Below are positions 1 through 50,387 of a stretch of DNA of 50,387 nucleotides, piece by piece; position 1 is the stretch's first letter; each line of letters opens with the position of its first letter. The DNA is taken from IMG/VR virus record IMGVR_UViG_3300020125_000120, positions 1 to 50,387 of that record; one strand, 5' to 3'. The position numbers and the translations under genes were made by a program. Below the pieces are notes generated by a model. That model did no database searches. It saw only the letters and a list, made by a program, of their open reading frames with translations, and was not told the origin of the DNA. This DNA is from a virus.

Positions 1-127
1 AAAATTTGCTATGGTTGTATCTAATGGTGATTTTACTGATTTTGCTAGTATATCTAAGCATGAAGCTGATGGTTGGGAACCTCGTTTTACTGTAGCTGAA
101 GAATTAGCCGCTGGTATGGATTTTCTT
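1..127. repeat. Left copy of 127-bp terminal overlap
   Basis: Bases 1-127 are identical to 50261-50387. The copy lies inside one gene whose reading frame is continuous across the junction. A length of exactly 127 is a common assembler k-mer, so this is most simply a circular contig whose ends overlap rather than a biological terminal repeat. The true unit is then 50,260 bp. Confidence 0.95.
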
Positions 128-634
128 GCCGAGATTCAAAAATTATCATCAAGAGCAGAACATGTACTAATTCAAGGTAATCATGATTGCCGTTTTAACA
201 AGTTTTTGGCTAAACATGCACCGGAATTAAAAGGTGTACCAGGACTTGATATACATGATCATTTACCAAAGGGTTGGAAATATGCAATGTCTATGTTGCT
301 TAATAACAATACTATGTTTTTGCATGCAATACATGGTGGTGTGCATGCAGCATGGAATAATATACTTAAGACTGGTATGTCAGTTATTACAGGTCATACA
401 CATCAATTAGAAGTTAAGCCTTTTACAGATTATAATGGAACTCGTTATGGTGTACAAACGGGAACTTTAGCCGATATTAGACGAAATCCATTGTTTAATT
501 ATACACATGCTAGTCCATTGAACTGGATAGCTGGATTTGTTGTATTAACCTATATAGATGGTGAGTTACAATATCCGGAAGTTGCTAGTGTTAATAAACA
601 AGGTCAAGTTATTTTCCGTGGAAAGGTACTTTAA
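2..634 (+). CDS. HTH-metallophosphoesterase, C-terminal part (rest at window end)
   Basis: This is the continuation of the gene that starts at 49971; joined across the 127-base overlap it encodes about 307 aa. The calcineurin-like phosphoesterase signature is visible here: a GDFTDF metal motif near the start, GNHD at about nt 178-189, conserved histidines in the middle and GHTH at about nt 391-402. These are expected to bind two metal ions and hydrolyse phosphomono- or diesters. The N-terminal part, at the right edge of the window, supplies a helix-turn-helix and the first metal motif. It is followed at once by the next gene, whose ATG overlaps this stop (TAATG). The substrate is unknown; DNA or RNA processing is an inference from the HTH fusion. 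Confidence 0.88.
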   Translation, partial: KFAMVVSNGDFTDFASISKHEADGWEPRFTVAEELAAGMDFLAEIQKLSSRAEHVLIQGNHDCRFNKFLAKHAPELKGVPGLDIHDHLPKGWKYAMSMLLNNNTMFLHAIHGGVHAAWNNILKTGMSVITGHTHQLEVKPFTDYNGTRYGVQTGTLADIRRNPLFNYTHASPLNWIAGFVVLTYIDGELQYPEVASVNKQGQVIFRGKVL

Positions 635-819
635 TGACAAAAGCAGAATTTATTGCAAAATGGATTCCTGATAGACAATCATATATTAACTTAAATGATT
701 ATCTAGAAAAAGTTAAATACCATTATTGTGTTGATTGGGATTATTTAAATATTGATAAAAATGATCCCGAATTTAATGCATGTATGTGTTTTAAAAATAT
801 ACAGCCTGAATTATTTTGA
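634..819 (+). CDS. Hypothetical protein, 61 aa
   Basis: Not recognised. The ATG overlaps the stop of the phosphoesterase gene, so translation is probably coupled. The product is tyrosine- and asparagine-rich with an N-terminal KAEFIAKWIPDR stretch, and has no signal peptide or membrane segment. It precedes the DnaQ-like exonuclease by 8 bases, so it belongs to the replication operon. Confidence 0.65.
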   Translation: MTKAEFIAKWIPDRQSYINLNDYLEKVKYHYCVDWDYLNIDKNDPEFNACMCFKNIQPELF

Positions 820-827
820 GGTGAATT

Positions 828-1463
828 ATGCGATATGTTATCTTGGACAGTGAAACCACAGGAATCTCTACTAAACAAGGGCATAGAATTATTGAACTTG
901 CTATGCTTGAAATGATAGATAGAGAATTGACAAGTAAAAAGTATCACTGTTATTTTAATCCTGATAAACATATTGAAGAATCTGCAACTGCTGTACATGG
1001 TATAACAGATACTCAAATGTCTACTATGCCGCATTTTGTTGATGAAATAGCTAATATAATAGCCTTTATTAAAGATTCAACTATTATAGCTCATAATGCC
1101 AAATTTGATATTGAATTTTTAGATATGGAATTACAAAAGTCAAATCATCATTCTAGTAGTAGTTATGTGTCTGGTGTTATTGATACTCTTGATATAGCTA
1201 GAACTAAATATCCTAAACAAAAAAATAGCCTAGACGCGTTATGCGATAGGCTAGATATTGATAGAACTAATAGGGGATTTCATGGTGCATTAATAGATTG
1301 TGAATTATTATATCAGGTATATTTGAAATTAGTAGATATACCGCAAATACCAGAACAAATAGTTTTTGATAAATTTGATAACATAGATTTACCAATTATA
1401 TATGCTGATGAAAAAGATAATAAATTACATAACAAATATATGGAGAGTATAAATGTTTCCTAA
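828..1463 (+). CDS. DnaQ-like 3'-5' exonuclease (DEDD family)
   Basis: A 211-aa protein of the DEDDh exonuclease family, like the epsilon proofreading subunit of DNA polymerase III. Exo I is LDSETTG (D7, E9), Exo II is HNAKFD near residue 90, and Exo III is HGALIDCELL near residues 150-160 with the expected His and Asp. RBS GAGGTGA lies just before the ATG. The phage also encodes a DnaE-type polymerase whose own PHP domain lacks metal ligands, so this protein is the likely proofreading partner. That partnership is inferred, since the genes are not adjacent, but both lie in the plus arm. It overlaps the following nucleotidase gene by 11 bases. Confidence 0.9.
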   Translation: MRYVILDSETTGISTKQGHRIIELAMLEMIDRELTSKKYHCYFNPDKHIEESATAVHGITDTQMSTMPHFVDEIANIIAFIKDSTIIAHNAKFDIEFLDMELQKSNHHSSSSYVSGVIDTLDIARTKYPKQKNSLDALCDRLDIDRTNRGFHGALIDCELLYQVYLKLVDIPQIPEQIVFDKFDNIDLPIIYADEKDNKLHNKYMESINVS

Positions 1464-1950
1464 AATTTACGTTGATATGGACGGAGTCTTAGCAGGATTA
1501 TATACATATTTAGAAAAAATATATTGTATCCCATATAAAGAACTTACTGATGTTGAATTTCATGAACAACATGTTAATTATAGAATATTTAGACATATTC
1601 CAAAAACACAATATGCTGATATATTGATTGAAAAAATAATAAAATTATTTGGCAAATACTATATTTTAAGTTCTCCATTAAAAGGATTTGAAAAAGATTG
1701 TATACAAGATAAATCATTCTGGATACATGAAAATTTATCAATATTACCTGAATCTATTGTATTTGATAAAGATAAATCAAAATATGCAAATAATAATATA
1801 CTTATAGACGACTATGGCCCAAATTTACAAAAATGGGTATCTGCTGGCGGGATAGGTATAAAATGTAAAGAAAAAAGCGAAAAACATGATTTACAACATG
1901 TATGCAAAGAACTTGACAAAATATATAATGATATTATGGAGATAGCATAA
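1453..1950 (+). CDS. 5'(3')-deoxyribonucleotidase-like HAD phosphatase
   Basis: A 165-aa HAD-family protein of the NT5C type. The nucleophile motif DMDGV is at residues 8-12, a SSP motif sits in the middle (LSSPLKG), and the terminal acidic motif is IDDYGPN. These phage enzymes dephosphorylate deoxynucleoside monophosphates and so adjust dNTP pools during replication. The gene overlaps the DnaQ-like gene by 11 bases and its stop overlaps the next start (TAATG), so it is co-translated with the replication genes. Family assignment is firm; the exact substrate is inferred. Confidence 0.85.
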   Translation: MFPKIYVDMDGVLAGLYTYLEKIYCIPYKELTDVEFHEQHVNYRIFRHIPKTQYADILIEKIIKLFGKYYILSSPLKGFEKDCIQDKSFWIHENLSILPESIVFDKDKSKYANNNILIDDYGPNLQKWVSAGGIGIKCKEKSEKHDLQHVCKELDKIYNDIMEIA

Positions 1951-2069
1951 TGCATATTTTTTTAGAAATTTGTGGAATTATATTTTTAATTATTATATTT
2001 ATTGGCTTTGTATTTGGTAATGATACAAGTTATTTGTCTCGACCGTCGGATGACAAATATGCGTTATAG
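1950..2069 (+). CDS. Small membrane peptide, 39 aa
   Basis: The ATG overlaps the previous stop. The peptide begins MHIFLEICG and has one strongly hydrophobic segment (about residues 4-23, Ile/Phe-rich) followed by a polar tail ending DDKYAL. No family recognised. It overlaps the next gene's start, so it fits tightly in the operon. One of many such one-helix peptides in this genome. Confidence 0.6.
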   Translation: MHIFLEICGIIFLIIIFIGFVFGNDTSYLSRPSDDKYAL

Positions 2070-2424
2070 TGGAAAACGATGCAATTATGAGGGCCATAAA
2101 TTTGCCAGTGAATTGGAACGTGACGCATGGATACAATTAACAAATAAATATGACCAAGTATTAATGCAACCTAAATTCACCATACAGGACAGTTTTAGGC
2201 ATGTAGATAAAAAAATACCCGCTATAACTTATACAGCGGATTTTCAAATTGGGAATATGATAATTGATGTTAAACCATGTTATATATCAAAAAAAACAGG
2301 CAAGCTTATTATTATGGTTGCTACAGAGGCAGCACTTAAAATTAAGATGTTTAAATATAAATACGGAAGTCTGTTTGACTTCCGTATTATGTATAGACTA
2401 AAGAAAGAGTGGTATTTAAAATGA
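2050..2424 (+). CDS. DUF1064-like PD-(D/E)XK nuclease-like protein
   Basis: About 124 aa. The start is taken at ATG 2050; ATG 2059 is equally possible, and an in-frame TTG at 2002 is less likely because it would overlap the preceding peptide. The N-terminal RYSGKRCNYEGHKFASELE region, then TADFQI and IIDVKP, fit the DUF1064 pattern with a PD-(D/E)XK-type core: Glu in SELE, Asp in TADF, Asp and Lys in IDVK. Phage members are thought to be endonucleases, possibly junction-resolving, but this is not proven. A perfect 11-bp inverted repeat lies in its 3' part (2361-2387). Confidence 0.72.
   Translation: MTNMRYSGKRCNYEGHKFASELERDAWIQLTNKYDQVLMQPKFTIQDSFRHVDKKIPAITYTADFQIGNMIIDVKPCYISKKTGKLIIMVATEAALKIKMFKYKYGSLFDFRIMYRLKKEWYLK
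2361..2387 (+). other. Perfect 11-bp stem-loop inside a gene
   Basis: ATACGGAAGTC (2361-2371) and GACTTCCGTAT (2377-2387) are exact reverse complements around a 5-base loop. The hairpin lies in the last part of the DUF1064-like gene, close to the convergence point of the two transcription arms. No T-run follows, so it is not a classical terminator; an mRNA 3'-stabilising or processing element is possible. Confidence 0.6.
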
Positions 2425-2486
2425 CATTAACAATTGTTGGTATAATATTATTTATTATGTTTTTATATTGGAATATTTATAATTAA
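2421..2486 (+). CDS. Membrane micropeptide, 21 aa
   Basis: The ATG overlaps the previous TGA (ATGA). The sequence begins MTLTIVGIILFIMFLY and is almost entirely one hydrophobic segment ending WNIYN. It is followed by an AAAGGAG ribosome site for the next gene. Function unknown. Support comes from tight coupling and a clean membrane-peptide composition. Confidence 0.45.
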   Translation: MTLTIVGIILFIMFLYWNIYN

Positions 2487-2498
2487 AGGAGATTTAAA

Positions 2499-2579
2499 AT
2501 GAATATAGATCCAATTATATTAATTTTGGGATTCCCCGCTATTGTATTATTTGTATGGATATTTATTTTACCAATGTAG
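2499..2579 (+). CDS. Membrane micropeptide, 26 aa
   Basis: Preceded by a strong RBS (AAAGGAGAT). It begins MNIDPIILILGFPAIVLF and is a single hydrophobic helix with no charged tail. Function unknown. Confidence 0.5.
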   Translation: MNIDPIILILGFPAIVLFVWIFILPM

Positions 2580-2591
2580 AGAGGGTTGAAA

Positions 2592-2756
2592 ATGAAATTA
2601 GGCGATTTGATATATATATTGGAGCAAAAACGTCGTATACATGGAGATATAGACATTAAAATGCAATCGGTTAATGGCGAAAGAGATATTGACCTAGACG
2701 ATATACGAACTTATATAGATAAAGCACATTATCCATATATCGGAATTATTTACTAA
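2592..2756 (+). CDS. Small conserved phage protein, 54 aa (paralogue of 47917-48072)
   Basis: RBS GAGGG precedes the ATG. It begins MKLGDLIYILEQKRRIHGD and ends in an acidic and tyrosine-rich stretch. The N-terminus resembles the protein at 47917-48072 (MKISDLISELADIMRRRGD), so the two look paralogous; similar small proteins occur in other phages without a known function. It is the last gene of the plus arm and overlaps the stop of the endolysin gene on the other strand by 11 bases. Confidence 0.65.
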   Translation: MKLGDLIYILEQKRRIHGDIDIKMQSVNGERDIDLDDIRTYIDKAHYPYIGIIY

Positions 2757-3198
2757 AATATAAATCTAATTCTTTTTGACGGCGATTTTCTACACCCTGA
2801 CTATATTTACCATTTACTTTATTCCATTCCAACCATAATGGTGGTATTTTATCACTGTTCGGGTTAATATTTATTTCTTTACGTAAGCTTGATTTAAATA
2901 AATTACCAAATCCCAAGTTATAAGTAAATAATACTAATGCTGAAAATTGATTATCACTAATTGTACTGGTAATAGCTTTTTCGACATAATTTTCATATGA
3001 TGTAAGATTTAGGACAAGTATCTGTTTTGCTTGTTCCTTTGTTAGCGGCGAGTCTGATATCTGTACAGGCTTGCCGTTATTATAAAACGTACTACCAAAT
3101 CCTATCGTATACCTGCCACCCGAATCTTTGTATGGGTGACTTCTAAATCCTTCCAATTCCATTAATAAATTTAATGATGAATCTGTTATTTTTCTCAT
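2746..3198 (-). CDS. Endolysin, GH24 lysozyme
   Basis: A 150-aa muramidase of the T4/P22 lysozyme family that cuts peptidoglycan. The catalytic pattern E-8aa-D-5aa-T is exact: E16 in ELEGF, D25 in YKDSGG and T31 in RYTIGFG. The C-terminal region has the usual GVENRRQKE motif. There is no N-terminal signal or SAR helix, so it should be cytoplasmic until a holin opens the membrane. It overlaps the upstream small membrane protein gene by 4 bases and closes the lysis cassette at the end of the minus arm. Confidence 0.93.
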   Translation of the reverse strand: MRKITDSSLNLLMELEGFRSHPYKDSGGRYTIGFGSTFYNNGKPVQISDSPLTKEQAKQILVLNLTSYENYVEKAITSTISDNQFSALVLFTYNLGFGNLFKSSLRKEININPNSDKIPPLWLEWNKVNGKYSQGVENRRQKELDLYFSK

Positions 3199-3419
3199 TT
3201 TGTATGGTTTTGCATTTGATCTATTCTATTATTCACATTATTATATAATGCATGAGCAGCATAACTAATACCACCTAATGTTAAACCACCCAATAAACCC
3301 AATACATACAATCCACCCTTAACCATTTCATAATTAGATTTTAATGGTTTTAAGTCTTCCACTATCATTTTGATATATTTAATATCACTTTTCATTTCAA
3401 CTAGATCATCTGTTGGCAT
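3195..3419 (-). CDS. Small membrane protein, holin candidate
   Basis: 74 aa. Residues 1-35 are polar and helical (EMKSDIKYIKMIVEDL), then one membrane segment at about 36-57 (GGLYVLGLLGGLTLGG), then a short polar tail. The shape resembles XhlA-like or single-span holin-associated proteins. It sits between the i-spanin and endolysin genes with short overlaps on both sides, the expected place for a holin or antiholin. There is no sequence motif that decides the role. Confidence 0.6.
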   Translation of the reverse strand: MPTDDLVEMKSDIKYIKMIVEDLKPLKSNYEMVKGGLYVLGLLGGLTLGGISYAAHALYNNVNNRIDQMQNHTK

Positions 3420-3912
3420 TTTTTGTCATCTCCCGTATTACATTTTGTAATGCAATATATTTATTTCTAATATCTTGACATTGTCCAATAAGATTTACTA
3501 TTGCGGAGTCAACTTCGGAAGGCTTATAGGTTTTGGAGGGGTCAATTTGTGGTGCAGGTTTACCACTTGCTGCTGATTGGATAATCCTTAAAAAATATCC
3601 ATTGATTTTATTTGTTTTATCTATAATATCTTGGTCTTTTTTGATTTCATCCTGTATTTTTTTATTAAATTCTTGTAATTTCTCATTAGTTTTTTGCAAT
3701 TGTTCTATAGCTTTATCTTGTATTATTTTATCTTGTTGTAGTTTATCTATAGCCATATTCTGATTTTTGATTATTTCTATTCTTTGCTTATTCTCTAATG
3801 AATTTCTTTCTGCTGTATGACCATGTATATTACCAGCAAACCACATTGTACTGGCTATAATTATATAACTTAAAGGCATCCATATCCATTTATTGAGTAT
3901 TAATTGTAACAT
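3406..3912 (-). CDS. i-spanin (Rz-like)
   Basis: 168 aa. An N-terminal membrane anchor (about residues 7-27) is followed by a long Gln/Lys/Ile-rich coiled coil (about 35-110) and a C-terminal periplasmic part. This is the layout of an inner-membrane spanin that joins an outer-membrane lipoprotein to fuse the two membranes at lysis. No complete o-spanin is nested in it; the o-spanin candidate is 39 kb away at 42677-42838. The bases encoding DPSKTYKPSEVDSAI (3499-3544) are identical to the 3' end of that o-spanin gene, read in another frame. It overlaps its neighbours on both sides. Confidence 0.85.
   Translation of the reverse strand: MLQLILNKWIWMPLSYIIIASTMWFAGNIHGHTAERNSLENKQRIEIIKNQNMAIDKLQQDKIIQDKAIEQLQKTNEKLQEFNKKIQDEIKKDQDIIDKTNKINGYFLRIIQSAASGKPAPQIDPSKTYKPSEVDSAIVNLIGQCQDIRNKYIALQNVIREMTKNANR
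3499..3544 (-). repeat. 46-bp inverted repeat shared with o-spanin gene
   Basis: The minus strand here matches the plus strand at 42792-42837 at all 46 positions (ends TGACCCCTCC and GACTCCGCAATA). In the i-spanin frame it reads DPSKTYKPSEVDSAI; in the o-spanin frame the same bases read TPPKPISLPKLTPQ and a stop. The frame equivalent to Rz1 inside Rz therefore survives here as a fossil, with TAG in place of TAA. Confidence 0.95.
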
Positions 3913-4105
3913 TTTTGCCCCTTACATATATCAATATTCCTGATAATGATGTATCAAATTGTGCCGCATATTCTGGATAAAAATTATGTATAATAATTCC
4001 GGCTATACCAAGAACAGTTGACATAGTAAAAACTCTGGTAAAAGTTATATTTATAGCAGATGTAATCCATTGGTCAAAGTGTTGTTTTACTAATTCTTTT
4101 ATCAT
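3890..4105 (-). CDS. Small membrane protein, holin candidate
   Basis: 71 aa with one clear membrane segment around residues 24-42 (FTMSTVLGIAGIIIHNF) and a charged N-terminus (MIKELVKQHFDQW). The tail contains a short hydrophobic stretch and the basic VRGKN. It overlaps the tail-fibre gene upstream and the i-spanin downstream. Position and size suit a holin; the 74-aa protein at 3195-3419 is the competing candidate. Confidence 0.6.
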   Translation of the reverse strand: MIKELVKQHFDQWITSAINITFTRVFTMSTVLGIAGIIIHNFYPEYAAQFDTSLSGILIYVRGKNVTINTQ

Positions 4106-5079
4106 ATAAAATAATATCCTGAAAGTGTAACTTGAAGTCCACTTAATTGTATGTTTGTTACTGTTGCCAACGATGATGACAAATATATCCCCATACTAGT
4201 GCTACCTGATGGGATTATTGCACATATTACCGAACCACCATTATCGGCTCCGTTTAATACTCCAAATGTACCAGCAGCAGAAGCAGTAAATGGTAAAACA
4301 CCAATCATAGCTATATTTGTATCTGCTGTAGAAGGGTATGTTATATTAATTTGTACAAATACCAAATTTCCAATTTTAGAATAGAATCCTGCTGATGAAG
4401 CAAATGTTAATCCTCCTGCACTTGTATCAATTGGTGTAAATGCAGTTTTTGATGGTATAATAACGCTACTTTTTGGAATCCATGATACTACACCGGTATT
4501 ATCGGTACTGAGCAATGAATCATTTGCGGTAGCTAACATTCCTGTAGTACCAGTACCAGACTGGACAGGTATACTTTCAGTTGCTCCACCTGCTATATTT
4601 GTTGCTGTTGTTGCATTTGTAGCGTTAGTTGCTGTAGCTGCATTTCCTGTTGTATTTTGGTTTAAAGTTGGTATATCTGATGCTATAATAGCTCTATATG
4701 TTACATGTGTACCATTACCGCATATAAAAAAATGATTTGTTACTGCACCAGCCAAATTATCAAGTGCACCTTGCTGGGTTGTAGCCCCAGTACCACCTTG
4801 TGAAATACCCCACGGCAATGTAAATGTATCATTTATATCAGCAAGAGCTTCCAACAAAGTTGTTCTATCTGAAGTAACAGGATTTGTTACGGTTGTAGTA
4901 TCAGCGTTTACCGCAGGCATAGCGGCAGTATTATCTAACTGAATTGTACAATTTGGCCCAGTACCATAATTTATAAAAGCCGAATATGTATAGCCAGCCC
5001 TTTGTATAGGGAATATATCTGTCTTTTGTACATATGTTGGCGATGTCGCTGGTGTTAGTGCGTCAATTGTTTGGCTCAT
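4102..5079 (-). CDS. Tail fibre / receptor-binding protein
   Basis: 325 aa. The middle carries the tail-fibre signature PWGISQGGTGATTQQGA followed by a low-complexity Ala/Thr/Asn region (NAATATNATNATTATNI). The C-terminal ~110 residues form a beta-rich domain (GNLVFVQINITYPS, SGYYFI at the end) typical of fibre tips that touch the receptor. It is the last structural gene before the lysis cassette and overlaps both neighbours. The receptor is unknown. Confidence 0.85.
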   Translation of the reverse strand: MSQTIDALTPATSPTYVQKTDIFPIQRAGYTYSAFINYGTGPNCTIQLDNTAAMPAVNADTTTVTNPVTSDRTTLLEALADINDTFTLPWGISQGGTGATTQQGALDNLAGAVTNHFFICGNGTHVTYRAIIASDIPTLNQNTTGNAATATNATNATTATNIAGGATESIPVQSGTGTTGMLATANDSLLSTDNTGVVSWIPKSSVIIPSKTAFTPIDTSAGGLTFASSAGFYSKIGNLVFVQINITYPSTADTNIAMIGVLPFTASAAGTFGVLNGADNGGSVICAIIPSGSTSMGIYLSSSLATVTNIQLSGLQVTLSGYYFI

Positions 5080-5396
5080 TATTTGCTCTTACTTTGTTGT
5101 ACAGTCGCCCCTACTGATGCTACAGTAGATGACTTAACAAGTTTAAATATTCCATGTGTATTAACTAAATTAATTACATTTATAGCTGCAGTACATTGAA
5201 CTAATCCGCCTGTTGGCATATAATCAATATATGTCTGACTTATTGGCTCAAATATTTGTAATTTAGCTGTTTCGCTTCCGGCAAGACCTGAGCATATAAT
5301 TGTACAATTTGTCATATCTTGTGGTAGTGAAAAGCTGCTACTTGTTGCCGCCAATGTTGTTGGCTCTATTATTTCTTGAAAAGGTCCTGTCCACAT
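5079..5396 (-). CDS. Hypothetical tail-associated protein, 105 aa
   Basis: Not recognised. The composition is rich in Ser, Thr, Val and Ile with regularly spaced beta-type stretches (FSLPQDMTNCTIICSGLAG), and it lacks a signal peptide. It lies between two fibre genes and shares one base with the next gene, so a fibre accessory or small structural protein is likely. Confidence 0.6.
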   Translation of the reverse strand: MWTGPFQEIIEPTTLAATSSSFSLPQDMTNCTIICSGLAGSETAKLQIFEPISQTYIDYMPTGGLVQCTAAINVINLVNTHGIFKLVKSSTVASVGATVQQSKSK

Positions 5397-5406
5397 ATTT
5401 TAATTC

Positions 5407-6414
5407 CTAATATACTATTATTAATGCGCCGTCTGCGCCATTAGCACCATTGCCAGAAGGTCCAGCTCCTCCTGATCCTCCGCATCCCATATATCCCCCG
5501 GCTCCATTTGCTGAATTTGGGGCGATTGAAACACCACCTGGAGTACCAGAACAAAATACAGTACCGCCACCTGAACCAGCTATTAATGCTGCACCACTAC
5601 TTATATTTATACCTGCGCCACCATCATTACCATCGCCGCTAGTACCACCAGCTACAACACCAAGTCCACCAGCTTTACCACCAGGGCCACCTGCTAGTGT
5701 TAAAGTTATTCCACCAGTAATAGTTAAATCTACTCCATCAGCCCCATCACTTGCACCAGTTCCACCAGAACCGCCACCACCTATATTAATGGATAATGTT
5801 GCACCAGGAGTCACTGAATATGCACCATTTACTACATTAGCACCACCAGAACCTCCTCCACCAGCACCAGTATTCCCAGAACCGCCACCACCACCAGCGG
5901 CAGCAGCAGTAATATATATCACTCTAACGCCCGCAGGAACTACAAAAGAATATGATCCGGCAGTAACATATGAAATTTGTCTTATACTTGGATTGATCTG
6001 TTTCCAATTTGTACCATCATTTATTTTTGTATGATCAGTAACAAAATTGGCTGTATTGTTATTAACTAACGATAATTGCCATGTTTGGCTATAAGCAGAC
6101 CATAAAACTTGTCCAGCCGGATAGCCTCCGCATGCATCCGATATATCTTGTTCAAATGTATATGTTCCACCAGCTTGTAACCAAAAATCATGAGAACTAT
6201 ATAAATTTAAAACACCATTCATTTGTTGACGAGTTATAGGAAGACCTGAACCATCAGGTGGTAAATCTTCTTGATAAATTGGTGTCCATCCATTATCTTG
6301 TGTTTGAACAGTAGAACTACCAGATTGAGGTGGAACTATGTAATCTGTTGTAACAGTACTTTGTTGTCCCCACGCCTCAACTAATACTGGCGGTTTTGTA
6401 ATTGAGTATGACAT
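5407..6414 (-). CDS. Tail fibre with glycine-rich C-terminal domain
   Basis: 335 aa. Residues 1-140 show the N-terminal pattern common in phage fibre proteins (DNGWTPIYQEDLPPDGSG, ITRQQMNGVLNL, GQVLWSAYSQTWQLSL). From about residue 150 a beta strand (YSFVVPAGVRVIYITAAAAG) leads into a very glycine-rich domain (GGGGGSGNTGAGGGGSGG, GAGGYMGCGGSGGAGPSGNG) that ends in ALIIVY. This is the glycine-rich adhesin type in which polyglycine II helices carry host-specificity loops. It likely contributes to host range along with the fibre at 4102-5079. Confidence 0.85.
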   Translation of the reverse strand: MSYSITKPPVLVEAWGQQSTVTTDYIVPPQSGSSTVQTQDNGWTPIYQEDLPPDGSGLPITRQQMNGVLNLYSSHDFWLQAGGTYTFEQDISDACGGYPAGQVLWSAYSQTWQLSLVNNNTANFVTDHTKINDGTNWKQINPSIRQISYVTAGSYSFVVPAGVRVIYITAAAAGGGGGSGNTGAGGGGSGGANVVNGAYSVTPGATLSINIGGGGSGGTGASDGADGVDLTITGGITLTLAGGPGGKAGGLGVVAGGTSGDGNDGGAGINISSGAALIAGSGGGTVFCSGTPGGVSIAPNSANGAGGYMGCGGSGGAGPSGNGANGADGALIIVY

Positions 6415-6995
6415 TATGCTCCCGGATACGCTAAAATTTGTTTAACTCCAATTGGAGTTGGTAATACATTTGTTGGTTGATTGAAAAGAATAATTTCATA
6501 TGGTTGTAATGCAAAATTAAATGTATACGTTATTTGCATATTTCCTGAATTTGTAACTGCAACTTGTCTACCGTTATTATTACCAGGGTTATAATAAAAA
6601 TTCATATTTTTATTAATTGTTTTAAGTGTAGCATTAGTCACATAATTTAGATAAGTAAATTGTAATAATGCTCTATATTGATCATCAGAAAGTAATATTG
6701 AGGTTGTTGCAGCAAATTGCGCAAAGTTACTATTATTAAAATTTTGTGGATAATCCCCAGTTGAAGCTGGTGGTGTACCTGTATCAAAACCTATTTTATT
6801 TTTAGCTAACCAATTAGGAACTAATACACTACGTGGTTGATTTAAAATTATACCCCAATTATCAAGCCCTGCAGCATTACAAGTTAAAATATTAAAAAAT
6901 TCATTATTAAACTTAGCAGCACTAACAGATATATTGGTTTGTAATGAATCAACATATGCCGTAATATTTGGTTGTTCATATTGTAAATAAATCAT
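6414..6995 (-). CDS. DUF2612 baseplate-associated protein
   Basis: 193 aa resembling the DUF2612 family of myophage tail proteins. Visible landmarks are LDNWGIILNQPR and the region DDQYRALLQFTYLNYVTNAT, where these proteins pack repeated helices. It lies directly downstream of the BaseplateJ gene (4-base overlap) and upstream of the fibres, as in related phages, where it is thought to link baseplate and fibre. Confidence 0.75.
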   Translation of the reverse strand: MIYLQYEQPNITAYVDSLQTNISVSAAKFNNEFFNILTCNAAGLDNWGIILNQPRSVLVPNWLAKNKIGFDTGTPPASTGDYPQNFNNSNFAQFAATTSILLSDDQYRALLQFTYLNYVTNATLKTINKNMNFYYNPGNNNGRQVAVTNSGNMQITYTFNFALQPYEIILFNQPTNVLPTPIGVKQILAYPGA

Positions 6996-8197
6996 GCAAA
7001 TATCACCACAACATCATCTTTAGCTAATGTGCCAAGTTCTGTAATATTTAATTGAAATAAATCATATAATGTTCCGTCAAATAATCCTATTTGTATACTT
7101 GTAATATTAAAAAATCCCAATTGTTCAACTGCAGGATAAAATCTACTTGTATTTATAGGTTCCCACATTTTCACAGGATTGGTTGAACCAATTCCGTAAT
7201 ATGAATTATATACTGCTTCTTGAATCAATGCTGTAGCATTAGCTGGATAGTCACCAGAAGTACCTGGTAGTGTTACATCTATTTCTAGCCTGTGTGTTGT
7301 TGGTAATGTGTAATGATATGTATTTGATATAAAAGGAAAATCAGGATCAGTAAATGTAACTATTCTAGCACCTTGTGTTGAACATCCGCCAGACAAATTA
7401 TCATATATTAATTTAGCCACACCATCGTCAGATTCTCCATATACAGAAATATATACTGTATTAGCGCCAACTGAAATAGTTGTATCATTAGGTGTAATCC
7501 CAGTTGTTTTACTAACTGGTGAACTTGTATTATTTACTAAGAACCAATATGCTTTTACATTAGAATCAAGAGCTAGTGCTGAAGCTAGTGCGTTATACGT
7601 ACTTGTCGCATTTTTAGCTAGGCCTGCAACTCTCATACTTCTAAGAGAATAGTCAGTTTGCTCATTTGTTCCAACTACGCCAGGAGATGAGTTATTTACA
7701 GTATCCCATCCTGCAACTTGTTGGACTATTCTATTTACATTATTTGTATCACATGGAATTGGAGCCAATACTAGAGATGTAAATACTACATCTACAGTAC
7801 CACCACCACCTATAACAGCAAGTGTTTTATTAGAAAATATGTCACCATTTGTATTTAATACTTGGCTTCCGGCTGGTATAGTTGTTCCTACCAATCCAGT
7901 ACAAGTACATGTTACCACTGATGCTGTTGCTTCTACTCTCTCTATTTGACTGAAGGCACATATAGAATCTAAAAATACGCCTTGTGCATAATTTGGATTA
8001 TATAGGCCAGAATATAATAACTCAAGTGCAGAATCATTATCAATTATTAAATTAGCTATTTCTTGTATCAGTAATCCATTTATACCTTGTGGATCAATAT
8101 TTGCATCATTACCGAATACGGCTTTAAATATATTTTGTGACTCAATTAGTGCATCATTTGCATTAATTGGAATTGCGCCTAAGGCTGAAACAAACAT
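6992..8197 (-). CDS. Baseplate wedge protein (BaseplateJ / gp47-like)
   Basis: 401 aa of the baseplate J family. The N-terminal part has the long helical region with NLIIDNDSALELLYSGLYNP; the middle has beta stretches (SVVTCTCTGLVGTTIPAGSQV) and the NEQTDYSLR segment; the C-terminal part includes STQGARIVTFTDPDFPFI. It forms the wedge ring that holds the baseplate together. It is one base from the gp25-like gene and overlaps DUF2612, a conserved order in contractile tails. Confidence 0.9.
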   Translation of the reverse strand: MFVSALGAIPINANDALIESQNIFKAVFGNDANIDPQGINGLLIQEIANLIIDNDSALELLYSGLYNPNYAQGVFLDSICAFSQIERVEATASVVTCTCTGLVGTTIPAGSQVLNTNGDIFSNKTLAVIGGGGTVDVVFTSLVLAPIPCDTNNVNRIVQQVAGWDTVNNSSPGVVGTNEQTDYSLRSMRVAGLAKNATSTYNALASALALDSNVKAYWFLVNNTSSPVSKTTGITPNDTTISVGANTVYISVYGESDDGVAKLIYDNLSGGCSTQGARIVTFTDPDFPFISNTYHYTLPTTHRLEIDVTLPGTSGDYPANATALIQEAVYNSYYGIGSTNPVKMWEPINTSRFYPAVEQLGFFNITSIQIGLFDGTLYDLFQLNITELGTLAKDDVVVIFA

Positions 8198-8563
8198 CTA
8201 AAATCCTATCGTAATTGGTTTTGGCGTATAAATAGTATTTATAACAGCCGTACCAGTAAATTCACTTGTTGATGTAACATAATTGTATGTTAACGATACT
8301 ACCTTAGTGACGCCCTGTATACTTTGTATGGCATTAGTTATATCTCGTTTTAATACATTTGATGCTAGAACAGTTGGTTGACCTAAATATCTATTATAGT
8401 TTACACCTATTTTTGTATTAAATTGATATTCACCAAGCCATAATCTTACAGCACTACGAACGTTCTGTATAATAGAATCTAAGCTATAAACAACGAGTAG
8501 ATTACCGTTGGCATCAAGAGACATATCTCCATTAGCATCTAAACCAAAACAACCATTACTCAC
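8198..8563 (-). CDS. Baseplate wedge protein, GPW/gp25-like
   Basis: 121 aa with the gp25/W-type fold pattern: VRSAVRLWLGEYQFNTKIGVNYNRYLG, then a strand-helix ending VVSLTYNYVTSTSEFTGTAVINTIY. gp25-like proteins nucleate sheath assembly on the baseplate. The neighbours are BaseplateJ downstream and the spike gene upstream. The N-terminal Asp/Asn repeat (LDANGDMSLDANGN) may bind calcium, but that is a guess. Confidence 0.82.
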   Translation of the reverse strand: MSNGCFGLDANGDMSLDANGNLLVVYSLDSIIQNVRSAVRLWLGEYQFNTKIGVNYNRYLGQPTVLASNVLKRDITNAIQSIQGVTKVVSLTYNYVTSTSEFTGTAVINTIYTPKPITIGF

Positions 8564-9200
8564 TTGCTTTTACCACGCTACTTCCGCCTGTTTGTATCGT
8601 TACTGGAACACCTGTCACGCCACCACCTGGCTGCACTCCGCCTATATCCATTGTCAATAATACTTTTTCTGTTATTACTTTTTGAAGTGAGCTATTGCCT
8701 AAATTGATTTCTGGTGCTATTAGTGTTATACTTGTTGGTGCTGATATTTCTATTGTTTCTTGTAATATCTTTACGTATGTAGTTGGTAAAGTAATTGCAA
8801 CTTTTCCAATTATTATAGCATTACTTTGACTAAACATTCTTGCTGGAAATGGATTTGCTTGTCCTTGTGCTGCAATAGCTGAATCTGAATTTCTATCGCA
8901 ACATCCCACCATAACAAGATCGCCTACTTGAAAATCCAATATAATTCCTGCTGAACCACCCATGATCATAGCTGATGGTATACCATATATTATAGGAGAA
9001 TCTACAGGCTCTCCTGTTGTTGTAAGTTTCGATACTGCTGGCTGTACATCATAATTATTATCACCATTGACGGCAGTTATAGTACATACTTTGACGGTAT
9101 GAATATTCATTAACATATTTGTTATTGCAAACTTTACAACTGTCGTAATATCTGAATTTGTTGTTGGTGTACCTGAACTAAATTTACTTTGATTAGACAT
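8556..9200 (-). CDS. Baseplate spike protein (Gp138 N-terminal-like)
   Basis: 214 aa. The OB-fold region at about residues 33-140 (VKVCTITAVNGDNNYDVQPAV, GIILDFQVGDLVMVGCCDR) matches Gp138_N-type central spike proteins. A short beta-helical tail with SITLIAPEINLG follows, and the C-terminus ends in GGSSVVKASE. It should form the trimeric puncturing spike at the tail tip. It overlaps gp25-like and hub genes by 8 bases each. Confidence 0.82.
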   Translation of the reverse strand: MSNQSKFSSGTPTTNSDITTVVKFAITNMLMNIHTVKVCTITAVNGDNNYDVQPAVSKLTTTGEPVDSPIIYGIPSAMIMGGSAGIILDFQVGDLVMVGCCDRNSDSAIAAQGQANPFPARMFSQSNAIIIGKVAITLPTTYVKILQETIEISAPTSITLIAPEINLGNSSLQKVITEKVLLTMDIGGVQPGGGVTGVPVTIQTGGSSVVKASE

Positions 9201-10110
9201 TGTTAAGAAATCCGTATTTCATGTTCTTAAGTTCTATTTCAAATTTATTACCGCGATTACGTAGGTCATAATACATTGCTACATTTATCCAATCACCAGT
9301 TACTATAGGTACTATGGATTCTATATGAATTTTTTGTCCAAAGAATAGATTAGGTGTATACATTACTCGGCATGTACATCCATATTGCTCTAATGTTGGG
9401 TATCCATACAATATATTATCTGCATTTATTTCTAATGTTGGTATAGTTGTTAATGCAGTGCCACGTGGAGAAACATAAACAACATTATTATCTATCTGCA
9501 AATTCAAATTATAATCATTGGCTACTTGTTCTAACTGCTGAACCGTTGAACCAGTATATAGAGGATTGTTACCAGTGAGATAGTCTATTCCTGTAGCATT
9601 TACACTTAAAGGTTGTTGAGATTGTGACGCTATACTTGTGATGATAGATTTTACTGGTTGTGTACCTTTAGGGTTATAATTTGGCGCTTGTAATATTTGA
9701 TCAAAATAATGTGCCAATGCCTGTATATGAAAAGCTGTAGAAGGATCATTATAATCAGGTACGGCGTTAATTATATTGCCAATAAATATAGTGCTATAGT
9801 TAAAGTCATAACCAGCTTCAATAGTTATACTATTGAAATACACTTGCTGCATAGGGTAATAGTTAATATGACTAAGTACGCTTATAATGGCTTCAGATAA
9901 GCCATATATAGTTAAATCTGCTGTAGGGCGTGTTTGTCCTATTACTTTGGCTACTTGGCATTCTATTGTAAAATCATCGCCAGTGCCAGTACCTTCTATT
10001 ACTATATTATTACCAGATAAAAATGGCTGTATGGCTTGTCCACCAATGTCCTGTGCTCTTGTATCTAATGCTATTGTAACACGAATACAACGTTCAAGAA
10101 GCTGTGCCAT
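9193..10110 (-). CDS. Baseplate hub protein (gpD/gp27-like)
   Basis: 305 aa with a beta-rich first half (IECQVAKVIGQTRPTADLTIYGL) and hub-like segments VQQLEQVANDYNLNLQIDNN followed by YVSPRG and a C-terminal beta barrel (YYDLRNRGNKFEIELK). Its place between plug and spike genes is that of the trimeric hub. Homology is judged from pattern and position. Confidence 0.75.
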   Translation of the reverse strand: MAQLLERCIRVTIALDTRAQDIGGQAIQPFLSGNNIVIEGTGTGDDFTIECQVAKVIGQTRPTADLTIYGLSEAIISVLSHINYYPMQQVYFNSITIEAGYDFNYSTIFIGNIINAVPDYNDPSTAFHIQALAHYFDQILQAPNYNPKGTQPVKSIITSIASQSQQPLSVNATGIDYLTGNNPLYTGSTVQQLEQVANDYNLNLQIDNNVVYVSPRGTALTTIPTLEINADNILYGYPTLEQYGCTCRVMYTPNLFFGQKIHIESIVPIVTGDWINVAMYYDLRNRGNKFEIELKNMKYGFLNNV

Positions 10111-10537
10111 TATCTGTCCAATTCAAAGTGGTAGTTGTACCAAATGTCGGCCATTCTGGATCAATTTTATCTATAGTATCCATAAATAGATAACCATTAA
10201 ATAAAGGGCTTTTATATTGATTGATATATGAACCATATAAACATACCATACCTTGAAATACCAGCACACCAGAAACATATAAATCCATATATATATTTTC
10301 TGATTCTGCCACTGTAAGTGGGTCAGAATTATTTACGAGTAACCAATCAAGAGGATCAAGACCATTTACACATAATTCAGTTGAAAATAATGGTTGATTT
10401 ACTATTAATGGTTGAATGTTTTCTGTTTCTGATTCTGCAACATTTCGTGCATATAGTTTTATTGTACATTGTTGATTATCTAATATAACATTAAAACTTT
10501 GATTCGGAACTGCTTTTAATGGTATTTGTAATATCAT
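10094..10537 (-). CDS. Baseplate plug protein (OB-like)
   Basis: 147 aa. The order of features, beginning MILQIPLKAVPNQSFNVILD, then NGLDPLDWLLVN and FNGYLFMDTIDKIDPEWPTF, matches the phage baseplate plug family with an OB-like fold. It closes the tube at the hub in related contractile tails. It overlaps the hub gene by 17 bases and the upstream gene by 4. Confidence 0.75.
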   Translation of the reverse strand: MILQIPLKAVPNQSFNVILDNQQCTIKLYARNVAESETENIQPLIVNQPLFSTELCVNGLDPLDWLLVNNSDPLTVAESENIYMDLYVSGVLVFQGMVCLYGSYINQYKSPLFNGYLFMDTIDKIDPEWPTFGTTTTLNWTDNGTAS

Positions 10538-11148
10538 AATGAGCCACTAGGTGTAAAATTGCCACCTATATCTTGTATTGCACTAGGTGTTGGGTCGGTA
10601 GTTTGTACTTGTCCAGAGCTTATAGATGAAGCATTTTGAGGATTTGCTACTTGATCACTTGGTAATGGTTGGAATTGTACATTTGCTACCCTTACTTCTT
10701 GAAATATCAAATTAGGTAATAACACATTTTGTCTAGCACTTTGATCATATAAAACACCTTTTAGTGTCATGTTATCATATATGATATCTGGGTTTACTAT
10801 TTGAACTATTTGTTTAGAGTCTAATAGATCGTCAAGTGCCGCGTTTACATCTTCTATTAATGTACTTTGATTCTCTATCGTATCACCAGGATTTTTCAAC
10901 ATTGGTACACAAGCAGCATTAATTTCTAAGAAAAATGGTGCACCCTGCTTTGAATTTGAATTAAACTCCCCATTTTCCTGTGGTTCATATCCGACTTTTA
11001 AAACTTTTTCATAATGTAAGTCATTTAATCCTGTCATTTCAACAATAACATTACCTTCTTCATCGAGAATTTGAAACGGCTTTGCTTCTGGTTTATTTAA
11101 AAGGTTAACTATATCATTAGTCGTATATACTAAGCCTGCAAAACTCAT
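10534..11148 (-). CDS. Tail/baseplate protein, 204 aa
   Basis: Not assigned to a family with certainty. It starts MSFAGLVYTTNDIVNLLNKP, contains PFQILDEEGNVIVEMTGLND, and has a Ser/Gln/Pro-rich C-terminus. The gene between tape measure and plug in this type of phage normally encodes a protein at the tube-baseplate junction. ATG overlaps the tape-measure stop (4 bases). Confidence 0.65.
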   Translation of the reverse strand: MSFAGLVYTTNDIVNLLNKPEAKPFQILDEEGNVIVEMTGLNDLHYEKVLKVGYEPQENGEFNSNSKQGAPFFLEINAACVPMLKNPGDTIENQSTLIEDVNAALDDLLDSKQIVQIVNPDIIYDNMTLKGVLYDQSARQNVLLPNLIFQEVRVANVQFQPLPSDQVANPQNASSISSGQVQTTDPTPSAIQDIGGNFTPSGSL

Positions 11149-12923
11149 GAACTCAATCCAGTTTGAAAATTATTTGTTGCACGTGTTAAATTAAATGGAT
11201 CACTATATTTTTTAGCTTGGTCAAGAATACCTTTTAAGTCTTTTACTCCATGTACATTTAAATTATCTATTCTTGTATTTGATGATTGAGATTGATGATT
11301 GTCTATATTTTGTGCTTGTCTTAATTGTGGTGTAGTTGCGGCTAAAGCTGTATTATTTATTGGTGCATGTCTTGCATTATTTAATATTGATTCTGCATAA
11401 TCATATCTTGATTGTTTATGTCTTTGATAATATGATAATCCACCTGGACCACCATTATAATATGCTAATGCTGCCTTTATATCTCCGCCAGATTTTTCTA
11501 GTCCTTGACGTAAATATGCATCTCTTGCTTGTTTATTTAATTCCGGATCAAGTAATTGTTGTCCTGTTATTTTTCTACCAAGTGCTTCGCTTGCTGTTTC
11601 TGGTCTAAGTTGAAATAATCCAAATGCTTCAGGTATTTTATTACCATGTGCATCTCGTTTATATTGCCATTTACCGCCAGAATTATACATAGCATAACCT
11701 ATTTTAGAAGGATTGCCACCAGATTCTTTCATCATATGTGCGTATGCGGTTTGGTCTAAAGTATCAGCAAAGGCTTTTGGTAATAGGCTAGATTGTCCAT
11801 ATACATTTTTTAGTTTTTGTATTTTATTATCAGCTTCAGCTTGTCCGAAACTATGAGATTTTGTGCTGCCATGTAAAAATGGATTTCTAGTATTATTTAC
11901 TCCACCAAATGCTTCAGACATTTCAGAAGTATGGCTATGATCTAACATTTCATGCATATAATCATAGCTTGCCTTTATGGTCATAAGTGCACCAGCTAAT
12001 GCTAAAAATGGTGCTAGTGTTGCTGATATTGAAACACCAAGAAATGCGAATGCTCCCGCTAGTAATCTTACTGATGCTATTGCACTATTAAATAAGACAA
12101 ATCCACCTATAAATTCGATTATAGCTTTATTTGATATGCCTAATTTATCTTGTATTGTTCCTAATGCCTTACTAACAACTGGTAGTATATTTATACCTAT
12201 CCAACTTAGTTTATCACCTACATCATTGAGAACTGGCAATAATCTATCAGCTAAGGTATATTTAAATATTGTGTAGCTTTGGTTTAGATTTTTTAATCTT
12301 TGGTCAAATTTAAATTGTTCATCAGCAGATTTGGCAGTCATTACACCAAGTTTTTGCATAGCAAGAATATTGGCTTCTACTTCTTTACGGCCTTCTCGTA
12401 AGACCAAAAATGTATTATCATCTATACCAAATTGTCTAGCCAGGAATTGTGCATGTGGCATATCTGATTTATGTAATATTTCAGATAATTCTAGTAATGT
12501 TTCTGAATAACTTTTTATATTACCTTTTGCATCTCTTGCCGATATACCTACTGCTGCAAGTAAACCACCAACACCAGTACCACCAGTAACTGCAACATCT
12601 TGAATGGCATCTTTTAATTTGGTTATTGTACCATTAAATCCTTCTGCTGAACCACCCATGCGTATAACTGCTTGTTGAAATGCTTGTAGTTTTTCTACAC
12701 CTTCACCAGTCATTTTAGATAAAACAGACATTTTTGTGCCCATTTTAGCAGTATCAGTAATTAGATTTTTAAGATAATCTACAGAAAAAACAGCACCAAG
12801 TACACCGCCAATGCGTCGAGTCATTTGGCTTATAATATCTTCTGCTTTAGAGGCTGAACCCGACAATGCGGAATTATCAAAGCCTAACTTTATCAGTAGT
12901 TCATCTACAACCGTTGCTGTCAT
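11145..12923 (-). CDS. Tape measure protein with SLT transglycosylase domain
   Basis: 592 aa. The N-terminal part is helical and Gly/Ala/Lys-rich, with a hydrophobic region at about residues 265-315 (FIGGFVLFNSAIASVRLLAG). At about 385-510 lies a soluble lytic transglycosylase fold: catalytic Glu in MKESGGNP, then GLFQLRPETA and AYYNGGPGG. It sets tail length and likely opens peptidoglycan during entry. At roughly 1.5 angstrom per residue the tail would be about 90 nm, an estimate only. It starts 3 bases after the frameshifted chaperone ORF. Confidence 0.9.
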   Translation of the reverse strand: MTATVVDELLIKLGFDNSALSGSASKAEDIISQMTRRIGGVLGAVFSVDYLKNLITDTAKMGTKMSVLSKMTGEGVEKLQAFQQAVIRMGGSAEGFNGTITKLKDAIQDVAVTGGTGVGGLLAAVGISARDAKGNIKSYSETLLELSEILHKSDMPHAQFLARQFGIDDNTFLVLREGRKEVEANILAMQKLGVMTAKSADEQFKFDQRLKNLNQSYTIFKYTLADRLLPVLNDVGDKLSWIGINILPVVSKALGTIQDKLGISNKAIIEFIGGFVLFNSAIASVRLLAGAFAFLGVSISATLAPFLALAGALMTIKASYDYMHEMLDHSHTSEMSEAFGGVNNTRNPFLHGSTKSHSFGQAEADNKIQKLKNVYGQSSLLPKAFADTLDQTAYAHMMKESGGNPSKIGYAMYNSGGKWQYKRDAHGNKIPEAFGLFQLRPETASEALGRKITGQQLLDPELNKQARDAYLRQGLEKSGGDIKAALAYYNGGPGGLSYYQRHKQSRYDYAESILNNARHAPINNTALAATTPQLRQAQNIDNHQSQSSNTRIDNLNVHGVKDLKGILDQAKKYSDPFNLTRATNNFQTGLSS

Positions 12924-12926
12924 TTA

Positions 12927-13151
12927 TTATTCTTTACGTAATGCATCGTACATTATTTTCTCATTAAAGCTATTTACAGTTAATATTTCGTGTAAATCTA
13001 ATGCTTGATCGTATGTGTAATATTCGTCTAATTCTTTAAGTGTTGCAAGTTTTTTTGATATTATTGCTGCAAACATTGGACATATATTAACAAAATCTAC
13101 CAAATTACCCGGTTGATCATTTTGTTGTATAACCTCTGGGTAATTTACTCT
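12927..13151 (-). CDS. Tail assembly chaperone, frameshift extension (GT-like)
   Basis: This frame has no usable start codon and is open upstream only to about 13186. It encodes 74 residues after the shift point (RVNYPEVIQQNDQPGNLVDF... ending MYDALRKE). It is entered by a -1 slip at CAAAAG (plus 13150-13155): the 0-frame codons GCA AAA GAG TAA become AAA AGA after the slip, and the Lys tRNA re-pairs perfectly. The G-T product would be about 227 aa. The position just before the tape measure gene is the classical one for this device. The slip is inferred, not demonstrated. Confidence 0.75.
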   Translation of the reverse strand, partial: RVNYPEVIQQNDQPGNLVDFVNICPMFAAIISKKLATLKELDEYYTYDQALDLHEILTVNSFNEKIMYDALRKE

Positions 13152-13609
13152 TTTGCGGCTAACAACACTGGAAAATTTACTTTAAGAACTTCCCATGCTA
13201 GTTTATATATTGTTGTAAAATCTGTTATATGACTATCACATGCTTCATAAGATAATGGAAACTGTAATTGTCCATTAACATAAATAACCGTACTGAGCAA
13301 TTTATCAAGCAATGTAACACGGTCAAAATCTGATAAATTAGCAAATGCCGATCTAGCTATGCCAATTATATTACGCAAAGCTTGTGCTGCCACTTCTGGA
13401 TCATTTGAACTACCTTCTTCTTTTCTGCCATTTTGTATGGCATTTTGAATTGTTTGGCGTATATCTCCACCAAGCATAGAATCAGGGTATTTTATTTCAT
13501 CTTTTATAAGTGAACGTATAGCCAAAGCTGCAAAAGATTCGCATGCTGTAGCTTTCATTTTATTAATATGGAACGTTTTTTCTATTCCACTGTCATTAAT
13601 TGTAATCAT
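13145..13609 (-). CDS. Tail assembly chaperone (G-like)
   Basis: 154 aa from ATG 13609, chosen because GGGGAAGAA sits directly upstream; an in-frame start at 13660 would run through the terminator hairpin. It begins MITINDSGIEKTFHINKMKA, is helical, and ends AAKE at a stop immediately behind the slippery CAAAAG. It acts with the frameshift product to fold the tape measure protein. A terminator hairpin lies between it and the tube gene, which would lower its expression relative to tube and sheath. Confidence 0.8.
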   Translation of the reverse strand: MITINDSGIEKTFHINKMKATACESFAALAIRSLIKDEIKYPDSMLGGDIRQTIQNAIQNGRKEEGSSNDPEVAAQALRNIIGIARSAFANLSDFDRVTLLDKLLSTVIYVNGQLQFPLSYEACDSHITDFTTIYKLAWEVLKVNFPVLLAAKE

Positions 13610-13621
13610 TTCTTCCCCTAG

Positions 13622-13672
13622 AAAAACAAAAACCTCGTAGCTTGGTAGGGAAGACACCATATGGCTACAAGG
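13622..13672 (-). terminator. Rho-independent terminator after tube gene
   Basis: On the minus strand CCTTGTAGC (13672-13664) pairs with GCTACGAGG (13641-13633) over 9 pairs, including one G-T. An inner TGGT/ACCA stem sits in the loop, and TTTTTGTTTTT follows. It separates the abundant sheath and tube genes from chaperone and tape measure genes, as expected for dosage control, presumably with partial read-through. Confidence 0.8.
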
Positions 13673-13737
13673 CTCTGTTTTATTTTTATGTAACTTCCCG
13701 GTTTACATTAAGTGCTGATATTCTAGTAATACTAGAA

Positions 13738-14229
13738 TTATAGATTGCCTATTAAACCCAATCCCAATTGTGCAATACTTGAAATTTGAGCTGTATTCAC
13801 TGGATCTGAGCTAAATGTTACTTTTACGTCCTTCATTCTTGAACCAACACCTACACCAGAATAACAGTTAGTTACTACAAAGTTGTTATATGTTATGTTT
13901 AATAGAAGTGATGGAACTACGATATTAAGGCTACAATATACTAATATACCTGAATTGGTTTGAAAATCCTGAAGTGTTTGCAATGTTGTTTGTGCAATCG
14001 AACCAGGTAATGTTGTTATTGTACCACCTATTACTACTGGCATAACCCAACCAACTGTTATACCATCTTTTGTTTTATGATTTTCTACATTCTTGGTGTC
14101 TTCAAGAGTTAAAAAATCTTCATCTATTGCCCATCCTTCAAGAACCACGGGAGTAGCTATAACCACGCCAGTATTTGATTTTAATGTTGCAATTGCGTTT
14201 TTACTTGTTACTTGTAATGCTGCTGACAT
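13738..14229 (-). CDS. Tail tube protein (DUF3277-like)
   Basis: 163 aa. It follows the sheath gene by 4 bases and has the tube-type layout: an N-terminal strand region, an acidic segment (AIDEDFLTLEDTKNVENHK), and a C-terminal half ending VKVTFSSDPVNTAQISS. DUF3277 proteins are the inner tube subunits in phages with DUF3383 sheaths. A terminator lies downstream. Confidence 0.8.
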   Translation of the reverse strand: MSAALQVTSKNAIATLKSNTGVVIATPVVLEGWAIDEDFLTLEDTKNVENHKTKDGITVGWVMPVVIGGTITTLPGSIAQTTLQTLQDFQTNSGILVYCSLNIVVPSLLLNITYNNFVVTNCYSGVGVGSRMKDVKVTFSSDPVNTAQISSIAQLGLGLIGNL

Positions 14230-14233
14230 GTTG

Positions 14234-15769
14234 TTACTCTACGAAAACTGTTGTTAAAGGTAATTTCAATATTACACCACCATTTGTATACCATATTGTT
14301 ACTGGTGGTGGTACGTTACTAGCTCTTTGATCGCCAGTTACAGGTTGAACTAAAATATAATATCCATTTTTGGATAAATCACCAGATATATCTGACCCGG
14401 CTTCTGCTATTAGTTCTGCTATTTGATCAGGACTAAAATTATTGCCAGTAGTGATAACTCTATTTACTAACCCAAGATTAATAGTACTTTGTAGTGCAGA
14501 ATATATTAATGCATAACCTATACTAGAATAATCTACAATATTAGAATTTTGGAATAGGTTAATTACCTCTGATTGTAATCCTGCTGCGAACCACATTTGA
14601 TTAAAATAATTTTGTTGAAATGTAAATTTACCTGTTATCCTACCTTGTTGATATGAATTATAACTATTTGTTGCTGTTGACATTCTTTGATAAAAATTAC
14701 AATTATCTGTAATCATTGCTTGTGCGTCTGCTGTTACAGTAGTTGTTGGTACTAATCCTGCTTGATGTTTCCATGCTTGTGCTATAACTGAATTAGCACG
14801 GTTATAATCAACGCAAGCTGGCATACCCATAGAGAAAGCTACTATATCAAGTGTGGCGAATGCTACGGCTGTTCCTTCATTGCTTGTTGCCACTATGGCA
14901 TCATTAAGTACAATTGCTGCTGCTGCGCTAGTTGTGCTGTATGCAAAGAATGCATAACCATTATCATTAGCCCATTGTGATAGAGCTAAATCAATAACAT
15001 GGTTTGTATCAGAACTTGTATCAAATACGTGTGCAAAAGATGCAAAATTAAGTGTATTGTTAACTACATTGTCCATATTTTGAGCTGGTGTTAGAATGGC
15101 TGAACCTTGAGTTAAATATCCAATACCTGGCAATATAACAAGTGGAGTATCTGGTGTAGATTGGAAACCCATATCTGCTGCAAGTGTACTATTTGAACAC
15201 CAAGTTATTGTATCTGTTCCGGTAGATAGTCCTGTACTAAATACGAATCTTTTATTTACTGAATCATATGTAAACGTACATGCATCAAGTAATGATTCTC
15301 CTATCGCACGGGTTGCTATTTGTACTGCTGCTGCAACATCACTATAAGATGTAACAGCACTTAAATCTATTCCTGTAACTGCTTGATTTAATCCATTTAC
15401 GTGAAATGTTATTGATCCTGAACTAATTGCTGCAAAATTTGCTACTGTAGCTGTTACTTTATTACCAAAGATACCAGCGGCTGATACTGCATTTACATAT
15501 CTAGCAAAAATGCATGATGTAGGTTTGGTAAATGAATTATCAAAACCTTTGAAAAATGGTACTGCAACTTGTGTATATTCTACGGAATTTGCACCAAAAA
15601 ATGTTTTAACATCCGCTGCATTGGTGAAATTTAAAACTGATTGGTCTGTACCTACTGGAACTATTGTATTTTCTGTTAGAAATACCCCAGCAAAAGAAAG
15701 CCCCTTAGTGCCAGTATTTAGTACTGCGGCAGTAACGGGGAAGTAAATATTAGCATTAACTGCGTTCAT
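14234..15769 (-). CDS. Tail sheath protein (DUF3383)
   Basis: 511 aa, the contractile sheath subunit. Recognisable features are the FYTDNTSVEYTQVAVPFFKG-like entry into the first domain, the central alternating beta/alpha region, and the C-terminal part with GRITGKFTFQQNYFNQMW and SDISGDLSKNGYYILVQP that matches DUF3383 proteins. Its presence shows a contractile tail and hence a myovirus. It is followed directly by the tube gene. Confidence 0.88.
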   Translation of the reverse strand: MNAVNANIYFPVTAAVLNTGTKGLSFAGVFLTENTIVPVGTDQSVLNFTNAADVKTFFGANSVEYTQVAVPFFKGFDNSFTKPTSCIFARYVNAVSAAGIFGNKVTATVANFAAISSGSITFHVNGLNQAVTGIDLSAVTSYSDVAAAVQIATRAIGESLLDACTFTYDSVNKRFVFSTGLSTGTDTITWCSNSTLAADMGFQSTPDTPLVILPGIGYLTQGSAILTPAQNMDNVVNNTLNFASFAHVFDTSSDTNHVIDLALSQWANDNGYAFFAYSTTSAAAAIVLNDAIVATSNEGTAVAFATLDIVAFSMGMPACVDYNRANSVIAQAWKHQAGLVPTTTVTADAQAMITDNCNFYQRMSTATNSYNSYQQGRITGKFTFQQNYFNQMWFAAGLQSEVINLFQNSNIVDYSSIGYALIYSALQSTINLGLVNRVITTGNNFSPDQIAELIAEAGSDISGDLSKNGYYILVQPVTGDQRASNVPPPVTIWYTNGGVILKLPLTTVFVE

Positions 15770-15783
15770 GTGTTGTTGTCCTT

Positions 15784-16257
15784 TTATGGTACATAGATTA
15801 GTCCAGGTTTAACGGTGTTAAATCCGTACATATTATAATTAACTGAATTATTGTTGAATACTGAGAATGTAAATGTAAACCTTGGTAAATATCGTCTTTG
15901 ATCTAATACTAATGTTAGATTTTGTAATTTATTTATATTGTAAACTGTTATATTACCTTTAGCTTGTAGCCATTGCGTGCCATCAGGTGATTGTAAATAT
16001 AATCTAACTCCTGCGGCCATTTGTCTGGCTGGTGGGCCATAAAAATCTAATTGGAACGTAGTAACGTCCATATTAGTTATTTGCCTTGTCCCTTGAGGAA
16101 GCATACCTGTAAACGATGAATTAGGACGGCTAATATTCGTAGTATCCAATTCGGTAATGATGATATACTTATTATTAGCAGGTATAGTATAATCGTTTTG
16201 ATACGCTTGAAAAATATTGTTAGAATCATAATAGTTGGCAACTAAAATTGCAAGCAT
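15784..16257 (-). CDS. Neck terminator protein (gp12-like), 5' end disturbed
   Basis: 157 aa if started at ATG 16257. The central pattern FQAYQNDYTIPANNKYIIITEL and the TFQLDFYGPPA segment fit the gp12-like neck terminator family that caps the tail. The frame continues upstream as IGDTIYD without an ATG, up to the point where the GIY-YIG gene was inserted. The natural start seems to have been separated from the body by that insertion, so translation must now restart at 16257 or at a rare codon. No strong RBS precedes the ATG. Confidence 0.72.
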   Translation of the reverse strand: MLAILVANYYDSNNIFQAYQNDYTIPANNKYIIITELDTTNISRPNSSFTGMLPQGTRQITNMDVTTFQLDFYGPPARQMAAGVRLYLQSPDGTQWLQAKGNITVYNINKLQNLTLVLDQRRYLPRFTFTFSVFNNNSVNYNMYGFNTVKPGLIYVP

Positions 16258-16274
16258 ATCATAAATTGTGTCAC

Positions 16275-16826
16275 CTATGATAATACTCCTTCTCTAGCAA
16301 GTCGGCGTTTTTCATATAGTCTTTTTAGAGATTCTTTCATTTTAGCAATAGATTCTGGAGTATGAGACTTCCCATAAAATGGATTATTAAACCCTTGTTT
16401 CTTTTTGCTCATTTTGATTTTTGTCTCTAGAGTTGCCTTTTTGCCTATTTTGGATAATCTAGATGCATCTATAACATGCTGTGGTCTTGGTTTTCCTATT
16501 TTGGAAGCGGCTATTTTTCTTTTTGATTCTTTTGTATGATGTTTTCCTTGCATGTTGTTACAAGTATCATTAATCATATTATAGCTATTAATATCTTTTT
16601 CGGCATCAATTGTGTCTAATACAAGAGACTCTAACTCATATCCGTCATCATCACATATACATAGAATTATTTTTGTAAAATTTTGCTTGCTATGCTTTCT
16701 GATAGCAGCGGACAATAATACACTAGAGCCAAAGTATTTATCAGTATATACACATTTGCAACGTCTAGAGCCTATATACCATTTTCCTGTTATATTGTTA
16801 GTGATTTTGTAGATATATGCTGTCAT
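16275..16826 (-). CDS. GIY-YIG homing endonuclease with NUMOD3-like repeats
   Basis: 183 aa from ATG 16826, whose ATGA overlaps the stop of the upstream gene. The GIY-YIG nuclease module is clear at residues 3-30 (YIYKITNNITGKWYIGSRR), with downstream conserved Ser, His and Glu. The C-terminal half has NUMOD3-type DNA-binding repeats (GKHHTKESKRKI, NPFYGKSHTPESIAKM). Such free-standing Seg-like enzymes cut alleles lacking the insertion and spread by repair. An in-frame longer ORF (MEIYYRLLI in front) is explained by the original start of the interrupted neck gene. Confidence 0.9.
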   Translation of the reverse strand: MTAYIYKITNNITGKWYIGSRRCKCVYTDKYFGSSVLLSAAIRKHSKQNFTKIILCICDDDGYELESLVLDTIDAEKDINSYNMINDTCNNMQGKHHTKESKRKIAASKIGKPRPQHVIDASRLSKIGKKATLETKIKMSKKKQGFNNPFYGKSHTPESIAKMKESLKRLYEKRRLAREGVLS

Positions 16827-16831
16827 GATAA
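16277..16831 (-). mobile_element. Endonuclease insertion flanked by 7-bp repeats
   Basis: TTATCAT (minus strand) occurs at 16831-16825 just before the endonuclease start and again at 16283-16277 across its stop. Removing one copy plus the ORF would bring the upstream gene's end (TTA TCA T) next to AGGTGACACAATT of the neck gene. No group I or II intron core was seen, so this looks like a free-standing ORF insertion. Confidence 0.6.
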
Positions 16832-17209
16832 GCAGCCGATAATATATTTCCATCCAGTTTGAAAGCTATCGAATACGTCTACAACATCATATCTCTGTGA
16901 CTTCCAAATTATATAGTCCTGTGCTTTACCTGATGGGCGATTAACCCCTGATATCGTATTGTTTTGTATGTAGAATCTGTAATATATACGAGTTATATCA
17001 TAACCATATATATGCTCTAGGTTTTGATTGGTTTCTTGATATACACTAGATTTCATGCTAACAGGAGCAGCATATGTAGGTGTTATAACACCCTTTATGT
17101 TAGTTTGCCCAGTCCATACATAAATCTGTATATCTTGTTTAAATACTAATCCATTAACTTGTGGGCTAATCGTATTTTCTAAATTTTGGTATCCGATTGC
17201 ATAGCCCAT
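16823..17209 (-). CDS. Head-tail connector / collar protein
   Basis: 128 aa. The beta-rich sequence with IQIYVWTGQTNIKGVITP, YRFYIQNNTISGVNRPSG and YDVVDVFDSFQTGWKYI is typical of small joining proteins located between the tail-completion and neck-terminator genes of this phage type. The stop overlaps the ATG of the inserted endonuclease. Exact family not certain. Confidence 0.68.
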   Translation of the reverse strand: MGYAIGYQNLENTISPQVNGLVFKQDIQIYVWTGQTNIKGVITPTYAAPVSMKSSVYQETNQNLEHIYGYDITRIYYRFYIQNNTISGVNRPSGKAQDYIIWKSQRYDVVDVFDSFQTGWKYIIGCLS

Positions 17210-17236
17210 GAATTATATCCGATGCATTGTGTTATT

Positions 17237-17746
17237 TTATTCTGTTCTCGTATCGTACGATATACTATCTCGTAAATCACCAGTATTAATTAATGGTACA
17301 TTACCTTGTTTATGAGCTAATGTAAATGCACTATTTTCTTTAAAATCACCTGATTGCATTACTGTTTTTAGGTTATTCATAACGGTCTCACCCATTAAAC
17401 TAAAAACCTTTTCCATATCATAATGGTACTTTTTAGCTAATATAGCAACTTGTTTAACCCATTGATCACCATATTCGTCCACTGTAGTGCGCATAAATGG
17501 CCGAGCTGGTATCTTTATTTGTGTTGTATCTTTTTTAAGATATACACCAAAGTGTTTAGCGAAGTATCCTCGCATTTTTGGAGTGACATCAATATCAGCA
17601 CCAAATTCATTATATGAGGCTATACTTGCTTGTTCTGATGTAAAAAAACCAGTCAATAGATATGCTTTTTGTCTTTTAAGCTTACGTATGAATCCTGCTA
17701 ATCCACCAGAAGTAGAACTAGAATTAATTTCAACTGTAGCAGACAT
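17237..17746 (-). CDS. Tail completion protein (HK97 gp10 / gpS-like)
   Basis: 169 aa. Landmarks are YNEFGADIDVTPKMRGYF, the conserved PARPFMR, and PLINTGDLRDSI near the C-terminus, a pattern shared by virion-morphogenesis and tail-completion proteins. It likely terminates the tail tube or joins it to the head. It lies between the DUF4054 adaptor and the collar protein. Confidence 0.8.
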   Translation of the reverse strand: MSATVEINSSSTSGGLAGFIRKLKRQKAYLLTGFFTSEQASIASYNEFGADIDVTPKMRGYFAKHFGVYLKKDTTQIKIPARPFMRTTVDEYGDQWVKQVAILAKKYHYDMEKVFSLMGETVMNNLKTVMQSGDFKENSAFTLAHKQGNVPLINTGDLRDSISYDTRTE

Positions 17747-17785
17747 TACCGTTTTAGTCCAATATATTTAACATTTTAAATTTTA

Positions 17786-18181
17786 TTACCATACATATGG
17801 TGATCTAAATCCACAACGTCTAGCAGTAAATAATGTAGCACCACCGCGTTGACGTAATACAGACCAGCAAGCACGACCAAAAGTAGTAGAATCCCACCAT
17901 TCTTTCTGATCGCTTGTAGTACCTTCAAAAGTACCTGATACAGAATCTTCCGTAGATGCAAGTGTTCTGCTTGTTAAACCTAATTGGTATACAGTTAAAA
18001 TATGTGCAAGAACACGAAATGACCATTTATATTTGTAATTCGTGTCTTTAAAACATGCTATAACTTTTGAACCATTAACCAAAGCTTCGTAGGTATATAT
18101 ATCAATTATTTGGGCGTCTTTAAAAACACCAGTAAATTGTGGATATAAAGCTAAAAAATCAGCTACTACGAATGGAGGCAT
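17786..18181 (-). CDS. Head completion adaptor (DUF4054)
   Basis: 131 aa. Helical N-terminal half (FLALYPQFTGVFKDAQIID), then LASTEDSVSGTFEG and the aromatic QKEWWDSTTFGRACWSVL segment diagnostic of DUF4054. These proteins form the ring between portal and tail. The gene begins 1 base after the stop of the gene upstream. Confidence 0.82.
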   Translation of the reverse strand: MPPFVVADFLALYPQFTGVFKDAQIIDIYTYEALVNGSKVIACFKDTNYKYKWSFRVLAHILTVYQLGLTSRTLASTEDSVSGTFEGTTSDQKEWWDSTTFGRACWSVLRQRGGATLFTARRCGFRSPYVW

Positions 18182-18182
18182 G

Positions 18183-18545
18183 TTAATTACGTCCTGTAAC
18201 TGCTGTTCCTGGTGTTAAATCTTTAAGTTCGACTTGTTCAGTGCCTCTTGGTGTTGCTTGAAATTCTTCATCATAAGAACGTTCTTTAGTTTTAGCGTCG
18301 CTCTTATCGGCAAATATAACTTTGCTTGTCAATAAATAATTCCAGCTACCATATTGTGCTTGCACAGCTTCCCAGTCTGATACATCAATATCAGTATATG
18401 CAAATGGCAATATTATACCTGTTTTTTTATCTTTGGCCTTTGATGATGCGTTAGTACCAAAGACTGTTACCGTCTTCATTACCTTACCATCAACACCTTT
18501 TATTTGAAATGAGTGTGAATTTTCACATGCTGAACATACTATCAT
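18183..18545 (-). CDS. Head-cluster protein of unknown function, 120 aa
   Basis: Not recognised. It begins MIVCSACENSHSFQI, contains a GTNASSKAKDKKTG stretch and an acidic, Thr-rich end. The CSAC pair near the N-terminus could bind metal, but only one pair is present. Position between capsid and DUF4054 suggests a minor head or connector protein. Confidence 0.6.
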   Translation of the reverse strand: MIVCSACENSHSFQIKGVDGKVMKTVTVFGTNASSKAKDKKTGIILPFAYTDIDVSDWEAVQAQYGSWNYLLTSKVIFADKSDAKTKERSYDEEFQATPRGTEQVELKDLTPGTAVTGRN

Positions 18546-18566
18546 GGTTTACTTCCCTTTTAAAAA

Positions 18567-18818
18567 TTAACTTACCAGTTCCCAATTTGATGGTGCACTT
18601 TCTGGTGGAACTGTTGCAGATTCACCAGATTCAGTAATTAAAATATATGTGTGACCAGAATGTGTTACAACTGGTGCTTGATTTTGATTTGTACCAAAAA
18701 TTGGCGTAATATGATACATTGTACCGCTTACCCAAGCACCTTGCCAATTCATTAGCATAGATGCACCTGTGGCAATAAATGGTATAAGCATTGCCAACAA
18801 CATTAATGTGTTTTTCAT
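18567..18818 (-). CDS. Secreted small protein with CBM5/12-like module
   Basis: 83 aa. Residues 1-19 (MKNTLMLLAMLIPFIATGA) form a signal peptide with a plausible cleavage site. The mature part is a single ~60-residue aromatic module: WQGAWVSGTMYHITPIF, then VVTHSGHTYILI and a terminal NWELV. This W-W-Y-Y spacing resembles carbohydrate-binding modules of chitinase type. A secreted protein within the capsid gene block is odd, since it should leave the cytoplasm. It may alter the cell surface, for example in superinfection exclusion; this is inference. The alternative is a decoration protein with a hydrophobic start. Confidence 0.6.
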   Translation of the reverse strand: MKNTLMLLAMLIPFIATGASMLMNWQGAWVSGTMYHITPIFGTNQNQAPVVTHSGHTYILITESGESATVPPESAPSNWELVS

Positions 18819-18821
18819 ATT

Positions 18822-20012
18822 TTATATTCCTGACATTGTTGAAACACCGATTGGGTCTTTGATTAGAGAACCAGATACAGTATAACTGATTTTTTCTGCA
18901 TAGCTTGAAAGTAATCTAACAACACCATGAGAATAATATAATGATGAGAAAACGTTTACTGCAACATTGTCACCGTTTAAATCATCTAGCACTAATTGAC
19001 AATAATTTGGAACTGACGCACCAATTGGTGTGCCTGTACCTTGATAGTCTTGTACTTGAACAACTTTAAGTCCAGGGAATGCAATATTTAAATAACCTTG
19101 AACAATTTGAGTACCCAACGCATTTTGATTTACCAAGAATGTGTATACACATGGAGGAATACCAAGAGTTGCTGGCATTTTATAGTCAGCATTACCACCA
19201 GCTACACTTGTGATGTCACTGTATAGGCTTTGGATATCTGTACAAATTTCTGCATAAGTTTTATAAAACCATTGACTAGATGAAGGATTTGCTGCAGAAG
19301 CAGGAGATACAAGAACAGTACGTAATGATGGATCATTTAATAGACCAAAAATACGCATTCCGGCATAACCTTTAAAGTTAATCCTATTTATATCCAATGC
19401 GATTAAACTTGTAGCTGCTTTACGCAATCCTGCTACATAATCAATTTTACCCATTCCGAAACGTGCAGTAGCTAAATCACCATATTCAAGTGTTTTTTGC
19501 AATGATACTGCTTGACGTTGTACCCAGTTATAGTTAACTGAGCTTGCACCTGCTGGGCTTTGGTCAGAATAAACTGCTGTATTACCCATATATTGTACTG
19601 TAGGTACATACACATCAGTTGTACCAAATGCACCTTGCTGCCAGTCTGTTGTCATTACACGAGAAGCAGTTGTTTGCAATAATTGTTCAATTGGTTTAAA
19701 ATTGAATACTGATGTTAAATATTCAAGTACACCGTTAGATGGTATACCATATGCTACTGTGTCATCTTGTGCAATTTGATCACAAATAGCCTTAAGTTCA
19801 TTTTTATCTTTAGCCAAATAAATTTGATCAGTTACACAACCTTCTTGATTTGGATGTCTAAGTGACATTCCATAACCTTCATGTTCTGTTGTACCGCCAC
19901 CATTTGGATTTAAATTTGTTCTTTGCAATAACTCAAGATCGTCAAGACGTCCATTTACATGAGACTCATCAAGACCAGAATCTAAAGCTATATTTTTAAT
20001 ATCTTGTCTCAT
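18822..20012 (-). CDS. Major capsid protein (DUF2184)
   Basis: 396 aa, an HK97-fold capsid subunit of the DUF2184 type. Typical segments are the N-terminal arm with LNPNGGGTTEHEGYGMSLRHP, the spine region QRQAVSLQKTLEYGDLATARF, and KIDYVAGLRKAATSLIALDI. It follows the cement protein gene by 1 base and is downstream of the protease/scaffold, the usual head order. Confidence 0.88.
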   Translation of the reverse strand: MRQDIKNIALDSGLDESHVNGRLDDLELLQRTNLNPNGGGTTEHEGYGMSLRHPNQEGCVTDQIYLAKDKNELKAICDQIAQDDTVAYGIPSNGVLEYLTSVFNFKPIEQLLQTTASRVMTTDWQQGAFGTTDVYVPTVQYMGNTAVYSDQSPAGASSVNYNWVQRQAVSLQKTLEYGDLATARFGMGKIDYVAGLRKAATSLIALDINRINFKGYAGMRIFGLLNDPSLRTVLVSPASAANPSSSQWFYKTYAEICTDIQSLYSDITSVAGGNADYKMPATLGIPPCVYTFLVNQNALGTQIVQGYLNIAFPGLKVVQVQDYQGTGTPIGASVPNYCQLVLDDLNGDNVAVNVFSSLYYSHGVVRLLSSYAEKISYTVSGSLIKDPIGVSTMSGI

Positions 20013-20013
20013 A

Positions 20014-20550
20014 TTATCGACCTTGTCCTAAGAATTGATTTACATTACTAATAACAACTTGATTTGTTTGATTGATATTAGATTGATCTGTATTTGTTAC
20101 TACAAAATCAGTTTGGTAGTAATCTGGTTCAGATGTAACACCAACTGCTACTGTACCATCAACTGTTGATACAAATACTGCATCTCCAACATTGATTACG
20201 CTACCTGCATGGTAACTTGTTGCAACTACAACCCATAAACTTCCTTTTGGAAGTACTGAGCATTGATATGTTGCTGGCACATAAAATCCATAACCTAAAT
20301 TAGTTTGTGCATATGGTATTGTTACTTCTTGGCTTCTAAGTACGAAACCTGCAAAAATTGTTCCAGAGCCACCAGATTGTTGTACAGTATCAGTACCGAC
20401 AACCCCGAATACTCCGGATGCGACGTTTACATTACTTGCTGCTACATAACCTTGAGAAGGCAACCAACTTGTTTGTAGACCATATTGATCCCCAGGCATA
20501 CCTACATTTGGATAAAAGACAGCTTGCTGTGTTCCTGCGTATAGTGTCAT
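20014..20550 (-). CDS. Capsid cement / decoration protein
   Basis: 178 aa, beta-rich. The stretch GYGFYVPATYQCSVLPKGSL and VINVGDAVFVSTVDGTVAVG resemble structural cement proteins encoded between protease and major capsid genes. The C-terminus is Asn/Gln-rich (TNTDQSNINQTNQV). It probably stabilises the shell. Confidence 0.75.
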   Translation of the reverse strand: MTLYAGTQQAVFYPNVGMPGDQYGLQTSWLPSQGYVAASNVNVASGVFGVVGTDTVQQSGGSGTIFAGFVLRSQEVTIPYAQTNLGYGFYVPATYQCSVLPKGSLWVVVATSYHAGSVINVGDAVFVSTVDGTVAVGVTSEPDYYQTDFVVTNTDQSNINQTNQVVISNVNQFLGQGR

Positions 20551-20554
20551 ATTA

Positions 20555-22252
20555 TTATTTCCTATTAATTAAACTGACGTATGTAGATGCTTTTGTATCT
20601 GTAGCGACACGTCTTTTTGGTTTAGCTTGTTCTTTTGTACTAGCAAGAACTTCAAGCATTGCTACTTTGCTGTCGAATGCACGACCTTTTGTATTGATAT
20701 TGTTTTTAGTAAGAGCATTATCAATAATTGTTTCAATTGATGCTGTTTCTACAAATTTATCAGACATTCCGATAACTTTCTTAGCTGTTGCTATAATACT
20801 ATTCCTAGCCCTTATAGCTGCATCCATTGCTTTTTCTTTTTCGACTTCTTCCTCGTCGTCTTCTGCTTTTTCTTCTTCGTCCTCGTCTTCATCCTTAGCC
20901 TTTTTGTCTTTGGCTTTCTTGGCATCACGAGCTTTTTTATCTTTAGCCTTTTTCTCGGTTTCTTCTTCACCTTCGTCTTTAGCTTCTTTATCTTTTTCTT
21001 CTTCGTCCTCGTCTTTTGCTTTTTTATCAATAGACATTTTAGAACGTTCAGCTCTTTCAGTTTCATTCTCAATATCAGCTTCATCATAAGCATTTACTGC
21101 CGCTATAATAACGCTTGCCTGTTCTACTACACCACCCTCAAATTCGCTTGCATCTCGTGCAGCTATTTCAGAAATAGTATCAAAAATTACTGATTTATTA
21201 GTTTTCTTGTCAGCAGCGAAAACGCGCCCAAGAATGGAGCTAACCCAACTTTTTTTACTCATTGTTTTACCTTTAATGTTTGTGTTATCGTCTGCTATGG
21301 CAGCTTGCTCATGACGTCCGTCTTCTACAAGTGCCAAGTGATTTCCCTTAATGTTCACCATTTTAAAATGGTATGGTTTCCCGTTGAAGTTTCCTTCTTC
21401 AGGTATTAAATCATACGTATAACCGCATGATAAATCTTTTTTACCGCCTTCGTTATTGTCGGCTCGTTCTATAGCACGTATTGCTTTGCCATCGTGAATA
21501 TGAACTGAATTAAATAAATTGTTTTCTTTTGTGTCGAATTTTGAATCTGTACCAGTTGAACCAATCCAACGGTTTTTATGTGGATTTTCTGGTGTAATGT
21601 ATATATGACCGTCTGTTAATGGTATGCCATTGAATGTATCTGCTGCTTTTTTTACTTCTTCGGCTGGTCTATATACACCATATATCTTATCTTTATCAAG
21701 TCCTAGCGAACCTGTTTTGTCTAATTCTTTACCAAGATATGGTGCTACCTGTTCACCTGTAAGTACACATCCTTCAACATGCAAATAACCATTTGAGTCT
21801 ATATCTCTTTTTGTTTCTCCTACACTTACTTTGTTTGAGGCAGCGTATGAATCTCCTGCCCATGAATCCATAGAAATAGGTTTATCTTTAGCAAGAAACC
21901 ATTTATCAGTATATTTACCAAATGTGTTGTATATTTTTTCTTCTCTTTTTAGCTTTTCTAGTGCTTTTTTACGAGCTTCGGATTCTTCTGGTGTTGTGTC
22001 GTTTGATGTAAGTTCTTCAGCTTGATTCCATATTTCAAGATTAGCCAATGTACGTAATGCTTCTTCGTTTTCTTCTTCTAACTCATCATCTTTGGCTTTT
22101 AATTCTTTATGAAGTATATAGTTAGCTAAAGCCCATTTATTATCTGGATTTTCTTTAGTTGCTTTTGATTTTGCGTCTTGCCATTTAGCTTCAACGTCTT
22201 GCTTAGATTTGCCTGTTTCTTTAACAAGCGCTTTGATAAGTGGAGCTGGCAT
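20555..22252 (-). CDS. Prohead protease / scaffold fusion (DUF2213)
   Basis: 565 aa in four parts. Residues 1-125 are a charged helical domain (MPAPLIKALVKETGKSKQDV). About 145-320 is the DUF2213 maturation protease, with LTDGHIYI and MVNIKGNHLALVEDGRHE. About 410-480 is an extreme Lys/Glu/Asp low-complexity region (KAKDEDEEE recurring). A C-terminal tail follows (SIETIIDNALTKNN). The protease trims head proteins; the charged region likely acts as internal scaffold. It is the first gene behind the large non-coding region, whose transcript probably reads into it. Confidence 0.85.
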   Translation of the reverse strand: MPAPLIKALVKETGKSKQDVEAKWQDAKSKATKENPDNKWALANYILHKELKAKDDELEEENEEALRTLANLEIWNQAEELTSNDTTPEESEARKKALEKLKREEKIYNTFGKYTDKWFLAKDKPISMDSWAGDSYAASNKVSVGETKRDIDSNGYLHVEGCVLTGEQVAPYLGKELDKTGSLGLDKDKIYGVYRPAEEVKKAADTFNGIPLTDGHIYITPENPHKNRWIGSTGTDSKFDTKENNLFNSVHIHDGKAIRAIERADNNEGGKKDLSCGYTYDLIPEEGNFNGKPYHFKMVNIKGNHLALVEDGRHEQAAIADDNTNIKGKTMSKKSWVSSILGRVFAADKKTNKSVIFDTISEIAARDASEFEGGVVEQASVIIAAVNAYDEADIENETERAERSKMSIDKKAKDEDEEEKDKEAKDEGEEETEKKAKDKKARDAKKAKDKKAKDEDEDEEEKAEDDEEEVEKEKAMDAAIRARNSIIATAKKVIGMSDKFVETASIETIIDNALTKNNINTKGRAFDSKVAMLEVLASTKEQAKPKRRVATDTKASTYVSLINRK

Positions 22253-22263
22253 ATTTATTCTTG

Positions 22264-22320
22264 GTCAAGTTTGAGAGGGTTAAGTCTGACTATAGATATT
22301 TATAGTCAAGTTTGAAGTAT
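22264..22320 (-). promoter_or_regulatory. Leader repeats and 8-bp hairpin before head genes
   Basis: TGACTATA (22287-22294) and TATAGTCA (22301-22308) form an 8-bp stem with a 6-base loop. The minus-strand word TCAAACTTGAC occurs twice here (22274-22264 and 22315-22305), and AAACTTGAC a third time at the -35 box of the strong promoter (23171-23163). This may be an operator, or may control initiation of the protease gene that starts at 22252. Confidence 0.5.
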
Positions 22321-22339
22321 CCAAATTGGACTATGACAT

Positions 22340-23133
22340 ATTTATTTGATTATAATACACGTAATTGATGTTTGTTATGTGAATATGGAGCTACAGAATG
22401 ACATTTGTCGATTTAGCGCTCCAATTGGTGACAATAATAAGGCAGGTACGATGGGCTATACTCCCATTATACATATATCAAGTCTTACTAATTATAATAT
22501 GTACCACGCAGACATCTCGTATACAGACGCTTTGATTCTAACCTATTGTTCGGAATGCGTGGCTTATTTAGACCCGTCCACGCTTGCAGTGTACTCACAA
22601 GGGTTTATGATGCGAAAGGAGGAACATCATATTTATTATGCACATTTATAGATGCGCAACACTAAATTAAACTTCCCGTTTTCGACCTTGGAGAGCTGCG
22701 GTAGGGAAACACCTGATAACTGCGCATTATTTTGTTTTACTTGGACACGCGCAATGTCCAAATCTTCAATTGAGCTTTATTTAGCTTCGCGCTCTACGAA
22801 CTTGGAGATCGTTAAATGCGTACCTATTTATACACATGCACGCTTGCACTGTTAGTTCAGTTAGTGTAATCTTTTAATGTACTGTAAGATTTAAGTACGG
22901 TAAGATTGAATTTGTGTCACCTTACTACCCACAGCCGCCATATACAGCCTGACACTCTGGTTTAGGTGAGTCAACCAGTTAAATATGGAGAGTTACGCTG
23001 TTTGCTTGCAAGAATAGGTAGCCCGCTAATTCTCTTTCGAGATGTGGTTGTTTCAGACTAAGCCACATATTACTTATCGTGTAATAACGTCACTAAGGTA
23101 GTAGTAATCTATTTGTCAAAAGACAGTATTGAA
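22340..23133 (-). ncRNA. Candidate large ornate structured RNA (~800 nt)
   Basis: No credible gene occupies this stretch on either strand, and it is visibly richer in G and C than its surroundings. Perfect short stems follow one another: 22386-22423 (TGGAGC), 22451-22467 (ATGGG), 22557-22583 (GCGTGG), 22652-22727 (ATGCGCA), 22741-22761 (TTGGACA, 7 bp), 22868-22907 with inner 22879-22898, 22914-22955 (GTGTCA), 22957-22978 (CTGGTT), 23042-23068 (ATGTGG) and 23068-23086. The stem 23031-23042 has a GAAA tetraloop only when read on the minus strand, which agrees with the consensus promoter at 23140-23168. Size, phage setting and hairpin density recall GOLLD and ROOL RNAs; no class could be assigned. 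The 3' end is uncertain because no terminator is seen before 22252. Confidence 0.65.
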
Positions 23134-23139
23134 GTGTAT

Positions 23140-23168
23140 ATTATATCATTAAATGTATTATTTGTCAA
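23140..23168 (-). promoter_or_regulatory. Perfect sigma70 promoter
   Basis: On the minus strand TTGACA (23168-23163), a 17-base spacer and TATAAT (23145-23140): both boxes match the consensus exactly. Transcription should start near 23133 and run into the structured region and then the head genes. It implies use of host sigma70 RNA polymerase. Confidence 0.88.
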
Positions 23169-23217
23169 GTTTATTTTTGACTATTTTAGTTATCTCATTC
23201 CGACAGTAGGTAACTAA

Positions 23218-23379
23218 TTAACATCCTGATGTATACATTTTTATATATCTTGCTGCTTCTTCCAATAAATTAGCTATTTTATCCGGCTTACCTTCTTGTA
23301 CACTTTTACGTGTTTTTATCTGTCTACGTATTCTAGCACGTTCTTCTAGGCGGTATATTAAATCTTCTTGATAAGTCAT
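23218..23379 (-). CDS. Hypothetical protein, 53 aa
   Basis: Begins MTYQEDLIYRLEERARIRRQ; highly charged and probably helical, with a second helix PDKIANLLEEAARYIKM. Upstream GGAGTGTAAT gives an RBS. It lies between the MuF-side small genes and the large RNA promoter. Function unknown. Confidence 0.6.
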   Translation of the reverse strand: MTYQEDLIYRLEERARIRRQIKTRKSVQEGKPDKIANLLEEAARYIKMYTSGC

Positions 23380-23460
23380 GTATTACACTCCTGAACTATA
23401 ACCATAATAATAACTATCACCAAACATATGCAACCAATTATTGTTATAATGTTTTATGTC

Positions 23461-23655
23461 CTAATCATTAACCATATTTAGTGCTTGTTTAATACTACAT
23501 AGCTCTGCTTTTAATTGTATTGTTTCTTTTGCAAGAAGTACAACTATCTGCGCTAAATAACTTTCCTGCCATGTGCAATCCCTTATATCTTCTAATGTAT
23601 GGTAACCGTAATCTCGTTTTTCAATAGTTTTAATCAAATTCCACCACACTTTCAC
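23461..23655 (-). CDS. Hypothetical protein, 64 aa (GTG start)
   Basis: Starts at GTG 23655 within the end of the MuF-like gene, preceded by GGAG. It begins MKVWWNLIKTIEKRDYG and ends in a leucine-rich helix (VLLAKETIQLKAELCSIKQA), probably a coiled coil. Not recognised; overlap with the upstream gene suggests coupled translation. Confidence 0.55.
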   Translation of the reverse strand: MKVWWNLIKTIEKRDYGYHTLEDIRDCTWQESYLAQIVVLLAKETIQLKAELCSIKQALNMVND

Positions 23656-24484
23656 TCCAACACGTACACCCTATCTTTTCCCCAACTTGTATGTATTCTA
23701 ATACACCTTTTTCGTTCTTAATAGGACATCCTTGTTTTAGATCATAAACACGCCCAGAAGCCTCTAAATGTGTCTTTCTTGGCACTTTGTCAGCATGACT
23801 ATGCCGCCAAATACCTTTTGTTATTCCGAGTTTTAACCGTCTTTCATTATCCATTGCTGATGTGGCTTTTCTTAGTTGATCATGTGCTATAAACTCAGCC
23901 CGTCTATCCGTTATATGATATATGTTTTTAAGTTCTTTTATCAAATAATCTTTATCACGGCCTTTTAACATCGATTGTGTTACGGCATTTTGAATCTGTG
24001 TAAAGTATTGATCTGGAATAGATTTTATCAAACTAACGTTATTTTCTATCAATATCTTAGATGATTGTAACGCTTCTTTGTTTATATTGCTAAAACCTGT
24101 TGTTAATTGCTGTGCCACTTCTTTATGTTTTGTGTCTTTAAATGCTTTGTTTAACTGCATATCAACACTATTTTGTATATTTGCGGCATACGTATTTGCT
24201 AACATTGGAGCTGTAAAGTTAAAGAATTGAAACCATTTGGATACTTGTTGCTTAATAACATCTTGTAAACTTTGTGCTAATTGCTCGTTTACGGCTGTTT
24301 GCGGGTTTAATCGGATATTAGGTTTAGCATCTTCTACACTTTTTGGAACCAATGTATACACTTGTTCTACACTTTTTGTAACTTGTTTGTTCATTTCGTA
24401 TAATATTTTACGTAAACGTATACGATAATTCTTACTGATAGCATAGCTTGGTTTAACAGCTTTAAGTATTATTTGTACTGTCAT
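23630..24484 (-). CDS. Head morphogenesis protein (SPP1 gp7 / MuF-like)
   Basis: 284 aa. The N-terminal two thirds are helical. The C-terminal MuF module is clear: HITDRRAEFIAHDQLRKATS, then GIWRHSHADKVPRKTHLEASG, and the Cys/Trp ending EKIGCTCWSESVVEF. These minor head proteins bind the portal and may be ejected with DNA. It lies downstream of the portal after four small genes. Confidence 0.85.
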   Translation of the reverse strand: MTVQIILKAVKPSYAISKNYRIRLRKILYEMNKQVTKSVEQVYTLVPKSVEDAKPNIRLNPQTAVNEQLAQSLQDVIKQQVSKWFQFFNFTAPMLANTYAANIQNSVDMQLNKAFKDTKHKEVAQQLTTGFSNINKEALQSSKILIENNVSLIKSIPDQYFTQIQNAVTQSMLKGRDKDYLIKELKNIYHITDRRAEFIAHDQLRKATSAMDNERRLKLGITKGIWRHSHADKVPRKTHLEASGRVYDLKQGCPIKNEKGVLEYIQVGEKIGCTCWSESVVEFD

Positions 24485-24624
24485 ATAAAAAGGCTACTTT
24501 CATATAAATAGGCTATATCTTCTTTATATCTACGTTTTAATGATTCTATCTCAGTAACTAGGCTGTATATAATATCATCGTATGTTTTGTCTTTGGTTAA
24601 TTCATCAAATTCTTGTCTAGTCAT
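24481..24624 (-). CDS. Hypothetical protein, 47 aa
   Basis: Begins MTRQEFDELTKDKTYDDIIY; an acidic helical protein. Its TGA overlaps the ATG of the MuF-like gene (ATGA), and it overlaps the upstream ORF by 8 bases. Function unknown; retained because of the tight coding overlaps. Confidence 0.55.
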   Translation of the reverse strand: MTRQEFDELTKDKTYDDIIYSLVTEIESLKRRYKEDIAYLYESSLFI

Positions 24625-24814
24625 TTATCCATCTCATTAAATCCGGAGTTATATCATATGTTTGTTCTTGTGGCAATGGACACACATTTTTAATATATGC
24701 AATAATAGCAGCAACTTGTTTTTCTAATGTTTCTACTTGTGTTGATATATCTATTATAAATACATCTATATCTGTTCCAATAGGGTACTTAATCTGTAAT
24801 TCTTCTTTTGTCAT
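24617..24814 (-). CDS. Hypothetical protein, 65 aa
   Basis: Begins MTKEELQIKYPIGTDIDVF; one predicted helix (ISTQVETLEKQVAAIIAYIK) with heptad-like spacing. Four-base overlap with the upstream gene. No family recognised. Confidence 0.6.
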   Translation of the reverse strand: MTKEELQIKYPIGTDIDVFIIDISTQVETLEKQVAAIIAYIKNVCPLPQEQTYDITPDLMRWIND

Positions 24815-25020
24815 TTTACAAACCTTACTAACCTATTGATTAAATAATACGGGTCTTCACATACTGGCATCTCTACTGGTTTATACTCAGACTTTTCAAA
24901 ATCAGCTATTTGTCGTTCTAAATGCTCAATATGTATCTCTAACTCATCTACACGTTCACGCAACATATTGTTATTCTTGCGGTATTCTTCAATCATGTAT
25001 AATAAAGTAGCTTGGTTCAT
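24811..25020 (-). CDS. Coiled-coil protein, 69 aa
   Basis: Residues 8-45 form a long heptad-patterned helix (NNNMLRERVDELEIHIEHLE) followed by a short globular tail with CEDPYYLINRL. Part of a chain of overlapping small genes between portal and MuF-like gene. Function unknown. Confidence 0.6.
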   Translation of the reverse strand: MNQATLLYMIEEYRKNNNMLRERVDELEIHIEHLERQIADFEKSEYKPVEMPVCEDPYYLINRLVRFVK

Positions 25021-25175
25021 ATTAATGCCTTTATATCTTTTTCCAATGAATCTATACTTTTTTCTATATCAAGCCATGTTGCATAAAAAGGTAATGTACT
25101 ATACAATTCTTGAAACAATATCTCTATCTTATTTAACAATACTTGTTTCTGGTTATTATCATATAAATCATTCAT
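25017..25175 (-). CDS. Hypothetical protein, 52 aa
   Basis: Begins MNDLYDNNQKQVLLNKIEIL and has an amphipathic helical character to the end (EKSIDSLEKDIKALI). ATGA-type overlaps on both sides show it is translated with its neighbours. Function unknown. Confidence 0.58.
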   Translation of the reverse strand: MNDLYDNNQKQVLLNKIEILFQELYSTLPFYATWLDIEKSIDSLEKDIKALI

Positions 25176-25351
25176 TATCTATTCAACCATTCTTTAAATA
25201 ACATTTTAAGTATACGTTGTGCTTCTAATCTAGTTTCTACATTAAAACCTGGTTCTATCTGTTGTAATATATCGTCACTATATTTTTCAAATGATCCCAT
25301 TGCATCAAAAGCTTTATTAAAACATGTCGCTAATTGTTTACTTGTTATCAT
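25175..25351 (-). CDS. Hypothetical protein, 58 aa
   Basis: Begins MITSKQLATCFNKAFDAMGS; two helices separated by a Gly/Phe turn, ending MLFKEWLNR. Overlaps the portal stop by 4 bases. Function unknown. Confidence 0.58.
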   Translation of the reverse strand: MITSKQLATCFNKAFDAMGSFEKYSDDILQQIEPGFNVETRLEAQRILKMLFKEWLNR

Positions 25352-27018
25352 TTATCTTCCTCCTCTGGGTCTTGTGGCATAATTGCAGATATCTCTTTGT
25401 CTAGGTCTTCCTCATCTATTTCAAGTTCATTATATCCACTAGATGGATCAGCAGCTATTCTTTTCTGCACATCAGGTTGTCCTAATGTTTGATTTTGGAT
25501 ATATATATCATCAGTTTGTGCTTGTATTAGACGTATTTGAGCATCTTCAAGAGGGTTAGTTTCTTCAAGTTTATTAAATTCAAACGTAATCTTATCGTTT
25601 ATTTCGCCCCATATATTTAACATAGCACAATGCATAATGTTAGTCAATATAGGCTTAATCATAGTTTCTTGTTCGCATGATACCTGATCATAGTGATTTT
25701 TCATTTCAAACTCACCCGATGCATTCATACCAGCAGGACTATTACCAAATAGTTTAACTATAGGTGTTCCAGGTATAATAGCTACATATTCAAGTGATTT
25801 AGTTAATAATGTGTCTAATCCGGCCAATGCCATAGATACTTGTTCATACAATTCACCTTTAGCTAATACCAAAGTACTTGTATTATCTCTGAATTCTGTT
25901 AATATTTCAACACGATTAGCCAAATTAGCCGCAGATTCTTCTACCAATGAATTATCATTAATTATTGCTGATTGGTCTGTTGTTAATATACCAAGGTTCA
26001 ATCTACTTACAATTGTTATTATATTGTTGTACATCTTTTCAAATGCTGTAACATATGGTATTAATTGTCCCAACATTGGAATGCCATTAAATAGGTAGAC
26101 AGGACGCAATAAGTTTACATTCTTATTCTTATTCATTTGCCATACACGAGAAGAATGGGTTATTTGCCCCATTATGGTATAAAACTCTGGTACATAGAAC
26201 CATTTAGAAAAAGGGTCAATTGTATTGTATTTAATAGGAACATACCATGTTGGTTCAACAGTACTAATATATTCAAGATCACCAGTACTGATACATGTAC
26301 TATCAATCGATAATTCAGTTTCTCTTGTTAAATCTTTTTCGTCATCCTTTAACTTGGGAAATACTAAGCAAGAACCTTGTGTATATGTTAAAAATGCAGC
26401 CCATCTTAATACTTCTTTATCCCTTAGTCTGTCCATTTCTTTAGTAAGTTCAAGAATTGTATCTTCAGTTATAGACTCATCAGTTCCTTTAAATTCCCAT
26501 CCTTTGCGTACCAATTCCAATGATTTAATGTCACATATCTTGTATAATAGACTATTTTGTGTTAATAAGCTATATTGTGCATAGCCAAGAAACCAATTAT
26601 CTATTAGCCATTGGTCTACACCATTTAGATTAAAAGCATTAAGTGGTATGCCGCCAGCATTGGGATTACCTGGCAAATCATCAGCCGCATAGTGTTTATC
26701 CATTACACCAGAATTATTATATTTTGCTATAAGCTTATCTGCTGCTATCCATTTACCATCTATATCCATTACTTCAGGGATTTTATGCTTAAGCTTTGTG
26801 CTTAGACCTTTTTTACCTTTCCCTTGTTTTAATGACTCTGAACTCCATAAACTCTTGGTTTTAGTTATTTTATCCATTACATCAGTAACCATAACATTAT
26901 CATTGCCTTGCTGATTTTTAGCAGGATATATGGCTTCCATTTGTGCGAATTTGGCATCTACTTTATCTATTAACGCCTGTAATCTAGCTTCTTGTATTGT
27001 TTGTTTTTTAACTGTCAA
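25348..27018 (-). CDS. Portal protein (DUF1073 type)
   Basis: 556 aa. Portal features include DQWLIDNWFLGYAQYSLLTQ, the conserved WAAFLTYTQGSCLVF region and LFGNSPAGMNASGEFEMKNH, which is characteristic of DUF1073 portals. It forms the dodecameric DNA gate and motor dock. The C-terminus is acidic (EEDLDKEISAIMPQDPEEED). Terminase genes lie upstream and the head genes downstream. Confidence 0.88.
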   Translation of the reverse strand: MTVKKQTIQEARLQALIDKVDAKFAQMEAIYPAKNQQGNDNVMVTDVMDKITKTKSLWSSESLKQGKGKKGLSTKLKHKIPEVMDIDGKWIAADKLIAKYNNSGVMDKHYAADDLPGNPNAGGIPLNAFNLNGVDQWLIDNWFLGYAQYSLLTQNSLLYKICDIKSLELVRKGWEFKGTDESITEDTILELTKEMDRLRDKEVLRWAAFLTYTQGSCLVFPKLKDDEKDLTRETELSIDSTCISTGDLEYISTVEPTWYVPIKYNTIDPFSKWFYVPEFYTIMGQITHSSRVWQMNKNKNVNLLRPVYLFNGIPMLGQLIPYVTAFEKMYNNIITIVSRLNLGILTTDQSAIINDNSLVEESAANLANRVEILTEFRDNTSTLVLAKGELYEQVSMALAGLDTLLTKSLEYVAIIPGTPIVKLFGNSPAGMNASGEFEMKNHYDQVSCEQETMIKPILTNIMHCAMLNIWGEINDKITFEFNKLEETNPLEDAQIRLIQAQTDDIYIQNQTLGQPDVQKRIAADPSSGYNELEIDEEDLDKEISAIMPQDPEEEDK

Positions 27019-27187
27019 TTTCTAATTCCCCATTAGTAGCATTTATATAAGTACATATTCTATTATCAAATTCTTCTAATAAATCAAATAATCTGCCATG
27101 CTCATAAGTATTTATAACGTCTTTAAACAATAAATCGTCTATAAAATCCTCTAGTGCAACAATATTATCAGTAAAATTATTCTTCAT
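27008..27187 (-). CDS. Hypothetical acidic protein, 59 aa
   Basis: Start taken at ATG 27187, behind AAAGG, rather than an in-frame ATG at 27253 lying inside the upstream gene. Begins MKNNFTDNIVALEDFIDDLL; acidic and helical. It overlaps the portal start by 11 bases. Function unknown. Confidence 0.55.
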   Translation of the reverse strand: MKNNFTDNIVALEDFIDDLLFKDVINTYEHGRLFDLLEEFDNRICTYINATNGELEIDS

Positions 27188-27335
27188 CTTCAACCTTTTG
27201 CCAACCATGCCAACTACTGTACCAATATTCTTCAACATTACCACAATATTCACACATTAGCTCTTTATGTCCACCGTGAGACATATAGCTACTGTCATGA
27301 TGTGTTTCTGCTCCGCATTTGTCACAAATTACCAT
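27177..27335 (-). CDS. Small zinc-ribbon protein, 52 aa
   Basis: Start at ATG 27335 with AAAGGATAAGT in front. Two CxxC knuckles (CDKC near residue 4 and CEYC near residue 31) with intervening His residues make a zinc ribbon. The C-terminal part is Trp/Tyr-rich (EEYWYSSWHGWQ). Function unknown; such small ribbons often bind nucleic acid. Confidence 0.65.
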   Translation of the reverse strand: MVICDKCGAETHHDSSYMSHGGHKELMCEYCGNVEEYWYSSWHGWQKVEDEE

Positions 27336-27471
27336 ACTTATCCTTTTGTAATTTATCATATATCCATTCATTCGCCGATTCTAATGTATCAAGCCATGAA
27401 CTAACTTTATCTCTATATTGTGCTATATATTGCTGCATTGCAACATTAAATTGTACTTTATATAATGTCAT
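27322..27471 (-). CDS. Hypothetical protein, 49 aa
   Basis: Begins MTLYKVQFNVAMQQYIAQYR; helical. AGGGA lies 7 bases ahead of ATG 27471 (ATG 27477 is also in frame). Overlaps the zinc-ribbon gene start. Not recognised. Confidence 0.55.
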   Translation of the reverse strand: MTLYKVQFNVAMQQYIAQYRDKVSSWLDTLESANEWIYDKLQKDKYGNL

Positions 27472-27483
27472 ATCCATTCCCTA

Positions 27484-27690
27484 TTATAACTCTGATCTAT
27501 CTTCTAACCATTGTTCTGCCGCAAAATGTGTGTCAAATTGTTTATACGTCTTAAAATGCAAATCTCTATCTTTATCTACCCACTTGTGCATTGCTAGGTA
27601 TGTTTTTGATTGTTCATGATATAAGTATACAAACATTTCATTGTCTATATGTCCATTATAGCTATGAACACCATCAAATTTAAATACCAT
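27484..27690 (-). CDS. Small aromatic protein, 68 aa (paralogue group)
   Basis: Contains YLAMHKWVDKDRDLHF followed by a helix with AAEQWLEDRSEL. The same aromatic pattern (YLA...W...D...HF) appears in the adjacent 27680-27892 protein, suggesting tandem duplication and divergence. Function unknown. Confidence 0.6.
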   Translation of the reverse strand: MVFKFDGVHSYNGHIDNEMFVYLYHEQSKTYLAMHKWVDKDRDLHFKTYKQFDTHFAAEQWLEDRSEL

Positions 27691-27892
27691 TATTTACTGC
27701 ATATTCTTTCAAACGACGTAAACATTGCTGAAATCTCTTATAAGAGCCAATTGGTTCAAAATGCGGTACGGAATCTTGTGTCCATGACCTAAAAGCTAAA
27801 TAGTTACCACTATCTAATTTTCTATATCCACATCCGTTATCTGCCAGATAAATCTTACAACCAGTTTGTGAATCTTGTAGTTTAAATTCCAT
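27680..27892 (-). CDS. Small aromatic protein, 70 aa (paralogue group)
   Basis: Contains NYLAFRSWTQDSVPHFEPIG and a basic C-terminal helix (RFQQCLRRLKEYAV). Resembles its neighbour at 27484-27690 in the order of aromatic and charged residues. It overlaps that gene by 11 bases. Function unknown. Confidence 0.6.
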   Translation of the reverse strand: MEFKLQDSQTGCKIYLADNGCGYRKLDSGNYLAFRSWTQDSVPHFEPIGSYKRFQQCLRRLKEYAVNNGI

Positions 27893-27893
27893 A

Positions 27894-28175
27894 TCATATA
27901 TCCTTTAGTTCATTATCTAGTATAGTGTTAAATTCGTTTTGTGTCTTTAAATCTAATTTATCAAAACCATCTAATATATAATCCCTGCATTCTTGCTCTG
28001 TGTCAAAATAATGTGCGTTCCCGCAAAACCATACAAACCATTTCCCCAATATATGTTCATTGTGCCAACTGTGTTTATAAAACCCATATTTACCATTTCG
28101 GCTATATACGTTTGCTGGCTCAAAATCATATTGTTGTGCATTAATAACTGCTGCTGCTTCTGATACTTTGCTCAC
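27894..28175 (-). CDS. Hypothetical protein, 93 aa
   Basis: A Trp/His-rich middle (YGFYKHSWHNEHILGKWFVW) and an acidic helical C-terminus. The layout (aromatic strand region, then helix) is loosely like the two preceding small proteins and may be a third diverged copy. It overlaps the upstream gene by 4 bases. Confidence 0.58.
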   Translation of the reverse strand: MSKVSEAAAVINAQQYDFEPANVYSRNGKYGFYKHSWHNEHILGKWFVWFCGNAHYFDTEQECRDYILDGFDKLDLKTQNEFNTILDNELKDI

Positions 28176-28360
28176 ATTCCACCTTTTTCAATCATATGTT
28201 TAATATCTTCGTGCAATTTGTCTATTTGTTTACATTTTTTCATTAATGGCTCAAACTTCTTTTTATCTGTAGAAACAGCATATATCTTATTCCAATCATT
28301 AATCATTACCATTTCGTACGTCTTATCTTCCACATATTCAACTATTTTAATTTCTATCAT
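28172..28360 (-). CDS. Hypothetical protein, 62 aa
   Basis: Begins MIEIKIVEYVEDKTYEMVMI with an alternating beta pattern and ends in a basic helix (KCKQIDKLHEDIKHMIEKGG). It overlaps the terminase stop by 4 bases. Function unknown. Confidence 0.58.
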   Translation of the reverse strand: MIEIKIVEYVEDKTYEMVMINDWNKIYAVSTDKKKFEPLMKKCKQIDKLHEDIKHMIEKGGM

Positions 28361-29652
28361 CTTTTCGACCTAAATATGTTTTTTACGGCATCTACCGCTT
28401 TTTGGCTTATTCTTCCACCCTTAAGTGCTTGTATTTCTTCGTTATAGCTATATCTTAGTGCATCTATCAAGTGGTTGTCCTTATCCACTGGCTTGGCAAA
28501 TATCTCGCCAGTCTTTAAATCTTGCTGGTATTTATAGTTATTGAACTCGTATAACATATTCTTACAGCTTGGATGTACATGTATCTTCTTAAAGTTCTGT
28601 AAATATACAATACCTTCTTCAATACTACCTGGGCCTTTTATAGCCTCATCAATATTAAGAGCCTCTAGCTGATATCCATCTCTATGTGTACGAACTCTTT
28701 TTAACTGTGATATAGTTTCCGGCCTAGCTCCATCTCCATACCAATGCTTACTCATTCCTCTTGGGATAGCATCTTTAACCACTGGGATGATATCGTCCGT
28801 GTCCAGTTTATACCTATAAGATTCTCTACATATATACAATTCGCCATCATACACAAAAGACTCAACTGCGGCAAAAGGGTCAACACTGAACCCGAAATCC
28901 ATCCCGTATCTGAATGACATTTTTTGGTTTTTAAAGTACCAGCCACCGTTTATCTCCTGTAGTTCAAAGTCTAATACATCGAACTTGTCTTTAAAGATGA
29001 CCGCATTAGACATCTTGCTACATTCGCCTTCCCAGATGTGTCTAAACCTATCAGGGTTATTAATGCGGTCGTTCTCCATCTCATCCCTTAAGACTTGGGG
29101 AAAATATGGATTATCATTATAATTGATTTTTACAACTATTGTATTCTGTATTGGCTTATTTACCACAAATTGTTGATAAGTTGGATTAGCTTCAACATCG
29201 GGGTTAAATGTTATTATTATCTCGCTGTCTTCTTCACGGATAGTTGGCTTTAGTATTTCCCAACTATGGGCAGATACCATTTCAGCTTCCTCTACCCAAC
29301 AATAATTAATACCTTTTAAAGAACGTATATTGTTATCATTACGAGCAAGGCCATGAAATAAAAACTCACTCCCGCTAATGCTATTGATATAATTTCGTCC
29401 AATGTTGAATCTATCCTGTAATCCAAGATCATATATCCTATCTGCTATTGTAGCAATTACTGAATCTTTAATAGAACTTTGAAATTCACGGCAACATAAT
29501 ACTTTTACCTTATTAAATGCTGCTTTCATAATTAAATAATCAGCGGCAAATATAGATTTACCACTTCCACGCCCACCGTACATTACTTTATAACGTGCTG
29601 GTTGGAACAATGGAACAAGCTTATCTATACATTTAATGGGTATTCTAATCAC
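28357..29652 (-). CDS. terL: Terminase large subunit
   Basis: 431 aa, started at GTG 29652. The ATPase domain has Walker A GGRGSGKS (residues 26-33) and a Walker B-type YCWVEEAEMV. The C-terminal nuclease begins with YGMDFGFSVDP and ends near DKDNHLIDALRY. This is the Terminase_3-like group. It packages DNA with the small subunit encoded at 30234-30767. Three small ORFs lie between the two subunits. Confidence 0.93.
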   Translation of the reverse strand: MIRIPIKCIDKLVPLFQPARYKVMYGGRGSGKSIFAADYLIMKAAFNKVKVLCCREFQSSIKDSVIATIADRIYDLGLQDRFNIGRNYINSISGSEFLFHGLARNDNNIRSLKGINYCWVEEAEMVSAHSWEILKPTIREEDSEIIITFNPDVEANPTYQQFVVNKPIQNTIVVKINYNDNPYFPQVLRDEMENDRINNPDRFRHIWEGECSKMSNAVIFKDKFDVLDFELQEINGGWYFKNQKMSFRYGMDFGFSVDPFAAVESFVYDGELYICRESYRYKLDTDDIIPVVKDAIPRGMSKHWYGDGARPETISQLKRVRTHRDGYQLEALNIDEAIKGPGSIEEGIVYLQNFKKIHVHPSCKNMLYEFNNYKYQQDLKTGEIFAKPVDKDNHLIDALRYSYNEEIQALKGGRISQKAVDAVKNIFRSKR

Positions 29653-29708
29653 GGCAATACAAATGCCATTATTATTAATACTATTAAAAATATTTCAACC
29701 ACTAACAT
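29649..29708 (-). CDS. Membrane micropeptide, 19 aa
   Basis: MLVVEIFLIVLIIMAFVLP: one hydrophobic helix with a single Glu. Its stop overlaps the terminase GTG start, and its ATG overlaps the stop of the next micropeptide (TAATG). Kept because of this double coupling; function unknown. Confidence 0.4.
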   Translation of the reverse strand: MLVVEIFLIVLIIMAFVLP

Positions 29709-29785
29709 TAAAACTCACCATAAAATAGATAATATAATAAGAATATGGATGCAGGTACAGAGAGTGTTAGTAGGACTGTAATCAT
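29708..29785 (-). CDS. Membrane micropeptide, 25 aa
   Basis: Begins MITVLLTLSVPASIFLLYYL and ends FYGEF: a single membrane helix. ATGA overlap with the gene upstream and TAATG overlap with the micropeptide downstream. Function unknown. Confidence 0.42.
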   Translation of the reverse strand: MITVLLTLSVPASIFLLYYLFYGEF

Positions 29786-30108
29786 TCATTAATTCCAAAA
29801 AAACGTTTTAGTCTGGGCAATGGTTGTGTAGATTTATCAGGCATACTTAAACTTTTATGTATTTCATCACGTATAAATTCTATCGCAGTATCATAAAAGT
29901 CACTGGGTAGATTATTACATTGAAAATATGCACTTTGTCCAAATCTGTTGTATATAACAATATCACTATCAATAAACATAACACTGACATTGCCTAATTG
30001 ATAATTGAATGCCAAACCATACCTATCATTTAGACCAAGTATCGCAAGCTTTTCTTTAAATTTAAAGAGATTTAACTCATTATTATAATTTATCTTATCT
30101 TGTATCAT
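29782..30108 (-). CDS. Hypothetical protein, 108 aa
   Basis: Not recognised. It starts MIQDKINYNNELNLFKFKEK, has a central beta pattern (NYQLGNVSVMFIDSDIVIYN) and a basic Pro/Arg end (PLPRLKRFFGINE). It sits between the two terminase subunit genes. Confidence 0.6.
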   Translation of the reverse strand: MIQDKINYNNELNLFKFKEKLAILGLNDRYGLAFNYQLGNVSVMFIDSDIVIYNRFGQSAYFQCNNLPSDFYDTAIEFIRDEIHKSLSMPDKSTQPLPRLKRFFGINE

Positions 30109-30118
30109 TCTTTAGCTC

Positions 30119-30247
30119 CTATCGATCATTTCTATCTTCCAATTTTTCGTTTAACCATTCATTAAACACACATCCACATAAACATAAAATCAGTAAAGTA
30201 GGAACTAACATTGCAGCTATAATCAAATCCGTATTACTTGGTATCAT
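30119..30247 (-). CDS. Single-span membrane protein, 42 aa
   Basis: An N-terminal helix (LIIAAMLVPTLLILCLCGCVF) with three Cys, then a charged tail ending EDRNDR. It overlaps the TerS stop by 14 bases. Function unknown. Confidence 0.5.
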   Translation of the reverse strand: MIPSNTDLIIAAMLVPTLLILCLCGCVFNEWLNEKLEDRNDR

Positions 30248-30767
30248 TTACACCTACTGGCTCTATAACAAATGTTACCTTATCACTATCATTTACTTGT
30301 GTATTTACATTCACTTGTGTGCCTTCCTTCTTATTAATACCAGCCCTATCGGCTATACTATTAACGTTTAATCCTAATCCACTTACTATCTTTTGTGCAT
30401 CTACCGCACCACCGACACCCATATCGGTAAGTTCTTCGGCTCTTTTAAGTAGTTTACTGTTTACACGTAATGCTAAGTTGTCCAAATTCTTTATCTCTTG
30501 TACTATATCAAAATTCTCATTAACTATCTGATTTATTTCTTTAATTACTATACTGGCCGATTCTTTAGTTGCCATCTGGCTGATTTTTTGTACATTTTCT
30601 CGTATCTCTTTGATCTCATTAGATTTATTTACTTGCCACCCGGCAGTTTTTATCCTATTTTGTATAGCTGAATGAGTTATACCATATTCTCTAGCCAATG
30701 CTCGTACAGCTTTACCCATTTCATATTTAGTTCTTATTTCAAGCCATTTTTGTTCTGGAAGCTTCAT
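30234..30767 (-). CDS. Terminase small subunit
   Basis: 177 aa. The N-terminal helix-turn-helix is clear (YEMGKAVRALAREYGITHSA, then IQNRIKTAGW), as in phage TerS proteins that recognise packaging DNA. The middle is helical, and the end is Val/Asn-rich. It lies about 580 bases upstream of the large subunit gene in the same direction. Confidence 0.82.
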   Translation of the reverse strand: MKLPEQKWLEIRTKYEMGKAVRALAREYGITHSAIQNRIKTAGWQVNKSNEIKEIRENVQKISQMATKESASIVIKEINQIVNENFDIVQEIKNLDNLALRVNSKLLKRAEELTDMGVGGAVDAQKIVSGLGLNVNSIADRAGINKKEGTQVNVNTQVNDSDKVTFVIEPVGVNDTK

Positions 30768-31003
30768 TGTATAAACTCATTTATCATATCATTAAATGGG
30801 CCGGGAATATCTTGTTGTTTAACCCTACGGTAATAGGGATAACAATATACATTTGTTACAATATCATATATAATCAAAATACCGCCATTATTCCAATATT
30901 TTGTTTCAATCCCATAAATTCTGTATTCATCATTTTCATAATTAATAACATCACCTATAGAGTATATAGGGTATTTATAATACTTAGGATTAGTTACTGT
31001 CAT
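30764..31003 (-). CDS. Hypothetical protein, 79 aa
   Basis: A small beta-type domain rich in Tyr (KYYKYPIYSIGDVINYENDE) with YPYYRRVKQQDI near the end, resembling SH3-like or KOW-like small folds. It overlaps TerS by 4 bases. No family assigned. Confidence 0.58.
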   Translation of the reverse strand: MTVTNPKYYKYPIYSIGDVINYENDEYRIYGIETKYWNNGGILIIYDIVTNVYCYPYYRRVKQQDIPGPFNDMINEFIQ

Positions 31004-31136
31004 CTTTTTCTATCTTTTTAACTATTTTTTCTAAATCACGTCGTTCACGGTTTCGTTTGGCTTTTTCCTTCAAAACATGTGCGCCATAGCCTTTACGTTT
31101 GATTAAAGCTAGTATAACGTGGTTTCTGGGCTTCAC
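30990..31136 (-). CDS. Small basic phage protein, 48 aa (GTG start)
   Basis: Starts at GTG 31136 behind AAGGTGAA. It begins MKPRNHVILALIKRKGYGAH, then continues as a Lys/Arg-rich helix (KAKRNRERRDLEKIVKK). This matches a widespread type of small phage protein with N-terminal NxxVxAxxxRKGxGAH. It likely binds nucleic acid; function unknown. Confidence 0.65.
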   Translation of the reverse strand: MKPRNHVILALIKRKGYGAHVLKEKAKRNRERRDLEKIVKKIEKDDSN

Positions 31137-31137
31137 C

Positions 31138-31290
31138 TTACAAAACGCCAGACACTAATTCATAAAACCCATATGCTGCACTTATTCCTATAATGCCCAC
31201 GAATACAGTTGTTGTTAAATCAATCACTATAAATGACAATAGCCCAATTACTTTCTTTACTCTTGATTCTAACACATTAAATTTGCTCAT
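31138..31290 (-). CDS. Single-span membrane protein, 50 aa
   Basis: RBS GGAGG precedes the ATG. A basic N-terminus (SKFNVLESRVKKV) is followed by hydrophobic stretches (GLLSFIVIDL and TVFVGIIGISAAYGF). One or two membrane spans. Function unknown. Confidence 0.55.
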   Translation of the reverse strand: MSKFNVLESRVKKVIGLLSFIVIDLTTTVFVGIIGISAAYGFYELVSGVL

Positions 31291-31442
31291 TTATCCTCCG
31301 TCAACTTATTCATATACCTAATATCCCAAAATAACCATTTATATAGAGAACAATTAGATTCTTTGTCATAACCAATCAATATAGATTTGCCATGCTTGTA
31401 ACTATCGTATATTCTTTGCTTGATTCTTGCGGTTAATTTCAT
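31287..31442 (-). CDS. Hypothetical protein, 51 aa
   Basis: Begins MKLTARIKQRIYDSYKHGKS; basic N-terminal half and an aromatic middle (YKWLFWDIRYMN). The stop carries the next gene's RBS, with an ATGA overlap. Function unknown. Confidence 0.55.
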   Translation of the reverse strand: MKLTARIKQRIYDSYKHGKSILIGYDKESNCSLYKWLFWDIRYMNKLTEDK

Positions 31443-31579
31443 ATTATGTATTTATTTTTAATTAATCCACGATCCAAAGCTATCAATGTAATCGTTTTAG
31501 TCTTCAATGGTCTATTTAAAGAAGGGTCATTGCATGTCATTAATGTATAAAAATAAAATATTATTTCATCATTGTTCAA
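31439..31579 (-). CDS. Hypothetical protein, 46 aa (TTG start)
   Basis: Start TTG 31579 overlaps the upstream TGA (TTGA) with GGGGTGG in front, as in the ATGA overlaps of this operon. Begins MNNDEIIFYFYTLMTCNDPS and ends in a basic helix. It fills the space between two overlapping neighbours. Function unknown. Confidence 0.5.
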   Translation of the reverse strand: MNNDEIIFYFYTLMTCNDPSLNRPLKTKTITLIALDRGLIKNKYII

Positions 31580-31767
31580 TCTAACCACCCCGCACCATAT
31601 TGTATTTTATCCATATCTTTTTGCTTCTTTAATATAACTTTGTATTTACGTCTTAATGCTCTATTTGCATGCTTCATACCATCATTACGTATGCCTTTTG
31701 CGCTTGACCAATTTCTACATAACGAAACTAATATTTCTTTAATCTTACTATTGCTTTGACCGCTCAT
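31576..31767 (-). CDS. Small basic protein, 63 aa
   Basis: Strongly basic (RNWSSAKGIRNDGMKHANRA, ALRRKYKVILKKQK), probably nucleic-acid binding. Overlaps the neighbours at both ends. Not recognised. Confidence 0.58.
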   Translation of the reverse strand: MSGQSNSKIKEILVSLCRNWSSAKGIRNDGMKHANRALRRKYKVILKKQKDMDKIQYGAGWLD

Positions 31768-31946
31768 TATTTTACATCTTGTAAATATTCAAGCCTACCA
31801 TCATTGTACATATTATATATCTTGCCATTTTTAGCTATACATACAGGTTTCCCAGCGGCCAACGTCTTATTTCTTGCTTCTTGTGTTGCCTTTTTGCATA
31901 ACTCGTTAAATTTAATATCTAATTTTTTCTTTTCTAAATCTGTCAT
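31767..31946 (-). CDS. Hypothetical protein, 59 aa
   Basis: Begins MTDLEKKKLDIKFNELCKKA; a helical first half and a beta second half with CIAKNGKIYNMYNDGRLEYL, a pattern seen in small phage proteins of unknown role. ATG overlaps the upstream stop region, and its TAA overlaps the next ATG. Confidence 0.58.
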   Translation of the reverse strand: MTDLEKKKLDIKFNELCKKATQEARNKTLAAGKPVCIAKNGKIYNMYNDGRLEYLQDVK

Positions 31947-32143
31947 TGTAATGTGTATCCAAATTTAATAATCCACAATATATCATAATACGTAACGTAT
32001 AGGACTAATCCATTTGATATGGCAACTGTTCCTATGTTTGTAAATACTTTAATACCATCAACATAACAATCATATTTTATTTTACGGTTATCCAGATCAT
32101 CCAGTACATTATAACAATCATTAATAATATGATCAAACTGCAT
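31943..32143 (-). CDS. Hypothetical protein, 66 aa
   Basis: Begins MQFDHIINDCYNVLDDLDNR, then a beta-rich part (YDCYVDGIKVFTNIGTVAIS, LYVTYYDILWI). No motif recognised. Four-base overlap with the downstream gene. Confidence 0.57.
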   Translation of the reverse strand: MQFDHIINDCYNVLDDLDNRKIKYDCYVDGIKVFTNIGTVAISNGLVLYVTYYDILWIIKFGYTLQ

Positions 32144-32146
32144 AAT

Positions 32147-32305
32147 CTATCTCCACATATCTGAATCCCAAAATCCGGGCTCTTTTTGTAACCAGTACAT
32201 ACCTATCAATAATGCTACAACAATACCAAGTGCTATTTCAAATATTGTATTAGGTGATAATAATGTACCTATAGTGTGTGTAATGCTACCGCCAGCTACT
32301 ACCAT
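32147..32305 (-). CDS. Single-span membrane protein, 52 aa
   Basis: A central hydrophobic helix (TIFEIALGIVVALLIGMYWL) and a Trp-rich tail (KEPGFWDSDMW). Function unknown. Confidence 0.52.
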   Translation of the reverse strand: MVVAGGSITHTIGTLLSPNTIFEIALGIVVALLIGMYWLQKEPGFWDSDMWR

Positions 32306-32306
32306 A

Positions 32307-32441
32307 TTAATTAAATATATAGTACAATAATACTATACCAATTAATTGATCTATCCAATTACCATGTTTACTTGTTAATACCGCTAATTCCATAACAAAT
32401 AATCCAACTAAAAATGGATGTGCTAAAATATGTTCAATCAT
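32307..32441 (-). CDS. Membrane protein, 44 aa
   Basis: Two short hydrophobic segments (ILAHPFLVGLFVMELAVL and LIGIVLLYYIF) separated by a basic KHGNW turn, giving a hairpin topology. Overlaps the RNA ligase stop by 4 bases. Function unknown. Confidence 0.5.
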   Translation of the reverse strand: MIEHILAHPFLVGLFVMELAVLTSKHGNWIDQLIGIVLLYYIFN

Positions 32442-33331
32442 AAAATACCTTTTTCTTTTAATAGTTTAATCGATCTATTAGCAGTAAATTGCTGTGATGC
32501 TTTATAATTCCAATCTGCTATATGTTCTTTTAATATATGATCTTTAATATAATCATCAAATGCTGCTTGTTGACAATTCTTTATATATGTACCGATATCT
32601 TTACTAGAAAACTCTCCATTTTTAACCGTTTTCTCAAATTCTTTATAAAATAATTGATTATCAATAGAGTCAATAAATAATGATTCTTTTGTCAAACTTT
32701 TATCTATGTATACACGTTCTTTTTTAGGCTTGTTGCCATTAAATGCATTATCATTGATGATTTTTACCCATGTTTGCCGACCAAACTCATTCTGCCAGTT
32801 AAAGTTTTTAACTACAAATCCTTCAAATTGTGGAGTACCTGAATCTATCAAATAATTACCAACTTCTTTATAATATTCAAAAACAGACCCATCAGCTATT
32901 TTTTCTTTTAATTCTTTAGGTGATACACAAATCCCTTCAATGACATCTATATCATATAATTTTAAACATTCTATATGCATCAATTCATCAGAATTATAGG
33001 CCTCAAATACATAAAACTTTTTATATGCATCTTCTTTATATTTAATATGATGCTGCACAAGCCATTCACCATATAATCTTGCATATGGGTATTTATCAAA
33101 AAAATTATGATACCTCATGTCATGTATTAATGTATTATAGCATCCAGCATTATCGCTTTGTAATGATAACTCACGATTACGACTAGCTATATGTATTTCA
33201 TCACCTGCATACCACATAGAACAGTTAGAACCATCCAATTTAGGTTGGAGTATTACATAGTCAGTATCTAATATCCCTAAAGTTTCCTTTATATCAAAAC
33301 GACGCTCTACGTGTTGGTATTTAATAAACAT
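32438..33331 (-). CDS. RNA ligase (Rnl2-like)
   Basis: 297 aa with nucleotidyltransferase motifs in order: I at 31-36 (KLDGSN, Lys31 nucleophile), Ia ASRNREL, III YGEWL, IV EGFVVKN and V WVKI. The C-terminal ~90 residues are a helical domain. It should seal 3'-OH/5'-P RNA ends or nicks using ATP. No polynucleotide kinase partner and no tRNA genes are visible, so its substrate is open. It overlaps the recA start-proximal neighbour by 25 bases (its own start lies within the recA 3' end). Confidence 0.9.
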
Positions 33332-34290
33332 TTTTCTAATAACCCCATAGTAACCAAATCATTTGTTAAAGTTTCTTTTACAGATTCTTTACCTTGTCCT
33401 AGTTTAATATCTCCATATGTATACCATGAACCAGACTTTTTAATAACACCTTTTGCTACAAGTATATCTATAACTTCATTCAAATAATCAATACCGTGCC
33501 CATATAAGATGTTAAAGTCAGCCACTTTGAATGGAGATGCCATTTTGTTCTTAACCACTTTAACCCGTGTTTCGTTTCCAATAATCTCATCACCTTTTTT
33601 GATCTGACCTGTTTTTCTAATATCCAATCTGACTGAAGCGTAGAACTTAAGCGCATTTCCACCAGTGGTTGTCTCTGGATTCCCAAACATTATCCCAATC
33701 TTCATTCTAATCTGATTAATAAATATAACCAATGTATTTGTATTATGGATTGCTCCCGTTATTTTTCTTAATGCTTGACTCATTAACCTAGCTTGTAGTC
33801 CCATATGACTATCACCCATATCACCATCTATTTCAGCACGAGGTGTGAGTGCTGCCACGGAGTCAATGACAATTAGATCGATTCCACCACTTCGTACAAG
33901 AGTATCAGTAATTTCAAGTGCTTGTTCACCACAATCGGGCTGACTAACAAATAAATCTTTAACATTAACACCAAGTTTTTCAGCATATCCAATGTCTAAA
34001 GCATGCTCAGCATCTATATAAGCGCATGTTCCGCCGTTTTTCTGCATTTGAGCAACAACAGACAAACACAACGTAGTTTTCCCGCTTGACTCGGGTCCAT
34101 ATATTTCAACAATACGACCCAAAGGTAATCCACCAATACCAAGAGCTTCATCAATAAGTAATGATCCTGTTGAGACTACTTCTACATCTAGCTTCTGATT
34201 ATCTCCAAGCTGCATTATAGAACCATCACCAAAAGATTTATTGATAGATGATATAGCTTGAGCTAAAGCGTCTTGTTTACTGGATACCAT
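33307..34290 (-). CDS. recA: RecA recombinase, proteobacterial type
   Basis: 327 aa, closely resembling cellular RecA rather than UvsX. Walker A is GPESSGKTT, the core has YIDAEHALD and [13 protein letters not shown], loop L1 is [15 protein letters not shown], and loop L2 contains [16 protein letters not shown]. The acidic C-terminal tail of cellular RecA is shortened. It would form filaments on single-stranded DNA for strand exchange and could trigger LexA-type cleavage. It was probably acquired from a bacterial host. Confidence 0.95.
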
Positions 34291-34394
34291 ATAACTTTAT
34301 TGTCTTTCCAAATTGGATAATATCTTATGCCATTCGTGTCTAACACAACTGGGTTATTTTTATTATTTAACCAGCTAATTATCTCTTTAGTCAT
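34263..34394 (-). CDS. Hypothetical protein, 43 aa
   Basis: Begins [20 protein letters not shown] and ends PVNKTL. It overlaps the recA start by 28 bases and the upstream gene by 8. Not recognised; short, but the coupling pattern is that of its neighbours. Confidence 0.5.
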
Positions 34395-34617
34395 TACCAA
34401 CTACTATATTACTATTAATATCAAGTAATTTTTTATCTTCTAACAATTGTCGTATTGGCTCAAAGTTAAAAATAGATGTATAACAACCTGGAACACATTC
34501 GGGTAGCAATTGTTCTGTTTTAGTATGTTGCTTTTCTATTTTCCTCTTGGCCTTCCCCTGATATTCCAGTTTCTTCATTTTGTTGTGTGTTCTCTGTGCT
34601 TTTGTTAATTTTGACAT
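34387..34617 (-). CDS. Hypothetical protein, 76 aa
   Basis: A very basic N-terminal half (AQRTHNKMKKLEYQGKAKRK) and an acidic C-terminal half with CVPGCYTSIFNFEPIRQLLE. Possibly nucleic-acid binding. Not recognised. Confidence 0.58.
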   Translation of the reverse strand: MSKLTKAQRTHNKMKKLEYQGKAKRKIEKQHTKTEQLLPECVPGCYTSIFNFEPIRQLLEDKKLLDINSNIVVGND

Positions 34618-34673
34618 ATCCAGCCCTTATTAATAATTTTAATAACAATAATGTGATTTTTGGCCTAAAATAT

Positions 34674-34847
34674 TTATTCAATATTAAATTTCTCCATTAT
34701 ATTAAAATACTCACTATCACTTAAATAGTTTAAAAAAGTTAAATCTCCAACATATTCTTTTAATAGTTTTTTTAGCTCTTTATTTTCCTCTTGTAGCTTT
34801 ACAATTTCTGAAACATGTACAAATGTATCGTATTTATTCAATTCCAC
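34674..34847 (-). CDS. Coiled-coil protein, 57 aa (GTG or TTG start)
   Basis: Starts at GTG 34847 (or TTG 34841) inside the HNH gene's end, behind AAAAGG. The helix VSEIVKLQEENKELKKLLKE is a coiled coil; the tail is acidic and aromatic. Function unknown. Confidence 0.5.
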   Translation of the reverse strand: MELNKYDTFVHVSEIVKLQEENKELKKLLKEYVGDLTFLNYLSDSEYFNIMEKFNIE

Positions 34848-35082
34848 ACCTTTTATTAGCTATTTTTTGTAATATGATTCGTTCTTCTCGTCCTAAATCA
34901 TGTGCATTTTTGTGACAAACTCTACAAAGTGCAACCAGATTAGAAGCTTCGTCGCTTCCACCCTGTGATCTGTATACTATATGATGTATATCTATCGCAA
35001 CATTGCCGCAAACTTCACAATAAGTAAAATCTGATGTTGTTTTGTTGGTCTGTTTTAAATAATTTTGTATATATTTTTGCAT
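34834..35082 (-). CDS. HNH endonuclease
   Basis: 82 aa containing the whole HNH module: CEVC zinc knuckle, AIDIHHIVYRSQGG catalytic core, SNLVALCRVCHKNAH second knuckle and final His. Similar small HNH proteins assist terminase in cos phages, but here the gene is about 4 kb from TerS, so either a packaging or a homing role is possible. Confidence 0.85.
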   Translation of the reverse strand: MQKYIQNYLKQTNKTTSDFTYCEVCGNVAIDIHHIVYRSQGGSDEASNLVALCRVCHKNAHDLGREERIILQKIANKRCGIE

Positions 35083-35084
35083 TA

Positions 35085-35282
35085 TTAGTATACTGGATAA
35101 AATGAACCATTTGTAAATTCGTATTTTCTTGGCAAACCATTAGTTTTATTCTTTAATTCATTATCTCTATCTATTACCATTTGTCTTAATTCTGATATTT
35201 CATCTTTAAGATCAAATATTACTTGTTGTTGATGATATACTTCTTGTTTATAATCTTCTTTAGTTTTTAACATCTTCATCAT
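35085..35282 (-). CDS. Coiled-coil protein, 65 aa
   Basis: Residues 8-45 are a heptad helix (YHQQQVIFDLKDEISELRQM) followed by NGLPRKYEFTNGSFYPVY. It ends 2 bases before the HNH gene. Not recognised. Confidence 0.58.
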   Translation of the reverse strand: MMKMLKTKEDYKQEVYHQQQVIFDLKDEISELRQMVIDRDNELKNKTNGLPRKYEFTNGSFYPVY

Positions 35283-35370
35283 TACTATAAAAATCTGACA
35301 ATGTAATTAATATTAATACATTACCACACAATATTGCTATATTCAAAAATAAGTTTACATAATCCAACAA
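35260..35370 (-). CDS. Membrane micropeptide, 36 aa (TTG start)
   Basis: GGAG precedes TTG 35370 (a second TTG follows). The hydrophobic helix is LFLNIAILCGNVLILITL, with an acidic tail (DFYSNDEDVKN). Overlaps the downstream gene's start. Function unknown. Confidence 0.42.
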   Translation of the reverse strand: MLDYVNLFLNIAILCGNVLILITLSDFYSNDEDVKN

Positions 35371-35371
35371 T

Positions 35372-35467
35372 TTATTCTCCTTTTACAAAATATGCAACTA
35401 ACATTTCTAATGCTGTTACAACAACAAATCCAAAAAATAACCAAAGTAAAACATTTTCAAAGCTCAT
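35372..35467 (-). CDS. Membrane micropeptide, 31 aa
   Basis: MSFENVLLWLFFGFVVVTAL is a single helix, with a short end (YFVKGE) whose codons hold the next RBS (GGAG). ATGA-like overlap with the upstream peptide. Function unknown. Confidence 0.48.
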   Translation of the reverse strand: MSFENVLLWLFFGFVVVTALEMLVAYFVKGE

Positions 35468-35550
35468 GCGTCATCTCCAAATAAAGTTACAAACATCATA
35501 ATTAACGCAGTACATGTAAGTAAAAAGCCCATAAATTCTAAAAATATCAT
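35464..35550 (-). CDS. Membrane micropeptide, 28 aa
   Basis: MIFLEFMGFLLTCTALIMMF is a single helix followed by VTLFGDDA. Overlaps both neighbours by 4 bases. Function unknown. Confidence 0.48.
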   Translation of the reverse strand: MIFLEFMGFLLTCTALIMMFVTLFGDDA

Positions 35551-35837
35551 TGTAACAATCCTATCAACTGTTCTAAAAATGCAGCCTCATTGTATAATAA
35601 TTCACTTTCACTAAGTAATTGACTTATTCTTTTGAACTCTGCTGGTTTAAGACCCATACATGCTGCTTCATTCTTTATATTTTCTATTTTTAAACTAATC
35701 CCAGACATACTTTGCTGAAATAATTGTTTTTGATATTCTACCTCTATATTTAATTCTGCATAATCATTTGCAATAGCAATTAATCTTGCCCTTCTTTGAT
35801 CATCAGATAATATATTTGTTAAAACTGTAGTACTCAT
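35547..35837 (-). CDS. Hypothetical helical protein, 96 aa
   Basis: Almost wholly helical (DDQRRARLIAIANDYAELNI, then LSESELLYNEAAFLEQLIGL) with no motif. Second gene of the minus arm, so probably early. Function unknown. Confidence 0.62.
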   Translation of the reverse strand: MSTTVLTNILSDDQRRARLIAIANDYAELNIEVEYQKQLFQQSMSGISLKIENIKNEAACMGLKPAEFKRISQLLSESELLYNEAAFLEQLIGLLQ

Positions 35838-35983
35838 AGATTAACTCCACCACGTTCTCTAGTAATTTTATAATATTCTCTTAATTCGTCTTTAGTATAA
35901 CACAATTCTTTCCAATAAGATTTAATAATTCTATCTCTTTCTTTGATAGCTTCTAATAATAAATTTCTCTCTAAATCTTCCAT
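35834..35983 (-). CDS. First gene of the minus arm, 49 aa
   Basis: Start at ATG 35983 behind AAAAAGG; an in-frame ATG at 36043 is rejected because it would overlap the promoter. It begins MEDLERNLLLEAIKERDRII and is a charged helix. Directly downstream of a sigma70-like promoter, so likely expressed early. Confidence 0.6.
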   Translation of the reverse strand: MEDLERNLLLEAIKERDRIIKSYWKELCYTKDELREYYKITRERGGVNL

Positions 35984-36013
35984 GTTTTGTACCTTTTTTA
36001 TTTTACTAGCGAT

Positions 36014-36043
36014 AGTATAACATACTTTAATATACAAATGCAA
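36014..36043 (-). promoter_or_regulatory. Promoter of the minus arm
   Basis: On the minus strand TTGCAT (36043-36038), an 18-base spacer and TATACT (36019-36014). It lies about 30 bases ahead of the first minus-arm gene. Good sigma70 match with two deviations. Confidence 0.6.
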
Positions 36044-36236
36044 ATTTATTTTAATAATTATAAATTAAGTTCACTATTCATAAATTTTATTAAGAAAAAT
36101 CGAAAATTCTGATATATTCCCCTTTGATAATACATTTATTAAGCTATGTTTAGCAAGGTACGAGCTAAATATTGCCCTCTTTCTAGCAATAGAGCAAGTG
36201 CAACATCATAAGAGCAAATGTATATTTATTGATTAG

Positions 36237-36266
36237 TTTACACGCTAACCGCATTTATGGTATAAT
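36237..36266 (+). promoter_or_regulatory. Plus-strand promoter in hub
   Basis: TTTACA (36237-36242), an 18-base spacer and TATAAT (36261-36266). Transcripts would begin near 36273 and pass through the hairpins at 36278-36343 before reaching the deformylase gene, so a structured leader or a small RNA is possible. Confidence 0.6.
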
Positions 36267-36579
36267 ATAATCTTTATAGAGCAAGTCGGCTAACGCCTAA
36301 AGTGCTCGTTAGGTCTTAACGAACATTCATTTCATTCATGTTCTGCCCTAACTTATATACTAACTAAGCAATATCTTATCACAAATAGATATAAAATGCA
36401 AAACTATTTTTATTGCACTGCACAATCTCGTTCTGCCACAACATATATTTTTTAAAAATAAATTTGACTTTGAGTTATATCAATGAAACTCAAGCATTTT
36501 TCTTTGTATTACATTGTACCACAATGGTAAATTTTTATGTATTATAGTACAATATTATAATTTTACAAAATTTAAAATA

Positions 36580-36610
36580 TTTACACAAATAATTTAATAT
36601 AGTGTATAAT
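36580..36610 (+). promoter_or_regulatory. Promoter of the plus arm
   Basis: TTTACA/TTACAC (36580-36586), a 18-19-base spacer and TATAAT (36605-36610). The RBS GAGAGGTGAT and ATG 36631 follow closely, leaving a leader of only about 14 bases. Confidence 0.6.
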
Positions 36611-36630
36611 ATATCCAGAGAGGTGATATT

Positions 36631-37080
36631 ATGAAGCTTTTATACTATCCGGACGAGCGGTTAAATCTCGTATGTGAATCATGCAAATCTTGTGATGTAA
36701 CATTGGATATTGTTAAAAAGATGACATATATAATGCGTAAGAAGAATGGTATTGGTCTTGCTGCACCTCAAGTAGGTATAAATAAGAGATTTTTTATAAT
36801 GGAATATCAAAATGGTTTATTGGCTGGGGATGTTGTGGTGCACATCAATCCTAGAATAACAGTATTATCTGAAGATAAAAATAATATTATTGAGGGCTGT
36901 TTATCCATACATGATAAAAAAACAACTCAAAAAAGATCATATTATATTCAAATGATATACGAAGATTTGGACGGATTTACTAGAAAATCTGGTCATATTG
37001 ATATTGATGCAGCCATTATTCAACATGAAATAGATCATTTAAACGGTATACTTATGATAGATAGGATAAATCATGGATAA
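36631..37080 (+). CDS. def: Peptide deformylase
   Basis: 149 aa with all three motifs: GIGLAAPQVG (residues 40-49), EGCLSI (Cys metal ligand, near 90) and QHEIDHLNG (near 131-139). It removes the N-formyl group from new proteins. It is the first gene of the plus arm, so formed early. Phage deformylases are known from marine and other phages; the benefit is thought to be support of host or phage protein maturation. It overlaps the polymerase start by 8 bases. Confidence 0.94.
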   Translation: MKLLYYPDERLNLVCESCKSCDVTLDIVKKMTYIMRKKNGIGLAAPQVGINKRFFIMEYQNGLLAGDVVVHINPRITVLSEDKNNIIEGCLSIHDKKTTQKRSYYIQMIYEDLDGFTRKSGHIDIDAAIIQHEIDHLNGILMIDRINHG

Positions 37081-40003
37081 ATTCGTACATTTAAAACTAC
37101 GTACAGACTACAGTTTAGTAGATGGCTGTATATCTATTGATAAAGCTATTGATCAAGCCAAACAATACGGTATTAAATGCCTAGCATTGACAGATTATCA
37201 TAATATGTTTGGTCTTATTAAATTTTATACAAAATGCCGCGAAAATGGGATTAAGCCTATAGTAGGTTGTGAGTTACGTGTCGAACATTGTCAAAATGTG
37301 ACAGTATTATGTAAAAACATAAACGGATATAGGCATCTTTGTGAGCTTATAACCAGGTCATACATCGATAATATGATAGGTGGGATACCATATGTTAGAT
37401 TTGAATGGATACAACCTGATGATATTATAGTATATTCTCAAGATTTATCCATATGCGAATCGATGAAATTTAAATTTGGTAATAATTATTATATAGAATT
37501 ACAACGTATATATCATAAAGATACAAATAAATATATTAAAGATGCAATAACTTTGTCTAAAGAGCTATCAATACCAGTAGTTGCAACACATTCTAACTTA
37601 TGTTTGAAAGATCAGCATATATCAAATGAAATTAAGATATGCATAAATGAAAGTACAGAATTGTCAGATAATACTAGACATTCTGATGATTGTTTTTTCA
37701 AATCACCGGAAGAAATGTGTGATTTATTCTCTGATATTCCTTCTGCTGTAACGAATACACTAGAAATAGCTAAGATATGTAACTTAGAATTAAATTTATT
37801 TGATGATTTTATGCCTCCTTTTTCAAATAACACCGTCATGAGCACAAAAGATATCATATGGGCAGATACTAATAAATTCCTTATTGATAATGAGCTGTAT
37901 ATTGATAATTATAGGCTTAGACTAAAATATGAACAAGATGTCATCAATAAAATGGGATTCTCTGATTATTTTCTTATTGTTGCTGACTTTATACAATGGG
38001 CAAAAGGTCATGACATAATAGTCGGCCCCGGACGTGGATCATCTGCTGGTTCATTAGTAGCATATGCATTAGGTATAACTGACGTTGATCCAATTAAACA
38101 CAATTTGTTATTTGAACGTTTTCTTAATCCAGAACGTGTATCATTACCAGATATTGACATAGATGTGGAACCGGATGGTCGGGAGCCTATTATACAGTAT
38201 ATCCGCGATAAATATGGTGATGATAAAGTATCACAAATAGCTACATTTAGTAAATTAACCGCTAAATCGGTTTTAAAGGACGTAGGGCGTGTTTTGGGTG
38301 TTCCATTTGAGGTAACCAACAAATTGACATCAATGATCACAGGAAAGGGCGTAGATACCTTAGAAAAGGCATATAATGAATGTGATGAGTTTAGAGAATA
38401 TATAGATAAATCTGGTGGACAAATAAAAGAAGCATTTCAAAATAGTAAGTATCTTGAAGGATTGACTAGAAATGTAGGCAAACATGCTGCAGGTATATTG
38501 ATAGCTCCTACTAAAATAACTGATTTTTGTCCATTATATGAAGCTGACGGCACTATGATTAGTCAATTTGACAAGGAAGATGTAGAAAAGATTGGATTAG
38601 TGAAGTTCGATCTGCTTGGGTTAAAGACACTTAAGGTAATAAAAGATACATTAAAAGCTTCTAATCTACAATTGCCAACCGAGTTTGACGATAAAAAAGT
38701 ATATGATTTGCTTAGTACTGGGAATAGCATAGGATGTTTTCAGCTTGAATCTGATGGCATGCGCAGACTATTAAAAGAGATGCAACCTAATTGTTTAGAA
38801 GATATAGCATCAGTTATATCGTTATATCGTCCGGGCACATTAAATGCTGGTATGGTGTCAGAATTTGTAAGACGTAAAAACGGTACTTCATTAATTAATT
38901 ACTATCATAATGATTTAAAAGACATACTTCAACCAACATACGGTGTGATTGTATATCAGGAACAAGTTATGCAAATAGCCCAACAAATAGCTGGTTATAC
39001 ATTATCTGAAGCAGATTTATTAAGACGTGCTATGGGATACAAAGATGCTGTTGAAATGGCTAAACATAAAGACATATTTGTTAAAGGAGGCATATCTAGA
39101 GGATATACAGATGAGCTTAGTAATGAATTATTTGAATTAATATTTAAATTTTCTGATTATGGATTTAATAGATCACATGCTATAGCTTATGCAACAATAT
39201 CATATTATACAGCATATTTAAAAACATATGCTACGGCTGAATTTATAGCAGCATTAATGAATATAGATAATGGAGATACTGATAGGTTGTACGAGTTATA
39301 TGATGATTGTAAAATATTTAATATAGAATTACATTCACCAAATATAAATTTTTCTGCTAAAACTTTTGAATCTAATATAAAAGATACCATAAGATACGGC
39401 CTATCAGGTATAAAAGGTTTGGGAGATAAGGCCTTAGATGTTATATTAAAAGCTAGAGAATTTGGACAATTTAAGGACATTCAAGACTTTAAAAATAGGA
39501 CAAAATCACGTAGCGTTACAAGTAAAGTCATTACAGCACTACAGGATAGTGGAGCATTTGACAGCATACAAAAAAGAAATTTATCACTAAAAGAATTAAT
39601 AGAACGTGAACAAAAAGCGTTAGGATTTAACTTACAGTATACTTACTTCCAGCAATATGAAGGTTTTGCAAGGAATTGTGGAATTAAAAAAATGTCTGAA
39701 TTATATATTGATGAAATAAATATAGTTAATATATTTGGTGTAGTTAAAAATATAAGACATATTAAAACAAAAACAAATAAAGATATGTATATAGTTGATG
39801 TCACTGATGATTCGGCTAGTTTGCATATGATATTATGGGACAGAGATTGGGCTATAAATGGCAGTAAAATTATAGAAAATAAACCAATTTTAATTGAGGG
39901 AATAGTCAAATTTGATGAATTTCGTAAGAAAAATATGATAGTCTACAAGAAAATAGCATCATTTAGTTGCTTACTGCCAGAACAAGATAATAAAAATGTT
40001 TGA
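37073..40003 (+). CDS. dnaE: DNA polymerase III alpha subunit (DnaE-type)
   Basis: 976 aa, a C-family replicative polymerase, shorter than the ~1160 aa of cellular DnaE. PHP domain at 1-235: HLKLRTDYSLVDG replaces the canonical HxH, so its metal site looks lost. Polymerase: GPGRGSSAGSLVAYALGITD, then catalytic PDIDIDVEPDGR (Asp pair near 360-363) and LVKFDLLGLKTL (third Asp near 512). Finger region has RAMGYKDAVEMAKHK and FNRSHAIAYATISYYTAYLK. Helix-hairpin-helix near 780 and an OB fold at about 880-945 (NIFGVVKNIRHIKT). No clear clamp-binding motif or tau-binding tail. It makes the phage largely independent of the host polymerase. Confidence 0.95.
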   Translation: MDKFVHLKLRTDYSLVDGCISIDKAIDQAKQYGIKCLALTDYHNMFGLIKFYTKCRENGIKPIVGCELRVEHCQNVTVLCKNINGYRHLCELITRSYIDNMIGGIPYVRFEWIQPDDIIVYSQDLSICESMKFKFGNNYYIELQRIYHKDTNKYIKDAITLSKELSIPVVATHSNLCLKDQHISNEIKICINESTELSDNTRHSDDCFFKSPEEMCDLFSDIPSAVTNTLEIAKICNLELNLFDDFMPPFSNNTVMSTKDIIWADTNKFLIDNELYIDNYRLRLKYEQDVINKMGFSDYFLIVADFIQWAKGHDIIVGPGRGSSAGSLVAYALGITDVDPIKHNLLFERFLNPERVSLPDIDIDVEPDGREPIIQYIRDKYGDDKVSQIATFSKLTAKSVLKDVGRVLGVPFEVTNKLTSMITGKGVDTLEKAYNECDEFREYIDKSGGQIKEAFQNSKYLEGLTRNVGKHAAGILIAPTKITDFCPLYEADGTMISQFDKEDVEKIGLVKFDLLGLKTLKVIKDTLKASNLQLPTEFDDKKVYDLLSTGNSIGCFQLESDGMRRLLKEMQPNCLEDIASVISLYRPGTLNAGMVSEFVRRKNGTSLINYYHNDLKDILQPTYGVIVYQEQVMQIAQQIAGYTLSEADLLRRAMGYKDAVEMAKHKDIFVKGGISRGYTDELSNELFELIFKFSDYGFNRSHAIAYATISYYTAYLKTYATAEFIAALMNIDNGDTDRLYELYDDCKIFNIELHSPNINFSAKTFESNIKDTIRYGLSGIKGLGDKALDVILKAREFGQFKDIQDFKNRTKSRSVTSKVITALQDSGAFDSIQKRNLSLKELIEREQKALGFNLQYTYFQQYEGFARNCGIKKMSELYIDEINIVNIFGVVKNIRHIKTKTNKDMYIVDVTDDSASLHMILWDRDWAINGSKIIENKPILIEGIVKFDEFRKKNMIVYKKIASFSCLLPEQDNKNV

Positions 40004-40010
40004 AAAAAGA

Positions 40011-40039
40011 TTGACATACATTAAAAAGTGTTACATAAT
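40011..40039 (+). promoter_or_regulatory. Strong sigma70 promoter behind polymerase gene
   Basis: TTGACA (40011-40016), a 17-base spacer and CATAAT (40034-40039): one mismatch to consensus. It starts 8 bases after the dnaE stop and would initiate near 40046, at the head of a structured non-coding region. Confidence 0.82.
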
Positions 40040-40045
40040 AGTGGT

Positions 40046-40440
40046 GTGGAAAGAGGACAGAACGGGAAACGAAGACTAAGACCGCAGGCGATGCAATAAA
40101 CGGAAGGCTCGTACGGCAAACCGTGAAGTGTCGTACCTCTATAAAAATTAAAATAGTTCTTTAATTTCCCCTTCGTAAGAGGGGGTTCAATAAATGACAT
40201 TATTAGTAGTACTTTAGAAATAGAATTCCAAGTGGTTGAACTCTTTTAGTGTTATTCATTGTACATTTTTCTCCAACAGATTGCCTTCTAACGAGGGCAG
40301 TTACTAAATGCATTTAAGATTACACTATATAGAATACTCTATATAAAGTATGATAAACACTTGTCAATAGCGGGAGTTACACGCGCAAAGGGCAAATAAC
40401 AAAGATGCATTCAATAACTAATTCATAAAAGGAGCATTAT
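40046..40440 (+). ncRNA. Candidate structured RNA or long leader (~395 nt)
   Basis: No coding frame fits. AGAGG (40052-40056) can close with CCTCT (40136-40140) around a purine-rich domain containing ACGG-CAAA-CCGT (40113-40124) inside GTACG/CGTAC (40111-40136). Next come an 8-bp AT stem (40146-40168) and a hairpin at 40168-40185 whose 7-bp stem carries a GTAA (GNRA) tetraloop. Another hairpin of the same geometry is at 40282-40299 (TGCCTTC/GAGGGCA). TATATAG/CTATATA lies near 40324-40343. It ends in AAAGGAG and ATG 40442, so it may be a riboregulated leader of the next genes or a stand-alone RNA. No known class recognised. Confidence 0.6.
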
Positions 40441-40441
40441 C

Positions 40442-40615
40442 ATGAAAGAGTTAATAGCAAAAAAAACAAAATTAATGACTGAATATTTAAGACTTAATGG
40501 TGAAATTGATCAATATAATTTTCACGCTTGTATATTTAGTATGAATGAAATATTAAAACAAGTTAGCGCACTAGAAACGCAGATTGGAAAACAAAATGAG
40601 AACATGGTTTGGTAA
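40442..40615 (+). CDS. Hypothetical helical protein, 57 aa
   Basis: RBS AAAGGAG precedes the ATG. Begins MKELIAKKTKLMTEYLRLNG, with two helices and ALETQIGKQNENMVW at the end. Its stop lies inside the start of the HtrA-like gene (20-base overlap). Not recognised. Confidence 0.62.
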   Translation: MKELIAKKTKLMTEYLRLNGEIDQYNFHACIFSMNEILKQVSALETQIGKQNENMVW

Positions 40616-41345
40616 AATGGCTATTTTGGCCATCGTATTATTTGGGTTGACAGCATGTTATTACCAGGTAGTACCTAATTTTAACAGCTTACAAAAACAA
40701 GTTGATCCATCAACAGTAACAATTCATTTGACAGTTGAAGTACCAGACGATCCTATACCATTTAGGATAAAAATTCAACAACATACAGAAGGAATTAATT
40801 TATATAATACTGGTGTTGGTAATGGTACTGGGTCTGGATATTTTGTCAGTAGCAATGGATATATTATGACCAATTATCATGTTGTAAATGCTGAAGGATT
40901 AAAAGTATTATCACTTACTGTTAAACTCAATGATGGCAAGGAATACAATGCTATTGTAGTTGCTGTAGACGTAGATAATGATTTGGCATTAATACGAATA
41001 TCTGGTAAAAATTATCCACATGTGAAATTTGGTAATTCAGATAATGTTAGTCCAGGTGATTGGGTTATGGCTATAGGTGCACCATTTAATTTTGAAAATA
41101 GTGTAACCGAAGGTATTGTATCTAAAGTAAATGTTAAACTACCAGACGGAAATGTTAAATTTATACAAAGTAATTGTACTATTAATCCAGGTAATTCTGG
41201 TGGAGCATTATTTAATATGAATGGTGAAGTTATAGGAATGAATGCAAGAATATATTCACGTAGCGGTGGATTTGAAGGTATATCATTTTCAATACCAAGC
41301 AATACTATTAAGGATTTCATTAAAAAATCAAAAGTAAAATTTTAA
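40596..41345 (+). CDS. HtrA/DegP-like trypsin-fold lipoprotein protease
   Basis: 249 aa from ATG 40596 (GGA seven bases ahead; a TTG at 40584 is also in frame). The N-terminus is a lipoprotein signal with lipobox LTAC, so the protein should be lipid-anchored and act in the periplasm. Trypsin-like domain: catalytic His95 (MTNYHVVNA), Asp129 (VDNDLALIRI) and Ser201 (INPGNSGGALF), as in HtrA. No PDZ domain follows. Envelope proteases are unusual in phage genomes; possible roles are quality control during lysis-protein export, cleavage of a surface receptor, or superinfection exclusion. All are inference. Confidence 0.88.
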   Translation: MRTWFGKMAILAIVLFGLTACYYQVVPNFNSLQKQVDPSTVTIHLTVEVPDDPIPFRIKIQQHTEGINLYNTGVGNGTGSGYFVSSNGYIMTNYHVVNAEGLKVLSLTVKLNDGKEYNAIVVAVDVDNDLALIRISGKNYPHVKFGNSDNVSPGDWVMAIGAPFNFENSVTEGIVSKVNVKLPDGNVKFIQSNCTINPGNSGGALFNMNGEVIGMNARIYSRSGGFEGISFSIPSNTIKDFIKKSKVKF

Positions 41346-41485
41346 ATAGGAGGGCAAGATATTTTAGCAAAATATAATGCTCGCCTAGAAGTCGGATAGG
41401 GTTCGACCCGGAGGATTGAAAGATCGATGGAGTCTAAGGCTTGAGCTGACATTTTAAATCAATAAATTACCCGCTTCGGCGGGTT
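41346..41485 (+). ncRNA. Structured RNA or 3' leader with switchable stems
   Basis: Non-coding. AGGAGGGC (41348-41355) can pair with GCTCGCCT (41379-41386) around a perfect 7-bp hairpin ATATTTT-AGC-AAAATAT (41359-41375). The same GCTCGCC can instead pair with GGC-TT-GAGC (41438-41446). The GGG-TTCGA-CCC hairpin is at 41399-41409. The region ends in a terminator. Mutually exclusive stems before a terminator suggest a regulatory RNA; it is not a recognised class. Confidence 0.5.
41469..41484 (+). terminator. Terminator with UUCG tetraloop
   Basis: ACCCGC-TTCG-GCGGGT is a perfect 6-bp stem closed by the very stable C(UUCG)G tetraloop, followed by TTATGATTATAT. The T-run is short, but the hairpin is strong and lies between the protease gene and the next operon. 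Confidence 0.75.
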
Positions 41486-41724
41486 TATGATTATATATAA
41501 AGTACACTCATTATGTAGGGTGTGGTAGTTACTAGGGCATACTAGCTTATAGTTACAATTCTACCCATAGCTAACTCTATATTATCAGCTAAGAGCGCAA
41601 TGACGGGTGTACGCCATATATAATTATGGGTGTTAAACTATTGTCTCTTGGTGGTTTTTAAATTTGAATAACTGCTGGAAAGCCAAGATTTGACGCTTGG
41701 AGGCATCTTTATAGGAGTATTATC
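41486..41724 (+). other. Non-coding stretch before small-gene operon
   Basis: No gene seen. It contains a CTAG-GGCATA-CTAG hairpin around 41536-41551 and CCAAG/CTTGG (41683-41700) ending close to the RBS ATAGGAG of the gene at 41725. Some local structure is likely; no promoter of consensus quality was found, so the operon may be read from upstream. Confidence 0.4.
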
Positions 41725-41814
41725 ATGTTAATATTATTTATATTATTCACAATATTTGCATGTTTATCAGCATTATTTGCTATGCATATTACTAACAAAT
41801 TTATAAGTTGGTAG
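41725..41814 (+). CDS. Membrane micropeptide, 29 aa
   Basis: RBS ATAGGAG. MLILFILFTIFACLSALFAM is a single hydrophobic helix, followed by HITNKFISW. Function unknown. Confidence 0.5.
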   Translation: MLILFILFTIFACLSALFAMHITNKFISW

Positions 41815-41823
41815 GAGATTATT

Positions 41824-42015
41824 ATGAAAAAATTTACTATTGTGTATGGATTTAGAGATCAAAAAATTCATGCAAGAAAAGTTATATCTGCGCATAATCT
41901 TAATTCTGCAAAAGATATATGTAATGAAGATTATCCATTTTATGATATAATCAGTATATATGATGATAAAAGTAAATTATTGGCAAATTTTTCAAATGAA
42001 ACATGGACATCATGA
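41824..42015 (+). CDS. Hypothetical protein, 63 aa
   Basis: RBS TAGGAG. Begins MKKFTIVYGFRDQKIHARKV, then a helix (SAHNLNSAKDICNEDY) and a strand (YDIISIYDDKSKLL): a compact alpha/beta fold. Not recognised. Confidence 0.6.
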   Translation: MKKFTIVYGFRDQKIHARKVISAHNLNSAKDICNEDYPFYDIISIYDDKSKLLANFSNETWTS

Positions 42016-42134
42016 TAGCTTTATACTTGGGAATATTAGAAATAATAAGATGGTATTATAATCATGAAAATACTGCAAAAATATTAAATTATTTTTATAA
42101 GATATTTAAATTTATCTTTGGAGTTATAGAATGA
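42012..42134 (+). CDS. Hypothetical protein, 40 aa
   Basis: ATGA overlap with the previous gene and ATG overlap with the next. Begins MIALYLGILEIIRWYYNHEN and ends in an aromatic hydrophobic stretch (YFYKIFKFIFGVIE), possibly membrane-associated. Confidence 0.5.
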   Translation: MIALYLGILEIIRWYYNHENTAKILNYFYKIFKFIFGVIE

Positions 42135-42382
42135 GACAATTATTTGGAAAAGAGGCTATGATTATTAAATCAGAGCTAAGTAAAATAGGATTTAAACAAA
42201 AAGAAACAGATACTTTTAGACATAAAACAGGTGTCTCTGTAAGATTATTACGTAATAAGTTTATTCTTTCTGCAAGAAGTAATGTTTTTGAGATTAAATA
42301 TAATGAAAATAAAACAATTAATAATACTTTGGAGGCTATAAATGGTATTGTAAAATTATACAATGCTAAAAAGCCGTGGTGA
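42131..42382 (+). CDS. Hypothetical protein, 83 aa (paralogue of 43595-43828)
   Basis: MRQLFGKEAMIIKSELSKIG, then a beta region (VSVRLLRNKFILSARS) and a helix ending NGIVKLYNAKKPW. The order of features matches the 77-aa protein at 43595-43828 (YRKESLIIVAELVERGF at the start, KVLALVDGYLAWNK at the end), so both look like diverged copies. Function unknown. Confidence 0.62.
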   Translation: MRQLFGKEAMIIKSELSKIGFKQKETDTFRHKTGVSVRLLRNKFILSARSNVFEIKYNENKTINNTLEAINGIVKLYNAKKPW

Positions 42383-42387
42383 ATATC

Positions 42388-42498
42388 ATGAAAATAATAG
42401 ATGAATTATTGGTAGCAAGTGCTGTCATAATTAGTACAGTGTTGATTATAGTTGGAAGTATAGGCATTGTTTGTGTGTTATTAGGATTTATATCATGA
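42388..42498 (+). CDS. Membrane micropeptide, 36 aa
   Basis: Begins MKIIDELLVASAVIISTVLI and continues hydrophobic (IVGSIGIVCVLLGFIS); one long or two short helices. ATGA overlap with the next gene. Function unknown. Confidence 0.5.
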   Translation: MKIIDELLVASAVIISTVLIIVGSIGIVCVLLGFIS

Positions 42499-42677
42499 AA
42501 ATACATAATCTAGTTACTGACGAACTTGATGAAACGCCAGAAATAGAGATGCTTGATATAGATATGTTAAATTCTATAATAAAACAATATAATTCTTTGG
42601 CATCTTGTATGGAATTACATGGACGAATATACATATTTGTAGCAAATAAATTAAAATATATGGTGGAGTATATATAA
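42495..42677 (+). CDS. Hypothetical protein, 60 aa
   Basis: Start ATG 42495 overlaps the preceding stop; an in-frame GTG at 42471 is less likely. Begins MKIHNLVTDELDETPEIEML. Its TAA overlaps the o-spanin ATG. Not recognised. Confidence 0.58.
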   Translation: MKIHNLVTDELDETPEIEMLDIDMLNSIIKQYNSLASCMELHGRIYIFVANKLKYMVEYI

Positions 42678-42838
42678 TGAAAATATTATCAATAGTAGTA
42701 ACAGGCTTAGTAGTTGCTTCTTGTGCATTATTTAGTAAACAACCAGTAGCAATACAATGCCCAAAAATACAGTTACCTCCGGCAGAGTTGATGACCCCTC
42801 CAAAACCTATAAGCCTTCCGAAGTTGACTCCGCAATAA
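42677..42838 (+). CDS. o-spanin (Rz1-like proline-rich lipoprotein)
   Basis: 53 aa. Signal MKILSIVVTGLVVASC with a lipobox-type VASC (Cys16), then a short proline-rich mature part (QLPPAELMTPPKPISLPKLT). This is the Rz1 type: outer-membrane anchored and predicted to bind the i-spanin. It lies in the early plus-strand arm 39 kb from its partner, not nested in or next to it as is usual. The last 46 bases are identical to part of the i-spanin gene in another frame. RBS GGTGGAG precedes it. Confidence 0.8.
   Translation: MKILSIVVTGLVVASCALFSKQPVAIQCPKIQLPPAELMTPPKPISLPKLTPQ
42792..42837 (+). repeat. 46-bp inverted repeat shared with i-spanin gene
   Basis: Identical to the minus strand of 3499-3544. 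It covers the codons for TPPKPISLPKLTPQ plus most of the stop. The copies are inverted, so recombination between them would invert a 39-kb segment. Confidence 0.95.
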
Positions 42839-42853
42839 TTTAGGAGATATATT

Positions 42854-43057
42854 ATGGACAATAAATATAAAAATCTTTATGAAATGGCTCAACATTTAGT
42901 TGATAATCATGTTATTACAAAAGAAGAAAAGTGTAATTTGCAAATATCAGATTATATGAGTATTAAATCATTATATGATAAGTTATCTATTGGCTTATAT
43001 TCAATATCTCATTGGGATAATAAAAAATTTGATCATATATACAATAAAATAAACTAG
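42854..43057 (+). CDS. Hypothetical protein, 67 aa
   Basis: RBS TTAGGAG. Begins MDNKYKNLYEMAQHLVDNHV and is helical with EKCNLQISDYMSIKSLYDKL. Not recognised. Confidence 0.6.
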   Translation: MDNKYKNLYEMAQHLVDNHVITKEEKCNLQISDYMSIKSLYDKLSIGLYSISHWDNKKFDHIYNKIN

Positions 43058-43066
43058 GAGATTATT

Positions 43067-43402
43067 ATGGATTATAATAATGGTGATTATATAAAACTTA
43101 ATAATGGTCTTATAGGTATATTTTATATATCTCATGTTAAAGATTTATATTTAATTAAACATAAATATGGACAATCTGTGGTATCATTAGATATGATAGA
43201 ATGTAAAGTTAATCCGCATGATTATTTGATTGAAATGAAAAAATGTAAATCATGTGAATCATATAGTGATATAGCATATTTTTATAAGTTTGAAAATGAA
43301 GAAATGTGTAAAACATGTTATGATATATGTGTTGACGAACATATTAATGATCAAGATAATGTAAAAACACAAAAAAATTTATATAATTGGGGGAAAATAT
43401 AA
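43067..43402 (+). CDS. Zinc-ribbon protein, 111 aa
   Basis: An N-terminal beta domain with DYIKLNNGLIGIFYISHVKD is followed by a four-Cys ribbon: CKSC near residue 61 and CKTC near 83, with CVDEH after it. The C-terminal tail is polar. It may bind zinc and nucleic acid. Its TAA overlaps the next ATG. Confidence 0.65.
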   Translation: MDYNNGDYIKLNNGLIGIFYISHVKDLYLIKHKYGQSVVSLDMIECKVNPHDYLIEMKKCKSCESYSDIAYFYKFENEEMCKTCYDICVDEHINDQDNVKTQKNLYNWGKI

Positions 43403-43593
43403 TGGATTTAATATCAATGACATTTTTAATAATGATGAACTTATCTGTTTATGATACAACACACACATTTGTATGTGATGATAACGATAAATCATGTCAA
43501 GAATCTAATAGCAAGAAAACTAATTTTGTTTGTGGTGATCATAATCATCCATGCGATGAAAATAGTAAAAACAATGAAAGTAAGGAAAAATAA
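43402..43593 (+). CDS. Putative secreted protein with two Cys repeats
   Basis: 63 aa from ATG 43402. A hydrophobic N-terminus (MDLISMTFLIMMNLSVYD) could be a signal peptide. Two similar motifs follow: FVCDDNDKSCQESN and FVCGDHNHPCDENS, each with Cys-6-Cys spacing and acidic residues, separated by a short Lys-rich link. Disulfides or metal binding are possible. Function unknown. Confidence 0.55.
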   Translation: MDLISMTFLIMMNLSVYDTTHTFVCDDNDKSCQESNSKKTNFVCGDHNHPCDENSKNNESKEK

Positions 43594-43594
43594 A

Positions 43595-43828
43595 ATGTAT
43601 AATCAATATAGAAAAGAATCACTTATTATAGTTGCCGAATTAGTAGAAAGAGGATTTTTATTACAAAATAATAATTTTTTAAAGAAAAATAATTTAACAG
43701 TTTGGGTTGGAAGATATAACGTTTCATTGTATGATAAAAATAATTTACATTGGATAAATTATAGAAAACATCAATCTATTAATAAAGTGCTTGCTTTGGT
43801 TGATGGATATTTAGCGTGGAATAAATGA
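43595..43828 (+). CDS. Hypothetical protein, 77 aa (paralogue of 42131-42382)
   Basis: Start ATG 43595, one base beyond the previous stop and behind AAGGAA. MYNQYRKESLIIVAELVERG, then a beta stretch (LTVWVGRYNVSLYD) and the helix SINKVLALVDGYLAWNK. Same layout as the protein at 42131. Function unknown. Confidence 0.62.
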   Translation: MYNQYRKESLIIVAELVERGFLLQNNNFLKKNNLTVWVGRYNVSLYDKNNLHWINYRKHQSINKVLALVDGYLAWNK

Positions 43829-44436
43829 AATTATTAAACTTAACGCAAGGAACAAACGAATGGCGTGAATATCGTAGACATGCAGTCACCGCAACTGATT
43901 TTGCAACTATAGCAGCAAATGCAGGATTATGTGATAACATATATAATACATCTATAGATAAATTAATAGATGATAAATTATCTGGCAAAGTTGTCCCGGA
44001 CAATCCTTATTTTAAACTTGGTCGTGACAATGAAGAAATGTTGTTATCTAAATATAATGGTATAAATGTTATACCAAGTGAAGTAGCATGCTACGAGTAT
44101 ATAGATAATTTTGGTGATATATGGTTACGCCCTGACATTATGGCTTCTTTCGATGGTCGTGATGATGTATTACAATCTATTATTGAAATTAAGTCTAGTA
44201 CTAAAGATAAATCAAGAATACAAGAACAGTTAGATTATTATAGGTTTCAAGTATATCATCAAATGATTATAGCTGGATATACAAATGGATCATTAATAAT
44301 AGGACATTTTACAAAACAATTTAAATTTACAGATTATACAGAAATTCCTATATATTTAGACATTGAATATAATAAATGGTTAGATTTATGTAATAATTTT
44401 TTGGAGCAATTAAATGAAAGAAAGAAAGGGATATAA
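43825..44436 (+). CDS. YqaJ-like viral recombinase exonuclease
   Basis: 203 aa of the lambda-exonuclease/YqaJ family (PD-(D/E)XK). Landmarks are LTQGTNEWREYRRHAVTATD, LGRDNEEMLL, the catalytic DIMASFDGRDD with IIEIKSST, and YYRFQVYHQMIIAG. It resects double-strand ends to give 3' tails on which the ERF protein (46013-46693) can anneal. It overlaps the genes on both sides. Confidence 0.9.
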   Translation: MKLLNLTQGTNEWREYRRHAVTATDFATIAANAGLCDNIYNTSIDKLIDDKLSGKVVPDNPYFKLGRDNEEMLLSKYNGINVIPSEVACYEYIDNFGDIWLRPDIMASFDGRDDVLQSIIEIKSSTKDKSRIQEQLDYYRFQVYHQMIIAGYTNGSLIIGHFTKQFKFTDYTEIPIYLDIEYNKWLDLCNNFLEQLNERKKGI

Positions 44437-44695
44437 ACCCGGAGAATTAGTGAATCATGTTAAAACAAAACATGAATATGAAATAATAAAATGGTATAGT
44501 AAAGGTGTGTATCTAGTTAAAGGTAAAACAGGAAATAATTTTCTTGTACGTGCTGATAATTTTGTAAGATATAACAAATACAATAAAGTACATAGTAATA
44601 AATTATTGAATTTTGGTTTTTATTTTACATCTTTGGGTATCCCCTTGTTTATGTCTTTATATGTAGGATTATTACATTATGCATTATATTACTAA
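44414..44695 (+). CDS. Membrane protein with SH3-like N-terminus, 93 aa
   Basis: The first half (YKPGELVNHVKTKHEYEIIK, WYSKGVYLVKGKTG) looks like a small beta domain. The end is one hydrophobic helix (FYFTSLGIPLFMSLYVGLLH). Overlaps both neighbours. Not recognised. Confidence 0.58.
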   Translation: MKERKGYKPGELVNHVKTKHEYEIIKWYSKGVYLVKGKTGNNFLVRADNFVRYNKYNKVHSNKLLNFGFYFTSLGIPLFMSLYVGLLHYALYY

Positions 44696-44879
44696 AATTA
44701 AACAAATATTATCATGTAAAGATAATAATGGGTGGGATAAATTAGGGAATAAAATACCATACAAAACTAATAAATATGATGATTTATATGTACTATTGGG
44801 TATGATAGTGCCTTGTTTGGTATTTATATTGTTGTCAACATTAATAATGTGGTTTTCTACTACTAATATGGGGATGTAA
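44679..44879 (+). CDS. Single-span membrane protein, 66 aa
   Basis: A polar first half (CKDNNGWDKLGNKIPYKTNK) and a C-terminal membrane helix (LYVLLGMIVPCLVFILLSTL). Function unknown. Confidence 0.55.
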   Translation: MHYITKIKQILSCKDNNGWDKLGNKIPYKTNKYDDLYVLLGMIVPCLVFILLSTLIMWFSTTNMGM

Positions 44880-44881
44880 AA

Positions 44882-45409
44882 ATGGAATATAAAAAAGGTG
44901 ATAAAGTAAACTATAAAGGCAGAGTATGTGAAGTAGAATGCTGGAATCAACTAACAAATACTGTTAGTTTGGTTGATGTTAGTGAAGTTCCACATGTTTC
45001 ATTAGTAACACCAGTTGATGCTATAGAAAAATTTGTAAATACATTAAGTGATATACGAGATGGTAATGGTGGTATTGTAAATCTTGGAGAAGGCACAGTT
45101 AAAGAATTAAATGATCGAACTAACATGATATTTAAACTTACCGAACCAGTGAACCAATCAGTTGAAAAATGGCGTGAAACTGTTGGTGACCCTGTTAATC
45201 CTAATCATTATATACTTGATGGAGTTGATAGTTTTGCATTTCAAAAGGCAATTTGTAAACGTGTGCCAGGTGATCATGGACTATGTGTATTTAATGTTGT
45301 AAAATATTTAATAAGGTATAGATTTAAAAATGGCCTAGAAGATTTAAAAAAAGCATCTTGGTATTTGGAGGCACTTATTAAAATAGTAGAGGAAGAAAAT
45401 AATGTATAA
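44882..45409 (+). CDS. DUF3310 protein
   Basis: 175 aa. The C-terminal ~65 residues (DPVNPNHYILDGVDSFAFQK, VVKYLIRYRFKNGLEDLKKA) match DUF3310, found in many phages and in T7 gp1.7, where a nucleotide-kinase-linked role is known. The N-terminal part is a beta domain (KGDKVNYKGRVCEVECW). It overlaps the SSB gene by 8 bases, so a replication-linked role is likely. Confidence 0.8.
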   Translation: MEYKKGDKVNYKGRVCEVECWNQLTNTVSLVDVSEVPHVSLVTPVDAIEKFVNTLSDIRDGNGGIVNLGEGTVKELNDRTNMIFKLTEPVNQSVEKWRETVGDPVNPNHYILDGVDSFAFQKAICKRVPGDHGLCVFNVVKYLIRYRFKNGLEDLKKASWYLEALIKIVEEENNV

Positions 45410-45752
45410 ATTAACTATATCTGGGAATATAGGCAAAAGCCCAGAAGTAAAACAAACCAAAAATGGTAAACAAATGTTAGTATTTAATGTAGGAATATAT
45501 AAAGACAAAGATACTACAAACTGGGTGCAAGCTATTATTATGGGCGATAAACGTATAGAGTTCTTTAAAGATAAACTTAAAAGTGGAACCCATGTAACAG
45601 TAATTGGAGATGCATCAGTAGGTGCATATTTAAAAGATGGCGAACCAGTTGGTACACAAACTATTTTTGCTAATGATATATCATTTATTAATCGTGAACA
45701 AAAATTAACTAACAATTCTAAAGAATCCGATGATGATCCATTTAGGGGGTAA
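45402..45752 (+). CDS. ssb: Single-stranded DNA-binding protein
   Basis: 116 aa with an OB fold: KLTISGNIGKSPEVKQTKNG, FNVGIYKDKDTTNWVQAIIM and LKSGTHVTVIGDASVGAYLK match bacterial SSB. The C-terminal acidic tip DDDPFRG is a variant of the DDDIPF tail that recruits partner proteins; the two extra residues after Phe are unusual. It serves the phage replisome. Confidence 0.88.
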   Translation: MYKLTISGNIGKSPEVKQTKNGKQMLVFNVGIYKDKDTTNWVQAIIMGDKRIEFFKDKLKSGTHVTVIGDASVGAYLKDGEPVGTQTIFANDISFINREQKLTNNSKESDDDPFRG

Positions 45753-45757
45753 TTATT

Positions 45758-45910
45758 ATGATAGTCATATTATCAATTATAATTGTAGTCCAATTTATAA
45801 TAATATGTGTATGTTGGTATAATGTATATAAAAAACTATACAATAAAGATAAATACTTATATCTTCATAATTTCTTAATTGATCAATTGCATGCAAGTCA
45901 TGAGGTATAA
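45758..45910 (+). CDS. Single-span membrane protein, 50 aa
   Basis: An N-terminal helix (MIVILSIIIVVQFIIICVCW) followed by a Tyr/Lys-rich tail. RBS TTAGGGGGT upstream. Function unknown. Confidence 0.52.
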   Translation: MIVILSIIIVVQFIIICVCWYNVYKKLYNKDKYLYLHNFLIDQLHASHEV

Positions 45911-45911
45911 T

Positions 45912-46016
45912 ATGGATAATTTAGAACAAATTCTATTAAATGCAACAATATTTGATATATTGGCTGTAATAGTCGCATTAGTAGCTATAAAAATTATAGA
46001 GGAGATATATAAATGA
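45912..46016 (+). CDS. Membrane micropeptide, 34 aa
   Basis: Begins MDNLEQILLNATIFDILAVI and carries the next RBS (GAGGAG) in its last codons. ATGA overlap with the ERF gene. Function unknown. Confidence 0.5.
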   Translation: MDNLEQILLNATIFDILAVIVALVAIKIIEEIYK

Positions 46017-46693
46017 CAATTGTTAAAGACAGATCAATAATTGAAACAATCAATTTGGTACAAACAGAAATAAATAAAACTGGCTTTAGTAAAGATTTAA
46101 AAAATAAAGATCAGGGGTTTTTATACCGTGGTATTGATAATTTATATAATTTAACTGCACCTATATTTGCTAAATATGGTTTGGTAATACTGCCTAAAAC
46201 TTATGATACAAATACTATAGAAGCTGGTAAAACACAAAAAGGTAATCCTATATATCATACCAGGGTGCATATAAGGTATGAATTTAGACATATACATAAT
46301 GATCAAATGGTAGAATCTACATTCCCTGGCGAAGCATTAGATTATAGTGATAAATCAACAAATAAAGCTACTACAAGTGCATTTAAATATATGATGATAC
46401 AAACATTTAATATGCCAATTGTAGGTGTTGAAAATGATTCTGATAGTGAAACTCCGGATCAATATAAAGAAGAACAAAAGACTAATGTTGAGAAGAAGAG
46501 TAGTAATAAGCTACCAACCAAACAACCTACTTTTGATGAAATCATAGAATTATATAAACAATATAAGTCATCATTACCAAATAATTGGGTAGATGCAACT
46601 GAAAAACACATCGAAAATAAAGACATGAAAAAGTTACAACAAGTATATACTGCTATTAAAGAGAGGGTAGAAAGTGAAGAAAAAAACGAATGA
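46013..46693 (+). CDS. ERF-family ssDNA annealing protein
   Basis: 226 aa. The ERF core spans about residues 5-145: DQGFLYRGIDNLYNLTAPIF, then YHTRVHIRYEFRHI and STNKATTSAFKYMMIQTFNM. The C-terminal part is charged and variable. It anneals complementary strands and is expected to work with the YqaJ nuclease. Confidence 0.9.
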   Translation: MTIVKDRSIIETINLVQTEINKTGFSKDLKNKDQGFLYRGIDNLYNLTAPIFAKYGLVILPKTYDTNTIEAGKTQKGNPIYHTRVHIRYEFRHIHNDQMVESTFPGEALDYSDKSTNKATTSAFKYMMIQTFNMPIVGVENDSDSETPDQYKEEQKTNVEKKSSNKLPTKQPTFDEIIELYKQYKSSLPNNWVDATEKHIENKDMKKLQQVYTAIKERVESEEKNE

Positions 46694-46892
46694 TCAACTC
46701 TATAATGAACTAATAGATAGAATTATATTTTATACTTGCAGGGATGGTGGTATGTATGAAGATGTTATATTTCAATTTCTTATAATGAATCCATCTCTTT
46801 TATATGACTGTGATAGCATAAGTAAATATCAGGATAATAAAAATATTAAAATAAGAAAAGGTAAGGTGTATTATGACCGTGATAGCATTTAA
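46674..46892 (+). CDS. Hypothetical protein, 72 aa
   Basis: Begins MKKKTNDQLYNELIDRIIFY; helical with CRDGGMYEDVIFQFLIMNP. Overlaps ERF by 20 bases and the Ntn hydrolase by 20 bases. Not recognised. Confidence 0.58.
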   Translation: MKKKTNDQLYNELIDRIIFYTCRDGGMYEDVIFQFLIMNPSLLYDCDSISKYQDNKNIKIRKGKVYYDRDSI

Positions 46893-47415
46893 AAAAGAAG
46901 GAAATAAAATTCATGTAGCTGCTGATACACTTGTTACACAGGGTTTTGATGTAGTATCATATACTAATAAAATTATTAAACACTCCAATGATTGGGCTGT
47001 CGGATTTGCAGGTGATGCCTCTATAGGTCAAATATTTTTAACATATAGTAAATATTATATGCCAGGTGAAGATAAATCAGAAGGCGATGAACCATTATTT
47101 CATATTGTTAATTATATTAATGGCTTTGTATCATATATTAATAATTCCCCTATGTTTCCGACACAAGATCAATCTAAAGAAGATGGATATGATTTTGTAA
47201 TGTTTTACAAAGGCCATATATTTACTTATTCATCTAATGGTGAGTTAAGTGAAATAAATTACCCTTTTGCTATAGGCATAGGACAGTCATTTGCTATAGT
47301 TGCAATGAGGCTTGGACATACAGCAAAAGAAGCAGTAGAAATAGCCATAAAAAATAACATAGCATGTGGTGGTGATATAGATGAATTTACAGTAATCACT
47401 AAATCACGAAAATAA
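46873..47415 (+). CDS. HslV-like Ntn hydrolase (proteasome-fold)
   Basis: 180 aa. It starts MTVIAF, so Thr2 would be the N-terminal nucleophile after Met removal. AADTLVTQG and KIIKHSNDWAVGFAGDASIG follow the proteasome beta / HslV pattern, as does GIGQSFAIVAMRLGHTAKEA in the last third. No HslU-type ATPase is encoded, so the protein may act alone or with the host unfoldase. The encoded deformylase could also help expose the N-terminus, an inference. Confidence 0.78.
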   Translation: MTVIAFKKEGNKIHVAADTLVTQGFDVVSYTNKIIKHSNDWAVGFAGDASIGQIFLTYSKYYMPGEDKSEGDEPLFHIVNYINGFVSYINNSPMFPTQDQSKEDGYDFVMFYKGHIFTYSSNGELSEINYPFAIGIGQSFAIVAMRLGHTAKEAVEIAIKNNIACGGDIDEFTVITKSRK

Positions 47416-47435
47416 AATTGATAAGGATATAGTAT

Positions 47436-47765
47436 ATGGATAAATTAGTGTGGGATAATACCGATTGTTTGATCAATCATTATAATACTAAGATGAATAC
47501 TAAAATCAATGGTGATAAAAACTTAAGAAAAAATATCATTAATGTTTTAAAAGAATGGTCGGTTGATGATTGTTTGCTTGTAATAGATTATATCTGTTCT
47601 GATGAATGGCATATTAAAAATAATTTTGCTACATTATCAGTAATATTCCGTCCAACTAAATTTATGGAAAAATGGGAACGTGCACGATTGGCGCAACAAG
47701 ATAATATGTTAGTTGAAGACCCAAAAACAGGTATTAAATATTTTGGTGGAATGGAATTATTATGA
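47436..47765 (+). CDS. Replication-associated protein, 109 aa
   Basis: The segment LKEWSVDDCLLVIDYICSDE followed by ATLSVIFRPTKFMEKWERAR resembles the conserved C-terminal domain of phage replisome organisers, in which a short helix bundle ends in an RP(x)TxF(x)KWE-like motif. It stands alone here, just upstream of the helicase gene, fitting a helicase loader or initiator role. Confidence 0.6.
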   Translation: MDKLVWDNTDCLINHYNTKMNTKINGDKNLRKNIINVLKEWSVDDCLLVIDYICSDEWHIKNNFATLSVIFRPTKFMEKWERARLAQQDNMLVEDPKTGIKYFGGMELL

Positions 47766-47905
47766 TATTGATGTTATTTGCCTGTATTACATTTAGTATG
47801 TTATTACTTTCTGTAGTAGTACTTCATCCATTATTATTCCTTATTTGTTTTATTATAATTGGTTTATTATATGAATTTATTAGAGATACTACACCAATGT
47901 GCTGA
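47762..47905 (+). CDS. Two-span membrane protein, 47 aa
   Basis: Hydrophobic almost throughout: ACITFSMLLLSVVVLHPLLF and LICFIIIGLLYEF, then a short polar end (RDTTPMC). ATGA overlap with the previous gene. Function unknown. Confidence 0.52.
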   Translation: MILMLFACITFSMLLLSVVVLHPLLFLICFIIIGLLYEFIRDTTPMC

Positions 47906-47916
47906 GGGGTTTTATA

Positions 47917-48072
47917 ATGAAAATAAGCGATTTAATATCTGAACTTGCAGATATAATGCGTCGACGTGGAGATTTGCCCGTATACTGTAAAGTAGAATGC
48001 GGTTGTGGTGCTTCAAATGATGATAGTGTGTCAATAATAGAAGATTATAAGTCTCATGTTATGTTGGAGTAA
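47917..48072 (+). CDS. Small conserved phage protein, 51 aa (paralogue of 2592-2756)
   Basis: RBS GAGGGG. MKISDLISELADIMRRRGDL, then VYCKVECGCG with closely spaced Cys and an acidic end. The N-terminal helix matches that of the 54-aa protein at 2592-2756. Function unknown. Confidence 0.62.
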   Translation: MKISDLISELADIMRRRGDLPVYCKVECGCGASNDDSVSIIEDYKSHVMLE

Positions 48073-48075
48073 TTT

Positions 48076-48891
48076 ATGAAAATCGAAAGATATAAACGAG
48101 CCAAACAATTTAAATATATTCCGTTTGTTACTGGTATAGATGCTTTTGATTCTTGTAATGCTATTGGAAATGATGATTTTGTAGTTATAGCTGGTGGCAC
48201 TGGGTCTGGTAAATCATATTTATCATTATGGATTGGCTTAAATATAGCTAAAAATGGTAAAAGAGTTTTATATATTAATCAAGAAACATTAGCTAGAGAA
48301 TTTTGCGATAGAATAGATTTACTTGGATTTGATTATGAAAATGATTTTGGGGAAGCTGATTTTTTAGGAAACCATAGATTTTTGGCTGTACATAGGCAAG
48401 ATATCGGAAAAACAATAACATTTGATATGGTAGAAAGATGGGTAAAAGAATATAGGCCTGATGTATTAATACTTGATTTATTTTCATCATTAATGCTACC
48501 CGGATGCAATATACCTACAGAAACAGAATTAATGTCATCAAGATTTAAATTTTTTGCAACACAATATGGATGTTCTGTTATAGCAGTTGAACAGTTTAGC
48601 AAAGAAGTTAAGGGTCAAGTTAGACCTAATGAGGATTATATACGTGGTGGTAAAGGTTTACCAAATTGGGCTACTAAAATATTTACCATATATCAATATT
48701 ATAGAGCTAATCCAGAAAAAGCGATTATGGGAAAAAATGAAATTTTGGATAAAACTGTTGAGGTTATAGTCCGCAAGGATGGAACAAATAGGATTAGACT
48801 TGGTATAATGTTATTATATAGAGATTTTGGATATAGACAATTATTTGATAATGAAAAAGAAACATACTATAATATAGTATTTAAAAGGTAA
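48076..48891 (+). CDS. DnaB-like replicative helicase (RecA-fold ATPase)
   Basis: 271 aa. Walker A GGTGSGKS (near residues 38-45) followed by YLSLWIGLNIAKNGKRVLYI, a DnaB-type H1a Glu in NQETLAREF, Walker B VLILDLFSSL, and the AVEQFSKEVKG region. It lacks the N-terminal primase-binding domain of DnaB, which makes it like short phage/plasmid helicases. Primase is encoded next but one. Confidence 0.82.
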   Translation: MKIERYKRAKQFKYIPFVTGIDAFDSCNAIGNDDFVVIAGGTGSGKSYLSLWIGLNIAKNGKRVLYINQETLAREFCDRIDLLGFDYENDFGEADFLGNHRFLAVHRQDIGKTITFDMVERWVKEYRPDVLILDLFSSLMLPGCNIPTETELMSSRFKFFATQYGCSVIAVEQFSKEVKGQVRPNEDYIRGGKGLPNWATKIFTIYQYYRANPEKAIMGKNEILDKTVEVIVRKDGTNRIRLGIMLLYRDFGYRQLFDNEKETYYNIVFKR

Positions 48892-48895
48892 TAAT

Positions 48896-49102
48896 ATGTT
48901 TGTATGGATAAAAAAAAATAAATACACTATATATTTAAAAAATACTGAATATATTATTTATGCAAATAAAACAAATGATGCCACATGGTCACATTTTTAT
49001 CGTGTATACAAATGTAATCAATATATTAATAGTTTTCATATTTTAGATTGTGCTAAAACATATATAGAACATAATATAATGTACCCAGCCCCAAAGGAAT
49101 AA
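48896..49102 (+). CDS. Hypothetical protein, 68 aa
   Basis: Begins MFVWIKKNKYTIYLKNTEYI; a beta-type protein rich in Tyr and Lys with SFHILDCAKTYIEHNI. It lies between helicase and primase genes and shares one base with the latter. Not recognised. Confidence 0.58.
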   Translation: MFVWIKKNKYTIYLKNTEYIIYANKTNDATWSHFYRVYKCNQYINSFHILDCAKTYIEHNIMYPAPKE

Positions 49103-49971
49103 TGATGATTGAAGAAAAACTTGAAGAACTTGGTTTTATAATTAAACGTAAACTAAAACCAGGTATGAATCGTGTTTCTACAGAATATAAACCGCATAAA
49201 CAAAATGGAGTCGTATGGATAAATCAAGACACTGTAGTATATTATAGTTATGATGATAGTGTAGAATCTGGATTTTTTTATAAAAGAGAATCTGTTTATG
49301 AGGGAATGAGTACAGAAGAAAAAATAGCAGCTCGTAATAAATATATTGAAGAAAGTCAAGCGATACATGAACAAGTTAAGCTTGATGGATTGTTACAAAT
49401 GCGAAAAGTTTTTGGTAAATTCCAAAGACAATGTATAGAACATTCATATTTAACTAAAAAACAAGTAATATCTGATCATAAATTAAAAATTGATTTTTAC
49501 GGTAATATTATTGTTCCAGCGTATTCAATATCAAAAGAATTGATGGGTTATCAAATAATCAGTGAAACTGATAAAAACTGGAAAACTGGGAGTACTCCTA
49601 ATGGAGCATTCTTTCCCTTTACTAATGGTGGTTTATTATTCGATGCAAAGGTTATATTGCTTGCCGAAGGATATGCAACAAGCGCTAGTATTAATATGTC
49701 TATTGGCAATAAATATATACAAACAATCTCTTGTTTTAGTTCAACAAATATAGATAAAGTTGCTTATATATTACAAAATAACCCCAACATTATAGGGACT
49801 GTTATTGCTATAAAAGATAATGATTATGCCGGAAGAAAGGTTAAAACATTAGGCTTTACAATAGGTGATGATAATGAAGATGCTAATGATTTCATGATAA
49901 AAAATGGAATAGACAAATTAAAAGATACAATTAATGAACAAATTGGTTTTATTCTGAAAGGAATTAAATAA
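49102..49971 (+). CDS. Toprim primase
   Basis: 289 aa. The Toprim core is in the second half: LAEGYATSASI (catalytic Glu), then VIAIKDNDYAGRK (DxD). The upstream region with YLTKKQVISDHKLKIDFYGN and FFPFTNGGLLF resembles plasmid/phage primases of the TraC/RepC-like group. It lacks an obvious N-terminal zinc finger. It should make RNA primers for the DnaE-type polymerase. ATG overlaps the previous stop and its TAA overlaps the phosphoesterase start. Confidence 0.8.
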   Translation: MMIEEKLEELGFIIKRKLKPGMNRVSTEYKPHKQNGVVWINQDTVVYYSYDDSVESGFFYKRESVYEGMSTEEKIAARNKYIEESQAIHEQVKLDGLLQMRKVFGKFQRQCIEHSYLTKKQVISDHKLKIDFYGNIIVPAYSISKELMGYQIISETDKNWKTGSTPNGAFFPFTNGGLLFDAKVILLAEGYATSASINMSIGNKYIQTISCFSSTNIDKVAYILQNNPNIIGTVIAIKDNDYAGRKVKTLGFTIGDDNEDANDFMIKNGIDKLKDTINEQIGFILKGIK

Positions 49972-50387
49972 TGCGTAAAATTGAGATAAGCCGACAGGCT
50001 GTTATAGGTATGTATAATACTGGGCTTAAGGCTGCACAAATTGCACGCGAGTTAAATGTTGGCGAAAGTCAAGTTTATCAAATATTGAAGGATTATAGAG
50101 ATAAACAACCAAAATATAAGCCAACAATTGAAAGAATTTTGCCGCAACAAATTACAGCTAATATAAAAAATGGGCAAGTACTTGTTACAAGTGATGAACA
50201 TGTACGACCAGGTGTTATTTCTGTAGCATGTCAAGCGGTATTTAATCTTCTTAAAAAAGAAAAATTTGCTATGGTTGTATCTAATGGTGATTTTACTGAT
50301 TTTGCTAGTATATCTAAGCATGAAGCTGATGGTTGGGAACCTCGTTTTACTGTAGCTGAAGAATTAGCCGCTGGTATGGATTTTCTT
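49971..50387 (+). CDS. HTH-metallophosphoesterase, N-terminal part (continues at 2-634)
   Basis: Residues 1-40 hold a helix-turn-helix of the homeodomain-like / resolvase type (YNTGLKAAQIARELNVGESQ, then VYQILKDYR). At about 66-70 is the first phosphoesterase motif, LVTSDEHVRPG (DxH). The GDFTDF motif follows in the duplicated end. The frame runs off the window but continues at position 2. DNA-targeted phosphoesterase activity is inferred from the fusion. Confidence 0.88.
   Translation, partial: MRKIEISRQAVIGMYNTGLKAAQIARELNVGESQVYQILKDYRDKQPKYKPTIERILPQQITANIKNGQVLVTSDEHVRPGVISVACQAVFNLLKKEKFAMVVSNGDFTDFASISKHEADGWEPRFTVAEELAAGMDFL
50261..50387. repeat. Right copy of 127-bp terminal overlap
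   Basis: Identical to bases 1-127. Joining the copies restores one continuous phosphoesterase gene, which supports a circular map rather than a packaged terminal repeat. Confidence 0.95.

Follow-up and report, generated by a model that had tools for sequence, protein, structure and literature searches.

A candidate structured noncoding RNA between the capsid-operon promoter and the head protease gene of a phage

What is specified by a long gene-free stretch that lies within the head operon of a phage and is entered from an exact consensus promoter? The question arises from a phage record of 50.4 kb and 31.8% GC, of which the whole stretch of 50,387 nt (the window) was analysed. Few large phage RNAs are known, all of unknown function; two of them assemble into cages made of RNA alone. 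This locus is likely to specify a real structured RNA, whether it acts in trans or in cis. If it represented a further, unrelated class, such RNAs would have arisen repeatedly, and an RNA linked to a capsid promoter would offer a concrete clue to the timing and the partners of large phage RNAs; if it were a cis-acting leader instead, late genes would be controlled in an unusual way, by a structured 880-nt leader on the capsid operon.

The head operon is read from the minus strand in the following order:

25348-27018, minus strand: portal
23630-24484, minus strand: MuF-like head morphogenesis protein (phrog_324, E 2.2e-59), upstream of the gap
23461-23655 and 23218-23379: two small ORFs from the ORF list, between the MuF-like gene and the gap
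22253-23217: the gap
20555-22252, minus strand: head maturation protease, DUF2213-like (phrog_2229, E 9e-70), first gene downstream of the gap
Between the protease and the major head protein, minus strand: 178-aa ORF
18822-20012, minus strand: major head protein (phrog_264, E 2.8e-26)

The record is probably complete, as judged from an exact direct repeat of 127 bp at its ends (1-127 = 50261-50387), which probably reflects a genome read around its circle or terminal redundancy.

The gap is larger than the span first described and is noncoding over several hundred nucleotides. In agreement with the preliminary description, which saw no credible gene and a composition richer in G and C, all six frames of 22253-23217 score negatively against the phage's own codon usage (-0.22 to -0.31 bits per codon) while its genes are positive in 40 of 40 cases (0.07-0.54), and GC amounts to 0.38-0.43 across 22400-23100 in 200-nt windows (about 40% in the core), compared with 0.318 (about 32%) for the genome and 0.24-0.33 for its other gene-poor gaps. 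The longest ORFs of the gap, both on the plus strand (22346-22651 and 22652-22855), gave no significant match in Pfam or PHROGs, and the former matched no phage record by tblastn. The plus strand is nearly open over 22346-22852 (172 codons with one stop), a length reached by 0.2% of shuffles; periodicity in this frame is weak and confined to the first part (P 0.019 vs 0.455 in the second). A plus-strand protein gene was rejected on its negative codon score, a periodicity that is not gene-like and the lack of a protein match. Other gene-poor gaps of 0.5-0.8 kb are present in the same genome, and one of them (41346-42130, plus strand) has a stable fold (z -2.9, 40 shuffles) with a GC of only 0.30.

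The exact consensus promoter reported earlier on the minus strand was recovered at 23168-23140 as the single site in the genome that matches at 12 of 12 positions, and it additionally carries an extended -10 element. Transcription is predicted to start near 23133. No terminator was found between this promoter and the protease and no recognised processing site in the candidate RNA, which has a strong promoter of its own and no terminator of its own. A weak promoter-like site on the minus strand (ATAACA-N18-TATAAT, 22378-22349) would give the protease a separate leader of about 90 nt, and another weak site (10/12) lies on the plus strand at 22327-22356; sites of 10/12 quality number 16 in total, compared with 13.5 expected from shuffles. 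The features predicted for this region are the following:

23140-23168, minus strand: extended -10 sigma-70 promoter, exact TTGACA-N17-TATAAT, with TG preceding the -10 element
22380-23134, minus strand: candidate structured noncoding RNA module (40% GC), predicted from noncoding score and fold
22944-23094, minus strand: 5' part, with predicted hairpin 23094-23061, UCUC-GAAA-GAGA stem-loop 23042-23031 and hairpin 23001-22944
22695-22935, minus strand: predicted Domain 1, a long composite helix (22935-22845/22726-22695) closing several hairpins, among them a 10-bp hairpin at 22763-22739
22594-22693, minus strand: predicted Domain 2, a long imperfect hairpin of 33 predicted pairs
22815-22852, minus strand: repeat copy A, hairpin GCGUGC...GUACGC with loop ...UAAAUA
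22554-22592, minus strand: repeat copy B, hairpin GCGUGG...CCACGC with loop ...UAAAUA
22501-22594, minus strand: domain matched by a covariance model of 22854-22717, a candidate for an internal duplication that takes in the closing helix
22386-22472, minus strand: predicted 3' hairpins 22472-22446 and 22423-22386 (pair probabilities 0.90-0.95)
22253-22379, minus strand: probable original protease leader, AT-rich, with hairpin 22309-22286 and a weak similarity, TCACATAACAAACA, to the leader of the related phage L124 (P 0.02-0.05)

A CCUCC resembling an anti-Shine-Dalgarno sequence at about 22620 was dropped from consideration, as it is largely paired in predicted Domain 2 and would amount to a modest coincidence.

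Folding of the predicted transcript (23134-22253, minus strand) gave a minimum free energy of -215.9 kcal/mol with a z of -3.16, and 0 of 100 shuffles were as stable (z -3.29 in a separate shuffle run). The excess stability is strand-specific, z being -1.31 for the reverse complement. After removal of the last 137 nt, 23134-22390 alone retains a z of -2.21, with 2 of 100 shuffles as stable. Most of the excess resides in 22935-22594 (z -4.07, reverse complement -0.89), a value inflated by the fact that the limits were taken from the fold; the same inflation applies to Domain 1 (z -3.19, pair probabilities 0.7-0.98) and Domain 2 (z -3.67, pair probabilities 0.82-0.96). The 5' part 22944-23094 on its own is no more stable than shuffles (z -0.73). 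By the same method the long noncoding RNA (lncRNA) of phage ICP1 and the ROOL RNA of pMP118, both known to be abundant, gave z values of -1.74 and -1.33, and the candidate is not weaker in folding than either. Folding energy alone is nevertheless weak evidence, because about 5-6% of the other 440-nt minus-strand windows also have a z below -2 (7 listed of 114, one in this region), most of them coding.

The preliminary description had emphasised an abundance of perfect stems. Every stem that it named exists (22741-22761 and 22652-22727, 7 bp each; 22557-22583, 22957-22978 and 23042-23068, 6 bp each), as does the 4-bp stem with a GAAA tetraloop on the minus strand (UCUC-GAAA-GAGA, 23031-23042); their abundance, on the other hand, is at chance level in dinucleotide shuffles, with 62 stems of at least 5 bp (60.2+-7.6 in shuffles), 20 of at least 6 bp (16.0+-3.9) and 5 of at least 7 bp (4.0+-2.0). 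The stem count was therefore dropped and given no weight, and the argument for structure depends on the overall folding energy and on an internal repeat.

The self-similarity of the region exceeds that of 300 of 300 shuffles. The two repeat copies are 79.5% identical over 39 nt and fold to the same six-pair hairpin, in which the innermost pair is C-G in copy A and G-C in copy B (a double-sided change) and the next pair is G-U in A and G-C in B (a one-sided change); this reading requires that the single gap of the alignment be placed one column earlier, which is an equivalent placement. By estimate, such changes would leave the pairing intact about once in seven by chance alone, and with so few changes between only two copies the compensatory signal is suggestive only. 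A single-sequence covariance model of 22854-22717 found its second-best match at 22594-22501 (22.7 bits, E 0.0077 in 201 kb), which suggests that a whole domain may have been duplicated and not the hairpin alone. The short direct repeats of the region occur in two copies and form no iteron array.

The size and phage context of the region had been likened to those of the GOLLD and ROOL classes. Membership in GOLLD, ROOL, HEARO or OLE found no support in covariance searches: across the whole genome no Rfam family, including OLE and HEARO, reached gathering level, and a sensitive Rfam search of the region at E <= 10 returned just four sub-threshold, chance-like matches. The best of these, to 6A RNA (24.3 bits against a gathering threshold of 41.2), was rejected as chance. 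The ROOL model (RF03087) had no match in the genome at E <= 10, and as a control it detected the known pMP118 ROOL with 130 bits. The model of the conserved 3' domain of GOLLD (RF02032) likewise had no match in the genome at E <= 10 and none in the sensitive search of the region, a weaker test than that for ROOL, as no control scored above the cut-off. No tRNA occurs in the 50,387-nt window, and with it the GOLLD-type tRNA neighbourhood, which is frequent and not universal, is absent.

Homologues were sought by several routes. Blastn of the region returned the promoter alone or chance matches among phages and no homologue among plasmids, and a search of viral contigs for exact matches to a degenerate pattern describing the repeat hairpin found none. 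Related phages were gathered by means of the head-module proteins and DnaE (the DnaE-like polymerase of this phage, assigned by eye to 37073-40003, retrieves relatives among other viral contigs); blastn in their flanks and whole records gave only chance-like matches of 14-38 nt. A scan of genome contigs with the portal and tail sheath detected none, and two single-sequence covariance models (R1 and R2), run on 50 related records each, found none except one match at E 0.09. A match of model R1 in L123 was rejected, as it falls inside a protein gene. The evidence thus comes from one genome, with no homologue found in any search.

The closest head modules found are those of L002/L026 (portal 44% and capsid 46% identical) and of L124 and L126 (portal 41%; capsid 46% in L124), the latter two being near-identical here and counted as one lineage. 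In L002 the MuF and protease genes follow each other without a spacer (-7 nt). In L124/L126 the junction holds a 134-aa ORF followed by an exact TTGACA-N16-TATAAT with an extended -10 element (at 4651 in L124 and 4836 in L126) and then by about 127 nt up to the protease start; the candidate RNA is absent there and the leader is limited to this short stretch. Since these phages share the promoter in the same place, it belongs with the protease-capsid operon, and the roughly 750 nt between promoter and protease are what sets the present phage apart from them. A short, marginal similarity, ATAACAAACAT (P 0.02-0.05), between the L124 leader just after the promoter and the sequence at 22378 would be in keeping with insertion of a segment between the promoter and the leader. 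In L124, the short protease leader also holds an ORF of 24-25 aa (4732-4806) that ends just before the protease start and is perhaps translationally coupled to it. Elsewhere the junction is occupied by tRNA-Val and tRNA-Thr genes (L006, 4080-4241, and the same span in L007), by protein ORFs, several of them antisense to head genes, or by nothing, and no noncoding run above 235 nt was found among the junction gaps of the relatives examined. As the relatives hold tRNAs, ORFs or no spacer, the protease gene has not inherited a requirement for a long leader.

The reading tentatively preferred, at somewhat less than an even chance, is that of a structured noncoding RNA module that uses the capsid-operon promoter, is co-transcribed with the capsid mRNA, is processed and acts in trans. 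The region would specify an RNA of about 750-880 nt on the minus strand, as an accessory module placed between the strong promoter and the short leader of the head protease, at a junction that would serve as a cargo slot where related phages carry tRNAs or small protein genes. With no terminator, it would form the 5' portion of the protease-decoration-capsid mRNA and would presumably be produced in quantity late in infection and protected by its fold; host RNases might then cut it out of the mRNA, and it could act in trans as a large phage RNA. The earlier proposal of a structured RNA on the minus strand gains from the computed results, namely the noncoding character, the raised GC, the exact promoter, a z of about -3.2 on that strand only, the internal repeat, the promoter synteny and the absence of the module in relatives; transcription, processing and action in trans are what we infer from them. 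Against this reading stand the lack of a homologue, of a terminator or processing site, and the small number of internal pair changes. A more ambitious version, which we regard as doubtful, would make it a new class of large phage RNA with partly duplicated domains, expressed from the capsid-operon promoter, cut from the mRNA and acting in trans late, possibly as a multimer like GOLLD and ROOL.

The missing terminator keeps a rival reading, in itself somewhat unlikely, close behind the preferred one: the RNA could be a giant cis-acting 5' leader that remains on the capsid mRNA and governs how stable this mRNA is or how the protease is translated, for instance by masking or unmasking a weak ribosome site or through binding of a capsid protein. 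This possibility was already raised in the preliminary description and has become stronger, with the promoter directly before the protease in L124/L126 and one strong promoter on the same strand with no terminator before the protease here. The protease start also lacks a clear Shine-Dalgarno sequence, but so do many other genes of this phage; moreover, relatives manage with about 127 nt (L124) or no spacer (L002), the best-folded part (22935-22594) is at least 340 nt from the start codon, and the weak site at 22378-22349 could serve the protease alone. The preference for a cargo RNA follows from the fact that relatives do without the RNA and that the junction is a cargo slot. The same slot could instead hold decayed or non-functional cargo, either the remnant of an inserted gene or a spacer of patchy AT/GC composition with an accidental fold. 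We consider this unlikely: the foreign genes often found at the junction (several antisense to head genes), the 172-codon plus-strand frame, the chance-level stem count and the existence of other gene-poor gaps, one with a z of -2.9, would agree with it, whereas strand-specific folding and an internal repeat are unexpected of decay, the exact promoter points into the region, and the open frame has a negative coding score, weak periodicity and no protein match.

Two further explanations carry little weight. One, very improbable, places the function in the plus-strand transcript, antisense to the head mRNA, or in the DNA itself, as an origin or as a packaging or recombination site: the weak plus-strand promoter-like site and the short direct repeats speak for it, but such sites occur at the shuffled rate, the plus strand folds with a z of only -1.31 and the repeats are no iteron array. 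Least probable of all is that the RNA belongs, in strongly diverged form, to GOLLD, ROOL or some other large RNA family already known. Size, phage setting and the tRNA-carrying junction of relatives recall what is described of GOLLD and ROOL (PMC12286853); against it stand the sensitive Rfam searches without a match, supported by the 130-bit control for ROOL and, for GOLLD, by no control above the cut-off.

An abundant discrete transcript and an octameric cage are the hallmarks of ROOL. Among precedents for the preferred cargo RNA, the closest is the lncRNA of Vibrio phage ICP1, an RNA of about 800 nt that is the most abundant ICP1 transcript and lies, by the numbering of PMC7567579, between gp139 and gp140 (PMC7567579). 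It occupies an ORF-less phage gap of about 1 kb away from the tRNAs of its own genome, belongs to no Rfam family and has a sigma-70-like promoter at its head; in contrast to the candidate, its expression is measured and not predicted, it ends at an intrinsic terminator, it adjoins lysis and not capsid genes, and it is not matched by covariance models of the candidate RNA. ROOL RNAs are likewise large, noncoding and borne by phages and prophages, with an unknown function and usually a location near tRNA islands (PMC12286853); the pMP118 ROOL has an intrinsic terminator of its own, unlike the candidate, which also lacks a match to the ROOL model. GOLLD, which exceeds 800 nt and is made during lysis (PMC12286853), is of comparable size and phage-borne, whereas its conserved 3' half is not recognised in the candidate, whose genome has no tRNA. 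The tRNA-Val and tRNA-Thr cargo of L006 occupies the same MuF-protease slot with untranslated RNA genes, although these are ordinary tRNAs and the candidate is a large RNA.

Several other features of the genome were recorded. Strong hairpins occur on both strands at 2201-2400 (z about -4.5), and terminator-like sites lie between convergent operons at 2388-2360 and 2241-2217. Judged by eye, the phage encodes a GIY-YIG-type endonuclease within the tail genes (16275-16853), a RecA-like protein (33307-34290), a peptide deformylase (36631-37080) and an HslV-like protein (Ntn hydrolase, 46873-47415); an HslV-family peptidase is also annotated in ICP1, a phage with an RNA of similar size.
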